A stretch of 64,000 nt of DNA from Erythrobasidium yunnanense (taxonomy: Eukaryota > Basidiomycota > Cystobasidiomycetes > Erythrobasidiales > Erythrobasidiaceae). Made by a program: the position numbers and the translations under genes. The notes under the pieces are model-generated. The model saw only the letters and a program-made list of their open reading frames with translations, was not told the DNA's origin and did no database searches. The stretch is taken from the NCBI GenBank assembly GCA_001600175.1, contig BCJC01000007.1:1574115-1638114 (forward strand), read 5' to 3'. Of the stretch, positions 1-64,000 are shown in pieces. The stretch's first letter is position 1. Each line of letters opens with the position of its first letter.

Positions 1-260
1 CGCGTAAATAGGCAGTTCGGGGGTCATCTTCCAGCATAGGTATCGCTTCAAACGGGCAGTCTTCGTCATCGTTGTCCAGATCCATATCTCCATCTGCAAA
101 CGAAGAGTCAGTATGGGCTGCTGTGCAACATGTCCGGACTTCTTGCCGTCATTATCCTCGAGTGACAGAACCTGGACGGGCTAGAAAGTAAGGCGTATCA
201 GCAAGTTTCTGTACATCTGGATCTTCTGTATACCTTGAGCGAGCTTCCAGGTGCGACCAT
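1..260 (-). CDS. Partial gene of unknown function (5' exons only)
   Basis: The gene reads leftwards off the window, so only its N-terminus is visible. A possible start is the ATG at 258-260 (MVAPGSSLK). It is followed by a well-formed intron at 181-233 that starts GTATAC, has a CTGAT-type branch site and ends CTAG. The next exon is open in more than one frame. Downstream of about position 106 one frame gives a very acidic stretch (DLDNDDED followed by PFEAIPMLEDDP), which looks coding, so a second intron may lie around 107-150. I do not recognise the family. The start, reading frame and second intron are all uncertain. Confidence 0.35.
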
Positions 261-331
261 ATTTACTCCTCTCGGTTGTCCGAAACAGAGCGACTATTCT
301 TTTGTTCTTCCCGAATCCAAAGTCTGCCAAA

Positions 332-1670
332 ATGGCCAGGCATTCGCAGCATAAAGATACTCAGATGGCTACAGACGCGTTTCGAGATCTCGTTGGCTGG
401 TTCCCGCGTTCTGCAAAGGCCGCAGAAAAGCTATGGAGTGTGTCTGCTTGTCCAAGGTCTTCGAAGGATCCAGGCTGATCTGTTAAATAGTACAACACCA
501 AGGCATAGTCGCTGATGCAGAGAAGCTGGCTCAAAGCCAGCAGAAGATCGATGTCATTTTCCTGCAAGCTGGCGACCCTTTTCTCGCAAGGTAGCAGCAA
601 GTCCTAATCGCGAACATGATCCACTCCTGCTGAAGCACGTCGGCAGGGCCAAAGACCTCAATGTAGAAGTCCTGAAGCCTAGCTGGATCTCCGAATCTCT
701 AAAAGAGGGCAAATTGTCCTTAGTAGCGCCTTTCCGTCTGACAGGCATGTTAGATAGCTCTGTACCCCATCCCTCTCAGCTGAGACTACCCTTAGATCCG
801 CCCGAACCTTTCTCTACAAGATCATTTCCGCCCTCACCCAGATCGCAATCTGCCTATGCAGACGACATTGAACATGCTGTTATTGATGAGCAGGCCCTGC
901 CAAGTACTCAGAAATGCGTCGAAATCACGGCTTCAGAGCCTACGACTCAGCAGTCTAAAGCAACAGAGACTTTCTCCCCGATCTCCCAGTCTGGCTACAG
1001 TACAGGCCTCTTTGCATGCTCAGCAGCTCACACGAATATCAAAGTCGAGTCTCCGCCTTACATCATTCCCGCTGATACAGATAGAACCAAACATTCTGTC
1101 TTGCAAATGAAACCTGAAGACACTGTAACCAAAGTATCGAGTGCTGCTCCAGCGGTCACTATATCTCCAAAAGTAAGTTTTGAAGAGAAAATGGAAGGTA
1201 TACGCAGATCTATCGAGGAAATCAGTGCAAAACAAGGCATCAAACCGCCTGTCAAACGAGAAAGACATTCTCCGGTCTTGCCTTTCAAATCCCCTCCGAA
1301 ACCTTCATCTTCACCCAACACCACAAACAAACGAGGAGATTGGAGAGCACAAGCTGCATTAGGACGCTCCATCAATGATGACAGGAAGTCGTACATCAGA
1401 TCTTACTCGACTAGAAGAGGACGAAGCATGTCGTTCAAGCAGGAAGAAGATGAAGCTGTGCTAGCTGTTCCGAGTACACCACTGAGCATGAGGTAAGCGA
1501 AGTTTGATTCGTACACTGACAAGAATCCTAATTGACTTTGTGGCAGACGTCAAGGGCCTTATTTCAGAAGCACCACCAACAAGACAAATGTATATCACAA
1601 CAACAAAGCACAACGAGTTCTCCTCTCCCCCATCAAGATCAAGAATACAATATCTCGCCAATTGGAATAA
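332..1670 (+). CDS. Hypothetical protein with a possible BRCT-like segment
   Basis: The model has three exons: 332-456, 521-1492 and 1547-1670. Phases are consistent and predict 406 residues. Around residues 85-105 the segment VEVLKPSWISESLKEGKL resembles the last helix of BRCT domains, where a Trp is followed by a small helix and a hydrophobic turn. The rest is Ser/Pro/Lys-rich and probably disordered, ending in a basic tail. A BRCT domain would suggest a DNA-repair or checkpoint adaptor, but only its end is visible and the N-terminal half of such a domain is not convincing. The first intron has a weak GTCTTC donor, so an upstream exon cannot be excluded. It is divergent from the gene at the left edge. 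Confidence 0.45.
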
Positions 1671-1891
1671 TGTCTCTCTCCATTACATCGCATAATGTCT
1701 ACAAATCAGCAGGAATCAAGTATCGCAAGCAGTACAATAAGCCACCGGCAGTGAGACCCGAGCAGCAATCGCAAGCAGTCGTTATACTTTTCATTCCATA
1801 CCACGCAGTTTCAGGGTACAAAGTAGGATTACTTCGGAATCTGATACAGTACTGTATGCTGTCGCTATGTACAAATACACTAGACACATCC
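1671..1891. other. Convergent 3' spacer
   Basis: Short spacer between the 3' ends of the hypothetical gene and the apyrase gene. No further gene is seen. Confidence 0.5.
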
Positions 1892-4493
1892 TCAGCCGAG
1901 GTCTGCAGTAGCCTGTCTCGAGTGACCACCGCGAAGTCTTGCTAATGTATGGAGATTCGTATAGCTAGAATTCCGAGACCGCAGTCCCGGAGTACTGTCG
2001 TCTGGATCCGAGGTTGCACTGCTATTAAGATTCGACATGCCCAGCGCTTCTCCTTTGCTGGCGGATGTCGAGCTGACTCCGACAGGGACGGACAGATAGC
2101 CCTCTGAGTCCGATGTGGTACTCCTATGGGCATGCGAGCTCATTCGGGTGTTGTTCGTCCCTCCTTTGGGTGAGGATGTCATGCGTAAAGACCAAGCTGG
2201 ACTACCTGGTCTTACAGGCGGAGTGAGCGGAGGAGGATGTTTGTCGTCCGATCCATCGAAAGACAGATCTGCCGTCAAGTCGAAGTGCAGTCTGCTCCCT
2301 GACTTGGAGCTAGGAAAGGTATGTGTACGTTGAGGTGGTGAGCCCCGAAAGAGTGCAGGTGAGGAAGCGGCATGCCGCAGATTGCCAGTCGGTCGAGAGG
2401 CTGGTAAGGCGATGGAAGTGATGCTTGGGGAGGGATGCGGAGTATTTGTGTTTGACCGTGCGAACGGTATGAACGGTACGCTAGCTGGTGTAGCAGCGTC
2501 TCTTTGCATGACAGCGGTTGCTCGAGATGCTAGGATCCGAAAGGGCATCAAGGTGCGTGAGAAGACATTTGATTGCTTCCTAGGCGAAGGCGACTGATCC
2601 TCCATTGGACTTGCTGTGCCGTCTTGGCCTCCTTCCTCCATCGCAACGAGGCCATAGTCCTCTCGACGAGGCTTTCCCGAAGACGAGAGCCAGCTCGACT
2701 TGCGCTGCCCTCGGCACATAAAGAAATAGAGGAGGAAGGCAATAAGAACGACTGCCAAGGCAGCAAGCGGATTTGCATGCTCAGTCGTCCGGCGAAGACC
2801 AGATTGTAACGTGTGCTTCCAAGAGTCATGGTGAGGCGCCTTCCACTCGAATGCGGGCGTCTTGGAGTCGATTTCGTGCTCGCGATGCGTTGATTCGGTA
2901 CTTCGCGGTATACTGTCTGTGACTTCGAGAACCATGCGACCCAAAGTCCAGCTGACTGCGACATTGTTGATCTCGTCTACAGACTGGAAATTGGGCGGCG
3001 CTTCGGCAAAGCCTTTCTGCTCTGCTTTCTGAAGGGCATCCTCTGTGGAGTTGCCCTTTCCACCGTCACCTCCTCTATCTACTGCAAGCCGAGGTATCCC
3101 AATTCCGTCATGCAGTACGTTGACGATCCAGGCCGCCTTGAAGCATTGCATCTCAAGCCTATGCACATCCGGTGCGCGATGACCTGCAGCATATTTGCTG
3201 CTGCCCGGTGCGTATTCCTTCTGTATGTCGTTCCAGTCCTGCGAGCAGTACTCCATCGCGTTTTTCTGGAAAGTCGGGAAATCGTATACTCCGCCCATCG
3301 ACCACAGCTCTTGCGTCGAGTACCAGTACTCCGATATACCGATAAAGTGGTTGACAGAGAAGTCGATCGGAGGGACATGAACACCCATCAAGCAAGGCTC
3401 GTCCGGACAAGGAAGCTCCTTGTTCAGCAAGGGTGCTGATCGCTTCAGGCAATCTGCAAAGCTTCCTGTGCCTTGTAGAAGGTATCCTGGATGACGGGCT
3501 TCGGTGAGGGTGAGGGATTTTGGGAGACATGGATCGGATACCACAATCATTGGCCTTTCTGTGCCGATACTGGCCGGCTGTCCAGGATCCGGCGGGTGCT
3601 CCTTCAAATAGTGTGCTATACTTGCATCTATATAGCGCTCTCTCGCCTGATTTGTGCCATACCCAAGCCAGGTTGTCACAAAGACTGGATGATGAACGTC
3701 TTCTCCGTCCAGAAGGCGCAGATTGACGCTCAGAAGGTTGTCGGCATGCTCGCTTCGTGCTTCTGTACTGGGCTCGAATGCTATTTGCGTCGATGCACCA
3801 CCCATGTCCAGAAAGCCATATGTGCTAGAATGCTTTCCCTTACCCTTGTCGGCAACGCCATGCGCGTCAAAGCCGTCCATAAGGTAGTTGATAGCAACCC
3901 ATCCATATACACCTTCCTCTTCTCCCGAGATGATGCGAACATCATCCTCGCAGGAATGGACGCGAAAGGGCGTCTTGTCCTTGATATATCGGCAGGCTTT
4001 CGCTAGGACTTGTCTACTCTGGTCTTCCGGTATCAGTCGCATACCAGCAGTAGCAAGCAGGTATACAGGCGTGGATGCCAGCTGGCTAGGAGGGATTATG
4101 GATCTCGCATGGTCAAATAGGGGAGCCAGATAGGTTTCGACATCTTCTGGATGAGTGCCAAAGGTAGATATACCTGCAGATATAATGTCAGTATGCTTGC
4201 GAGATTTGTTCTTTGTAGCGCGCTTTACCGGGCTCTACTTTCATGGTCCAGCCGTCTCCGACTTCAACGCCTTTCTCGACTCTTGGAAGTACCGCAACGC
4301 CTTGTCCTTTGACCAGTCGCTGCTGTTTCGCGACTTCATGGTCCAGCCAGCTATACACCTGGATCCTGCTGCCCGAAGAGCCCGCGTCGATAACGATTCC
4401 AAATTTCCGCCCAGCTGTCCAGGCTTGCGAAGTCGAGGCGCGAGGTTCCAACCATGCTGATGAACCTCCCAGTCCTGCTGGCTCTAGCTTCAT
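1892..4493 (-). CDS. YND1: Golgi apyrase, GDA1/CD39 family (Ynd1-like)
   Basis: The gene has two exons (4229-4493 and 1892-4173) and one 55-nt intron, predicting 848 residues. It should hydrolyse nucleoside di- and triphosphates in the Golgi lumen, removing the UDP/GDP released by glycosyltransferases. Apyrase conserved regions are visible: FGIVIDAGSSGSRIQVYSW near residue 30, LATAGMRLIP near 130, the Glu-containing EEEGVYGWVAINYL near 180, and FLDMGGASTQIAFEP near 215. A single transmembrane segment (LAALAVVLIAFLLYFFMC, roughly residue 530) is followed by a long Ser/Pro-rich tail. A C-terminal membrane anchor is typical of Ynd1 rather than Gda1, which is anchored at the N-terminus. The start is the first Met of the first exon. 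Family assignment is secure; Ynd1 versus Gda1 rests on topology. Confidence 0.9.
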
Positions 4494-4900
4494 TGGCTAG
4501 TTTTGGTAGTCTCTGCTGCAGCAGGACATCGAAAGGTAAGGTGCACGACCATCATGATACTGGGCTGTTTCGATCTGCGACTGCCGAACAAATACATCTT
4601 CATAGTCTGGAGGCCTGCGGCGTGGTTCATGAAATTCGTAAATGCAGCTCGCTCAAGGTCTGGCCAGATCGATGGTCGGAGCTTGCACGTACACCTCCAA
4701 TAGAAAAGCCTATGGAGTCGATATACTATATGCTGATACAGCACTATGCTTCCAAAAGTGACCCTTTATACTAGGCAGCCTTTCATAAGCAGACATCCTG
4801 TACCGCCTCTTAGACCTCAAAACTCGTTCATCGGAGCTTTGCTAAGCTTGTCTTCTCTTTAAATAACAAATTACGAGCTTTCCGCACTGCAAAGTACAAC
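4494..4900. promoter_or_regulatory. Divergent intergenic region, apyrase / histidine phosphatase
   Basis: About 400 bases separate the two divergent start codons, so both promoters should lie here. A purine/pyrimidine-mixed stretch with TATATACTATATG near 4720-4735 is the only TATA-like sequence seen. No extra gene is supported. Confidence 0.4.
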
Positions 4901-5913
4901 ATGGCAGCTCGATCCCAGTCTATCTCATCTAACCGGAAATTACGCAAAGCCGTATCGTCTGCTTCCATGAGAGGCGAGACTAGCGAGACTAGACCTGCTT
5001 CGACCTCGACCAGTGCAAACTCAAGCCGTCGATCGAGTCTGCATGGCCAGCAAACTAATATACTCCAACTGCCCACCAGCAATTACCCTTTGGTCGTTCT
5101 TGTGCGGCACGCTGAAGCTGAACAGTGAGTTGACGCCATCATCTTGACGTGCTTAGCTGAGGCATTCTGTAGTAATGTGAAGCCAGACTACACCCTACGC
5201 GATGCTCTCTTGACAGATCTTGGTAAAAGGCAGTCTAGGTAAGCCAAGCAGTATAGACGGTGGTATTGCGCTGATGCGCGCGCAATAGCGCTATGAAGAC
5301 CTTGCACCCCGCTCTTCCACAGTATCTGACATACTATGGCGCTACATACATTTCCTCCGGGTTACGTCGGGCCATGCAGACTGCCCTGCTTGGCTTTCCC
5401 TACCTATCGAAGCTACACCTGTGGCCAGAAGTGTGAGTAGTACATGGGCATTGAGTGTGTCCGGGTTTGTCCGATGAAGCTGACCAGCGTAACAGGGTCG
5501 AAGTCAACGCTCATCCTTGCAACACTGGCTCTCCTGTCGAAGTCATACAAAATACCTACAAGGGTGAAGTCAGGCTAAATTACTCCAAGCTGAAAGGAAA
5601 CTGGTACCCTAAAGAGGGAGAGTTGGCTTTCACGTAAGTGACTTGGCTCTTTCCCTGTCACACCAGTATACGAGCTTACGTACAATGTTTACATACAGTC
5701 CAGCTGCACAGGAAGCTCGCGCCACCAAGGCCCGTCAAGAAATGAAGCGTTTGCCAACTAAGATGGTTGTCTGCGTCTCTCATCTAGGATTTCTCCCTCA
5801 ATTGGCATTCGATCGTCCGTACAACAAAGATGATAAGGTACAGAGTCTCTCTTGCCTTCCTTCTGATGAAGCCTATTAAGTAATTCCTACAGTGGGACAA
5901 CGCTGAACCCTAA
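4901..5913 (+). CDS. Histidine phosphatase (phosphoglycerate mutase-like) family protein, apparently shortened
   Basis: Several short exons spell a phosphoglycerate-mutase-like phosphatase. The catalytic RHAEAE (RHG-type motif) closes exon 1. LTDLGKRQS follows, then SSGLRRAMQTALLGF (second phosphate-binding Arg) and the second catalytic His in VCVSHLGFL. Introns are 48-63 nt with normal borders. The last exon begins WDNAEP and then hits TAA at 5911-5913. The same frame stays open beyond it to TAG at 6004-6006 and encodes IFRFDETDNTGRARLIRLP, which looks like the family's C-terminal strand. So the gene either ends about 30 residues early or carries a recent nonsense change. The conserved catalytic core is upstream of the stop. 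The substrate is not predictable. Confidence 0.75.
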
Positions 5914-6235
5914 ATCTTCCGCTTTGATGAGACCGACAACACCGGACGAGCTCGTCTAATCCGCCTTCCGCTTTCTGAGGAGAAGAGAATACTCGGTACT
6001 ATCTAGAACGATATACTGTTCCTGTTCCGCTTGTAACCCGGGATGAGCCATGCACTTACCTTTAGCAGGATGACCGATCCAATCCTTACCATGGCTAAAC
6101 CAATGCTCCATCTTGACTAGCATGCCTATGCTTCACATTTGCGACTGACTATGACATACAATCTCTTCGATCCGTTGGCTCCGCTGCTCTAGTAGTCCCC
6201 TTGCGTCTGCACAGCAATGTTCGACGACAAAGGCA

Positions 6236-7866
6236 GTGACAGCAGATTCTGACAGTGAGGTCGGTAAACAGCGAAGACCGCTCCTGATAGACGACTGTCT
6301 TGCTGTGACTCTGCCAAGCTTCCCTCTCATGTTACAAACCCTAAGCAAAGCCTTCACGCCCAAGGATGGCTTTGGTCTGGCACGTAGACGGAAGCTGCAA
6401 AGACAGGTCTCGCAATCGCCCCCTCGCACACGTAAGAAGCGTTCGAACTGGTTTACCAGAAGAACAAGAACAGCTTTCGATAGTTCGTCAGCGTCGAGCA
6501 GCTCAGATCATGGGATTGCCAACGAGACAGGCAGGTCAACACAGCCTTGGCAGTCTGCAGGGAGTGTGCCCATGCGAGAGTTTCAGCCTCCCATCGTTGA
6601 TGACAGTGATGTGTATCGGAGGATGTTCGGGGTCTTGCACCTGGATGAGTCTTCCGGGCTGCACGATCGGCGTATGAAGAGACGAGTAGAGAGGCCGGGG
6701 ACTCGAAATCGCAGATACGTAGCTGTACCCGAGTTTCCCAAGCATATACAGTTTAAAGAGAGTCGGACACCAGAGAAGTGAGTCCGCAAGTGCTTAATTG
6801 CGGATCGCAGGCCTTGTAGGCTGACTTATTCTCTTTGTAGCAGCTGCATCTGGTGTGGACACATTTTTCAGCATGTAATTGGGTACGAGCTGTATAGGAA
6901 CGAAATCAAAACGCATCAGCAAGAATGCCACGGTCTTCGAACATGCAGCAAGCCAGGTCGTTCAGGTACAAAGTCTGCTGGAGCACCGCATCCTCGCAAA
7001 GCCTTGCCGATCGCGGTAACTGAACACCAAGTTGAGAAGCCAACCCCTCTTTCGCGACCTGGAAGCTTCAGCCTGCGCAGCCGCCAAGTCCAAGACAAGC
7101 CGGCCTCAGCATATGACATCGAGCGGTGGGCAGCACAGATTGCTCAGTCAGGGTCAGAGCAGTCCCCAGGCCCATGGCATACCTCGATGGCCAGCGCTTA
7201 CAGCAGTACGGCGACCCATTTTACGTAAGTTGCTCACCGTCGGTATCTGCTTGCAACACGACAGCTGAGCAGTAAATGTGCCCCAGATGTCCAGAGAATG
7301 ACTGTCAAGCTCGCTTTCGTGCCCGATGCGAGCCAGAGAGCCTGCAAAGAGCTGTCGAAAGTCATATGCAGCGGCAGCATGGCTTGGAGACAAGAGTCCA
7401 CCTCGATAATGGCAAGACGAGTGATCACGAAGCATCCCAAGTCAGCCGTGATGTTCTGTCGAGCTTCTCAGTGGGCGGAAGAACCCGAGATTCGATACGT
7501 AGCCAGGACAGCATGTCGTCCTCGCCTTTCGCGACTACGCAGGTATACGAGAAGGATAAGAGAAGATATGCAGATATGGTGTGCAGGGATGATGCCAGCA
7601 GCCCGGTGCAATCGACACATGGGGTATTTGGTTTCGCTAGTCCAGACACGGGCTCTGAGCATTTGCAAGGTGCAGCTCAAATCCCCTTCAAGATAAGACG
7701 CAAGCCAGTTCCTAGTAATGCGCAGATCCCGCCCGCGCTGAATAATTATACAAGGCCAAGCGAGTTGAGGAGGAAGGCTCTGGGCAGATCGCATGCTGTT
7801 CGAGGGCCGCGGGGGAGGCCTGCGTTCCTGCACGACAAATTGACTGGCGTACTGCAAGCTACATAG
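6236..7866 (+). CDS. Orphan protein with two C2H2-like zinc-binding motifs
   Basis: The model has three exons: 6236 to about 6780, about 6843-7211, and 7284-7866. A basic Ser/Arg-rich N-terminus (KLQRQVSQSPPRTRKKRSNW) is followed by CIWCGHIF...HQQECH, which is Cys-x2-Cys and His-x4-His. After a disordered linker comes CPENDCQARF...HMQRQHG, which is Cys-x4-Cys and His-x4-His. Using the acceptor at 7283 rather than the earlier AG gives an exact in-frame join (HFT/CPENDC). This could be a DNA- or RNA-binding regulator, but the finger spacings are not classical and I do not recognise a named family. The start Met at 6236 is a guess; upstream sequence is also partly open. Confidence 0.6.
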
Positions 7867-8292
7867 AAGGAGATGGTCAGCATATGCGACTGAAATAAGG
7901 GAGAGGTAGTGATGGAAGAGAACGGGGACGATGATTTCTCAGGATTTTCAGTGTGTTTTGTGTATTAGTCGTCATTTGCGAAGTGTATACGCTTCCGAAA
8001 GACTAATCGATTTGTGTAATCATCGCAGAGCAGGAGAAATGCAGGTAGAAGGAGATGTGAAGATGCGAAAAACCTGAAACTTACCTCGACTATAACGCGG
8101 CAACCGAGCAGCCAGAGAGGTTGCGATAGATATACAGCTACATCTTGACGCTCTTGAGCTTTTGTTGGGCCTTTGCGACTTGGTCTGAATCGTCAGAAGC
8201 AAGAAAGGCGCTTCTGCGAATCTCGAATTTCTTGGGTTTCTCGAAGTTCCAAATCCACCTCCCAAACCCTACATCTTTTCGAGACAACAGCC
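7867..8292. other. Intergenic, promoter side of ATP20
   Basis: About 425 bases with no supported gene. It holds the 3' end of the zinc-finger gene and the promoter and leader of the ATP synthase subunit g gene. Open frames here are short and composition-driven. Confidence 0.4.
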
Positions 8293-8849
8293 ATGCAGAT
8301 GTCTCTCGCTCGCGCACCCGCTGCTCGTACGCTTCTCCGCCAGCCCGTAGCCGCTGCCTTCGTCGTCCGTCGAGCTGCTTCAACGACGACTCAGGCTACC
8401 GAAAAAGCAAAGGAAACAGCAAAGGATGCTGCAGAAGGCGCAAAACAGTACACAGAAAAGGCGCAGAACGCGGCCAGCGACATGCTCAACCAGGTCTCGA
8501 GCAGGGCGTCGGGTCTTCTAGGATGTGGGCTGCCTTCGCCAAAGCTGCGGGGAGGATAGCGGCAGTATAGCTGATGACTCTTTGTGGATGTGCAGCCTAC
8601 AGCGAACCTATTGCATACAACCTCTCCGTGGCTAGAGAAGTCGCAAAGCAGGTCTACATCTCGGAAAAGCTAGCCCCTCCTACAAACCCCCAAGACTTTA
8701 GAAACGCCTACGAGCAGTTCTACCAAAAGGCAAGCGATGCATCGTGGTGGAGGTCGATCTTGGAATCCGGAGAGTGGAAGAGAGTCGCCCTTTACGCTGT
8801 CGAGGCATACGGGATCTTCACTATCGGCGAGATGATTGGCAGGAGCTAA
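8293..8849 (+). CDS. ATP20: Mitochondrial F1Fo ATP synthase subunit g
   Basis: Two exons (8293-8524 and 8596-8849), joined in frame across a 71-nt intron, give 161 residues. The N-terminus (MSLARAPAARTLLRQP, rich in Arg and Ala, no acids) is a mitochondrial presequence. An Ala/Lys helix follows, then the subunit g core YSEPIAYNLSVAREVAKQVY and the C-terminal GEWKRVALYAVEAYGIFTIGEMIGR. That last stretch contains the membrane helix with the GxxxG-type dimer motif used by subunits e and g to dimerise ATP synthase and bend cristae. Length and order match the family. The first of two nearby Met codons was taken as the start. Confidence 0.85.
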
Positions 8850-9533
8850 GTCTACCTTCTATGTTATATTGTCTGATGACAAGCTCATGGTTCACTACAG
8901 ACAGATCGTTGGATACCCCAAAGAGCATTAGAGGATTTCCCGTTAGCCGGATCACGCAGACCACTTTCGATTCAGGAAGAAACTTGTATAGATGCGCATA
9001 CCAATTCGACAACAATATGGTGACATGTCTCGATACCTGTGTCGAAGCGCCTGGGCCCCAAGCATGGCGTTAACCAGGCTACTGGCTAATAATTTATAAA
9101 CTGACACAGCACATTACACTTAGGCTTCGAAGGTGGATCTACACGAAAGTAGCATATCAGTACATTCTCAAAAGCTAGCATCAAGCTCCCTAGTAGGCCA
9201 TCTACATGGAGTTGTCTCGCAGCAGTTGCTCGCCTCAATGTTGCGAATAGTGCGTTCAGCCATGGACCCCACTCTCACCAGAGACAAGCCAGCGAGATTC
9301 TGGCTCCGCTGCCTTTCAAGCTTCTTTGTTCTTCCATCCTTTGTCGACTATCACTGACGAGGTAAAGTGCTGGTGTTGGTCGCTCTCTTCATCACCAAGC
9401 AATAGTAACAGGCTATCGAAGTCATACCAGTAAGTTTCGCCATCATGGCACGCCAGCGACGGTCTCTTGATGATCAAGTCAGGCTCATAGAAGTACTGAA
9501 TCACTGGCTCCATTCAGTCAATCATCATTGACC
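8850..9533. other. Intergenic region with one weak small ORF
   Basis: About 680 bases between ATP20 and the next plus-strand gene. On the minus strand 9316-9513 is open for 65 residues with a protein-like composition (IIKRPSLACHDGETYWYDFD). It could be a short orphan gene divergent from the one at 9534, but there is no family match, no intron and no second line of support. Otherwise nothing is recognised. Confidence 0.25.
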
Positions 9534-10352
9534 ATGATGGCATCAAGCCAACGACAGTCACCGTCTGCTTCAGCTGCTCTCGCCGCAGCTGCAGGTCGTG
9601 CGGTTGCATCGCCGCTTGGCATGCTAAGAACTCGCAGGTCCATTGATGCTGGAGATCCCAGCTCATCTCGTACACTCACTGGTTCCCTACGCCGATCCAG
9701 TCAATCGGGTCCGCGGGCTGGACCTGCAAGGAGCCTTTCGGCCAGCCTTACGACAGGTTCGAAGATTCCCTTTCCTCTGCCTGGTTCAGACTTTGGCGAC
9801 CCCGAAAACACTAAGCGCTTACGGGAAGTCACCATCGGAGAGGAATTTAGTTACTGCCCGGCATGGGATGCAGTCGGGGCTGAAGAAGAGCGTCGCCGCG
9901 ATGCCAGTGCAGACCTGGGCAAGTACTACGAGGGAGGGCGGAGCCATACGTCGTGGACTCCAGAGGAGCGGTTCTCATCCGAGAGAATGAGACGCACCCT
10001 CGCAATATCGGAAACATACCTACAAGAGCTCAAAGCCGATATTGCAGCTGGTGCCGTCATACCTACGTCCGACAAAGCGTCTCGACAGCTCAGAAGCTAT
10101 ATGGTCGTACTAGCAAATACTAGCAAACAGTTGAGGGACCTAATCACAGAACAGCCCATCGCGGACGACGATGTCAAAGGCTGGGACAAGAGATTCAGAG
10201 CCTACAAGAGTATCTTCGACCTCTCACGTCGCCTTACGACTACGCTGGAGAGTCTCAAGGCTTGTGTGGATCAGTCATGCCGCCGTTCCGCGACAGTCAG
10301 TCGAAGGCCATCTGGGACACGCTCGTCTATTGTGGGCGTATCTGAAAGATGA
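9534..10352 (+). CDS. Orphan protein, possibly a distant relative of the tandem family downstream
   Basis: A single-exon frame of about 272 residues. The first third is Ser/Arg/Ala-rich and disordered. The rest is predicted mostly helical, with the segments RTLAISETYLQELKADIAAG, LRSYMVVLANTSKQLRDLI and DKRFRAYKSIFDLSRRL. The helix spacing and length loosely parallel the C-terminal halves of the two genes at 10650 and 11995 (AITQIRAEIEE, FAVRTASYALNRAVF, FLPSYWRAVAAHERLEGM). They may therefore be ancient tandem relatives. That parallel is by eye only. No known family is recognised. Confidence 0.5.
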   Translation: MMASSQRQSPSASAALAAAAGRAVASPLGMLRTRRSIDAGDPSSSRTLTGSLRRSSQSGPRAGPARSLSASLTTGSKIPFPLPGSDFGDPENTKRLREVTIGEEFSYCPAWDAVGAEEERRRDASADLGKYYEGGRSHTSWTPEERFSSERMRRTLAISETYLQELKADIAAGAVIPTSDKASRQLRSYMVVLANTSKQLRDLITEQPIADDDVKGWDKRFRAYKSIFDLSRRLTTTLESLKACVDQSCRRSATVSRRPSGTRSSIVGVSER

Positions 10353-10649
10353 TGCACGCCCTCGACCTAGCGTGACAAGCTGCCGCTGTAACTATATCAG
10401 CTTCTTAAAAAAGCGTCGAGATTTGGTGCATCAGCCGAGACTGACATCTCCGCAGCGTTCTCTGTGCTCGGTCCCCACTTCGATGTTGTCAACATATCGA
10501 CTAACTAAACTCCAGGAATTTTACCGCGAGGTACAAAGGCCGGAAACTGAAAGGGTCGGACCTGTAAGGTATATACAAAGGCACTTCCGCTTGGCCTACT
10601 GCTGACTACCTGCTGGATAGCACACCTCAGCAAGCGACCAAACCCCGAT

Positions 10650-11627
10650 ATGAACGACATCGTCCACTTCAAGGCGGATCCGCGAGTCAAGCGGTGGTGC
10701 TTGACCCTACCTGAAGAGTCCGACGATCCTGTCCCTAGGATACGCTCGATCCGAGTTTCGCGCTCAGCGCGTGCGATTGGCATGCAAGTCACAAGGCCAG
10801 AAAGCCGCGGCACCGTACATGCCTCGGACTCTGAGAGTTCGCAGCCGGATGCAGAGCTGGATATGGCAAAGTCGACCGTATCGAGAGCAAGCTCTAGCGC
10901 TCAAGCAAGTGCCCACCCCAGATGCAGATCTCGGTCAACGTCAGTAACACATTGCGCGTCGAATACGACATCGCCGTCATCGGAAGCAACTTCAGTGTCA
11001 TCAGCGTCCACTGGTTCTATATCGATTGGCTCTTCCTTACTCCAGAACGACTACAATCCGGGAGCCAAGCAGCCTCGATGGTACCGCAAACTACCTCCCG
11101 TGCTCCCCGGGGAAGGTCACAACAAGAAAGAAGGAACTCTCATGATGCATAGACAGACATCTTTGTGGCAAGCTATGCGACAGGATGAACAGGCAAGGAT
11201 CGATTGTGAAGATCAGAGAGATTATGGCCGGAACTTCGAGAAGTATGTCTGGGCATGTGAGGATACTCGGGCCCGATGGCATTAAATAAGCCAGATCAGA
11301 TGTAGGGTCGATCATACCGACTACATCGACTTGAAGCCAGCCATCAGAAAGCAGGTGATCAAGCTCTGCAACATCGCAGAGAATGCAGTACGCTGTACGC
11401 TCAATAAAGTCGACATCTCACAATTGGGCGACACAGAGCAGTTCATTGTCGACGGTTTCCGCGATGGTTTCCTGCCTAGCTACTGGAGTATGATCTATGC
11501 TTATGAGAGGCTGCATGGTATGTGGGCTGGGATTCATGATGAGCGCACGCCAAAAGCTCCTGGATCCAAGCCAAAGCCATCTCGCAAAAGATGCGCGTGG
11601 AAAGACCGACAAAACCACCCTCACTGA
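10650..11627 (+). pseudogene. Tandem copy 1 of an orphan gene family, interrupted by an in-frame stop
   Basis: Single-exon copy closely related to the gene at 11995-12957. Both start with an Asp/Arg/Trp segment (DPRVKRWCLTLP here, DDRVERWCMNLP there). Both have a Ser-rich middle, then QPRWYRKLPPVLPGEGH against HPKWYRKLRPVLPGEAH, and EKYVWACEDTRARW against EKYVWAWKDTQSRL. A TAA at 11283-11285 ends the frame after RWH. The same frame continues downstream with clear homology (NIAENAVRCTLNKVDI, DGFLPSYWSMIYAYERLHGMW) until 11627. One nonsense codon therefore separates two homologous halves, so it is either a recent pseudogene or makes a truncated protein. Function unknown. Confidence 0.6.
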
Positions 11628-11994
11628 GCGTCACCAACTATGTTACTGCCTTCATCGTACCTGTTACACCTCTTTAGCTTCCTGTGGGCCATCGCACCTC
11701 CTTCATAAGCGAGGGCATGTGAAGCCTTCAGAATATATTGCGATAGACGTAGACTGAAAATTCGACAATTCTATCGCTCTTCTGGCTTCGGAAGGTGTCC
11801 ATCACGTTGATTCTCACCTTTTTGGCAAACTTCCGAACACCGAAAGGCAAAATGCAAAAGAGATCGTGTCAAAGGATGCCGTCTCAAAGGAGAAGAACTG
11901 CACGATATCCTAAGCAAGAGATGATGCTCTTCTTGCCTTCCTAGACAATACCTCTAAGACACAGTGCTAAGACCCACCAAGCGATTATCTGATC
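11628..11994. other. Spacer between tandem paralogues
   Basis: About 370 bases separating copy 1 and copy 2 of the orphan family. It presumably contains the promoter of copy 2. No other feature is recognised. Confidence 0.4.
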
Positions 11995-12957
11995 ATGACC
12001 AACACTGCACGATTCCAGGAGGATGATCGCGTTGAGCGATGGTGCATGAACCTGCCGGACAAGGAGATGTCGAAGCCGCGAGCGATCTCGTATTCCAAAT
12101 CAAATAGACCGGATCGAAAGCCCACTAGCAGTCCTGCAAGCCGCGTTAGTGCCTCATCAGCGAGCCTGCACTCTCGAACCAAATCGGAGGACGCACTCAG
12201 GCGAACCTCCTCAGCCAAACCACAATCTCAATCTCAATCTCGCCCTCGCTCTGCTTCCGGCTCAAGCTTGCCAAGTGGGCCGCCGACTTCGCAATCTGCA
12301 TCAGTATCTTCTTCGCAGCCCACATCGCGAAGATCTTCTTCCTCTGGCTCTATGTCAATCGCTTCTTCTTTACTTCAGGACGACTACGATCTCTCGGCTC
12401 AGCATCCCAAATGGTATCGAAAGCTAAGGCCTGTGCTTCCTGGAGAAGCGCATGCTGAAGACGGCACCTTCACCATAGATGGAAAGACTGACCATTGGCA
12501 GGGTTTGCGCAGGAAGGAGCAGGCTAGAATCGACCGGGAAGACGACCGCGATCTCGAGAAAAATCTTGAGAAGTACGTCTGGGCATGGAAGGATACGCAA
12601 TCCCGGCTGTATGCGATCACACAGATACGAGCAGAAATCGAAGAGACTGACTGCTCGGACACAAGCCCTTCGGTAAAGGGGAAGCTAGTCAAGCGGCATA
12701 TCTTTGCAGTGCGTACAGCAAGCTATGCACTCAATAGAGCTGTATTTTCTCAAACCGGAAACGGCGACGAACTCGCTATCAGCGGGTTCTACACCGATTT
12801 CCTGCCAAGCTACTGGAGGGCTGTGGCTGCCCACGAACGGCTTGAAGGCATGTGGGCCGGGCTACAGGGGGAAAGTACGCCAAAGGCCGCTCGGACCGTG
12901 CCGCAACTATCCAGCAAGAAACGAACGCGGCGCCACGCGCATGGCCGCCCTCTATAA
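11995..12957 (+). CDS. Tandem copy 2 of an orphan gene family, intact
   Basis: An intronless frame of 320 residues. It has a short conserved N-terminal motif (FQEDDRVERWCMNLP) and about 100 Ser/Arg/Gln-rich disordered residues. Then comes SSLLQDDYDLSAQHPKWYRK and a helical C-terminal domain containing EKNLEKYVWAWKDTQSRLY, FAVRTASYALNRAVF and GFYTDFLPSYWRAVAAHERL. It ends in a basic tail (SSKKRTRRHAHGRP). No signal peptide or membrane segment is seen. I do not recognise the family. The lack of introns in an intron-rich genome, together with the tandem arrangement, suggests a young, locally expanding family. Confidence 0.65.
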   Translation: MTNTARFQEDDRVERWCMNLPDKEMSKPRAISYSKSNRPDRKPTSSPASRVSASSASLHSRTKSEDALRRTSSAKPQSQSQSRPRSASGSSLPSGPPTSQSASVSSSQPTSRRSSSSGSMSIASSLLQDDYDLSAQHPKWYRKLRPVLPGEAHAEDGTFTIDGKTDHWQGLRRKEQARIDREDDRDLEKNLEKYVWAWKDTQSRLYAITQIRAEIEETDCSDTSPSVKGKLVKRHIFAVRTASYALNRAVFSQTGNGDELAISGFYTDFLPSYWRAVAAHERLEGMWAGLQGESTPKAARTVPQLSSKKRTRRHAHGRPL

Positions 12958-13119
12958 GCTCCAGCACTCCTCAGCCCTAGATCGAGCATGCGCTTCGGTA
13001 GCGTAATGATAGGCACTGGAAAGCTGTTGTCGAGATGTAGCTTGTTTCACTTTCTAGAATGCCGGTTCATTCGTCTAGAGCCTGCCGCATACACCTTTGA
13101 GGGTCTGTTCCCTAGTAGA

Positions 13120-15145
13120 CTACCAGGCTTCCCATAGACGCTCGGACACCTTGATACCGATTGTCTTGCCAAGCGCTTCCATCGTTTCCAATTCAAGATT
13201 GTTGCACTTGAGTTTGAGGCCATCTAGCTTGTCGAAAGCTGAGATGGAAGCTGAAGATATAGAGCTACCGGCTAATGCACTAGACGAGGTGGCCGATGTC
13301 CGGATGAGGAGCCTGAGATTCGTGAGCGTAGCGATCTGCGACCATATCAGCCATTGTTAAAGAGCAAGACGAGCTGTATATACTTCTTGCAGAATGTCTG
13401 GACCGCTCGTTATAGCCCTCTGTTCTACTGGGAGCAGTATCTCTGTTATTGCTAGAAGCCTCTCCACAGGAAACGCCTTCGGCCCTAGTAGTCTTTGTGG
13501 TACAGCTTCCTTCCTGAGTGTACCATCCTTCTTTACCGCACTTCTCTTGACGGGTGTCTTTCTCGTACCGCCGCCCTTCTTTTTGCTTCTGCCCGAAGTC
13601 ATATCGTCTTCTTGGGTCGCGAGCACGAGCATATCCTTCCGAGCAGGATTTGACGATGCCAAGAAAGCGGCTATCAGAACATAGCGTGCCAATACTGGGA
13701 GAGATTGAGCAAGCGGATTGGTGACACTCGTGCCGGATGTATGCGCTCTCTTCGAAGGCGTTGCAGCTGGTGAATAGAAGCCCGAAGGCGACCCGTGTTG
13801 ATTGACGGCTGCTTTGCCTTTCGTAGGCGTATGGTGGGCTGGACTGCCATTGATCGCAGATGGTCGAGTTGGTGATCGTGACAGCATTGCCATTTCGAGA
13901 GCGCTTGCCGGTCTGTCCTCCTCTTCGGTTGAAGTGGTAAGCAGAGGCCGTAGTTCCGATAGAGCGTCTATCTCGGTTGAGAGTGTGCTCTTGAAGGCAG
14001 CTACCAGTCTAGCAAGATCCGTTGGCTCTGCCTCCCCTCGCTCGACATAACCGATCCATTGTGGCCACAGCTTCTCTGTGAGCCAGAAGTAGTCTTCAAA
14101 TTCGTAGCCGAGGTAAGGTTCGAAGGTTTGTTGAAGCAAGTCAAGAAGCATTGACAAGAGGGAAGCGAGAGTGTCTTCCGGAAGATCAGAGCCGGAGGTG
14201 GGCTTGAACGTGGATCGCAGGAGGTGATTGACATCTGCGAAAGGATGATTCAGCTCGCGGTGCAGTGAGGACCGCGATTCGTTTACCTTTGCGATTCAGA
14301 GACGGCAGCTCGAGCATGAATGCAGGTTCCGTCGCACCTTTCTGAGGTCGTAAGAGGAGCCAATTCGTGGACGATGCGAGGACCGGCACGATTGGACAGC
14401 GAGTCTGCAGAGATATACCTCAGTCAACTGTCCTTATGTCGCAATTCCGGGTTTCGCAGCTCACCAGCTCTGCAAGCCTCATAATGCAAGCCAGGAGGGT
14501 GCCTTCATTTTGGCCGACCGCGAGAGTGTCCAGCGTTGTGAGCTTCTCCGCGTTCAGCAAAACGATGCATCGTGCAGGCAATTGCTCCGGTCGAGTCCTA
14601 ACTTCCTCTTCTCCAAGTCTAAAGACTGATTTAAGTCCATCCAAGAAGCCAGACATCGACTCGTCTTTCCGTTCTCCCATTATACCTTTCGCTGTACTAG
14701 TAGCAGCGCTTGCGATTGCTGCTTCATAGTCCCATTGTATCACGCTTGACCCATCCTCCTGCCGAACAAGCGAATAGCCCGTCTGGCACCCGTCCCAATT
14801 GACGATACCACCAAGAGACGAGTCCCACACGCCACTGCCCCATCCACTTAGGCCATTGAGTATCCTTCCAAAGAGCGCTTTTTGCGACGCGAGCTCGGCG
14901 CAATCCACGACGACGGACGAAGGTAGCGCATTCTGCATGGCATTTAGACGTGTAGCTTCTTGAGTCTGAGATGTAGTAGGAAGAATGGCCTTGAGGATGG
15001 AAGGGACAAGCGAGAGATTGGATTGCGCGAGGACAAAGACAGAACGCGGAACGCAGCGAGAAGCCAGGACGGCGCGCAGGTCAAGCATAGCGGGAGCCAG
15101 TGACGGTAGAGAGTCCACAATCTCAGCAGGAAGGTCCAGCATCAT
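13120..15145 (-). CDS. ORC5: Origin recognition complex subunit 5
   Basis: A multi-exon minus-strand gene. The first exon encodes an AAA+-like N-terminal part (LPAEIVDSLPSLAPAMLDLR, SSVVVDCAELASQKALFGRI, LPARCIVLLNAEKLTTLDTLAVGQ). The central exon encodes the ORC5 winged-helix region (LLQQTFEPYLGYEFEDYFWLTEKLWPQWIGYVERGEAEPTDL as successive segments). It continues with LPVLARYVLIAAFLASSNPARKDMLV, a hallmark of ORC5, and FPVERLLAITEILLP. The last exon (13120-13335, after a 48-nt intron starting GTATAT) restores the conserved end: NLRLLIRTSATSS, then LECNNLE-like and GIKVSERLWEAW. ORC5 binds replication origins as part of the six-subunit ORC. The start Met at 15145 is the first in the exon. The classical P-loop is not obvious and may be degenerate or in a missed exon. 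Confidence 0.85.
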
Positions 15146-15317
15146 AGTCAGTATTTTTTGTCAGAGTCGCGTAAGGCAAAGCCGGTCATCTTTCAGCTTT
15201 CGAAGGTCACCTTTACGCCAATCTTTCAGTTTCGGAGTGACAAGACTCTGTTGAATGCTCTCTAGACTGCTACGCTCCTTGACCAACTGGAAACCCTCAT
15301 CGTTCAGCAGCTCCACC
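15146..15317. promoter_or_regulatory. Compact divergent promoter, ORC5 / DUF952
   Basis: Only about 170 bases separate the divergent start codons, so both promoters must be very short or overlap. Confidence 0.4.
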
Positions 15318-15917
15318 ATGTCTGCCCCAAATCCTCCTCCGACCTATCTCTACAAGATCCTGGAAACAGCAAAGACAAACCCTAGATACCTCTTCCCTGT
15401 CCCTATCCCTGCGTGAGCTGGCGCGCAGTACCTCAATCTAGGCGGATCTGACGTGCTTTGACACGTTGCCAGATCTCACTTGTTTACATTACCGCCTCTT
15501 GGTGAGATTCTGCTTCGAGCAAGCTTGTTGGTGCTGAAGTGATGCCCTTGCCAGACGAGAAGGATGGATACGTACATATGTCCACCTCTACGCAGTTGCC
15601 GGGGACTCTAAGTCGTTTCTTCGGCGACCATGACGAAGTTGTGCTTCTTAAGATGGACTACAGAAGGCTCTCGTCATGGAAAGATGTTCGGTAAGCTACC
15701 AAATTGACTGGCCTTCGCAACCAGCTGACCGTCGAGTCTCGACAGGTGGGAGCAAACCAGCTCTGGAGTAGCATTCCCGCATCTGTACGGGTATGGTATC
15801 GAAGGAGAGATGGTGGAAAGCTTCAAGGAGGTACACAAGCCGACGGACGGCGAGAAGACAACGGCCTGGGCAGATGCGCTGGAAGAGCTAAAGAAAGAAG
15901 GATGGCTAGTGTATTAG
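15318..15917 (+). CDS. DUF952 family protein
   Basis: Four exons (15318-15412, 15473-15501, 15540-15690, 15746-15917) join in phase to 148 residues. The second exon is only 29 nt and the second intron only 38 nt. The DUF952 pattern is clear: TYLYKIL near the N-terminus, then LPDEKDGYVHMSTSTQLPGT with the conserved G-hydrophobic-H-x-S-T, HDEVVLLKMD, VRWEQ and FPHLYG. The fold is related to ADP-ribosyl-transferase-like domains, but the biochemical role is not established. The end, GWLVY and TAG at 15915-15917, is clear. Confidence 0.85.
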
Positions 15918-16213
15918 TCATGGATCTGTATTCGCAACGATACGCGAGATATCGATTGTGGATCATCAGCTCAGGCAGTTTGGTGCTAAGCTGATTTTAG
16001 GTGATGATTGAGTATTGTCTTTCAGACTCAGATCTAAAGCTATGCTACAACCTGTCCGATGACCACACGCTTCAAGCGTCATGCATCTGCATCCAACCAA
16101 AAATGTGTTAAAACAAGCGACACGACTAGCGCGCGCAGAAAATCAAATATCCCTATGCCCTAATGTCCGTCTATACTGAAGATTCTATGATTACCCCAAA
16201 GCAGGGAGTGTTT
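15918..16213. other. Convergent 3' spacer
   Basis: Spacer between the DUF952 and chitinase 3' ends. Nothing recognised. Confidence 0.4.
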
Positions 16214-18107
16214 TTAGATGCCAAGTCCAGCTCTGGCAGCCTTGGTGAGGACGAAGCCAGCGGAATCACCGCCGATGTCCCACATGCCGGTACCCTTGAG
16301 CTTCTTGGAAGCTGCAAACTCGGCCTTGATCCTGATCGAGGTGGGATCATCGTAGGTGACTACGGTGGACTTGACTTGATTGAAGAGGAAAGGTGTTTGA
16401 GAGCAATCATCCCAGCGGCGAGTGTAGCCGTTCTTGCCATACCAGACACCGGTGGTGCTGAGAGAGATTGCCTTGTAGGAGATGAGCTGGTTGAACTGGA
16501 TCTGAGAGCCCTTGAAGTCGTCCAAGTTGCCTTGGGTATTGACAGCCTTGATAGGGATACCAGTGGGCATATCGAAGACCTTTTCAGATGAGGTCGCAGT
16601 GGCAGATTCGTCATCGTCATCGGCGCGTCTAGCCAGTCTCTTCGTAGCGGTGGTATCTTTGAGAACAGGGAAGGTATTGCCCATGCGCATGTGCTGTCTA
16701 GCAAGTGCAGCTACTTTTCGTTCGTTGTCTTGTTCGAGGATCGCGGCTCGTCGTTGTTTGACATCTCGCTTGTGGATAAGAGAAGTAGCAGTAGAGTCGG
16801 AGACATATCCGTATGCAGGGAGGCCGAGCATGATCTTGTTCGCTGGCATACCGGCAGCTTCCCATGCAGCGACTGCGTTGACGGCGTTGGCTCCTGGCTG
16901 ATCCGAGTTTCCGCAAGTGTTGAGAGGGGCATTGGGTCCTGGATTTGTCGATGCGCCCCAGACATCGTAGTTCATGAGCAGGACGTGGTCGAGGTAAGGA
17001 GCGAAAGCAGAGACATCGGTCATGGGCTGGTTGTTTGAACCGTACCAGACGTTGAGCGGTGTTGCCATGGAAATGACCTTGTCTTTGCCGAGCATGCTTC
17101 GGAGGAGCTTGACGAAAATGAGGAAGTTGTCGGAGTCATTTGCGTTGACGCCGTTGCCAGAAGCACCGTTTTGCCCAGGATATTCCCAATCGATATCGAT
17201 ACCATCCGCACCGTAAGCATTGACCATGTCTACGATGTTTTGAGCGAATGTCTTTCTGTTCCAGTCGTTGGAGACAGCGTTGGAGAAGTACTGAGAGCCG
17301 GTCCAGCCTCCGACTGTGATGCAGACCTTGCTGCCTGCAGCGTGTCCGTATTTGACGAGGCGTCTGAGGATGTCGGCAGATTCGTCCATGATGAAGTAGA
17401 GAGTGTTATCGGCAGCAGGCATTGCGAAAGCTGAAGGAGTCAAGTCAGTATTGGAGTGGCGCATGGATTGGCAAGTAAGACTCACAAAAGTAAAGAATGT
17501 CGAAGAGCGAGTAGTCTACTGTCTCGGGTGGATTGAGGTATGCACTCCAGTCGGGATAGTAGACTGCATTTATGGGCGCATCGCTTGACTTGCTAGGAGC
17601 AGGCTTGGCTGAGCTGCTGGTGGAAGAAGTCTTCTGGCTAGTAGTTGAAGTCGAGGTACTTGTTGGTCGAGGAGTGACAGTGGAAGTGCTAGTCCTCGTC
17701 AAAGTGGTGCTTTGCGACACAGTCGTGGTTTTGGTGGTAGTACGGGTTGATGTTCCGGTTTTTGCGCTGACTGTAACAGTTCGGGTGGTGGTACCGGTAG
17801 TTCTCGTGGTGGTCTGAGTCAGAGTGGTGTAGCTAGTGGTGAAGAGCGGTAGGCGCGAGGCAGATGCTGATGTCGCTGTAGCAGGCTCATCGGCGGTGCA
17901 TCCGCATAGAATGACAGGGTCTGAGCCTCTCTTCTCGAGGTTCTCGTCGGTGCAGTTGCGAACGTTGGAAACGATGTCGACTGCGGGTCCAGAAGATACT
18001 GGAGCAGTGATGATGATTGATGTTGCTGCGACCGGGTACTGAGCAGGAGCGGCGGCGACCAGGCCAGCCAAGGCAGAAAATGCGGTAAGAGCAGCAAAGG
18101 TTCGCAT
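16214..18107 (-). CDS. Secreted GH18 chitinase with Thr/Ser-rich linker
   Basis: Two exons (17486-18107 and 16214-17430) give 612 residues. The start at 18107 opens a signal peptide (MRTFAALTAFSALAGLVAAAPAQ); an upstream in-frame Met lacks this logic. A short Cys-containing segment (NCTDENLEKRGSDPVILCGC) is followed by a long Thr/Ser linker likely to be O-mannosylated. The GH18 barrel then starts at AVYYPDW, with KVCITVGGWTGS and the catalytic DGIDIDWEYPG (DxxDxDxE, Glu as acid). It continues with VLLMNYDVWG, LGLPAYGY and the closing GTGMWDIGGDSAG. Between LGLPAYGY and the last strands sits an insert of roughly 90 residues with KR and RR pairs and an acidic/Ser stretch. It cleaves beta-1,4-GlcNAc chains, so likely acts in cell-wall remodelling. 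Confidence 0.93.
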
Positions 18108-18804
18108 GTTGACGAGTAGAGAGTATGTATTTGAGGTGATTGCTCGAGGTAGTTCAGTCAAGAATACTCGAAGCTTTTGCACCGGTTAGGAGATGGGATG
18201 AAGAGGAAGGAAAGGGAGGTCAGCAGCGCAGGATCATCTTAAGTATCTGCAACATGAACAAAGCCATCACTGCGCTCCCGCCTCTGCTGCTCGTCGGCCT
18301 CCCTTAAGATGACCTATCCAGGAAGTCGGCGGGTGGCAGGCACCGAGAAGGCAGGCAATCCAAGCAGCACGGCCTGCGCAAGACATAAGCCATGGCTTGT
18401 TGATATGTGTTATGATGGAGTAGTGTTGATCGTTGTCGTGCTGCGCGCCGGCTGGCAGCTTGCTCTGGCTGGCGGGAGACCAGGCGCGTGGGATTGTCGC
18501 GGAAAGATGGCTGCTAGGAATTCGCAGCACAGTGAACAGCAGGTAGCACATATAATGCGAAGCGACAGCCTCTCCTTGGCTTTCTGGCGTGTCATGAGTC
18601 TTGCTTTCCGGTGAGCAAGAGGCAACCTTGACGTGACCACGGTTATCACAAAGCTCATGATACTAGGCATACAGCATAGATGTACGTACAGGCTCTGGCT
18701 TTATTATTTGATCGGTAACGTCTGACTGGCTGTGGAAGTGACTGTAACCTCCGTCAACCGGTAGGTAGAGACATCTGTCCGGCTTCGATGCTGCCATCCG
18801 TAAG
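18108..18804. promoter_or_regulatory. Intergenic region upstream of chitinase
   Basis: About 700 bases containing the chitinase promoter. The open frames on either strand are short, overlap each other and show no family signal. CCTTAAGATGA-like and AAGATGATCC-like motifs recur near 18230 and 18305, forming a loose inverted pair around 18236-18310. No RNA gene is recognised. Confidence 0.35.
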
Positions 18805-19774
18805 CTAGGCAGCTCTTCGCACATTGTGCTCGGAAGGTCCGGCTCTCGATGGTAAGGCGGTACCCTCATTCGCGCTCGGCGTGCTGATGCCTGATCTACC
18901 AGTAGCCCAGCTGTAAACGCCTACTACCTGAGAACTTGGTATGAATGTTGCAACGCTCGCTGTGATAGGCTGATTCAGTTGTATCTTCCGCAGCGCTTCC
19001 TCCCAGGTGATTCGAAACTCGGCCAGTCAAGTCGGAAGCTGCTCTCGAAGGCGAAGTTTCTGCACGCCGATAATGACATGGAGATGGAGGTGAGGCTGCG
19101 AGCACGCACTGTGGACAGGTTAGGAGAGTCATATCAGTCTTTGCCAAAAGCCGTCTTGTTCATCATAGGAGCGTACAAGCCGGTATTGAAGAACCTGGCG
19201 CGTACAGGACCGATGTATCAGAAACGCTATATGTACGAAAGCCACGCTGATGCCGATACGGTGCTTACATAGTGACGGCCATTGAGCGTAGCTTGGAGTC
19301 GCGGCTGTATTCGATCTTGAGAGCTCGCTGAGCCGCAGCTTTCACACGATGGAGTAGACCGATAAGATGCTTCTTCTGACTATCTCGTCGAGCTGCAGTT
19401 GCTAGTTCTTGCATGGCAGCAGCGTGAAGTTGGTCCACACTTCCTGTTGGTGGAGCCACATTTCATTCTTTCGATAGCTGTATATGCGAAGATACACAAT
19501 TCCCACCTCGATGCTCATTCGGGACGACGAGTAGGGCTACACCGCCCGATAGCATCTGTGTCTGACGCATATTGCGGAACATGGTACAGTGCTGATGAGG
19601 TCTCCAGCGTCAGTAATGCTCTCGAAGACAGTTGCCTACACGACTTACGGAGGTCTTGCCTACCACACTTTTTACGTCCCCCTTGCCTGCCGCTATGCTG
19701 CAGAACAGACATGGCTTCCCTCCATCGCATGCAGCATTGTCGGCTGGAGGAGCGTAGTCGATCGAGGCGTTCAT
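18805..19774 (-). CDS. HIT (histidine-triad) family protein
   Basis: Exons must be pieced together on the minus strand. The start at 19774 (MNASIDYAPPADNA) leads to KPCLFCSIAAGKGDV, the Cys-x2-Cys opening typical of HIT proteins. Then come ATVFES, VALLVVPNEHRG (the HIT VxPxxH strand) and a helix SVDQLHAAAMQELA, joined by GT-AG introns. Near 19078-19096 the catalytic triad PHLHLHVI is readable. Downstream ITWEEALRKI resembles the C-terminal helix of HIT proteins. HIT enzymes hydrolyse nucleotidyl phosphates (Hint, aprataxin and related). Several small introns between the helix and the triad are unresolved and the 3' end (taken as the stop at 18805) is a guess. Family is fairly sure, structure is not. 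Confidence 0.55.
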
Positions 19775-20147
19775 CGTGCGCGTTATTTGAATCTCCGGTT
19801 GTTGGTAAGCCTGAAGCGGGTTAGTAGTAGAAAGTAGTGAGCGGTTGGAAGGCTATGGCTTGGCCGGAGGTCGTCTGAAAGGGTCAGCTGAGGCACAACG
19901 GGTCCGTGACCAATGGGACTTGATATTGCAGACGTACACCGATGGGTACCAAGACTTCCACAGAACAGAGAATGGCATAGATACAGGAGTAGGCTGCAGA
20001 GTCAGAGTTCGATAAGAAAGAGGAGAGAAAGGGATAAATGCGTGGGTGACTGGAACAGTGCAGGGGAGAGATAACAGAATATACATCTAAAGAACCGAAA
20101 CGTGACAGCCAGAAGGTGAGAAAATTTGAGAACCGGTTGAAGGAGTT
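19775..20147. other. Intergenic, promoter of the HIT gene and 3' end of RSP5
   Basis: About 370 bases. A 77-codon minus-strand frame here has no coding character. Nothing else is seen. Confidence 0.4.
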
Positions 20148-23100
20148 TATTCTTGTCCGCTATAACCATGCGTCAGTAGGTTGCTCCGAGGAAGGGCACC
20201 CAGAAGCATGAGACACTTACAATCCACTTGTGTTTTCCAGAGCAAAGGTAAGCTTCTGTTCGAGCTGTTCCTGGCTTGTATACGGCGGCAGGTCGAGACG
20301 GTTGAAGCAAGTATGAGCTTTTGGAAGATGTGTGATTTCTCCAGCCTTTTCGATTGTGAATCTTCTAGGTCCATCTGAGCCTTGTAGATCCTTGAAGCCG
20401 TTGACGGGTACCTTGGAGGTACCTGTCGTAAACTGCAAGAGACGGGACTTCTTCTCGGCTGGCCAAGATCGGACAGTCTGCCAGAACCAAAGTACGATCT
20501 GATCCGAAGAACTGCAGTTCCTGTAGTCCGTGTGCTTGGCCCAGTCGTCAACGTCGATCTCGGACATACCGCCGATGAGTAGCTGGAAGACGTATTAGCT
20601 TCCGGTCGAAGGACAGAGCGCAAGTGAACCTGTGCGTACCTCAAGTTCTCGCTCATCGAAGACGTTGATAAGCTCTTGCGGGATGAGCTCGTTGAAGCCA
20701 GACATGAAGCTCTTGAACTGATCCTCAACACGTCTCTGAATTCTCCATTCGGTGATGAGGTCAACGTATTCTTTCTTGTTTTCTTCGTTGACTTCGATGT
20801 CTTGACCGCCTGGCTTCAGGTCAACAGTGACGACTTCACCGAATCTGTCATCTTCGACAGAGAAGCTGTTCTCGATGACGTCTGTTACATCATTCTCGCT
20901 AACATCGGACGGATGTATGTAAGCAACTACATTGACAATGCTCCAGTGAGGCAGGCACTCACAGCATCCAGGTGAGGGATCGGAAGATCTCGGCATCTAC
21001 ACTCTCCATATCCGGGAGCGCGATCTTCTTGCTCAGTATCATCTTGTAGAAAGATGTGATGAAGTATGCGTCGAGGAAACGCCTGTGGAAGATGGCCAAA
21101 CCGAGGCACCGTCCGATAAACTTGAAGTAGTTCAAGTGTTCAGGATTGACTCCGGAGTGTGGATTGATTTGGAGGGTGTAGTTGTCGTGAGCGGAGTACT
21201 CGAAGAGACAGTAGAAGGGGTTGAACTGTAATGGAAGCGTCGTTAGCACACGCTCTCGCTAAAGAAGCGAAGTGCCGTACCATCTCGTGCGAAAGAAGGA
21301 AGAAGAACTCTCTCGACAGACCACCGTAATCCAGACCATCTTCGCCTTCGAATTTGATCATCAATCGCTTCTTGAGATCATTAGGCGATTGTCTCATGAT
21401 CTCAGCATACGAGTCTTCGAAGATATGTGTACGTCTGATCTTGACGTGGCATTGACCAGGAATCGGTCTTAGCGCAGGTTGCGATCTGAAGTAGATGAGC
21501 TTCCTTCGGAAATCGCGCTTGTATTGCGGAACATTCAGCTCCAAGCTTGAGGGCAAGCGAGGATCGTCCCATGTCGTAGTCTTAGTGTTGTGGTCCACGA
21601 AATACACCCGCGCGGTAGCAGTGAGTCGCATCTCCCATCCTGAAGGCAGAGGACCGAGCTGCGAAACAGTCTGAGGCTGCGTGGAAAGGTTGTTGCCTCC
21701 TGGACCAGGTACGCGGATAAGCTGTTGTCGACGAGGATCAACCCAGGTAGTCGTTCGTGTATTATGATCGACGAAGTAGGGCCGCCCCTCAGGTGTGAAC
21801 CTCTGCTCCCAGCCTGCTGGCAGAGGTCCGGTACCAGGCTGAGTTGGGCCGGCGGCACCTGTACCGGCAGCAGGAGTAGCCGCAGAAGCAGCGGGTGTGC
21901 TCGCAGCTGGAGTGGAAGGAGAAGTGCCGCTGACACTGGAAGCCGTGCCTGTATCGGTGCCAAGGAAATCATCGGCGGTAAGACGCTGCTGGTGCTGTAC
22001 ACGCTCGCGGTTTGTAGTGTCGTTCTGAGCTGATACATTGGTAGCTTGATCCCGGTTCGGCCTTGTCCATGTCGTGTTGCGAGTATTGTGGTCTACGTAG
22101 TACGTTCTGCCTAGATGATCCAACCTTCGCTCCCAACCAGCAGGCAGGGCACCGAATTGATCTGCATGCGGATCGAAGTCGCGAGATGTGCTGCTGTTGC
22201 CATTGTTCGCCGTGACGCTTGCGCCATTGTGGAGGACTGCGGGCGGGCCAGCACGCTCGGCCGAGCTGCCAGCAGTAGTCGCAGAAGTTGTGCTTGAGGC
22301 AGTGACTGGAGTCGCTGGTGTCGCAGGGCCTGCTCCAGCTGTGGATGCGCTCGCGGTCGAGATAGTCGCAGCTGGTGCGTTTGCTGAATTGGCAGTAGCT
22401 GTAGATGCCGACAACGAAGCTGGAGCTGCGGCTGATGAGCTTGTTCCAGATGTAGATGCTCCACCTGTCCCGCTGCGAATGGGCGCGTAGGTATTTGTCG
22501 AGATCTGGATGATCAGCTTGCCGTGTACTACCAGATTATCGTTCGACTTCTTGAGTTCGCGAGTAAGGGTTTCTGTGAATATGAAACAGGGTGTAAGTCA
22601 GGTACATAGACTTGGATGCATAGGCCAGCCTGCGAACAGCACAAGGACTAGGTCCCTGAAACGGCTCGCAGCGAGTTTCAGAATCCCAACTCACCCTCGC
22701 CGCCCAAGTCGATATCGATGACCTGTGATACTTTGAGATTGATGACACCCAGGAAACCTTGATCCTTTCGCTTGAACTTCTTCTGGTCGAAAATCTGGAC
22801 GGTGATGACTGATGAGTCTTTTACGGTGCTGGAGGTCCCAGTTATACTCAGGGTCAGTCGCAGTGATACGAGCCTGGCTTATTCAATACCAGAGTAGTAG
22901 GTGTGATAACTTACACATCAAAGGCTTCATTCCAGTATGGGTTGAGCGTCTTCTTGACGGCAGCCGTGGTCTGGGTCTGCTGGCCATCGATGGTGACTAC
23001 AGCGAACGGGTGCGGCAGGGCGAACTGCACAATTAACACAAATATATGGTATCAGTCTTGGTGATACTTGCGAATGCTTTGCGCTTGTGCCCAAGCTCGA

Positions 23101-23309
23101 GCTGGGCGGGCAGGTCGATGCCGGGTTCTTGGATGGTCAGACTCACGACGTCTCGTTTCGCAAGCGAGTCTGCAGCGACGACGGTCACCCTGATTGTGCG
23201 CGTTCTATATCATTCAAATATAATACATCAGCCTTGTTTAGCTTATCTTGCGACCGCGGTTCCTCAAGACCGACCTTTCTCCCGTAGGAGCAGCTGCACC
23301 GCTCGACAT
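20148..23309 (-). CDS. RSP5: HECT-type E3 ubiquitin ligase Rsp5/Nedd4
   Basis: Start at 23309 ([11 protein letters not shown]). The C2 domain is split over several short exons: [59 protein letters not shown] long Ala/Ser/Thr-rich spacer follows. Three WW domains come next: [40 protein letters not shown] and [20 protein letters not shown], each ending near TTW. The HECT domain runs from [12 protein letters not shown] through [16 protein letters not shown], with the catalytic Cys in [16 protein letters not shown]. The last intron splits TSGF/GQE, restoring the conserved C-terminus. This ligase ubiquitinates membrane transporters and many other PY-motif partners and is essential in yeasts. The whole length is present and no domain is missing. 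Confidence 0.95.
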
Positions 23310-23537
23310 CTTGCTTGGTCTCTCCTCTTGTTACAGTCGTTTAGGTTGTGTCGTTAATGTCGTCGTTATTGCTTTTGAAGCCTCAGGGCCTCTGAAGCAG
23401 TCAAGAATTCCTTGACTTCGCGAAGTCGACGGGAGTCAAAGGGTCAATCTATCGCTATCGCTTACAAACACCTCCACTGCAAATTGTCGAAGAAGGTCTA
23501 CCATCTCATGCATACATCTATACAATATCGTATTCCA
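23310..23537. promoter_or_regulatory. Divergent promoter, RSP5 / MZM1
   Basis: About 230 bases between divergent start codons. It carries a small imperfect inverted repeat around AGTCAAGAATTCCTTGACTT at 23399-23418, which could be an operator-like site. No gene is seen. Confidence 0.35.
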
Positions 23538-24270
23538 ATGCAAGCTGAAGTCCGGAGTGCTCTAAGGGTATGCCGGGCTGACTTTCTGCTGGAAAGGTAG
23601 GCTAACACCTTATGTCGCAGGCCCTCGTTCGCGCACAGAAATTAACATTCCAAGGAGATGCAAAAGCAAGAATCGGTATGCTGGTCGAAATCTTCAAGTC
23701 TTACCATCACTTCCTGACATATGATGGCCAGCTGCTCGGGAATTGAATCGTGCTCTTCTGGCTCCTGCTCTCGACGCTAATACATCCGAAGAAGAGAAAA
23801 GAAATGCTTTGACCGGGGCGCTACAGGCTGCGCAATACTTTCGACAAAATGTTTTGCAAGGCGTCGCGAATGAGCCTGATACATTTGGTGAGCATAGCTA
23901 ACAACTGTCTGTATAATATTGTTGGAGATGCTGACTATCACTCCCTACCTTCCCACCCTACCCTGTCCCACCCTTCCCTTCTTCTGCTAACCTTCTGCTG
24001 TCGATCCCGTATCAAGCCCTTCGCATACATTCAGAAACAGCATTAGGCGATAATGACAGTATAAAGAACGCAGCGCCTGCGCCTTCGCTCAAGGACATTA
24101 AAGCATCGATGAATGCGGGTTCAGACTCATCGAGCAACCCACAAGAAGGAACACCCCGTCGAAGGCGGCGGAAGATGACTTCGGGGACATCGCCAGAAGC
24201 TCAGGAAGGACAAGGAACAGCGAGCACCAACTACAATGATGCAGAGCCGGGTATGGGAACGAGTAGGTAG
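23538..24270 (+). CDS. MZM1: LYR-family mitochondrial complex III assembly factor Mzm1
   Basis: A 30-nt first exon (23538-23567, MQAEVRSALR) is followed by ALVRAQKLTFQGDAKARI, then ARELNRALLAPALD and the hallmark FRQNVLQGV. After an intron of about 100 nt comes LRIHSETALGDN. These match Mzm1 (pattern NVVQG... and LRIHxxTELGDN), the LYR protein that chaperones the Rieske protein before its insertion into complex III in the matrix. The tail beyond it (about 70 residues, with a basic PRRRRKM patch) is longer than in yeast Mzm1 and low complexity. Stop TAG is at 24268-24270. Exact intron borders in the middle are approximate. Confidence 0.8.
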
Positions 24271-24817
24271 TATTGCAGAGGGAGAGTGCGGATCAGAAGG
24301 CTCGAGCGGAAGAAGCCAGACTATACAAGACATGCTGTCACTGTTGTTAACAAGTAGGATCGCATGCAGCATTTGAAAATCGTATAATATAAGTTTACTA
24401 ATCACGCCCTAGTTCTGTCGTCACCTGCTTTCGTATATCCGCGCAAATCTCCTAGTTAGCTGCATTTCGTTTCGTGAGTCAAGAAGCTCTTCGCCTCTGC
24501 CAACCTAGCGAAGCAAAGCGTCGGAAAGCTCGAAGAAAGCAGACTTCCCGCAAGTCGTGGCCGTTTCTTTGTTCGACGTTCGACAACGTCTTTGAATTTG
24601 GACCGTCCGCACGCGGTCGCCCGACCATAGAAGGGCAGAGAATTGGCTTGCCTCGACTGGCGAAGAGCGCTTCGTACCAACAGCAAGTAATATCCTGCAA
24701 CATCATCGAGAAGCGAGCCTTTCTGCCGGCTTCGGGCACTTCGATTTCATCGTGATCGCTCGATAACTCTGTGGAACCCGTACAATCGTAGAATAGAAGC
24801 ACAGGACAGCCATCAAG
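24271..24817. other. Intergenic region upstream of SIP5
   Basis: About 550 bases. Open frames on both strands overlap one another and show no domain. The SIP5 promoter and leader are expected here. Nothing else is recognised. Confidence 0.4.
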
Positions 24818-26844
24818 ATGGGCAGCTCGCAGTCTGGTCTGCATAGACATCCTACCAACCGAAGCGGGACATCGTCACCGCCAAACACAGCGAGTGGGAG
24901 TACGACAGTCGCGGCAGGCTCAAGCAGCGGCAGGGAAGGAGGCGCATCGACATCAGCATCAGCAGGAGCGTCAGGCTCAACCACTGTACGAGGCAGGCCG
25001 GGTGCTGCAGATAAGGCTCCGGAGCCTCCCAAAGACGAAGGCAATAAAGCGCTCGCTGCAACTCTATACCCGCAAGATGCGCGAGTCGATAATGGGCACT
25101 TACTCCCCCTCAGTAATATATACCCTTCATCACCACAAGACTGGCTGCACGATATAGTCCAGAAACTTATTATAGATCGTAAATTGGCACCCTTCTATCG
25201 TGGGCTGGACGACTGGGACGGGGACGATTATGATAAAGAAGAATGTAATAAAGCACTGAATGATGTTGGTGACGAGCAAGCGAAGAAATGGAGGACGGCA
25301 AGCTATTCCGACGATGACCGAATGGCCGAAGCTGCAATGTACAAGAAGGCTGCTGAATGCCCTATATGCTTCTTGTGAGTTGCAAACGCCTTTGTGCAGA
25401 CTAGTCGTGCGAACCTTGTTAGCTGACAAGATGGTTCGTTCGACCAGATACTATCCCCCGCTCATAAACACTTCACGGTGCTGCGACCAGCCCATCTGTA
25501 CAGAATGCTTCGTGCAGATCAAGCGCGCAGAGCCCACTACCTCCAATCTATCCGTAAGCTAGCGTTTCTAAATGGTCACATGGTCCAGCCTGCTGACGGT
25601 TATTCCCGATTCTGATCTTGCGTAGAGCGAACCTGCAGCGTGTCCATTCTGTGTCGAACCTAACTTTGGTGTCATGTATGCGCCTCCACCGGTGAATCGG
25701 CGGACTGGACTTGGTTCGCAGAAAGCGGTAAGGCAGATCTCGTTTAAGGCCAGGTGAATGTATTCTGACTGTATCCGGTGTAGGCTGCCTCCACAAGCTC
25801 GAAAGGTATGTTCAAGCGCGAGAATGCGCCTCAAGCGCCGCCTCTGCAACGGTCAAGCTCATCGAATTCAACGACTTCTGAAACGGACATGGGACCCGCT
25901 GCAAAAGCCCACGCGCGGCGAAAGTCTGTGTCGCATACTTCAGCAGAAGTAGTGACAGTCGACTTCATCCAAGCGGACTGGGAAGCCAAGTTGGCAGCTG
26001 TGAAAGCTATCGCTGCGCGCCGAGCTGCGAGGAGAGTCGTCTTTAGACAGCAGGGCGATAGACTCGTCCCTGTGGGAATCACGTCTGGAAGAGATATAAA
26101 CGCAAGCAACTCGATGGTTGATGAGCAGGGAAGAGTCATCCTTACAGGACCCGTGGCAGTCGTGGGCCAAGGCGGTACGACGAATAGTACAAGTGAAGCA
26201 GGTACGAGCCGACTTCTAGGTGGAAGGAGTAGAAGGCATAGAGGCTCGCAAGGCGGTGATAGTGCCATAGACCCAAGGCTTGTACATATGGGACCAGAGT
26301 AAGTCGACACATTCATTCAGGCTCAAGTTGATTACTGATAGAGGACATCAGTATCGAGGAACTTATGGTCATGGAGGCTATGCGCTTATCGATGCTGGAC
26401 GAAGAGGAGCGGCGCAAGAAGGCTGAGAAAGAAGCAAAAGCTGCAAATAAAAAAGAGAGCAAAGCATCAACGTGGTTGCGTAAATCCACAGGCGGCACAA
26501 GCTCTCCTCTCCAGTCTACCTCGCGGCGAGGTTCAGTAGATCAGGGTAGATCGAGTACGGATACGCCAGCTGCACCTGTCGCAGGCCCCAGTGGAACTAC
26601 TACGACGACTATTGGCCCGAGCACAACTGTCTCAGGCCCGAGGATTGGAGGTAGTACAAAAAGTCAATTCCTCAAGATGCCGCCTATGCAGAGAAACGAT
26701 TCTTCGGCAAGCATGTCGATGGCGAATCTACCGCCTCCTCTGGTGCCCACAAGAGCAGGAGGACCGTCAATAAGCGAGCCTACGTCTGCTGCTGCGCCTG
26801 CACCTGCGGCTGCACCTGTAGTCCAGCCGCATAACTTCGATTGA
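24818..26844 (+). CDS. SIP5: Sip5-like RING protein
   Basis: Start at 24818 gives MGSSQSG, a good N-myristoylation signal. After a disordered N-terminus comes LATLYPQ-like and [26 protein letters not shown] split RING-like domain follows: AECPICFL joined across an intron to [20 protein letters not shown] and FVQIKRAEP, then AACPFC. A helical segment ([25 protein letters not shown]) and an acidic helix with a run of charged residues ([20 protein letters not shown]) precede a Ser/Thr/Pro tail. This order matches yeast Sip5, which binds the Snf1 kinase and the Reg1-Glc7 phosphatase. A ubiquitin-ligase activity is possible but unproven. At least four introns with ordinary borders are present. Confidence 0.88.
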
Positions 26845-27137
26845 AGACCTACCGAAGTCATACAATTCAGCAGCTGCTGCGCATTTATAATATGTTCTTA
26901 CGTGCTCTTCCTATTAGGACGATGTCTTTGTACTATCAAGGTTTCGGTGTCCACATAGATGTCAGTTTCCTCCGTATGTCTGTTCCCACTTTGTGTTAAC
27001 CTGTACCAAGCAATCAAGATACAAGCATCAAAATAAAGCGCATTCCTCTCTTCTCCCTGCTGTCTTCTATCTTGTTCCTTTACGGTGCTTTTACTGGATC
27101 TGCTCTCAGGCAATGCCTGGAGAATGCAAAGTGAAGC
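26845..27137. other. Convergent 3' spacer
   Basis: About 290 bases between SIP5 and the tRNA copy A terminator. No gene is seen. Confidence 0.4.
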
Positions 27138-27142
27138 AAAAA
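27138..27142 (-). terminator. RNA polymerase III terminator of tRNA copy A
   Basis: A run of five T on the minus strand, eight bases past the tRNA discriminator, as expected for Pol III termination. Confidence 0.7.
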
Positions 27143-27150
27143 GAACCGTG

Positions 27151-27235
27151 GGCCCTGCATGGGATTTGAACCCATGATCTCTGCCTCTATCCTGGTGCAC
27201 CGGAGAGCAGCGCCTTGCTACTTGGCCAGCAGGGC
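27151..27235 (-). tRNA. tRNA-Arg(CCG), copy A, with a 13-nt anticodon-loop intron
   Basis: On the minus strand the acceptor stem GCCCTGC (from 27235) pairs with GCAGGGC, followed by discriminator C. U8 is present. The D-arm GCC/GGC encloses AGTAGCAA. The anticodon stem CTGCT/GGCAG closes with a T-G wobble. The loop reads CTCCGG, then a 13-nt intron, then A, giving anticodon CCG (reads CGG, arginine). Variable loop is AGATC. The T-arm ATGGG-TTCAAAT-CCCAT contains a perfect B box. The intron sits after position 37, the canonical site for the tRNA endonuclease. G18 is present but G19 is a pyrimidine, slightly unusual. This copy is the uninterrupted reference for copy B. Confidence 0.8.
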
Positions 27236-27345
27236 CTCAAAGATTCGCCACACGATGACACAATGCCATTATATAGTTCGCTCTTGAGCCCGGGAACGCT
27301 TCTCTTGCCATCGTTCACAACATGCTACAATTTCGCTATTCTACC

Positions 27346-29043
27346 CTAATATCTAGCTACACCTCTCCCCCTACCACTTCTTGGATTCGTTATTCCCTTC
27401 CTCTGAGCTTCCCACGCACTCCTGTACTGATCCTGGAACGGGCCAGGAACCTCTATACGCGGCTGTATCCAGTCTGAAGCAGCACGTAATCTTGCCTCAG
27501 GATCGCGAGAGACTGGTATAGCATTGGAGCCGCTGAGCGACGTTTCGGGCGATGTTGACGAGCTGCGAGATCCTCTGCCTCGGTTGCCTTTATAGTTCGG
27601 TGAATGTCCTCGTCCACCTCGGCCACGGCCTGATCCTCGCTGCTAGAGTGCAGCGTCAGCGTGGCAACGCAAAGACTAGCTCAGCACTCACATCATCTTC
27701 GTCAGCCCAGTGCGCCGATTTATACGATCGCAAATCCGGCTCTCTTTGCCTTGGCACTGTCTTGAAGGTGTTGGGAGGACGAGCTTCTCTGACTTCTCGC
27801 GGAGCAGGATATCTATTGGAGGATTTCGTCGAAGGTTGCCAGGCCGGTACTATATTTTCTTGCTCCGGAGCCACTTCGAAATCGAGCAACTGCATCTTCT
27901 GTGTCCTCTCCGTTACTATACGCGCTTGTTCCATCCTTTCTACTTCCACATCTTGCTGCGACCACATGTCGGGCTTTTTCTTCTCCGGTATATAGGTATC
28001 TTCTTCATCTTCCTCCTCGTCCTGTACGGAATGCGGCACATTCGGTCTTCGCCATCCCTTACGAGCATTATAGGTTGCTGCATCGATCCATCCCTCGTCC
28101 GAGCTATCGCTAGGCTCCCTTGCCAGAAAGTCATCAGGAGACGCCTGGGATGTAGAGGCTGTCGCAGCAGAACTGCTAGGCGTCTCGACAACCGTTTCTT
28201 GACTTCTGCGTTTCTCCTCCTTCCGTCTGAGCTTGTCTTCCTGTCTCTGCGCCTCTACCGCTTTGGCAATCCCACTGATCCGTATGCTTCCCTTTGGCGA
28301 TACGGCCGAAGGTGGTGTATAGCCATAGCCGGACGGAGCACTCTTGCTGGAACTTGCTTGCTCTATAGTAGCTGGATTGGAACCCGCCCATGCAGACGCT
28401 CGACCATTCGTGATAGGCGGCTGGGAGGCCCTCGGAGGGCTTCTCTTGCTCGGATCTATAGCTTGTTTGAAAGGCTCCTGCGAAGGCTTCCTGCGTGCCG
28501 AATCTACGTTGCCTGTAGACTTAGTAGAACCGACGTGACTGTCTTTTCCATTAGTATTCTCCGGATACAGCAGAGAAGTCAGGATATCTTCCGCTGGGTT
28601 GTGGTCTCCGTTTACTACCCATTTTGTCGGCGTTATAGTGGTCTTAGGTGGAAGTATAGTGTTATTGGCCTGGTTTCCCATCACCAAAGGCTCGTGGTCG
28701 CCCAGCTCCGAGATCGGCTAACGTTGTTACAGGGTCAGAGATACATGTAAGATGAAGACATAAAGCTGACCTCGTCGAATAGATTGATGTCGTTCAGCGG
28801 GATCTTCGCCTGCTGCCCACTTGTGATTGTAGGCGCGTCGGGCTTGCTCTGAAACAAGTCATCGGAAGCAGAGGCATCATTGCTTGATTCTGGGATTCCA
28901 CAAGCTTTCAGCTCTCATGCTGCTCGGTGGAAGGTACAGACTGACGGGCGTCGAACAATGATGGCCCAGACTTCTTGGTAGAACCCGCTGGAGTCCAGCC
29001 ATTGGGAAAGGCTTCCAACAGATCATCCAATGCAGTTGCCATG
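27346..29043 (-). CDS. Orphan Ser/Pro-rich protein with coiled coil and RG-rich tail
   Basis: The start near 29043 (MATALDDLLEAFPNGWTPAG) is followed by several small exons containing KIPLNDINLFDEISELGDHE. A long exon then encodes a disordered region, a charged coiled coil (IAKAVEAQRQEDKLRRKEEK), an acidic stretch (VQDEEEDEEDTYIPEKKK) with DMWSQQDVEVERMEQARIV, and HWADEDD. The last exon encodes an Arg/Gly-rich segment (RGQGRGGRG, GNRGRGSRS) and ends GRGRGVARY with stop at 27346-27348. RG-rich tails often bind RNA, so an mRNA-associated role is conceivable. I do not recognise a family. The opposite strand also has a long open frame, which I treat as a shadow because it lacks exons and domains. 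Confidence 0.65.
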
Positions 29044-29322
29044 CTGATCAACAATCTTTCTATCCAGCTTCGACAGCCGGACCGCGTTAAGAGCTTTCTT
29101 CGCAAAGCCCAACGAAGAGTCGCGCCAAAGCCAATGGCAGGTCGCAGATAGATCTTGTTCTGGTTACGTCGAGCGCAGACTGGCCAGCCCAAGTCGACTT
29201 CTCGTGATTTTAGGGGTCGAAAAGCCGGGCGACTTGTTTATGCTGGTTTTCCAGAGCGCAATCGACATCAACGAGCTTCACGTCGAGATTGTAGCTGATC
29301 TTACGAGTGGTTTGTGCGACTA
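29044..29322. promoter_or_regulatory. Divergent promoter between two orphan genes
   Basis: About 280 bases between divergent starts. No TATA box or other named site is evident. Confidence 0.35.
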
Positions 29323-32300
29323 ATGAGCTACCACCATGCTGGGAACAATGGGTGGGAAGGAGAACGACCGTCAAGAACTTTTGGCGAATACGGTCAAACG
29401 CTGGAAGCCAACGACGACGATGACGGCCAGATGATTCGCAGACCTTCACATATGAGAAGCAGCGACTACGACGAGGAGGAAGATGATGCCGTCTATGGAC
29501 ATTCGGTAGTCCGGTCCAACAAGGACTCCATTCCTGGACTGGCTAGACCTCATAGCGGAGAAGAAGCTGCTCCTTCTTCTTCTTCCAATATCCTCTCTCC
29601 TAAATCTGCTTCGCACATCCGACAATATTCTCAGCCTTTAAGCCAAAGAGCTCCCGGTGTGTCTTCTTCAGCGCGTCAGTAGGCTCCGCGAACACAAATT
29701 ACGAGACATGAAAAGCTGACGACATTCCTATGTTGTAGTCGGTTCAAGAAGAAGTCCAAGCGAGAACGGTTCCTCCCGCGACAATTGGCAGTCAACAACA
29801 TCTTGTCAGCCCGAGACATCGGCGACTGGCTATTCTTCCAAGCCAGAGTCTGTTCCCTCAAATTCACATAAGCTTCTGGGCATTCTGAACAACAGCAAGC
29901 CTATTTGCTCAGACTATCTAGCTGGGTGAGCTAGGTGAGAGATCGCTTGTGATGTTTCGCTTACGTGATTATTCTGTTGCAGACGCTGTAGAGTAAGCAG
30001 TCGCATGTACGAGAAAGGTTGAATCTGACACCAGTCCTACAGTCCGGAGTTTTGTGTCATCTGCGGCACGCGCTACCTACGGAAGATAACGTTCAGACTG
30101 CGTGAGCTAGGTTTAAAATACTATATATGTGTTGTCAAGGCTGACAAGCGGTGTTCTATAGCCAGCCTGCGCGCGGCGAAGGTTCCACGCACCAGCGAGA
30201 GCCAGCTACCTCTAGTTGGCAACAGAAGCAAGACATCAGACCGAACAGTCCTCCTTCGATGTCAGGATACCATCAACAGTACAGAAGCCCGGAACCTGAG
30301 CGATATCGCCAGAACATAGAACCACCGAGGCCTCTGTACGGACAGTCTAATTTGCAAGATGACGGCTGGCCAGTCTATAAGCAATTACCACCTTCTCTGA
30401 GCGCTCCAGTCGAGCCTATTGCGCCTGAGAAGCCAACATCAACCTCTTACCAAGTAGCTCGCTCAACAGGCTGGATCTCGCAAGACGCAGCTGCTCAGCC
30501 GAGTAGTCGATCTGAAGTTGCATCTCCGAAAGTCGACAGGCTGGAACGGGAGCCTGTAGCATCTTCTTCGAAGTCAGCTATGGAGCCAGGTCCGCGCACT
30601 CAAGACAATGGCTGGAATCGACAGCAGCGTCCGCCCTCGCGTTCTAGCCCGCTTGTGCCCAGATACACTTCTCCTCCTCCGGTCCCTCAGATACCTCAAC
30701 AATATTCCAGCCAATCGACCTATAATTACCAGGACAATTATCGAGATGATCGAGATAGCCGAGATGCTCCTTCGAGTATTGGAACTCAGGATGACGGGTG
30801 GCCTGCATATAAGCCTTCACTTCCAGGCTGGGAAGAGCCAATTGTCCCTTACTCTCCGTCGAACGATAGAAGGGAGTCTCCGGCACCTATCATTCGCAAG
30901 AAAGCTGTCTGGACCTCACTAGATCCAGAGTATGCTGGTCAGACCAGTACCTCATATGCGGCGCCGAGTCCTCCGAGTCCCCCGGCGGAGACAAGACAGA
31001 TTGAGCACCGTCGCATGCCAAGTAGAGGGACGACAGGACCGCAAGAAACACAGCGTCCGAAGAGCCACTCTATCCGAACATCCACGCCTCCGGTGCAGCG
31101 GTCTTCACACGATGTTTCTTCACCACGGTCGCCTCACCGTTCGATCTCTCCACCACAGCAAGCCCCAATGCGAGAAGGATATACTTCGCAGCAATGGCAA
31201 GCTGAGGGCGCTCGCGAAAGACCGGACAGCTATAGGTCGGAACGGCATCGTGAACCCCCGTCGAATGCTTGGCAGACTGCAGAAGTGACAACAAATGGAC
31301 GAAAATCTGCGTTTGGCGATGATCACAGCCGGATTGTAGGACACCACAGAGAGAAGTCTCGCGAGTCGGTACCGGTCAATTCCTGGACGACTCAGTCAAG
31401 TGTGCCCAGACAGGATAGACCGTCAGGTTCTTCTGCACCACTGATGACGCTCGGAGAGTATTTGGCAGATGAAGGAAGCAGTGAGCAAGTGGCCCGCTTG
31501 ACAGGGCAGACATTGGCGCAAGTGGAGGATGGGCAGCGGGATTCGGATAATCAGAAAAGTATGGTCACTCTGCCGAGCGGCTGGAGTGTGCCTGCAGATG
31601 CTTTCCATGACGACAGCATCCGTCCATCTGAATCTGCGTCGAACATTGGTGGTACGACCAATAGCAGCAGTAGTGCCGCTGAAGGTCGTGATCTGCAGCC
31701 TATAGCACACCCGCCACGACAAGGTCGTCAATGGCAGCCATACGTGGGAGATAATGCTAGTGATACTTCGTCTCAAGAGGAGAACAAGTCACCTTCAGAA
31801 GCTAGCGGGACAGGCTGGAACACCGATAAGCCGCCCGCATCGTCATCTGTACCTACTTCTCCGGAGGTTCCAGCAATGAGAGAGCATTCTCCAGCAGCTA
31901 AATCATCCTGGACTGTACCGCAAGAAGAGCCGAAAAGCACCTGGCTGGCCCCCGAACAACAGACCCAGAATGGCTGGAGGTCACCTTCGCAAGCCGCTCC
32001 GCTTCCTGCTCCTACACCCAGGAGAGGTGATGCACATGATCTTGGTGTAGTAACGGACTTGGAACGGGCTGCCACGCCGCGAGCCACACCTAGTGTCGCG
32101 AAGGAGGACAGTCAGCAGGAGCATGTACGAGAGACCTCTGGTAGCTCTGGTCGTGCAATATCGATCATTGGCGCATCCAAGTACCATGCTGAAACAATGC
32201 AGCTTCGAGACGAGGTGAGTCCACACCGTCAAATCTAGCTTGGCTGATAGCTAACCACTTCATCTGGTAGATCGACTTGCTGCGCAAGGAGAAGGCTGAG

Positions 32301-32582
32301 CTAGAAGCTCGTCTTGCTGCAGCTACGTCTGTCAAGCCCGCACAAAATCAGCACTCGCAAAGCAGCGATCTCGAGCGAGACAATGTCGACTTGCGGGCCA
32401 AGCTTTTCGCGATGGAGACTGAGCGTGAAACTATTCGTGCGATAATGGTACCTATCCTGGGACTATTAGGCTTGCATGGACCTAAGCTAGAGATACGGCC
32501 GATAATTCCAGCTGGAGAGCAAGCCTCTACCAAGAAACCATCGGTGCCGCAGAAAGAGCACGTTAGCAATGGATGGAGATAG
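29323..32582 (+). CDS. Orphan scaffold-like protein with repeated DDGW motifs and C-terminal coiled coil
   Basis: Exon 1 (from 29323, MSYHHAGNNGWEGERPSRTF) is followed by small exons that encode LGILNNSKPICSDYLAGRC and then SPEFCVICGTRYLRK. Together these look like a four-cysteine zinc-binding site. The main exon (about 30160-32213) is Ser/Pro/Gln-rich and disordered. It repeats the motif QDDGWPVYK, QDNGWNRQQ and QDDGWPAYKP, and later NGWRSP, TGWNTD and SNGWR. The C-terminus forms a coiled coil (LRDEIDLLRKEKAELEARL, then LERDNVDLRAKLFAMETERE). It is likely a cytoplasmic scaffold or signalling adaptor of unknown role. One tiny exon of about 10 nt is inferred near 29982-29991, and exon joins in this region are uncertain. 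No known family is recognised. Confidence 0.6.
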
Positions 32583-32724
32583 ATAAAGCTAGCTTTTTCT
32601 CTGTATCCTTTGTCGTGTGTCAAACAAGTCGCAACTTGGTAACTTGTAGTTCATTCACCTATTAACCTGTCTTATTTGATTGAAGCGTTTTTCCTACGTC
32701 TACACGAGCCTACTGTGCTTGCAT

Positions 32725-34234
32725 ATGGCATCTCAGTCGCCGACTGTTACTCTGCGAACGCGAAAATCGCTCCATGATTCTCGAGTGACGCTGGTCACGC
32801 TCGCAAACGACAATGACACCACAAGTGATGCGCTTTCTACGTCTGCACCTGTATCTCCTGCTACAAGAGCAAGGAGGACGCGTGCGAAGCCCGAAGAATC
32901 AGAGAGCAATCCAAGTACTCCGGCAAAAAGCAAGCGAGCCCGAGCTATAAAGGAAGAAGATGCAGACGACGACTACAAGACCGCGAAGAGGCCATCTCCT
33001 TCTCCTCGCAAAAGCTCTCCCACGAAATTGCGGGCGAAGCTATTAGAGGCGCATCCTGAGCCTGCGCGATGGAAGGAGACCTATCAAATTGTGCGCGATG
33101 CTTCGAATACTTCACCAGAGCATCATCTGATTAGTGTCCCGACAGATCAAGAAGCAGCGGGAAGGCATAGTCGCGGCTGTCGATCTGATGGGGTGCGATG
33201 CGATAATAGGCATGAAGGACGAAGAAGCCATACCTGATAGGGTGAGCTGTCGCGTTGATCAACATTGATCCTCGCTAATAAATGCGTAGGACCGGCGCTT
33301 GGCAAGCCTCATATCCCTTATGCTATCGAGCCAGACGAAAGATCCCGTAACGCACGAAGCTACGATGAATCTGCGGCGTAATCTACAAGGCGGTCTATGC
33401 TTGGAGGGTATACTATCAGCAACGGATGCTGAGATACAGGTGCGCCTGGCCTGCGTCTTCCTGCCTCTATCCATCCTGGAAGGCCGGGACTCTTCTTGCT
33501 TGTAACAGTCGAGAACTGATTAGATCGCATCATAGGCATGCATCAACAAAGTGGGCTTCTGGAGACGCAAGACAGATTACATCAGAAGGACTGCCGAAAT
33601 GCTCCGCGACAGATTTGACGGGGACGTGCCAAAGACGATAGACAACCTTCTCATATTGCCTGGAGTCGGACCTAAGATGGGCTTTCTCGCGCTCCAAGCT
33701 GCTTGGGGTATACAGGAAGGGATTGGTGTAGACACGCATGTGAGCCCGGCCGCTGCGGGCCTTTTTACGAAAATGAGGCTGATTCACGTCCAGGTACATC
33801 GCATCACGAATCGACTCGGCTGGCATAGAAAGCCTACGACAGACCCTGAAGAAACAAGAGTCAATCTCGAAAGCTGGCTACCGCAAGAATACCACCACGA
33901 CATCAATATCATGCTTGTCGGTCTGGGCCAGACCATCTGCTTGCCTATTGGACCAAAATGCGATTTGTGCCATCTTGGGCAGATGGAAGACAGTCCTTGT
34001 CCTTCGAAGCGCAAGGTACTCGTCAAGCAAGCCAAGGTGAAGAAGGAAGAGCAGCCGTCAGGAGAAGTCGGGCCGCTTGCCGACTCGGTGCTTGAGGTAG
34101 AAGAAACCGAGAGCAAGCCCATCATAGACATCAAGCTAGAGACTGTAGATGGACCATTGGAAGCGCGACCCGAAGTGAAAGAGGCGCCGACCAAGAAATC
34201 ACCTTATTTCGCTGCAGCAGCCACAAGCTGGTGA
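32725..34234 (+). CDS. NTH1: Endonuclease III-type DNA glycosylase/AP lyase
   Basis: Five exons (32725-33090, 33146-33241, 33290-33439, 33536-33739, 33794-34234) join in phase to 418 residues. A basic, Ser-rich N-terminus of about 120 residues may hold nuclear or mitochondrial signals. The HhH-GPD core follows: RRLASLISLMLSSQTKDPVT, INKVGFWRRKTDYI, and the helix-hairpin-helix LPGVGPKMGFLALQA with the catalytic Lys. Next are GVDTHVHRITNRLGW with the catalytic Asp and the iron-sulfur ligands CLPIGPKCDLC, with a last Cys in SPC. It removes oxidised pyrimidines and cuts the abasic strand in base excision repair. The spacing to the fourth Cys is longer than in bacterial Nth. An acidic tail follows. 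The first intron, with CTGAT branch site, restores ETYQI/IKKQREGIVAAVD. Confidence 0.92.
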
Positions 34235-34394
34235 AGCGCCACCTTACTGTACACAATACTATTGAGTGTCTATGAGCTATGCTACAATCGGATGATATCT
34301 AAGGTGGAACATCATAAACCTGGGACAGCCTGTCCCTGTTCACAGCTGAAGATCTAGATTATGGAAGAGTGCTGACCTCAAGCCCTGCTGGCCA

Positions 34395-34445
34395 GTAAGT
34401 CTACCCTTACCCATCATCAGTCCTTGCCTAATTCCTCGGTTATAG
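34395..34445 (+). other. 51-nt GT-AG insertion in tRNA copy B (D arm)
   Basis: It begins GTAAGT, has CTAAT at 34428-34432 as a branch site and ends TATAG. Length and signals match the protein-gene introns of this window. Confidence 0.7.
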
Positions 34446-34494
34446 AGTCGTAAGGCGCTGCTCTCCGGTACCTATCAGGATAGAGGCAGAGATC

Positions 34495-34549
34495 GTAAGG
34501 GTCTTATTCCATTCAGCTTGCCTCAAGCCTTTCCTAACAAGAACAATAG
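34495..34549 (+). other. 55-nt GT-AG insertion in tRNA copy B (before the T arm)
   Basis: It begins GTAAGG, has a perfect CTAAC branch site at 34534-34538 and ends AATAG. Confidence 0.7.
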
Positions 34550-34586
34550 ATGGGTTCAACTCCCATGCAGGGCCCCAGCGGTTTAC

Positions 34587-34591
34587 TTTTT
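34587..34591 (+). terminator. Pol III terminator-like T run after tRNA copy B
   Basis: Five T residues 12 bases past the discriminator, the same arrangement as at copy A. This argues that a Pol III transcript is or was made. Confidence 0.6.
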
Positions 34592-34682
34592 GGCCTTTGG
34601 AGCCTCTTCCTGAGGGGAAGATGAAGCAGGAGTAGTGAGTAGAAACGAAGGACGATGCTTTCTTTTGATGCTTGTATCTTGA

Positions 34683-37588
34683 TTACTTTGTCCAAACTGC
34701 TGCAGCATATGAGCCCTGCCGTTTATGCTGCTTATCCCCACCGGTCAGCGTATCTAGCGCTTTCTGTCGTTCTTGTCTATCTTCATCCGAAATAAAAGCA
34801 GGACTCCTCCCAGAAGCTCGGGAGTACCAACTGCTTGTCCCAGATTGCCGAAGTTGCAGTGGTTTCAGGCGGCTCCCCTCTTTGCTGCTTCTCATTCTCC
34901 ATATATGCTGCCGAAGGAGGAGCTAAAGCTGATTTGTTGAAGATCGGAGGATTATACCAACCATGGCCGTAGATATCTGAGAACGTAGGACTTCTTGCTG
35001 AACCAGACTCTGATGCTTCCGGCTTGTTGTGCGCAGGCCAAGGGTTTGCATATGAGTACGGCGGCGGCGTAGGTATTCTAACCATTTCGATCTGATCATG
35101 TATGCTTGGCAGATCTTCCTTCTGTTTCTCCTTGTCTTGCTTGCCCAAGCGGAACAGACCCAGTAAGCCCTTCTTAAAGGAGAACTTGCTGGTCTTTTCC
35201 GCTCGTTTACGTTGGGCTCGGAGTCGCCAGAGCACAATCAGTAGCACTAGTAGACCGATGATGCCCAAGCTGACGAGAATATATCCCCAAATTGGAACCG
35301 TTTTTCCTTCCTCGTCTGAAGAAGGTAATGATGTCCTCGATTTGACACTGACCAGATCTTCGAGACATACACTCAAGCTGGTAGTCATTGCGCAGCTAGC
35401 AGGCACACAGCTGCCTTGCTGTAAGACCGTCCGAGCTGGACATGCCATGCATTGACTTGGTCCCGGTCCAGCACAGGAGGCACACGAAGCATCGCAAGCT
35501 TTGCACGAGCCGCTAGCAGCTTCAAAATATTGGTTTGACGAGCATGTAGACACGCAGCTCTTTGTAGCTGTCAAGACGGGTCGCGTCGTGGGGCAGCTTG
35601 TGCAGGAATCAAGCTTGTCGGAACAGGTTGCGCAGTCTGGATGACATGGACTGCAAGGCTGGGTGTCGTCGATGCGGAAGAAGCCAGATGGACATGTTGT
35701 TCCAGGTGTGCACCTGCCTCCGACTGCGATTTGACCAGCAGGACAGCTCGTGCAGAAGTCGGAGGAACCTTCGCATGTTGCACATGAGGAGGAGCAGGCT
35801 GAGCAGCTTGGAGTGTCTGAAGATGTAGCGAAGAAGCCAGTTGCACAGCTTGAGATGCATCTTCCGCTGACCAAGAATAGGCCACCGAGGCATCTTGAGC
35901 ACTGTATGCTGCTTCAACTATTGCTTGATGATGGCGACGAGTTGCTACCAGCGGTGCAGCCAGCGGGAAGAGCTGTAAGAAGCACTTCATTAGTCCCTTA
36001 TCTGCGGATGCTTAGGATGGGCCCTCACTGTCGCAGACTTTCTTCTCGTTGTTGAAGATGTATGCCAGAGCGTTGCTGCTGTTTATGATCGATCCATCGC
36101 AGACTCCCGTCGTCGCGTCAACCGCAACACAGCGACCCTGTAGCAGGCCTCTTCCACTCGAGCAGCTCAAGCACTGATCCACACCTGCTCCTCTACAAGT
36201 CTCGCAAGCTGCATTGCAAGGGCTGCATGTTTGGGCCGAAGAAAGGAAGGTCCCGTCCGCGCATGAGGTGAAAGTCGTCCCGTTCGAAGGAAGGAAGCGG
36301 GCTGCAATGCATTGTTGAGGATTATCGTTGGATGGACTTAGGCCGGGTGCGCAGGAGGAACAGGTGCCTGTGTTTGCTGCACAGGCGACACAGCCGGGCG
36401 CACAAGCTAATGAGAGCACGTTATTAGCCGTCGTTGATATGAGTCGTGTCGTGTTCACTCACTGACGCAGTCACCGGTACTGTCCTGATAGAAGCCCGTC
36501 TGGCATACACTGCACTTCTTCCCACCAGCAGCATCTCCCCAGCCAGGCGAGCATGTACATAATTCAGTGCCGCCCGCACATACTCCATTGACACAGTCAC
36601 AAGCGTCGGCCGCCGCTTCTAAAGCGGGCGATATGCAACGTCCAGAGCCTGCTATGCCTTCGTCACAGGTACTGCCATCGGAGCAGCTTGGACAGGACGT
36701 GCATTGGGGCCCGAAACGTCCTGGTTCGCACTGGTCTGTTTGGCAAGATATGTCAGCGAATGCAGGTGAAGGTGATGAGAAGCTGATGCTTACCGCAAGA
36801 AGCGCCTGTAAATCCTGCTGCACAAGTACATGTACTTTCAAGCGAACATACGCCTCCCGATGCGCAAGCCGGCGAGCACGTCGTGCCTTGTATATCCGAG
36901 ATCTCCCAATTCCCGTTTCTCAATTGCAGAGGTAGTTGACTGACATCTGCGCTTCCTGACCAGAGGACGACTCTCTGCATGCCATTTCCGGACGTAGGCA
37001 GGTTCGCTACTGCTCTTATATTCGATGAGAGCAAGAACGAGAGCGGCGTGAAAGAGGACGTAGCGTTCTGAACGAACGAATCATTGAATGATAATAAAGA
37101 AGTCGATCCAGCGAAGAAAGTGCTTGAATAGATAATCAAGCCAGAAGATTGGCTGATACTTGCAGCGACGCTGTTCACAGTGGATGGAGAAGAGCCACTT
37201 TGGGAAAGCTGGAAGCCTGGGTTGGTAGATGCGGAGACGGCCGTACTTGAGAAGAATGGGTCGAGAAGTGTCGAATTGGCGCCTGCGCTCGATCGGGTGG
37301 TGTATGTGCCGGGAAGGAGCAAGGCGGAAGAAGGTGTTGAAGAGTTGGGATTGCCAGTGATAGATATGCGTACGCCGGCTGTACAGTCATGAAGTCAGTA
37401 TCTGCATATGCGACATTGTAAAGCCTCGTACCTTTGGCAGAGACTTGGCCTCGAATACAGCCTATCGAGGGCGCGCACACCATGTCTGCAGTAGTAGAAG
37501 TACTGTTATTGGATTGTGCGAGCAGGCATTGTGCCTGCATTAATGCGAAGAGGACGAGATGCGAAGGCATCTTGGACCATTTGAGCAT
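34683..37588 (-). CDS. Cysteine-rich (furin/growth-factor-receptor-like) type I membrane protein
   Basis: The start at 37588 or the Met just inside it (MPSHLVLFALMQAQCLLAQS) gives a signal peptide. An extracellular region follows without obvious motif. Cys-rich modules then run over many exons: CSPACASGGVCSLESTCTC (EGF-like), CDCVNGVCAGGTELCTC, and repeated C-x2-C-x3-C furin-like units such as CSACSSSCATCEGSS and CSPCHPDCATCSDK. One membrane helix is present (WGYILVSLGIIGLLVLLIVLW, near 35230-35300). A cytoplasmic tail follows with basic and Pro-rich parts (RIPTPPPYSYANPWPAH). The architecture recalls a receptor or cell-surface sensor. The final residues are unclear: one frame ends at 34783, while the overlapping frame to 34683 (ISDEDRQERQKALD) looks coding, so a small unseen intron or frameshift is likely. 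Function unknown. Confidence 0.75.
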
Positions 37589-38089
37589 CTTGCTTTAAGC
37601 GCTGTAAAGGCGGTTCGCTAGATGCTATATCGGGTGTGAGGTGTTTGAAAGTGAGTGTGCGTCTCAGTCTCGATGAACAGAAGTCGATGCTATCGAGTAT
37701 GGATCAGGACACAGAACGAGCGAGCAGCCAGGCTCTTCCACAGGCTTGAGGGTTGTTTCGATGTTTGTAAAGAAGCGCCTTCATCGTGCGCTCGCTACGG
37801 CCTCTCAGCCTGCTCTTTGTCAGCGCCTCGCTTTTGTTTCGTCGACGCTTTGGCCTTCAGCGCAGACAGGACAGGACGTGAACGGTGACAGACAGGCCAT
37901 GGCAGAGATGGTCGATGGGCAGTGATGTTGCTGGCAAACGTCAACTCCCATGATGAGTGCAGAGTTGCTTTTTGATCTAGTTCGCGAGATGCGAAGCCGG
38001 GCCAACGAGCATACTGGACAATCACTTGCTGATCGGAGCATCTATATGAAAGATTACTATATACACTGTTATCATCTCTGGGAGCTTCT
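37589..38089. other. Intergenic region upstream of the cysteine-rich gene
   Basis: About 500 bases between its 5' end and the 3' end of the next minus-strand gene. Only short, unsupported frames are present. Confidence 0.4.
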
Positions 38090-39474
38090 CTACTGGCGCT
38101 TCTTTGCCTTACCTGCTGCGGCTGTAGATATGGGACGGCTGTCAGCTTGAATCTCTCCCATTATACTGAAAGGTATGCTACTTACTTTTTGGGACTGGAT
38201 CACGTCTACTAGCTCTGAGAGCCAGAAGAGCTATCATTGACAGCGCCAGTCCCAAGAAGAGGAAGATCTGCGAGATGGGGAGGATGATTTCGTCGTTACC
38301 GGTCAGGCCAGCAAGCCCCGCTCTAGCTTTCACGTCTTCCAGCGTCGCTTTGTACCATTCCACTTGCGTAGCTGCCTTCCTGTCTGCTTTGGGAATCGCA
38401 GATGTCGAGAGCTTGGCAGCGACGTGCGGTTCCACGACTTCTCTCCATAGCGCGACTTTCGTTGCGTTTCCACTTTCTATCCATTTGTTCTCCAGTTCCT
38501 CATATGCGTTCCACCAATGTTTATGCGTGGACGTGACTATATCATCTTCCTCAACAATTCTGCTCGTCCATGGTTTCTGGAGTATATAATGCAATATCTT
38601 CACGTTCCCATCTTTCCACAGATCAGAATGACAACCCCTCAATGTTTTCAGACCATTATAGATATAAGGCAATGGTTTCCAATCGGGATAGACGAGGGGT
38701 AGAAGATCTTGGTCGTAGAAGATCATATCGGGAACAGAGGGGTGCGTGTTCATGGTCTCGATTATGGAGGAGTATTGCGAGAGAGATGGTTCGAGGATCA
38801 CCGTACCGCTGTTGAGCAGATGATGGTTCTTGGGTGAGGAAGAAGTGATGGGCTCTGGCTCGCCGGTGAGCTTGTTGGCTGCTGTGAAGGCGCAATTTTC
38901 GGGTATCCTAAGATAAACACATATCAGTGTCTGCATAAGTGTTATTCAGGAGCCAACGCACCAGTCCTTAGGATAGTGGGCCAGCTTGCGCGGATTGCAC
39001 GTGCAGGCATGGCTCGCTGCTATATTGTTCTCTCCAATATCCAAAGTCATCATCTCATCGAAGTTTTGCAAAGCTACTTGATCGCTATCGAGCAGTACGA
39101 TTCTCTGCGACAAGTCCACAACAAAGTTAGCCTCTACTCCCTCGTCCTACAAGGACCGTTGGAAGCGCAAGCCGCACCTTGTATTCCGTAAAGCTCCACG
39201 GTGCCAATTTCTCCCAAGTTCCTTTAATCCTCTTCCCATTCCTCGGCGTTGGTTCTAGCTGCTGTACAATTTTGACAGGTATGCCCGCCGCCTCTAGCGT
39301 GTTCATGAATGGGATATCATCTTGCACTGGACCAGAGATCATCACTACGAGTTGGTATTTGGATAATTGCTTCTTGATGCTGTAATCTAGGACGAGTAGG
39401 CCGGCTAGATAGCCGCTGCGATTCGTGAGTAGCGTCGTCCAGATCTTGGACGGGTCGTAGGTTGCAGCAGCCAT
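38090..39474 (-). CDS. GT8-like (glycogenin-type) glycosyltransferase with C-terminal membrane anchor
   Basis: Start at 39474. The N-terminal exon reads WTTLLTNRSGYLAGLLVLDY, then YQLVVMISGPV and GIPVKIVQQLEP, matching the GT8 Rossmann half. The next exon holds the metal-binding DxD equivalent in RIVLLDSDQVALQNFDEM. Then come a Cys-containing segment (HACTCNPRK), HHLLNSGTVILEPS and FYDQDLLPLVYPDWKPLPYIYN, the typical GT8 acceptor side. After a spacer an ILPISQIFLFLGLALSMIALLAL helix anchors the C-terminus. A last small exon, reached through a donor GTAAGT, adds a basic tail ending in KKRQ (stop at 38090-38092). It probably transfers sugar from a nucleotide sugar at an endomembrane, but donor and acceptor are unknown. 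A C-terminal anchor is unusual for Golgi enzymes. Confidence 0.8.
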
Positions 39475-39867
39475 GGTTGTCGAACTGTGTGTGACGTGCT
39501 AGCTGTATACTGCCTATGGACCACTGTTGGCGAAAAGGAAAAAACGAGAAGCGATTGCGCTGATTGCGATTTCAAGAACCGCGGAGACGACCCAGCCCAC
39601 TTCGGGAAGACGGCGCACGTGGTCGGCGATAGCAGGGGGTCGAAGTCGCATCGTAGAGAAGCAGTGTAGATATCCTACTCGTATGTATGCTGGAGTCTTG
39701 GCTGGCCTCTTTGACGTTGAGTGTCGAGCGCGATAAGGAGGATCTCGACCGCGGGTTTGCTGACGGGCGTGTAGCGGAGTCGCAGTATTGTCTGATCGTA
39801 TATGAAAGTCTTGCATATTCATTGTGAGACGGCTGATGCGTGCTTTGCCCCAGTAAAATGTCGCCAT
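39475..39867. other. Intergenic region between GT8-like gene and DAD2
   Basis: About 390 bases. One minus-strand frame of 117 codons covers most of it but lacks family features, so I treat it as chance. The glycosyltransferase promoter should lie here. Confidence 0.35.
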
Positions 39868-40531
39868 CTACTCGTTATGCGAAGGATCGTCGCTGGCTTT
39901 GTTGGCATTTGAAGCAGCAGCAGCGGCAGCAGTAGCAGCTGTTGGGATGCGTACCAGTGTAGGTAGTTGGACATCTTGCTCTCCTCTAGCCTGTCTTGCA
40001 GCCATGCCATCTAGCACAGAGACACAGACAGAATCAGGTCAGATCAGAACAGAACAGTGCGTGATTGAGCAGTCCCAGCTGGAGCAGCAAAGTGCACCCA
40101 CCTATTGCTATGTGCGTTGCTCTGAAGACATTCTGCCAGTTCTCGAGGACCTTGGCCATGGCTTGGAACGCAGAGACACGAAGCAACTGTTAGGAATCCT
40201 GTCCAAGTCGCGCAAAAGGATCGTCCTTACCTATCCCCCCATCTTGAAGCAGGTTCATCTTCTCTGCCATCTCGTTGAGGTATGTATCGAGCTGTTGTGT
40301 CTGTCGTAGGATGTTGATGAATCCAGCTTGCTCCTCCTGCTTGTCTTTCAAGCGCTGCTGGGCGGGCGTGAGTTGTCCCAAATCTACATCGTTCTGATGC
40401 GCTGAATCTGATGCTGATACTGATATCGACGATGCTCTACCCATTCCTATTCTACTGACTCTCCCACTTGTCGCGGTTGTCGTTGCTGTTTGGCGCGTAG
40501 ATTGCGACTGCCTGCTGGAAGGACGTGACAT
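39868..40531 (-). CDS. DAD2: DASH/Dam1 complex subunit Dad2
   Basis: The first exon starts at 40531 (MSRPSSRQSQSTRQ) with a Ser/Thr-rich disordered lead. It reaches a helix LTPAQQRLKDKQEEQAGFIN followed by TQQLDTYLNEMAEKMNLLQDGG. The next exon gives AMAKVLENWQNVFRATHIA, the conserved Dad2 signature (NWxNVxRAI). The last exon adds RGEQDVQLPTLVRIP and an Ala-rich tail, with stop at 39868-39870. Dad2 is part of the ten-subunit DASH ring that couples kinetochores to microtubules, a fungus-specific complex. Two introns with normal borders are present. The start is the first Met. The gene is divergent from the REEP gene. Confidence 0.85.
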
Positions 40532-40802
40532 CGAATGCTGTCTCGTATCGTGTTGTTTGTAATGCTTGTAACTACTTTGATGTTGCTTTGTTCTGGGATT
40601 ATGTAGTTGCTGCGACTCTGCGTTTGGCTGATTCCCAAGCCGGCTAACCCTGGCTCACATCGAATCCAGCTACAAGACTTGGAACAGCGACATCGCACAT
40701 TGTCACAACACATCTGCTACATCCCATCTCATCTGACTCCCACCAGAAACGGTCAAGCTGCGACCGAGTTAGCGATAGCTCCACGCAGTCGCGGCCGCGA
40801 CC
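40532..40802. promoter_or_regulatory. Divergent promoter, DAD2 / REEP-like gene
   Basis: About 270 bases between divergent starts. A GCAGTCGCGGCCGCGACCAT segment (40787-40806), containing the palindrome GTCGCGGCCGCGAC, abuts the plus-strand ATG and is the only striking site. Confidence 0.4.
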
Positions 40803-42572
40803 ATGTTCTACCTGGCTTCAAAGCTCATCAGGCGAGGGGCACATACTAATACTTCTAATGATCCATCCTAATGACTGGCGATGTGGATTTGCAGCTCCAC
40901 CCTCGGCTTCCTCTTCCCGGCATATGCATCCTACAAGGCGATTCGCAACAACGACAGCCATGCTATAGAAGTATCATTGATGTACTGGGTAGTCATGGCT
41001 GGCCTGCACACTGTCGAGAATACAGTAGAGTGGGCTGTGAACTGGTTAGTTGGCAAACTTCCCTTTCTAGGTGATTGAACATGCGATCCCGTGACTGATA
41101 CTGATTACAGGTTCCCGTTCTACTACGAGATCAAGAGCATTCTCATCGTATGGCTTACTCTCCCCCAGATCCAGGCAAGTCGAACCTCTTCGTCATCTCC
41201 GGCTATACCGTCCCTAGGCACCCTGGCTCACAAAACGATTGTGTGGATATCCGCAGGGCTCCACCTTCGTCTATGTGACATACGTACACCCCTTCCTACT
41301 CTCTCATGAAGATGAGATCGACGCGACGTGGACAAAAGCCAAAGGACAGGCGAAAGCAGCTGGACTGGACTATATGAGACGCGCTTGGCTGGCTGTACGA
41401 GAGGCTGTGATGGGTGCTATACTGGCTGTGAGTCGCTCCACTGCATTGCTTCTCCTTACTGTACTTCGCTGATCAGGAAAGCACGTCAGCCCGACGACAG
41501 GCAGGCTGCTGCAGCACTCACTGGCAATGCTCCATCTCGACCGACAGGTGCACCAGCTCCTGCACACAAGACGGACAACGCAGCACCTGCTTCCCAGCAA
41601 CAGCCGCCTGCACAGCGTCCTGCGCCTACTTCTCCCTCCCAACAAGCCTGGGCGTTCGCAGGCAGTATGTTACGAAACTATGGTCCCGCAGCACTCGCCG
41701 CTGGCCATGCCGTCTTACATCCTCTCCAATCTCAATCCCAATCCCAATCTGGTGCTCATGCAAGTGGTGTGTCGAATGAAGATGCGAAGCGGAAGAAATA
41801 CGATGATCTAGCTGCGTCGGGAATCTCGAATAGGACTTATGCTCAAGAAATGCCTCGCGCTTCTGGAATCGCTGGAGAGGCTGGGAAGAGAGCTGTGTCT
41901 GCCGCTGCTGCTCTTATGGGCGGCAGCGCGGGGTCGGCAGCTGGACAAGCGAGTTCATCGTCTTATGCAGGCTATACACGCGCACAGCTTCGACAGCGAA
42001 GATTAGAGCTCGAAAGGGAATTAGCAAGCTTGGAAACTCCCATCGCATCACGTACAGTCTCGCACGTCTATAATGAGCAAGACGAAAGTCCTGCTGACGA
42101 TATGGACTCTCTTCGACCTTATCCACCCACGTTTTCTGCTTCAGCTGCTGTGCGATCAAGACATATCTCAGCGCCTACTCCACCTCGTTATCCCTCTGCT
42201 TCCTCTCCTGCTGCATCGCGTCCTTCTTCCTCGTCTTCCTTTAACAATCTCGCTGCGGGTAGTGGAGCGGCAGGTTCAGGTCTAGAAGCATCGCTCTACG
42301 AGCAGATCAGAAGAGAAGATATCGATAATGTACACTTGCCGAAAGACTGGGGTACACGCGCTCAGAAACAAGGTTGGAAAGGCGCGCCTCCTACACCTTC
42401 TTCGGGAACTTCCGCTTCTTCTGCTTCTTCTACTGCGACTGCTGCTGCTATGGACAACGAAGGGGAGCAGAGACCTGCGTTGCCGCCTAAACGATCTAGC
42501 TGGTTCTGGAATAGTGGCTCGACTGCCCAAGCTTCCGCTCCTGCTCCTGCTGGGCAGAAGAAGAAAGACTAG
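40803..42572 (+). CDS. REEP/HVA22 (TB2/DP1) family ER-shaping protein
   Basis: Exon 1 (40803-40831, MFYLASKLIS) is joined to STLGFLFPAYASYKAIRNND across a 63-nt intron that starts GC rather than GT (40832-40894). Then follow SLMYWVVMAGLHTVENTVEW, FPFYYEIKSILIVWLTLPQIQ and GSTFVYVTYVHPFL, the paired hairpins that wedge into the ER membrane. An amphipathic helix (EIDATWTKAKGQAKAAGLDY) completes the family core. A long Ala/Ser/Pro/Gln tail of about 300 residues is a feature of the REEP1-4/Rop1 side rather than short Yop1. It contains RAQLRQRRLELERELASLET, probably helical. It ends SSWFWNSGS and a basic KKKD. It likely shapes tubular ER and may link to microtubules. Confidence 0.88.
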
Positions 42573-42892
42573 CATGTCTCGCACAACTCCGTCACCTTCA
42601 AGCTAAGATTTCTGTATCTCTCCACTATCTGATTTTGCTTCTGTAGCTTTGCCCGCACTTTGTATAGCTCCCTTTGGCCTGTTCTCTCGCTCTTTCGATA
42701 TGTTGATTGTCACTTTTTCTGTGTTTGAGACTCATTCACTGTTGTAAGAATAGCTCATCTCTGACCTTGTAGCGACTGAAACCACTCTCTCGTGCTTTAG
42801 TGCCTTACCACCCGAATGCTTCTGTATGAAGGACGACCGAGCCTCTGCGATGGGAAGTCAGCTTTTAAATAGCTTCTCTCTGTATCGTGTAC
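42573..42892. other. Convergent 3' spacer
   Basis: About 320 bases between the REEP-like and ferric reductase 3' ends. One alternative splice from 42893 would extend the reductase by about 20 residues into it. Otherwise nothing is seen. Confidence 0.35.
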
Positions 42893-45033
42893 TCACGCCT
42901 TCGTGCTTTTCGCCCTACTAAGCTGAGCCACAGCTGCCCTTGACGACCTAATCAACGAGTTCGGTCCACAGACCGCTACATATACTCCTTTTCCCCTCCC
43001 CTCCCCCTTGCCTATCGTGATATTCGTCATCCTATCTAAGATCTGGAACAGATCCGGTCTGCCCGACCTGATCTCACATCCAGAAAACCCAATCGCGTGT
43101 CCTGTATATTGCGATAGATTGATCTGCACGCTTACGGGTAGAAAGACGTAGGATGCTTCTTGGACTAAGTGATCCAGAACGCTGGAGAAGGCGTCGGCGG
43201 AAGAGGGGTCTTTGACTATCCACACGAATTTGATGCGTTTGATGGACTGGGAAAGCTTGAGGTGGTAGGCGGTCTTGTAGGTGTACACTAGCTCTTCCAG
43301 GCAGGATAGCGTATATGTGATCCGGAGGAAAGATGACTTTAGCTACTTTGAGGAAGAAGAACTGAGGTGGGCGCGCTTACTCCGCTTCCTCCCGCGATGA
43401 AGACGAGCGTATCGAAGTCGGTCAGCACTGTCATCAATAGGTCAGTACTATAGCTATTAAGTCTATAAGCTGATTCGTACCATTGAGGGAGGCGCCGTAA
43501 GGACCTGAAATTCAATGTGCTCAGCCTGCTTATCTCACAATTCTTTACTAGATAACTCACCGTGTACCAGCACTGGAACTGTATATACCCTCTCCGCTCG
43601 ATCAAAGCACTCGCCCTGCGTATCATGCTTTTCTTCCGTACCAAAACTAGCTGGAGAGAGTGGCTCTGCCTTCTTGATGCTCTTCAACGAACGCGTCCAA
43701 TTCCCCACAGGCTTGATGTACAGAATGAGCTTGTTGCCGTTCTCCTGCGAAGTCCGGGCTATAGTGAAAGGGTGGCCTGCAGGTGGTCGATTGAGTATCA
43801 TACTAGCCAAGAGCGGGAGGAGCAGAAGTGACATACTGCTCAAAGCTTGTCGACCTCTTAGGACACGGATTCGGACATGCTGGCCAGCCCTCCAGCCTGT
43901 ACAGTTCGGCACTTCCAGCTTCGTAAGGCCTCCTCCGGGAAGAGATGAAATAGTAGCTCTTCTATATCTCGTCCGTAGAGCTCGTAGAAGATAGTCGATG
44001 CCCAGAAGAGAAGCTGCCGTGATGATCCAAGGCCGTGCATATGGTACGTGGAAGCTATACCAACTAAGCCTCAGCTTCTTCCGACCAGCAAGAAGAGGGC
44101 TGGCTCACCAAACAGCCACCATGAACGTCATATATCCCAAGATATGACAAAACATGAACAGCCGATACGCAAATCTTCTGACAAGTCTTGTGGAGGAGAA
44201 CCAGATGACCATCAAAGAGCTTATGCAGATCAAGCCGGTCTGGTAGCGCGTCTGAGAAAAGTCGAGAAGATGGAACTTGTGTGTTGTATATAGCATGAGT
44301 CCTGCGTGAAAGGCTGCTAGTAGGATGATGAGCCGGCCGAGGAAGCGGTGCAGGAAGTTGAGCTGTCATCGACGAGCGACTGCATCAGGGGTAAGATCAA
44401 GGTATATAAGCATTGTACTCACTTTTTCGTACGATTTGCCCAAAGCTGATAGTAGGCTGTTCTTGCTTCCAAGCAGGATCTGCAAAGGCAACAGGCATAC
44501 CCTGCTCTCCTGAAGATCAGCTACTATCGATGCCGAGATACCGCCGGAGGTGTACATACGCCAAATGTGCAGGTCTTTTGGCATCTTTCCTGTAATCGAA
44601 GTCCCATATCAAGATGACCAATATAATCGCTAGCAATATCAGCCCTACGAGTACTTGTCCGACTGTATAGCGAAAGAAACGAATGGGACGTTGGAGCGTC
44701 TTGTTGTAGATACCTCGGAAGTGTATCTCTAGGCGGCTGGGGTGGAAAGGGCGGGTGATTGTGCGCAGACTTGGTGAGGAAGATGGTTTGCGAAGACGCC
44801 AGCCTTGAGAAGAAGCGCTGGATACCAGGCTGGAAGTGATATGTCAGCGAAAGTCATGAAGACGGAGGATAAGGAACTTACAAGCGAACGATACGACCCG
44901 CATTGAGAAGCATGTATATCGCGCATGACGTCGAAAGGATAGCCAGGAGGAGAACAGGCCTTAAATCCGTAGCTGACTGCCTCTCCCTCGCTGAAGTAGT
45001 AGAAGGTTGGGCAAGTGGGCTTCGAGAAGCCAT
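42893..45033 (-). CDS. Ferric/cupric reductase (FRE family) transmembrane flavocytochrome
   Basis: Start at 45033 (MASRSPLAQPSTTSARERQ). The first membrane helix is LRPVLLLAILSTSCAIYMLL, and others include GQVLVGLILLAIILVILIW. A heme-binding helix is FLGRLIILLAAFHAGLMLY, then YRLFMFCHILGYMTFMVAVW with another His. The flavin motif HPFTIA follows a Trp-rich GRAGQHVRIRVLRG. The nucleotide motif is LVFIAGGSGVS, then VWIVKDPSSADAF and VAVCGPNSLI. It passes electrons from NADPH via FAD and two hemes to extracellular Fe(III)/Cu(II). The usual C-terminal FGW-type ending is not seen. The frame stops at 42893, or splices to a short different tail. At least eight introns are present. Which metal or acceptor it prefers is not predictable. 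Confidence 0.85.
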
Positions 45034-45584
45034 CTCATCATACACTTCGCCGTGTGTAAAGTCCAGAGGCCTGCGTCAGTCTCCCATAATCTGGTTGCAA
45101 TGCTGTTTGTGTAATGCTGTTTGGGCTTTTGTTCTCGAATTCCCTTGTTCATATTCCAGGATATCCGGCTCGAGCGCGGATAATGAGTAGCCAAAGTGTG
45201 CCCTACGTCAGTCCATCAGTGGTATGCACTCTCATTAGCTTCCTAGTGGAGAACAAGCCCATCATTCCTTCCACTTTGAGGGCCTCTGCGCTTCGAAGAA
45301 GAAGGTAGTCATTCTGCTGACTTTGCGCCGGCCAGATGTATGAAGTGAGCATTAGTAGGAGGAGGAGGAGGAGGAGGCGAAAAGGGGAAGACACAAGACT
45401 ATATACACTGTAGTGGGTGATGTCGAAATCGTAGAGCATCGAGAAGAACGAAATTCGTCACCTGAGTAGAAACTGTTGGCAGAACTTGCACGGAGAGTCC
45501 GTTTTCGTCCTTCTCTCCTTCAATCTTCAATCTTACCTCTTTCCCTCGTTTCATTCTTGCTCTTTCTTCATCTTTGAAATTGCT
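45034..45584. other. Intergenic region upstream of the ferric reductase
   Basis: About 550 bases containing the ferric reductase promoter. There is an (AGG)n-type microsatellite at about 45355-45377. A minus-strand frame opening MSNFKDEERARMKRGKE overlaps the stop of the upstream gene by ATGA but has no clear continuation. Nothing else is supported. Confidence 0.35.
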
Positions 45585-47573
45585 CATTTCGCACTTCCCT
45601 TCTTCTTTCCCGCTCCTCCAGCAGCACCTCCCCCAATCTTAGCAGCGCCAGTAGTAGTTTTCAGCAAGAAATTGTTGAATTGCGCCTGCAAATTCTTCTC
45701 ATTGACGAGTTTCTTCATCTTTTCTTCAATGTCGTTCGCTGAACTGATATAGGTGGCATTGGCTTCGTCGAGCGTGGTGGACGTCTTGTCGCCTGTTTTT
45801 GAGGTTCGTATAAAGAGCAAAGAGGTGCGAGGGCGAAGGAGAGAGGTTTGATTGGTGAGATCCGTCAGTATCGGTCAGACAAGTTCAGGGTGAATAGGGA
45901 AAGGCCTACGGATAGTCTGCAGGTCTTGAAAGACTTTCTCTTCTCTAGCTTTGCATCTTGCATAGTTCTCGTTAAGCTTCTCTACCAGAGCCTTTTGTTT
46001 TGCCTGCGACGTGAAAATAGCCAGAAACCGCGTCAATCACTGCAAAGCCAAAGGATAAGTGCATAGAGAGGCTGTTCTCCTTACGACTAGTTTCGACATG
46101 AGCTCTATTCCGGCGTGTGTTTCTTCATAGACGGCTTTGGCGACTTTCTCATTGATAGCTAGGACTCGATCACCGCATTCACTGTGTTTGCATCACCCAG
46201 TATCGACAGTGAAGAAGAAAGAAGAACAAAGGAAGATGCAACATTATCAGCTCTTTCGGACAATACTTTCAGAGATAAGATGTCAGAAAGAGACTTACCT
46301 GACGACGTCGGCTACTTTCAACGAATCGACAAGCACGATGTTTCCCAGTGCGTTGGCGGTGGCGTATAGTTCGGAGTCTTTCTCGCTTAGAATATCCTGC
46401 CATTGATTGGCGTACGCGTCTAGGGAGAAGAAAGATACAAGTCAGAATGGAATGGGAAACAATGAGTACGCGAAAGCAGTACCTTCTAGCTCGTGAACGA
46501 GAGGCTCGGCTTGTTCTGATAGAGTGTGCTCAATGACGATGCTATCGTTCCACAGAGCAGATGAGGAAGAAAGAATTTCGAAATGCGTCAGTAAAGAAAA
46601 GCTTGTGGAAACAGTATGAGAGAGCGGAGGGCTTACGGTTTGTGAATAGTAGATCGCTCGATCCTAGCTAGGTCCTGCAGTCCTACGTTCTCATACTCTT
46701 GAGAACTAGCTGCTCCTCCCTCTCCTCCCGTTCCTCCTCCAGCAGCACCACGATTAACAAGCGTCTTGTCCTCGTCACCACTTTCGACTTCCATGTCCAT
46801 GTCACCATCATCGACAGAAGCTTGAGAATCTTGATTCATGCCCGACAGACCGATAAGAGGGGTCTTCTTGAAATGGACAGCTGCATCGGACTTTCTTCTC
46901 TCTCCTCCTCTCGTATCATTCTTGACGTATCCTTCTCTTCCTGATCTGGCTTGAGAATGATGGGTCTTTCCGCCAGATACGACAGTCTGTTTTCGGCGGG
47001 TTTGCGCTTGGGTGTCCGTATCTGAATAGGCTCTTGTTCTCTTCTGAGGAACAGTGACGGAGGTGCTGGTATTCTTGTGTACGACGGTGGCTGCAGCTGG
47101 TACTCGACCGAGTGTCGATAAGGAGGGAACAGGTTTCGCGGTTTTAGAGGGATGAATAGGAGGAGCTGCTTTCATGCTTTGTCCGTAGTTCTGTTCCTCC
47201 TCCTCTTCTTCGTCGTCGAGGTCGTCATACAGCTCTCGATGCACGCTGAATGCTGAATCTACACTTGCTGCTCGTGTTTCTCGAGTCTTGGTGACGGATC
47301 TTGATGTGTTTCTCATGTTGTTAGATAGTCGCTGCTGCTTTTGCTGCTGCTGAGGACGTCTGAATCCGGGTCGTTCGAGAGCCCCTACGCCTGTTCTCAT
47401 GAATCAGCTATCTCGCTCGAAAATGACGCAGATGGGACGAGACTACCTTGAGTCAGGTTGTCCTGCTCATCTTGATATCCTCCATCTTCATCATCGTCAT
47501 TGTCATTAGATGCTGCTGTTCTGCGCGAGATCTGTCTGCTAGTAGACGCTACAGCTACCTGACGGAGCATCAT
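45585..47573 (-). CDS. Orphan coiled-coil protein
   Basis: Exon 1 starts at 47573 (MMLRQVAVASTSRQISRR) with an acidic patch SNDNDDDEDGG. A good intron leads to GVGALERPGFRRPQQQQKQQ. About 250 disordered residues follow, with a Glu run and a second acidic patch (DDGDMDMEVESGDEDK). Then come GLQDLARIERSTIHKP and a chain of short exons that all read as amphipathic helix: NQWQDILSEKDSELYATANA, ECGDRVLAINEKVAKAVYEE and QKALVEKLNENYAKLEKEKV. Further on are NATYISSANDIEEKMKKLV and a Gly/Lys tail. A disordered N-terminal half with a helical C-terminal half recalls kinetochore or chromosomal-passenger proteins, but I cannot name the family. The exon chain is inferred from frames and splice signals. 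Confidence 0.6.
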
Positions 47574-47605
47574 GCAAAGAATCAGAATTGGGATGGGGAT
47601 GAGAT

Positions 47606-47675
47606 GGTAGAAAGGGAAGAAAGAGAAGGAAAGAGAAAGAAGGAGGATGAAGAAGGAAAGAAAGATGAGGGATTG
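47606..47675. repeat. Homopurine tract
   Basis: About 70 bases almost entirely A and G on the plus strand (GGAAGAAAGAGAAGG-type sequence), interrupted by very few pyrimidines. Confidence 0.7.
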
Positions 47676-47728
47676 GGAAGATGGAGGATGATCGTTGCCG
47701 GGGTCTGTGCGTTGTCGAGGGTTCTCCT

Positions 47729-47752
47729 CATCTCATCTCATCTCATCTCACA
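47729..47752. repeat. Tandem TCATC microsatellite
   Basis: Consecutive CTCAT/TCATC units. The same unit recurs in the last intron of the neighbouring JmjC gene at about 49107-49130 and 49177-49199. Confidence 0.7.
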
Positions 47753-47938
47753 ACCATGACGATGGCCAATCAGCATCCGTATTGATCGTCGTAATACACA
47801 AGCTACTTGGACATGATGCATCCTCTCGCGGTCGTCAAGCATCATTCATTCAAGCAGGAATCGGTCTGGAGCAAACAAACGAACTTCGGACAATCTCCAA
47901 CAACGACATGCATCTGCAGTTACCATCATAGATAAACC

Positions 47939-49423
47939 ATGACAGACATCCCCCTCCTGCCCTCATCCACTTCCTACGCTGAAGCCAGCGTGTATTTCTC
48001 GGCAAACACACCGTTCATCGTCAAAGATCTAGCATCTACATGGCGTGCTTCTTCAGATTGGATAGATCGCTCCTCTTCATCACTTGCTTCACCTAATTGG
48101 AACTATCTCTCACGAGAATATGGGCATGAGAGAGTATCTGTCGTAGACTGTACAGGAGATACAAAAGAGCCAGAAGAGATGGTATTTAGCGATGTGATAG
48201 ATCTATGGAAAGTAGGGAATGGGAAAGGACTATATATCAAAGACTGGCATCTTCCACGGACAGCAAGCAAGACCTTCTATGAAGCGCCAAATGTGTTCAG
48301 GGATGATTGGATGAATTACTATTACTCACATAATACGCAAGATGACTTCAAGTTTGTCTACTTTGGAACGCAAGGAACGACAACGGGCTTGCATCGGGAT
48401 GTGTGTGAGCGCTCTTCACCAACCGTAGTCTTACCGTAAAGAAGTGAGAGTGACGTGCCGTAAATTTACAGACACCTCCTACTCCTGGTCTGCAAACGTC
48501 CTGGGCCGCAAGCGCTGGCATTTTATTCGCCCTTCCGAAATCCACTATTGTCGACGGGACCCTTCAGACCCCCACTCTCCCTTGCTCAATGATCCTCGAC
48601 ACGTCTCTTCCTCCCTTTATCCCTCCTTCCATTCCCACGTCACTCCCCTAATAATCGAGCAAGAAGAGTCCGACATCATTTTCGTCCCTTCTAACTGGTA
48701 TCACTTCGTCGAAAACCTCTCACCATACGTGATTTCTATAAACCATAATTGGTGTAATCCATACAACTTACAAGCGGTTTATGAAGCTATGTGGAAAGAA
48801 GTGGATACTACGATGGAGGCGATGGGAGATGTGAAAGAACTGATTTGGAAGAGGAGGAATGACTTAAGAACTGAGGAGAGTAGGATGAAGGAATGGATGC
48901 ATACAGTGCAGGACGTAGTGAGGATGAATGCGGGATGGAAGTACGTGTCGTCTATCTATTGACTCTGTATATCGGTATTGAATCTTCATCTTGCATCAGC
49001 TGGTCTACCTTCTGGAAGATGGTCTCCTTCAATCTCTCTCATCCACCTGTAAGTCCAATCTCACTCCCTTAGGGTTTAAGGTTTACTGACTATCTGTTTG
49101 TCCCATCTCATTTTCATCTCATCTCATTTCGCACGCGGTCCGTGCGCGATGTCCCCTGTCTCGCTTCCTGCTCCCAATCTCATCTCATCTCATCTCACCA
49201 AACACTCCGTCATTTGCATTCTCTGTCACTGGGTTCTCAGTGCATCCCGGAACTACGGCCTCCCACATCGATTGCATTGAGCATCGTCAATGCGCTCATC
49301 AGCGACTTTGAGCAGCGGTATGAAGCACAACACGATGTGTATACGATGACTGAAGATACAAGAGCCGCTTTCGAAGAAGCGAAGCAGGCCGGCAAGCTGA
49401 GCGAGGATACTCCTGTACCTTGA
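47939..49423 (+). CDS. JMJD4: JmjC-domain lysyl hydroxylase, JMJD4-like
   Basis: Four exons (47939-48404, 48472-48940, 49000-49048, 49241-49423) join in phase to 388 residues. Family features in order are TPFIVKDLASTWRA, then LYIKDWHLPR, the helix VFRDDWMNYYY and DDFKFVYFGTQGTTTGLHRD, which holds the His-x-Asp iron ligands. Then come YSWSANVLGRKRWHFIRP, SDIIFVPSNWYHFVENL and the distal His in ISINHNWCNPYN. This order matches JMJD4, the 2-oxoglutarate/Fe(II) hydroxylase that modifies a Lys of translation release factor eRF1. The last intron is unusually long (192 nt) and contains TCATC repeats. The C-terminal helix is acidic. The start is the first Met of the long frame. Confidence 0.88.
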
Positions 49424-50195
49424 TAAACGCATCCTGACCTGGCTGGAATTGGCTCGAGGGACAAACAAGGCACCTGGCCAACCGCAATATCCGACCCCGG
49501 ATCTCATTCGACATTGAAGCACATCAAGCACGTGTCTTGTTTGGCTCCCCGGCTCGACTCAACTACGAACTGGATGTCTCAGATCCGAGACATATGCCAC
49601 GTTGTTGGAGTTCCGTCAAGCCGTTGAGATGCACTCACACTCATTCACTAGCCTCGATGGCTGAAGGGGAACGAGATCGGAAGCATCGGTCGTCAGGGAC
49701 AATTACCCACTGGCTCAACGACTTATTGGCGACTTGGCTTTGGGCAGGAAGAAGATACCGGGTCATCGGGTCATCCTTTCCCTTGGGCCTCGCTTCGATA
49801 TATCCTTGAAACTTGGGGAATTCGTCTTTCTCTTTCGCTTTCTTCTTTTCCATTCGACTTGGCTCTGCTTCTACTTTACCTACTCCTCTTGCTATTCTTT
49901 CACTCTGTCATCTTTCTATAAGCAAGACATACCCTCCCATCTCCGACGTCTGACAGACAGCCTTCACATTCTTCAGCGAAGTACAGCGTCAGCTCAGACG
50001 TCCTACTGCTTATCATCTACTCGATATACCTTCAATCACCTCTAAACTCGCTTTGAAAGACCGTCTCGCAAGAACGAACGACATCTCCGCTCGACAGTCC
50101 GTGAGCTCGGGATACTTCACCAAGGCAGATAAGCAGTACATCTGTAAGCCCTTCATACACGCTCCTCAAGCAGCTATAAGCTGATACTCTTTCGT
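49424..50195. other. Intergenic region upstream of the CCCH gene
   Basis: About 770 bases. A pyrimidine-rich stretch at about 49825-49915 is typical of fungal promoters and leaders. A probable 5'-UTR intron starts GTAAGC near 50141. No gene is supported; short frames on both strands look random. Confidence 0.4.
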
Positions 50196-51683
50196 ATGCT
50201 CTTTCGAAGAAGCAGAATGACGACGGTGCACGGTACCTCTCTGCCCCGCAGTGAAATAGACTCCAGGACTAGTCCATCTTCCTTATCAACCACTAGTCAC
50301 CAGCCCCAGATCCAGATGGAGAAGATCGAGAGACTTCTCCCGTCTTCGAACGACCAAACAAGCGCAGCATCGGCGAGTTTATCTCCTCAGCTTTCTGCTA
50401 GAGCAACTCCATTCTTCGTGCCTACGAGAGCAGGAATAGAGATAAGGGATTGTGTGCCTGCAAGCTCGAGATTGTCGAGAATCAGAAGTCTGGAATTACC
50501 GCCTCTCACTATTTTATCCAAGAGATCCAGCTCGGATTGTCTTTCGATACTGCAAGATGCTCTAGTGCCGCACAAGCACTCTGAGATCGTAAGAGAGGAA
50601 GTGGAGAGTAAGGGAGATGTTGTTTCCGTCTTTAGGACATCGACCGTTTCGGAGATTGAGGAGTGGACGCTTGAAGATGGAAAGATTGCTCTATACAAAG
50701 TTGATTGGCATGGTGAGCATTTATTTACACGCCTATATCTGTGAACTGTAAATCTCGTACTAACCCTGCATATCGTCTCAACAGGCTCCTCATACTTGAG
50801 CAGACAACGCACAATCTCCATAGACAGCACTTCTACACTCAACTCCTCTCTATCCTCCTCCACCCGATCCTTCTCTTCAACAGCCACTGGCGGCTCAGAC
50901 GACTCTATCACCACTCTCGCTGAACAAGACGAAGAAGTCGAAGCAGAGGACGAAGCTTTCCCCCTATCTGCATTTGAGAGTATCCAGAGGGAATTGAGGG
51001 AGAATGAGCATATTTACTATCGAGAAATCTCGTCGGTTTGTGAAAGTAACGACGGGGAGGAGAAGCAGAATATGAGGGTGGTTGAGAGTTATGCGCAGAA
51101 GCAGGCGCCGAGATATATTGCGAAGACTTCATTTCCGCCACCACCTGTTGCGCAAGAACCGGTTGAAGAAGCTATGTACTACCCACAGCATCCGGAAGCT
51201 CGAAGTGGTCCGCACTACTACTATGAACAAGAGAACTGCTATCAGAGAGAGATCTACGACGCCCCTTATCCATATGGTCAATTTGCTGTCTATCCAGCAC
51301 CTCCGCCTGCTCCTTTAGAGTTCTACGAGCCTATGCCTCATCCAGCATATCCAACTATGTCCGGCGCCTTCTTCGGCCCACCTCACGCGCCTCATTTCGT
51401 CTTCCCTCCAGCAGCGCCCTATTTCCTCCCTTTACCACCACCCTCACCTCCCGCTCATTTTCATCACCCTCAACCTCGCAGACACGCCTCCCTCGGTCCT
51501 TCGCCCAACAACAAGAAAGGCATACTATACAAGACAGAGATGTGCAGATCGTGGATCGAGAATGAAGGACAGTGTAGATATACGTCAAGATGCCAGTTCG
51601 CGCATGGATGGCATGAACTTAGAGATCCTAATGAGAAAGTGAAGCATGGAGGTGGTGGGAAGCTGAGGAGGGTCTCGTGCTAG
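50196..51683 (+). CDS. Single CCCH zinc-finger (tristetraprolin-like) RNA-binding protein
   Basis: Two coding exons flank an intron near 50714-50785, which restores DWHG/SSYLSRQR. The protein is about 470 residues and largely disordered. It has Ser-rich parts, an acidic stretch (EQDEEVEAEDEAF) and a striking Pro/Tyr/His-rich region (FFGPPHAPHFVFPPAAPYF). Near the C-terminus sits YKTEMCRSWIENEGQCRYT followed by SRCQFAHGWHELR. This is a CCCH finger of Cys-x9-Cys-x5-Cys-x3-His, where TTP-type fingers usually have Cys-x8. The lead YKTExC and the tail FAHGxHELR are the TTP hallmarks. Such proteins bind AU-rich 3'-UTRs and promote mRNA decay. Only one finger is present. Translation may start at 50196 or at the next Met, 50217. 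Confidence 0.8.
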
Positions 51684-52381
51684 GTGAGTATTACTGCTAT
51701 AATCTGAACGCGCGTCTCATACTTGGCAAAAATATAAGGTTTCAGTTTAAACACCTCGTTTGGCATCATCAGATCCAGAAGTCTTCCAGGAAGCCAAATC
51801 AATTGGAAAAGAAATAACAGCAAACACACCAGCAAAACAAGCAAAGATACAATAACGAAAAGCGCCTAGAAGCGCGAACTATAAGCAAAAGCAAGCATGG
51901 CACTGCACCAAGCATCCTATTCGATCCGAGCACAAGATGGCATTAGCGATTCGACTCCCACTGCTCAAGGCTATTCGTATGCTGCATATCTTACTATACA
52001 ACTATTTCTTCTATTTCGACACCGGTACATCGCAAACTTCGTAAAATTCAGCTGTAGCTATAGAAATCTCTGGCTCAATCCCTCGTCTTCTGTTTCGTCA
52101 GGTAGCCGTGCTCCATGTATGTCTCCTATTCTATAAGCTTGTTCTCCTTCTATCAGGGCGTTCGTCTTTCTATAGTCATCTATTCCTTCGTTCCTTTCTC
52201 TCATTCCTCTTCCGCAAAGTCAGCTTCAGCAATATCAAACGTCGTGTATCTAGTTAGTATTCTTGAATTATCTGCAATAGCGCTCTCTTCGAAAATTTGC
52301 GTTCCTGAGTTGACCGGGTATGAGCGTTGCCGGATGTCTTGTCTTTCTTGCTTCTACCAATAACTCAAACGAGCTACTATC
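51684..52381. other. Intergenic region upstream of the SDR gene
   Basis: About 700 bases. The left part is A-rich 3' flank of the CCCH gene (AGCAAACACACCAGCAAAAC). The right part is pyrimidine-rich leader sequence. A few short frames are open but none has support. Confidence 0.4.
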
Positions 52382-53386
52382 ATGCCCGCTGTTTCGACTG
52401 AAGAATGCTACAAGCACGCTGACCGCCTCCGAGGGCGCATTGTGGTCATCACTGGCGCTTCGTCAGGCTTCGGACGAGCGTGCGCTGTCCAGTTCGCAAA
52501 GCATGGCGCAAAGCTGGTATTGGGCGACTTAGAGGAGAAAGGTCTAAAGAGAACACAGCAGGAAGTGCACGCTGTAGGGGGGTCAGTCGACCTCGTTCCT
52601 TTTGAGCCGGGTATAACGAGCTGAGATCTGTTTCGCAGACAAGCCTGCTATTCCATCTGCGATGTGACTTCTTGGGATCAGCAGTTGAAGCTCTTTGAAG
52701 TTGGCAAGAAGACATTCGGCGCAATCGACATTGTGCTTCCCAATGCCGGAGTCGCAGAGGTCGGGCGCTTCGACCAGCGCATGGAAGAAGATGGCCCACA
52801 AGACTATCCTACAAAACCAAACTTGAAGACATTGGACATAGATCTGACGGCCGTCATGTACACGACGAGAATCGCGTTCTGGTACTTCTTCAATGATAAG
52901 AGGGAGGAGAAGGATATTGGTCTGCGATGCGTCGCATTTACAGGATCCATGTCGTCTTTCTATGGTGCGACATACGGCGTCATGTACGGAGCTGCGAAGG
53001 CGTGAGTCGAGTATATTCCGCGAGCTCAAGACGGCATAAGCTGATGCTGGACGCGATTAGCGGCATCCTTGGCATCATGAAAGGCTGCATAGAGATGGCC
53101 AAGACGGTAGATGTTAGAGTAGTGACCGTAGCGCCATATTTCGTCAGTAAGTTGCGATACCTTGCACGCGCCCAGGGCCATTCAGCTGATTTGCTACCGC
53201 AGAAACGCCTCTCTTGACATCCGACTTTGTTCACCCCAATCCAAAGATGGGCTACGCACAGCTAGAAGACGTTACGGCTGCTTTCGTAGGCTCAATAACA
53301 AATCCGGACGAGAAGACCAATTTCACAGCTTGGCTTATTCCGGATGATAAAGGAGTCTTCAGGATGGACACTGCTGGCTATTTGTG
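52382..53386 (+). CDS. Short-chain dehydrogenase/reductase (SDR)
   Basis: A classical SDR in several exons. The nucleotide-binding motif is RIVVITGASSGFGRACAV (TGxxxGxG), then LVLGDLEEKG and SICDVTSWDQ. LPNAGVAEVG (the NAG strand) follows, then FTGSMSSFYGATYGVMYGAAKA, which contains the catalytic Ser and YxxxK. VRVVTVAPYFV and a variable end follow. The Asp at the end of beta-2 (GDLEE) favours NAD(H). It sits next to an aldo-keto reductase and the mycosporine genes, on the same strand as the former, and could act in the cluster, for instance on an aldehyde made by the A-T-R enzyme. That link is inference from position. The stop is taken at 53384-53386; a splice at the same point could extend it. 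Confidence 0.82.
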
Positions 53387-53577
53387 AGTTCATGAGAGAT
53401 TGTATGGGGGCTAGGGAGCTGATTGATGGTTGGGGATCAGGGTCGGAGCTGAAGGTGCGCGAAGACCGAGGGAGAAGAACGCATCGAGAGCTGGAAAGGC
53501 AGGACAGGGAGAGAGGGGCAGTAAACTGTAGCTGCATAGACTAGTTATCTGTATACGTCTTGGGATCTTGACAATAC

Positions 53578-54855
53578 ATGTCATTTGCCCGACCTAGCTT
53601 TCGGTTCTTCCAACTGACCAGATCTATCTCGACTAGAATCAAGATGAGCAAGCTGAGCGTCAACGACACGATAGAGATCGCACCTGGCGTCTCTATACCT
53701 CGCATCGGATTTGGAGTGTATAAATCGGCACCAGAAGTCTGCGTAAAGTCATGCCTTGAAGCGTACAAAGCTGGCTATAAGCACTTTGATTCGGCGATGT
53801 ACTACGCCAACGAGTTGGGTCGCCATTCTGTTCTCCCTGGTGAGACGGAGAGACGCTGACGGGCTCCTTCAATTATGACGATGACAGGAAGCAAGTCGGA
53901 GAAGCTGTAAAGCAGAGTGGAGCAAAACGAGAAGAACTCTTCATCACTACAAAGATCATAGCTCCTCCTGAAGAGAAGACACCAGAAGCTACTTATGATG
54001 CAGTTTCGAAAGCTGTCGATGCCTTTGGTCTTGGTGGGAGAGCTTTCGACCAGAGCATAGCTACGACTTCAGCTAATGTGTCTGGCTAGACTACGTCGAC
54101 CTCTTCCTCATTCATACGCCTACATCAGGCCCAGAAGGTACGCCGATCTCTCCGTATTCAGTGCGTGCCTATGTAGCTGACTCTTCCGGTTTTTACAGGC
54201 CGCAAGCTGCTCTGGCAAGCTCTGGAGAAACGTGAGCTTTCTCTATGCTCTCTGTGGTACAAGATTTGACGGGGTTTTGTCGCGATCCAGTACAAAAAGC
54301 AAAGAAGACGAGAGCTATCGGAGTCAGCAACTAGTGAGTCCATCGTATACGTATCTTGTCTGACTTTGAGCTAACGCTGTTCGGTCCCAGCGGAAAAGAG
54401 CACCTGAAAGAGCTCAAATCGTACGCCAAGATCCCACCTGCCCTCAATCAGATCGAGCTCCACCCATGGTGTCAATCGCGAGAGCACGTCCAGTACTGCG
54501 AAGAGAACAAGATTCCTCTCGAGGTACTTCTTGGTCTTCCTTCGTTTCATCGGATCATACGCCGACGTTCTTCTGTTTACAGGCCTACTGCCCTATCGTG
54601 CGAGCTTCCAAGAACGATCATCCGGTCATCGTCAAACTCAGCAAGAAGCACAACAAAGATCCCGGCCAGATCTTGATTCGCTGGTCATTGCAGAAGGGAT
54701 ACATCCCGCTTCCCAAATCAGACACCCCTTCTCGAATCCATGGAAACATCGATGTCTATTCTTTCGAGTTGGATAAGGAAGATATGGAGGAGCTCGATAA
54801 GCTGGACGAGGGCGAGAAGGGCGCGATCGCGCCTTATAACCTCAATTGCAAATAG
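53578..54855 (+). CDS. Aldo-keto reductase
   Basis: Many short exons spell an AKR barrel: GVSIPRIGFGVYKS, GYKHFDSAMYYANE (catalytic Asp and Tyr), FITTKIIAP with the catalytic Lys, DYVDLFLIHTPTS (catalytic His), TRAIGVSNYGKEHLKEL and ALNQIELHPWCQS. Then come AYCPIVRASK and the cofactor-binding IPLPKSDTPSRIHGNIDVYS, where Lys and Arg contact the NADPH phosphate. It reduces aldehydes to alcohols with NADPH. There are two in-frame starts. The ATG at 53578 adds SFARPSFRFFQLTRSISTR, an Arg/Phe-rich and acid-free lead that resembles a mitochondrial presequence. The ATG at 53644 gives a cytosolic protein. It ends only 77 bases from the 3' end of the A-T-R gene, convergently. Confidence 0.88.
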
Positions 54856-54932
54856 ATACGTAAATGCTAGGTGAAGATATAGATGTAGTGTGAAACTGAA
54901 ATAAATGATAAGATGCTATTTCTATATGCTGG

Positions 54933-57900
54933 CTATGCGGACTTGATGAAGTCTATATCGCGCCAGTATGCAAGCATCTTCTGAAGTAGGGCTGCATTTA
55001 CAGGTGCTGATAGTGCCGACGTAAAGCGTTGTACGCGGGTCATCTCGAAGGTCGGTTCGCTAGAAGAGCTCGTCTCCTTTCCATACTAGACTCTCACACA
55101 TATCAGACCTGGGCGGTTCAGGCAGTAACGAATATGGACTTACATTCTTCCGCCAAACATCCAGCATCTTTAGACTGGGATGCTGACTGGAACCTTCCTC
55201 CGAGATCTTCTCAAGCCTGTCCAGCCATGTTCGCGTTGAGATGGGTTCGAATGCCAGACCAGCAGCTTTCAGATCTGCAGCGGCACTTGCGAATGTCTTG
55301 GAATGGTCAGAAGAGACGACGTGGAAGACTGGGACTTCCTCGCTTTGCAAGAGGGATTGATCACGGAATGCTATCTCGCAGATAGCTTCTGCCGCTGCAT
55401 CAGTGGGTAACCAAGATAGGGTCTAGCGGAAACGTGAAATTTCAGCCTGGAAGCTTCTTCGTCATATCGAGAAACGTACCTCATCAAGGTCAGGCAGTCC
55501 TCCGACAAGATTGGCACTAGCAAAGAGCAAAGGCCAACCTTCTTCCGGCTTCCAGACCCCTTCTTTCGTATCACCGCATAGCTGGCCCAGCCTTAATATC
55601 CCAATTCGACCTTGCAGACCGCCTTCCCAAGCTGATTGACAGATCGTCTCTGCGACATGCTTCGATCGGGCATAGCCCATTGCTGCCGCGTCTTTTGGAT
55701 CCCGTGATAGCTTTTCTGGGATATTTGCAGAAGGACCGCCTAAAACAGATGCTGTTGAGGAGCAGAAGAAAAAGCGCGCTCTGCTCGAAGTCTCATCTGC
55801 AGCTAGCTGAATGAGGTTATGGAGGCCTATCAAGGTATCGGTCAGCCGAGACGCGCGAGGGATACTAAGTGAAAAAGGAGCGCACCAAGGAGATGAGACT
55901 CGAAAGAGCTTAAGCTGAGACCGAAGTGGACAGGCCAAGCAGCATGAATGATCAAGCTGACCGACTGTCTGAGGCTCGCATAAGTATCTTCCGATAGACC
56001 AAGTCTATCTTCTCCAAATTTCGATGCGTAGCTTTGTATCCGTTGATGGTCATCGCCCGAGAGGTGTATACGTTGCTTCGATAGACTTTGTCGGACTCGC
56101 TCACTGGCCGATTTGTCGGTGTGTGCTCGGACTAGGCAGACTATGTCGTCGATATCGCGTCTCCTCAGCAAGACTGGTATGAGCTGAGCGCCGAGAGATC
56201 CAGTAGCACCAGTGATGACCTTGTTGGATAGGAAATCAGCTATCAGCAGTCGCCGGGTTAGAGGATTGCTTACGCATGTCCGATGCGACCCGTTTGGAAG
56301 ACTCGAGCCATTCGGATGAGTTGAGGTAGTTCGAGGTAATGAGAAAGTGGTCAACTCAGGTCTCGATGCGAGCTCTTTCATGAGGTCCAATTCTTGGTCG
56401 TCGAGGGTGTGTCCGGCTGATCCCTGCCGCTTCCCCTCGATATAGTCTGCAAGCCTATTGGTGTGTCTGTCAGAGGTAATTCTTCACAAAGTGTTGCGGG
56501 ACGCACCGCTTTATAGTCGCACATTCGAATACGATGTTCGCAGGCAAGCGGATGTCTTTACCTAGGAATAGGCTCTGACATTGTAGGATTCAGGTCACTG
56601 TTTCGATAGCTCACTGGAACTTCTACTTACCGACTGCAGCTTATTACGTATCCGCACAGACTGCAAAGAGTTCAGTCCTTCCGCAAACAAGTCCGCCTCG
56701 TCGCTCAGTTGCTCCATCTCTCCAAGGCCTAGATTCTCTTTGACGATCGCTCTGATATACTCGACGAGCTGCGTCCCACAGATATCTAGCTCGTTGCCGT
56801 TGCACGTATCGGAGGCGCTTCCCAGCTTTTGGTAAGCCTGTTCGATCTGCTCGGCGTAGGCTTCATAAGCTCTTCCTCTTTGCAGAGTGCCCTTGCTGGA
56901 TTTAGGGAACACAGTAGTCGGGTCTAGTAAGATAAGCAATTCTTCTTGTACTTGCGCGTGCGCAGGAGCAACGCGGTTTGCTTTATTGAGCAATGCTGAC
57001 AGTTGCTGCCGAATAATGTCTGATGATGCCGGTACGATGGCGGCACCGAGAGCGGCCTTGTTGGAGCCGAAGACGAGGGCATCTTGGACAAGCGCAGAGG
57101 CACGGAAGACAGCTTCCAGAGGTGCAGGGCTGGCTTTCTCGCCGTTATTCTGGAAGTCATCTGTCCGTCAAACATAGGTTGGTGATAAGATGGCAGTCTA
57201 TCAACTCACAAGAAGTAAGACATCATCGCTTCTTCCACTTAGCATCCAAGCATGCGGGATATCAGGGTGTTTTCTGAACAGATCGCTAGTCGCAAAGCTT
57301 CCGTCTGGCCTGTTAGATTTTGACTATAAGAGGAATAAGTCAGTCCTGCACCCATCTCCAGATGTGTCAAAAGTGGCCTTACCCGAGTTGGCCATGCTTC
57401 TGGCACAATCAGCTCCGCTGATCCGTCACCTTGGTCTTCGAAGCTTAACCACTTCCGACTCGCTTCGGTCGTTCGTAGGTGACTCCAGTGTTGATCTAGC
57501 TCGAAGTCTCTAAAGGACGTCATGAGGACTTCCGACCAAAGGTCAGCCGAATTACCGTGCAATCTAGACGAAGGACTTACATCCACATTCACTAGACCCA
57601 TATCGACTGACGAGCTTGATCCCATGTTCGCAGAACTTATCGCCTATAGCTTGAGGCAATGGCGATCCACCCGTACTGACCAAATCCAATCTAGCCAATT
57701 CTCCTAATCCTTCTTCTGTTTCGCCTAGCATTTCTAGGATGTATGGGACTGAGAGGAAGCTTGTCATGCGTTGCGGAACAGCTTTGAAAGCCTTGAGCAG
57801 GTTACTTGCTGTTATCGGAAGAGTGGAAGGATAGATGTATAAAGTACTCCAGCTCATCATGGCTCGTAATAAGTCGCTAACGCCGCCGTGAAACAGAGGA

Positions 57901-58836
57901 GTGGTAGTGAAAGAGGGAGTGGAGGGTCTACAACACGCAGATTTCGTCCACACTTTGTGTTTTTGGGGAATTGGCTGTGACAAAGCCATCAGTCAACGAC
58001 ATACGACAGTATAGCTGAAGTAATGCGACCTTCGGTGTTCCTGACGAACCACTCGAATGAAATATAATGCATTCCGTTTCGGACTCTTCTTTTGGCGGAA
58101 GCTGCGACTTGCTAGTGGAAGCTTTCGCAGCATCTATACCAGCTGTATCTTCCTCTGATACAAGCGGCACCAAGCGTAAATTGCCATTTGAGCGTTTCTC
58201 AGCGGCAGATGCTGCTTTCTTCATGCTGTCATGGTAGACTAGCTCGGTAGCTGCGACTGCTTCGCACAGACGTGCTACATCTTCTGATGTGTTCTGAGGC
58301 CTGTCAAGCTGTTATTGGAATTCTGCGAATGAGAGCATTCTGTATGCAGCTCACGCAACAAGCAGTACGCTGTACCCCAATCTCACAAGCGCGAAGAAGT
58401 TTACAAGGAACTCCTTGCAGCTTGGAGCAAGAAGCGCAATACGTTTTGGCGCGATGTCATGCTCTTGCCTAGCCGAGAGTGGTGGATCTAGCGAGTTGAC
58501 GAAATACGAAGCGGTCCTGCAGACTGCTTGGGAGAGTTGGAGGAAAGCTGAGAACAAGGAACCGTAGAGAAGAGAGAGAAGCAAGGAAACTTTGGTCAGG
58601 TCGGTTTTGTATGGCAGCCAAAGCCTCGATCGGAAAGCGTACTGAGTGTGTCGCAGCCAAATACATCTTGACCATGATTGCTGTTTCGTGTAGTGAAGCC
58701 TACGCATACTGTATCTGGCTGTTCTCTTGCTCGCACTTCGAGCATCTGATTTAGCGAGACGATACCATGAGGATGCTCTTCGTTGTATGCTGCGCAGTCG
58801 GCGGCCGTCATAACCAGGTAGGAGAGGTCAGCCATC
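54933..58836 (-). CDS. NRPS-like carboxylate reductase (A-T-R)
   Basis: Start at 58836 (MADLSYLVMTAADCAAYNEE). The adenylation domain shows HSSGSSGTPK (A3), TTPLFHGGVSDLL, LVSTGGSPLPQAIG, RYGSSECG (A5), HPDIPHAWMLSGRSDD, NGEKASPAPLEAVFR and KSSKGTLQR (A10 region). The carrier domain follows, with DLFAEGLNSLQSVRIRNKLQ and its phosphopantetheine Ser. The reductase domain has TGATGSLGAQLIPVLL, SLIIHAAWPVHF, ARFFFCSSTASVLGG and GYARSKHVAET (catalytic Tyr/Lys). The end (MTRVQRFTSALSA, AYWRDIDFIKSA) is restored by an intron with acceptor GTCTAG. There is no condensation domain. The enzyme would activate an acid, load it on the carrier and release it as aldehyde or alcohol. Next to DDGS, O-MT and ATP-grasp it is a candidate for making the reduced (glutaminol-type) side chain. 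The substrate is unproven. Confidence 0.9.
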
Positions 58837-58994
58837 GTGGAGCAGTACCAGGCGAGAAGCAGCAACTGAAGTAAGAAGAAGAAGCAAAAGGAGACCTGTC
58901 AGAAAGACACGTCACGTGCAGCAATGATGCAGCAATCAGGAACGGTCTGCTACGTCTCTATCTTGGCTGTTTATTGTATGCTACATACTGAAGC

Positions 58995-59985
58995 TTACTG
59001 TACGCGGCGCCTTATAAGACTGATTCCGTCCCTGACCGGCAGAAGCACAACGCTGACTCTGTCATCGTCTCTCACACGCTGATTGAAGGAGCCTAGAGCT
59101 TTTTGACCTTCTTCAAAGGCTTGATGCGGTACATAGGTTGACGACTTGTAGATCGTGTTGTCTGCCACTATCAAGCCATCCGGCTTGAGGAGCGTCTTGC
59201 TATTTAGCAAGTATTCGTAATACGTATAGTATCCGCCCTTATCGGCATCGATGAAGACCATATCGAATGTCTCTCCTTCCTTCTCTAGGTTCTTCAGTGT
59301 CTCAACAGCATCTCCTATGCGGAAATCGATCTTGTCCTTGACGTTCGCTTGCTCGTAGAAGGGCTTTGCGAATTCGACCAAGTAGGGCTCGATGTCTAGT
59401 GCGACTATCTTCTCGACATCCGGTAAGAGAGCTAAAGCGACTGTCGTTGTCGAAGTAAAGACGCCGATCTCGAGTATGCGCTTGGCCTGTCGAAATAGCT
59501 GCTCAGTCGATGTCGCAAGCTAGCTTGAGAGATAACATACCTTCGTCATTGTCGCAAACTCGCGTAGAACGACTGCTTCGTAGCCTCCGGCGCTCATTTC
59601 TTTGATCAGAGGGATCTGTGTCTTCTTCTGGTCATAGAGCTGCTTCCAATTTGTCTCATTTGTCTTCTTCAGCATGTCGTTCTGCAGTATATCTTAGCCT
59701 TGAATCTATCACCTGCGATAATGCTACGCACCAGGATATCAGGATGCGGTGTCGACATCTTTTCGAGGTATGGATCCAATCCATTTGTGATTGCTTCTGC
59801 TTCTTGCAGCGCTTTCTGTCCCACATCTGATAGCTTGCTGCTTTCTTGTCCTACTTTGGCGAGTAGGACCGATATACGCTGGACGATGTCATGAGCGGTC
59901 CTGGACAAGACTCAGCTGGGCTCTAGGTTAGCGAAAGAGCAACGCACAACGCCTCGAGCGAAGACAGCGATGATGAGCCAGACAT
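58995..59985 (-). CDS. SAM-dependent O-methyltransferase of the mycosporine pathway
   Basis: A short first exon (start 59985, MSGSSSLSSLEA) joins TAHDIVQRISVLLAKVG across an intron. A helical N-terminus follows (VGQKALQEAEAITNGLDPYL), then LIKEMSAGGYEAVVLREFAT. The SAM-binding motif is AKRILEIGVFTSTTTVALAL, then VEKIVALDIEPYLVEFA, and the metal-binding region is FDMVFIDADKGGYYTYYEYL, with KPDGLIVADNTIY. This is the class I, catechol-OMT-like type found as the second enzyme of mycosporine biosynthesis. There it methylates 2-demethyl-4-deoxygadusol to 4-deoxygadusol. The gene is divergent from the DDGS gene. The neighbourhood decides the substrate; sequence alone would only say small-molecule O-MT. 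The stop TAA is at 58995-58997. Confidence 0.88.
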
Positions 59986-60904
59986 TGTTGATGGAGGTAA
60001 GCAGACACAGCAGGGTACTCAGAGCGCGTCAAGCAAAATCTACCCCTATCTTCGAAAAGAAACGCGTGCCGATTGCTCTTCTCTGCTTTGTGAGTTGACA
60101 TGTAGATCTCTATGCTATGACTTCCCTAGCAGACGGCGATCTGCAAGTCTCCCAGCTGATGTACGCTTCCGCGCCGTGAGAGCTGCGATGGAAAGCTTAA
60201 GATGAAAAGGTACAACGAATTCACCGGGGGAAATGCAACTCGATATGGAATAGTCAGCGTAAATACTTCTGCTTCTGCAATCTCGCATACAGCTCGGGCG
60301 TACAAGGCAGTCCTGCACGACTGCGAGAATACTATATACTGCGCTCCCAGGCTACTCGCTCCCTGCTGCTTGCTCGTTCCAAGAACGTTCTCACGAGATA
60401 CACGTAGCCAAATTGCTTGTACGATACGATGAGCGGACTGATATTTGCAAAGTGGTCTGAGTGATCTGGGCAAGCTTGAGGGTGGTCTCGGATGACCCCT
60501 AAAATCCTCCGCAATCAGATCAGATCAGTGATCAGAGTGATCAAGACTGACATGTCAGCGCAGCAACTTCGCCTTAGCGCGGACTATCTTGCAGCTCTCG
60601 ATGCCCAATGCAGTGCGATCTTGAGCATCGAGCGTAGTCTTGCTAGTGCGAGTGCACTCTCCGAGCCTGTCCATAGTCGGCCATCGAATCAGCGCGTTGC
60701 ACGTCGAGGAGCAATGCTGATCTGATCGCGAATGATTTTGGGATTTGGGAAGAGAGTATTTCTTGATCCTCGTTCGTGGTTCTTGCTTCTCTTCTTCGCT
60801 TCCCAAACTTTCAACACCTCCGACTTTGTCTATTCTTTCAACAGAACAAAGTCATACTCTAGTCCTCTCACTCTATACATCAACCTCCGTAACTTCCATT
60901 CAAG
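59986..60904. promoter_or_regulatory. Divergent promoter between O-MT and DDGS
   Basis: About 920 bases, long for this compact window. A cluster of TGATC/ATCAG repeats lies at 60514-60543 and a perfect 12-bp palindrome CTGACATGTCAG at 60547-60558. Both are plausible binding sites for a regulator co-controlling the two genes. A plus-strand frame starting within the palindrome (60552-60725, 57 residues, MSAQQLRLSADYLAALDAQ) has an amphipathic, protein-like start. It is either a small gene or an upstream ORF of DDGS. A pyrimidine-rich leader precedes the DDGS ATG. Confidence 0.5.
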
Positions 60905-62572
60905 ATGAGCGACATGCGTGCTACCGTGGACTCGTCCACAGACGGGTTCAGAGTGAACGGATTCGAGGAGCTCAAGTACGGCTTCAAGTTTGTCGACAAC
61001 ATCTTCGACACCAAGCATGAGGTGGGTAGCACGGGCAGACTGTCTGATGAAGTGGTAGCTAACAGAAACGTGTTCTGTCGCAGCACCTCGCCGACATCTA
61101 CAAGAAGTGGGGACGATGCCTGCTCGTCACGGACGGCATAGTCCACAAGCAGTACAAGGACCAGATGGAGGCTTACTTTGCCCACCACAACATCCCTCTG
61201 ACCATCCATGTCATGCCAGGAGGTGAAATTCACAAGGTGAGCGCAGTTTCTCATCCTTTCAGGCGGATGACGAGGACGCGACTGCTTTTCGCGTCGATCC
61301 CGGCATCAAGTCTCCGCAGTCAGGGGAAGGCTGACATTTCGAAATGACAGACCATGGACACCATGTTGTCGCTCGTCGATGCTTTCTCAGACTTTGGACT
61401 CATCCGAAAGGAGCCAGTCCTCGCCTGCGGTGGTGGTCTCGTCACCGATGTGTGCGGAGTAAGTCGGGTCATCTTCTATTGGCTGAAGGAGCCCTCTCTG
61501 ATGAGATGTCCTTCAGTTCGCATGCGCAAGCTACAGAAGAAACTCCAACTTCATCAGAATTCCTACCACCGTTATCGGTCTCATCGATGCCGCTGTGTCG
61601 ATCAAGGTTGGTATCAACCACGGCAAGCTCAAGAACAGACTTGGAGCCTACCACGCCCCTGCCATGACCTTCCTCGATTTCACCTTCCTCCGCTCGCTCC
61701 CAGCTGGTCAAGTTAGAAATGGATTCGCAGAGCTCGTAAAGATCTCCTCCGTCTCCGACATCCGAATCTGGCAGCTGCTCGAGGCCAACGGCGAGGCTCT
61801 CATTGAGACCCGCTTTGGCCGAGCAGACGGCGCCAAGGGAGAGATCTGCCAGATCGCAGACGAGATTTGCAAGCGCGGTATCAAGGTCATGCTTGACGTG
61901 AGCTTGCAACCGCTTCACAGCCTATGAATGTTGCTGATTGTCCGTATGCAGCTCGAGTCGCCCAACTTGCACGAGATCGGACTTGACAGAGTCATCGCTT
62001 TCGGCCACACCTGGTCGCCCACTCTTGAGCTCAAGCCAGAGATCCCTCTCAGACACGGACATGCCATCAACATTGACATGGCTTATTCCACCACGCTCGC
62101 CTGGACTCGCGGTTACATTACCGAGGAGCAGAGAGACGAGATTCTCGGACTCATGAGCAGAGTTGGTCTTTCGCTAGACCACGAGCTCTTCGACGAGGAT
62201 CTTCTCGCAGAGGGCACTAAGGCTATCCTGCAGACCAGAGATGGAAAGCAGCGATTCGTTGTTCCCAAGCCTATCGGAACACCCCACTTCATCAACGATG
62301 CCTCGATGGAGGAGCTCAACGCCGCCCTCAAGACACACAAGGAGATCGTCAAGAAGTTCCCTAGACAGGGTGCTGGTCTCGAGGCTTACGTCGATGCTGG
62401 TGATCTTGGTCAGGACCCAGAGGAGATGCTCCGTCAGCGAGATGCCGACAAGAAGGCGACCGCTCACGTCGGAAGCACATCGAGCAAGCAGGCTGCTGTT
62501 CAGGGTGCTGGTGCGTCAGCAAAGACCAATGGCAATGCCAACGGCATCCACGACGGTAGCTGCTGCGAGTAA
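60905..62572 (+). CDS. DDGS: 2-demethyl-4-deoxygadusol synthase (sugar-phosphate cyclase)
   Basis: Five exons (60905-61021, 61084-61236, 61351-61458, 61517-61897, 61952-62572) give 459 residues. The dehydroquinate-synthase-like fold is clear. [12 protein letters not shown] is followed by MPGGEIHK and [14 protein letters not shown] (NAD loop). [20 protein letters not shown] follows, then [23 protein letters not shown] (metal ligand His), [13 protein letters not shown] (His ligands) and [12 protein letters not shown] turns sedoheptulose 7-phosphate into 2-demethyl-4-deoxygadusol, the first step of mycosporines. A Gly/Ala/Asn-rich tail ending CCE is extra. Codon choice (mostly CTC for Leu, AAG, GAG, ATC) is stronger than in the neighbours, suggesting high expression. 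The close relative EEVS cannot be fully excluded, but the O-MT and ATP-grasp neighbours argue for DDGS. Confidence 0.93.
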
Positions 62573-62922
62573 AGACATCTCAGCTCTCGGTCGCTCGCTG
62601 TTAAATCGGCAGCGGTCCTATGCTGGATGTCAGCAACGAATGTACTCATGAAACAAAATCAAGTCGTTCACCTTGTAACGTTTACGTGCAAACCAAAAAT
62701 AGGGGAGGAAAGAAATCATGTAAAAACGTAGAGAAGCCTGCCTAGCTATTTCGCTTCCATAGTATGGCGATATAAACATGCTGCATTGCCATTTTGTGTT
62801 CGCTCATTGCTTTTCTTGCGACTTGCGTCTTATGCATGCGCACGTGAATGCGACTTGTCTTCTTGACTTCTTGTGTAGAGCTCTCTTTGCTTTCTGCCAA
62901 TCTTGTGGACCATTCCTCGAAG
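62573..62922. promoter_or_regulatory. Intergenic region between DDGS and ATP-grasp genes
   Basis: About 350 bases on the same strand as both genes. It holds the DDGS 3' end, with AATGT and A-rich signals, and the promoter of the ATP-grasp gene. No extra gene is seen. Confidence 0.4.
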
Positions 62923-64000
62923 ATGTCCGCTCCCGCGAAGCCCACGTACCTCCAATCTGTGATATGCACAGTCCTCCTGCTCCTGCTGGCCGTCATCACC
63001 TTTCCCTTATCATTCCTCCTGAGCTTCTCCATCCGTCTGCAAGGTATCGTGCAAGGTAGTCGCAGAGCCAGTGCGAAAGGCATCACCGTTCTTGTGACAG
63101 GAGCGCGAACAAGCAAGTCTCTGATTGTCGCAAGAATACTCTGGAAAGCTGGATATCGCGTAATCTTAGCAGATGAAGCTGCCTGGGGTTTCTTATCAGC
63201 TTCCCGCTTCTCACGATGCATAGCAAAGTACTACGACCTGCCTGATCCTGTCGTCAATCACGCTAAATACGAAGAGCGCATCCGAGCGATCATCGCTAGG
63301 GAGAACGTATCGCTTTGGATCCCAGGATCGTCAGCTGGAGCTACTGTCAACGATGCAATGGTCGCTGAGATAGTCAGGGAGCAAGATGGAGTCAAGGCGT
63401 TCATTCAGAGCAGGGAGGAAATCGAGAAGCTTCATAATAAGGATTTGTTCGGCGATCTATGCAAGGAGCTAGGATTTACAGTGCCGGAGAGTGTGCTCGT
63501 TAGCACGGAGCAGGAAGCGGCGGACTTCCTTCATTCTTCAGAGAGGCAAGGAAAGGAATACATTCTCAAGACAACGGCGCTGGATGATCAGGGTGAGCCA
63601 CGACCCTGTGCGACCGTTCAATACGCTCATGTAACGCTCGCATAGGGCGATCGGACCTTACAAGGCTACCGTTCAGCACGCGAGACAAGACAATCGCCCA
63701 TTTCCGCAAGATGCACACCAAGATCACACCTCAGACACCTTACGTCCTCCAACAATACATCACAGGATACGAGTTCTGCACTCACTGCCATGCGATCGAC
63801 GGCAAGATGCAGTCCTTCCTATCATGTCCGTCCTCCGACATGCTTATGCGATACATCGACTGTCGCACTGGCTTCTCGCAGAGGATCGCAGATGCCGCAG
63901 AGGAATGGACTAGAGACTTTCTCACCAAATGGAAGAAGACACTGGAGAAACAGGGAAAGAAGCATCACTTGACTGGTCACTTCAGCTTCGATTTCATCGT
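62923..64000 (+). CDS. Membrane-anchored ATP-grasp ligase of the mycosporine pathway (MysC-like), partial
   Basis: Start at 62923 (MSAPAKPTYLQS). An N-terminal membrane helix (VICTVLLLLLAVITFPLSFL) precedes a Rossmann-like pre-ATP-grasp part: ITVLVTGARTSKSLIVARIL, YRVILADEA, SLWIPGSSAGATVND. Then comes the ATP-grasp region (LHNKDLFGDLCKELGFTVPE, YILKTTALDD, then after an intron at 63593-63645 TPYVLQQYITGYEFCTHCHA and LTGHFSFDFIV). The gene runs off the right edge. ATP-grasp ligases of this pathway (MysC/NpR5598 type) attach glycine to 4-deoxygadusol in cyanobacteria; fungal homologues are expected to add glutamine or glutamate. The membrane anchor is not part of the bacterial enzyme. Another intron-separated half lies beyond the window. 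Confidence 0.85.

What the first reader, a model, noticed from the sequence alone, without database searches (positions are those of the whole stretch)
34382..34574. A tRNA-Arg(CCG) gene interrupted by two spliceosomal-type introns
Seen: the gene aligns almost base for base with the uninterrupted copy at 27151-27235, except for a 51-nt and a 55-nt insertion between nucleotides 13/14 and 48/49. Each starts GTAAG, has a CTAAT or CTAAC branch site 11-13 nt before a terminal AG, and has the size of local mRNA introns. Removing both exactly restores all stems and the same mature length. The acceptor, T-arm, B box and T5 terminator are intact. Known: eukaryotic nuclear tRNA introns normally sit at 37/38 and are cut by the tRNA endonuclease, and this gene has one of those as well. 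I know of no established case in which Pol III tRNA precursors are processed by the spliceosome. Inference: the tRNA may need Pol II transcription and splicing, or introns may have been inserted into a dispensable copy.
Basis: partly seen in the sequence, partly recalled or inferred. Interest (0 to 1): 0.92.

Follow-up and report, generated by a model that had tools for sequence, protein, structure and literature searches.

The report
tRNA gene carrying mRNA-type introns
In a stretch of fungal-looking DNA, one of two near-identical transfer-RNA genes is interrupted by two inserts that look like ordinary messenger-RNA introns, which, if they are really removed by the spliceosome, would be an unexpected way to make a transfer RNA.

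Summary
A tRNA gene (34382-34574, +) carries a 51-nt and a 55-nt insert at tRNA positions 13/14 and 48/49, compared with an uninterrupted copy 7 kb away (27151-27235, -). The alignment fixes both insert boundaries uniquely. Each insert is GTAAG...CTAAY...AG and has the size of local mRNA introns (18 candidates, median 56 nt). In-silico removal gives a 72-nt tRNA with 20 of 20 pairs and 3 loop differences from the intact copy. The usual 37/38 intron is present in both copies. Intron 2 shows no endonuclease-type (BHB) helix and intron 1 only one that chance often gives.

Best reading: a functional or recently functional tRNA copy that gained two U2-type introns, removed by the spliceosome before normal tRNA processing. 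Splicing and expression are not shown. Against it: an intact copy makes this one dispensable, the Pol III A box is split, the branch sites (CCTAAY) are atypical for local introns, a cryptic GTAAGG donor lies in exon 2, and CCA is encoded. A pseudogene is the main rival. The genome is not held and no fungal relative was found. Spliceosomal introns are known in U6 (Pol III) and U3 RNA; ten literature searches showed none in a tRNA.

The parts
34382..34394 (+). tRNA exon 1 (positions 1-13: acceptor 5' strand, 5' side of D stem)
   Evidence: alignment to copy 2
34395..34445 (+). spliceosomal-type intron 1, 51 nt, at 13/14, GTAAGT donor, CTAAT at 34428-34432, ends TATAG; splits the A box
34446..34494 (+). 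tRNA exon 2 (positions 14-48) with the 15-nt canonical 37/38 intron inside
34495..34549 (+). spliceosomal-type intron 2, 55 nt, at 48/49, GTAAGG donor, CTAAC at 34534-34538, ends AATAG
34550..34574 (+). tRNA exon 3 (T arm with intact B box, acceptor 3' strand, discriminator C)
34587..34591 (+). T5 Pol III-type terminator, 12 nt after the tRNA; copy 2 has its T5 8 nt after its 3' end (27138-27142, minus strand)
27151..27235 (-). uninterrupted paralogous tRNA (copy 2) with a 13-nt 37/38 intron
   Evidence: Rfam tRNA 49.8 bits
34657..34694 (+). 38-nt element shared with copy 2's downstream flank (27002-27039, other orientation), 34 of 38 identical

Best explanation
A duplicated nuclear tRNA gene (anticodon most likely CCG, Arg) of a fungus, probably a basidiomycete, gained two U2-type spliceosomal introns after it separated from its uninterrupted copy, or kept them while the copy lost them. 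The transcript (most simply Pol III, using the intact B box, a weakened A box and the T5 terminator) would be freed of both introns by the spliceosome in the nucleus. That leaves an ordinary pre-tRNA with its 37/38 intron for RNase P, tRNase Z, the tRNA endonuclease and the ligase. Shown: the DNA anatomy, the boundaries, the restored cloverleaf. Inferred: transcription, splicing, charging, direction of the change, taxon.
For: Boundaries fixed by the paralogue have GT and AG at all four ends, with GTAAG donors and CTAAY 13 and 11 nt before the intron end; 18 local candidate introns are 49-65 nt long with the branch 10-16 nt from the end. Chance at fixed boundaries is 2-3e-5 per insert in a random model. 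The joined RNA has 20 of 20 pairs and 3 of 72 differences, none in stems, while the upstream flank is no longer alignable (z 0.8). B box and terminator are intact. Intron 2 gives no BHB helix in a search that does find the 37/38 helix in both copies. Pol III-transcribed U6 with spliceosomal introns is a precedent (PMC5832005 passages).
Against: The intact copy makes this one dispensable. On a local intron profile both introns (15.6, 13.1) score below all 18 training introns (16.9-24.9); their branch is CCTAAY where local introns have RCTRAY in 17 of 18; 136 and 298 of 11,611 GT-AG intervals of the window score as high (1.2% and 2.6%; the training set was itself selected for CTRAY). A loop change makes a cryptic GTAAGG donor in exon 2. 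The A box matches 5 of 7 specified bases in the DNA against 7 of 7 when joined (consensus recalled). CCA is encoded at 34575-34577, which eukaryotic tRNA genes normally lack (recalled). The 3 differences all falling in loops has P about 0.08, weak alone. No RNA evidence.
Confidence: 0.5

Rival explanations
1. A recently dead tRNA copy: real introns (for example from an introner-like element or reverse splicing) landed in a dispensable duplicate, or the gene stopped being used soon after, and it now makes no tRNA.
For: An intact copy is 7 kb away; split A box, encoded CCA, cryptic donor, atypical branch sites. PMC4090602 notes that eukaryotic tRNA genes with short D- or T-arm insertions are mostly one of many synonymous genes and are supposed pseudogenes (passage). 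The two introns' cores may be weakly alike, as a shared source would predict: 0.05-0.6% of shuffles reach the local alignment score, 3-4% a global one, 6.5% another global one; tested after the fact.
Against: All 20 stem pairs are intact. Two inserts both keep donor, branch and acceptor. No relative of either insert stands out elsewhere in the window against shuffled queries.
Confidence: 0.27
2. The introns are spliced, but from a Pol II transcript: the tRNA sits in the 3' region of the NTH1-like gene transcript (or another Pol II RNA) and is released by RNase P and tRNase Z, or is not released at all.
For: The NTH1-like ORF on the same strand ends near 34234, about 150 nt upstream; Pol II couples naturally to splicing (established knowledge).
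Against: B box and T5 terminator are present as in copy 2, and by eye a TATA-like A+T stretch lies upstream of both, untested; nothing shows read-through.
Confidence: 0.17
3. The inserts are ectopic tRNA introns cut by the tRNA endonuclease at bulge-helix-bulge structures, as in red algae and nucleomorphs.
For: D-arm plus anticodon plus T-arm introns in one gene are known in Cyanidioschyzon merolae (12/13, 37/38, 53/54; PMC9602550 legend passage). Intron 1 has a 4-5 bp candidate central helix with wobble pairs. Many ectopic introns of the Guillardia theta nucleomorph lack a defined BHB (PMC3978253 passage).
Against: A helix of 4 or more bp arises for 26% of random intron ends beside exon 1; intron 2 has none of even 3 bp. 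Two GTAAG...CTAAY...AG inserts at fixed boundaries would be coincidence.
Confidence: 0.03
4. A tRNA-derived sequence recruited as exons of a non-coding or 3'-UTR Pol II RNA that has no tRNA function.
For: The exons are flanked by splice signals; the intact copy supplies the tRNA.
Against: Perfect acceptor, anticodon and T stems and a kept 37/38 intron are not expected without tRNA function.
Confidence: 0.03

Closest known systems
Spliceosomal introns in fungal U6 snRNA (Pol III) and U3 snoRNA
   Same: Short structured RNA interrupted by GT-AG introns with branch sites; U6 is a Pol III product. PMC5832005 (passages) states that U3 and U6 are so far the only small structured RNAs known to be often interrupted by an intron. 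U1/U5 introns in Rhodotorula are recalled, not seen here.
   Different: Host RNA is a tRNA, with two such introns plus an endonuclease-type intron in the same gene.
Ectopic, multiple tRNA introns of Cyanidioschyzon merolae and cryptophyte nucleomorphs
   Different: Those of C. merolae are BHB endonuclease introns; here GT-AG ends, branch sites and no BHB helix better than chance.
Canonical 37/38 eukaryotic tRNA intron
   Same: Present in both copies here (15 and 13 nt).
   Different: The two extra introns lie at 13/14 and 48/49 and carry spliceosomal signals.
Fungal introner-like elements (PMC4457414: listing and one find)
   Same: A possible source of new short introns in fungi.
   Different: No repeated family found in this window; 'tRNA' does not occur in that paper's main text.

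Membership tests
U2-type spliceosomal intron | GT-AG ends at boundaries fixed by an uninterrupted paralogue | tested here: met
U2-type spliceosomal intron | branch motif at proper distance from the 3' end | tested here: met
   CTAAT 13 nt and CTAAC 11 nt before the intron end; local range 10-16 in 18 candidates
U2-type spliceosomal intron | matches the local mRNA intron profile | tested here: inconclusive
   length matches (median 56 of 18), profile totals below all 18
U2-type spliceosomal intron | removed by the spliceosome in vivo | not testable with these tools
   no RNA data
Ectopic BHB tRNA intron | bulge-helix-bulge at both exon-intron junctions | tested here: not met
   no helix at intron 2; intron 1 has a 4-5 bp helix, and 26% of random intron ends give 4 bp or more; the same search finds a 3-bp helix at 37/38 in both copies
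Functional nuclear tRNA gene | complete cloverleaf after removal of the inserts | tested here: met
   20 of 20 pairs, 72 nt
Functional nuclear tRNA gene | intact A and B boxes and terminator in the DNA | tested here: inconclusive
   B box and T5 intact, A box 5 of 7 specified bases
Functional nuclear tRNA gene | mature charged tRNA present | not testable with these tools
   no RNA data
tRNA pseudogene | decayed stems or identity elements | tested here: inconclusive
   no stem decay, but three loop changes and encoded CCA
Group I or group II intron | ribozyme core | tested here: not met
   51 and 55 nt; no Rfam match at gathering score, two unrelated weak ones (E 3.3 and 4.2) in a permissive search

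The most novel reading that the evidence does not exclude
A nuclear tRNA whose maturation needs both the spliceosome (two introns at 13/14 and 48/49) and the tRNA endonuclease (37/38), made from a Pol III precursor.
Probability: 0.35. Interest if true: 0.9.

Novelty: new variant of a known kind. Interest (0 to 1): 0.7.

Why it matters
tRNA splicing and spliceosomal splicing are described as separate systems (PMC13149111 passages). A tRNA gene carrying both kinds of intron would show that a tRNA precursor can enter the spliceosome and would extend the U6 precedent to tRNA. It would also bear on how introns are gained: copy 1 kept the 37/38 intron, so if the new introns entered through RNA, they entered a pre-tRNA rather than a mature tRNA. 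It would give a single-locus test of whether Pol III transcripts are spliced. tRNA finders can miss such genes: ARAGORN and Rfam's tRNA model did here.

Tried and rejected
No whole genome is held for the window, so other interrupted tRNAs could not be counted. Three viral contigs and two genome contigs pattern scans found no relative; the one hit, L001, is a chance match inside an ORF of an IMG/VR contig, with no Rfam match. ARAGORN controls were not discriminating: 46 of 49 boundary shifts, 261 of 3321 same-length deletions and 18 of 151 GT-AG pairs also gave some tRNA call, single GT-AG removals 0 of 33. Two early attempts to model local introns by codon bias gave no candidate and an error and 4 candidates. 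ORF-joining gave 39 candidates, some sharing a site; 17 of 49-65 nt (one per site) plus the 54-nt NTH1 intron went into the profile, and the rest were left out: two same-site alternatives (66 and 52 nt), one of 68 nt, and those longer. One search prints the NTH1 intron as 51 nt because I set its end 3 nt short; the alignment gives 33740-33793, 54 nt. first used a wrong end for the 37/38 intron (11/13 nt); correct it (13/15 nt), so the pair counts and loop P value and the 37/38 lines are void. Introner family in the window: nothing above shuffled scores. tRNA-derived SINE: rejected because a T5 run separates the tRNA from the shared 38-nt element. Retrocopy of a mature tRNA: rejected because the 37/38 intron is kept. 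Protein neighbours tie the window to fungi only loosely; the taxon is inference.

Full report
Check of the observation. The window holds two tRNA genes of one family: 27151-27235 on the minus strand, found by Rfam at 49.8 bits, and an interrupted one at 34382-34574 on the plus strand that neither Rfam nor ARAGORN calls as DNA. Aligned to the intact copy, the interrupted one has a 51-nt insert at 34395-34445 (tRNA 13/14) and a 55-nt insert at 34495-34549 (48/49). Neither boundary can slide without breaking the match. Joined in silico, it has 72 nt like the intact copy, 20 of 20 stem pairs, and three differences at columns 17, 19 and 58, all unpaired. That all three fall in loops has P about 0.08 and is weak by itself. 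A free scan for a T arm followed by an acceptor strand matching a 7-mer within 400 nt upstream finds just these two loci, one per strand; ten shuffles gave 0 to 3 hits per strand, so the scan confirms the pair but is not itself significant.

The inserts. Both begin GTAAG, end ATAG and hold CTAAT or CTAAC 13 and 11 nt before the end. In 400,000 random inserts of each length, the pattern GTRNG...CTRAY(8-16 nt)...AG occurred at 2.0e-5 and 2.8e-5; the pattern was chosen after the fact. Anywhere in the window, a strict GTAAG...CTAAY...AG pattern matches 3 times on + and 0 times on -, against 1.65 expected per strand: it is the match to boundaries set by the paralogue that carries weight. An ORF-joining search gave 39 candidate mRNA introns with a mode at 50-59 nt (14 of 39). 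Seventeen of these in the 49-65 nt class, plus one 54-nt intron in the NTH1-like gene placed by its alignment with an endonuclease III-like protein 1 structure chain, have median 56 nt and branch distances of 10-16 nt. So size and layout match. The fine profile matches less well: local branch sites are RCTRAY in 17 of 18, the tRNA inserts have CCTAAY, and their totals (15.6 and 13.1) lie under all 18 (16.9-24.9), at the top 1.2% and 2.6% of 11,611 GT-AG intervals. The 18 were selected for CTRAY, so they are a demanding yardstick.

Not the tRNA endonuclease kind. A search for a helix between exon end and intron end finds a 3-bp helix at 37/38 in both copies, none at insert 2, and a 4-5 bp wobble-rich one at insert 1; 26% of random intron ends beside exon 1 give 4 bp or more. 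Group I or II ribozymes are excluded by size and by the lack of Rfam matches.

Gene context. An NTH1-like gene on the same strand ends near 34234, and an ORF on the other strand, weakly RCR/VSP-like (both under Pfam's cut-off), ends near 34783. The T5 run starts after a 12-nt gap behind the interrupted tRNA and an 8-nt gap behind the intact one. The flanks just downstream are still alike (z 4.1), with a 38-nt element further on at 34 of 38 (z 11.9), while the upstream flanks (z 0.8) and the sequence beyond (z 0.3) no longer align. The B box is intact in both; the A box reads 7 of 7 specified bases in the intact copy and 5 of 7 in the interrupted DNA. The interrupted copy has CCA encoded after the discriminator, and an exon-2 change makes a GTAAGG that repeats the donor of insert 2 (TCGTAAGG at 34448-34455 and 34493-34500).

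How it most likely works. A Pol III (or read-through Pol II) transcript loses both introns to the spliceosome, then follows the ordinary path with its 37/38 intron. The predicted fold of the unspliced RNA still holds the acceptor stem and T arm. Steps beyond the DNA anatomy are inference. The main rival is a recently dead copy. The two inserts may resemble each other weakly (local alignment reached by 0.05-0.6% of shuffles, global ones by 3-4% and 6.5%), and neither has a relative in the window above shuffled controls, so the source of the introns is unknown.

What is known. PMC5832005 (passages) names U3 and U6 as the only small structured RNAs known to be often interrupted by an intron. Reviews of tRNA introns (PMC4090602, PMC3978253; passages) describe ectopic introns in red algae and nucleomorphs, and PMC4090602 regards D- or T-arm insertions elsewhere as likely pseudogenes; 'spliceosom' does not occur in PMC4090602 and occurs once in PMC3978253, about protein genes. 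PMC9602550 (passages) describes a C. merolae tRNA with introns at 12/13, 37/38 and 53/54, the closest architecture. PMC13149111 (passages) treats tRNA splicing as independent of the spliceosome. Ten literature searches showed no report of spliceosomal introns in a tRNA. Several listings were capped (for example 30 of 89 papers, 15 of 1,382, 20 of 325), the library lacks most subscription journals, and the U6 intron paper of Canzler et al. was not held.

Limits. No genome, RNA or fungal relative was available. The taxon (a fungus, probably a basidiomycete, from short CTRAY introns and gene content) is inference. The amino-acid identity (Arg, CCG) depends on placing the third intron at 37/38.

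Noticed in passing
34657-34694 and 27002-27039: 38-nt element, 34 of 38 identical, downstream of both tRNA copies and past the 3' ends of two different convergent ORFs, while the upstream flanks are unalignable: remnant of the duplicated unit or a conserved element of unknown role.
   Followed up: partly
34448-34455 and 34493-34500: 8-nt direct repeat TCGTAAGG: a cryptic donor in exon 2 and the true donor of intron 2; splicing from the first would skip the anticodon arm.
   Followed up: no
34575-34577: CCA encoded directly after the discriminator base of the interrupted tRNA; the intact copy lacks it.
   Followed up: no
34396-34410 and 34495-34506: Intron 1 holds ACCCTTAC, complementary to GTAAGGGT at the start of intron 2; local complementarity was reached by 6.9% of shuffles, so it may be chance.
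   Followed up: partly
11007-11266 and 12340-12596: Direct DNA repeat of about 260 nt, 67% identical, not identified.
   Followed up: no
34786-35913 and 35760-36646: Weakly RCR/VSP-like ORF resembles neighbouring sequence on the same strand (22-32% protein identity): probable tandem paralogue.
   Followed up: no
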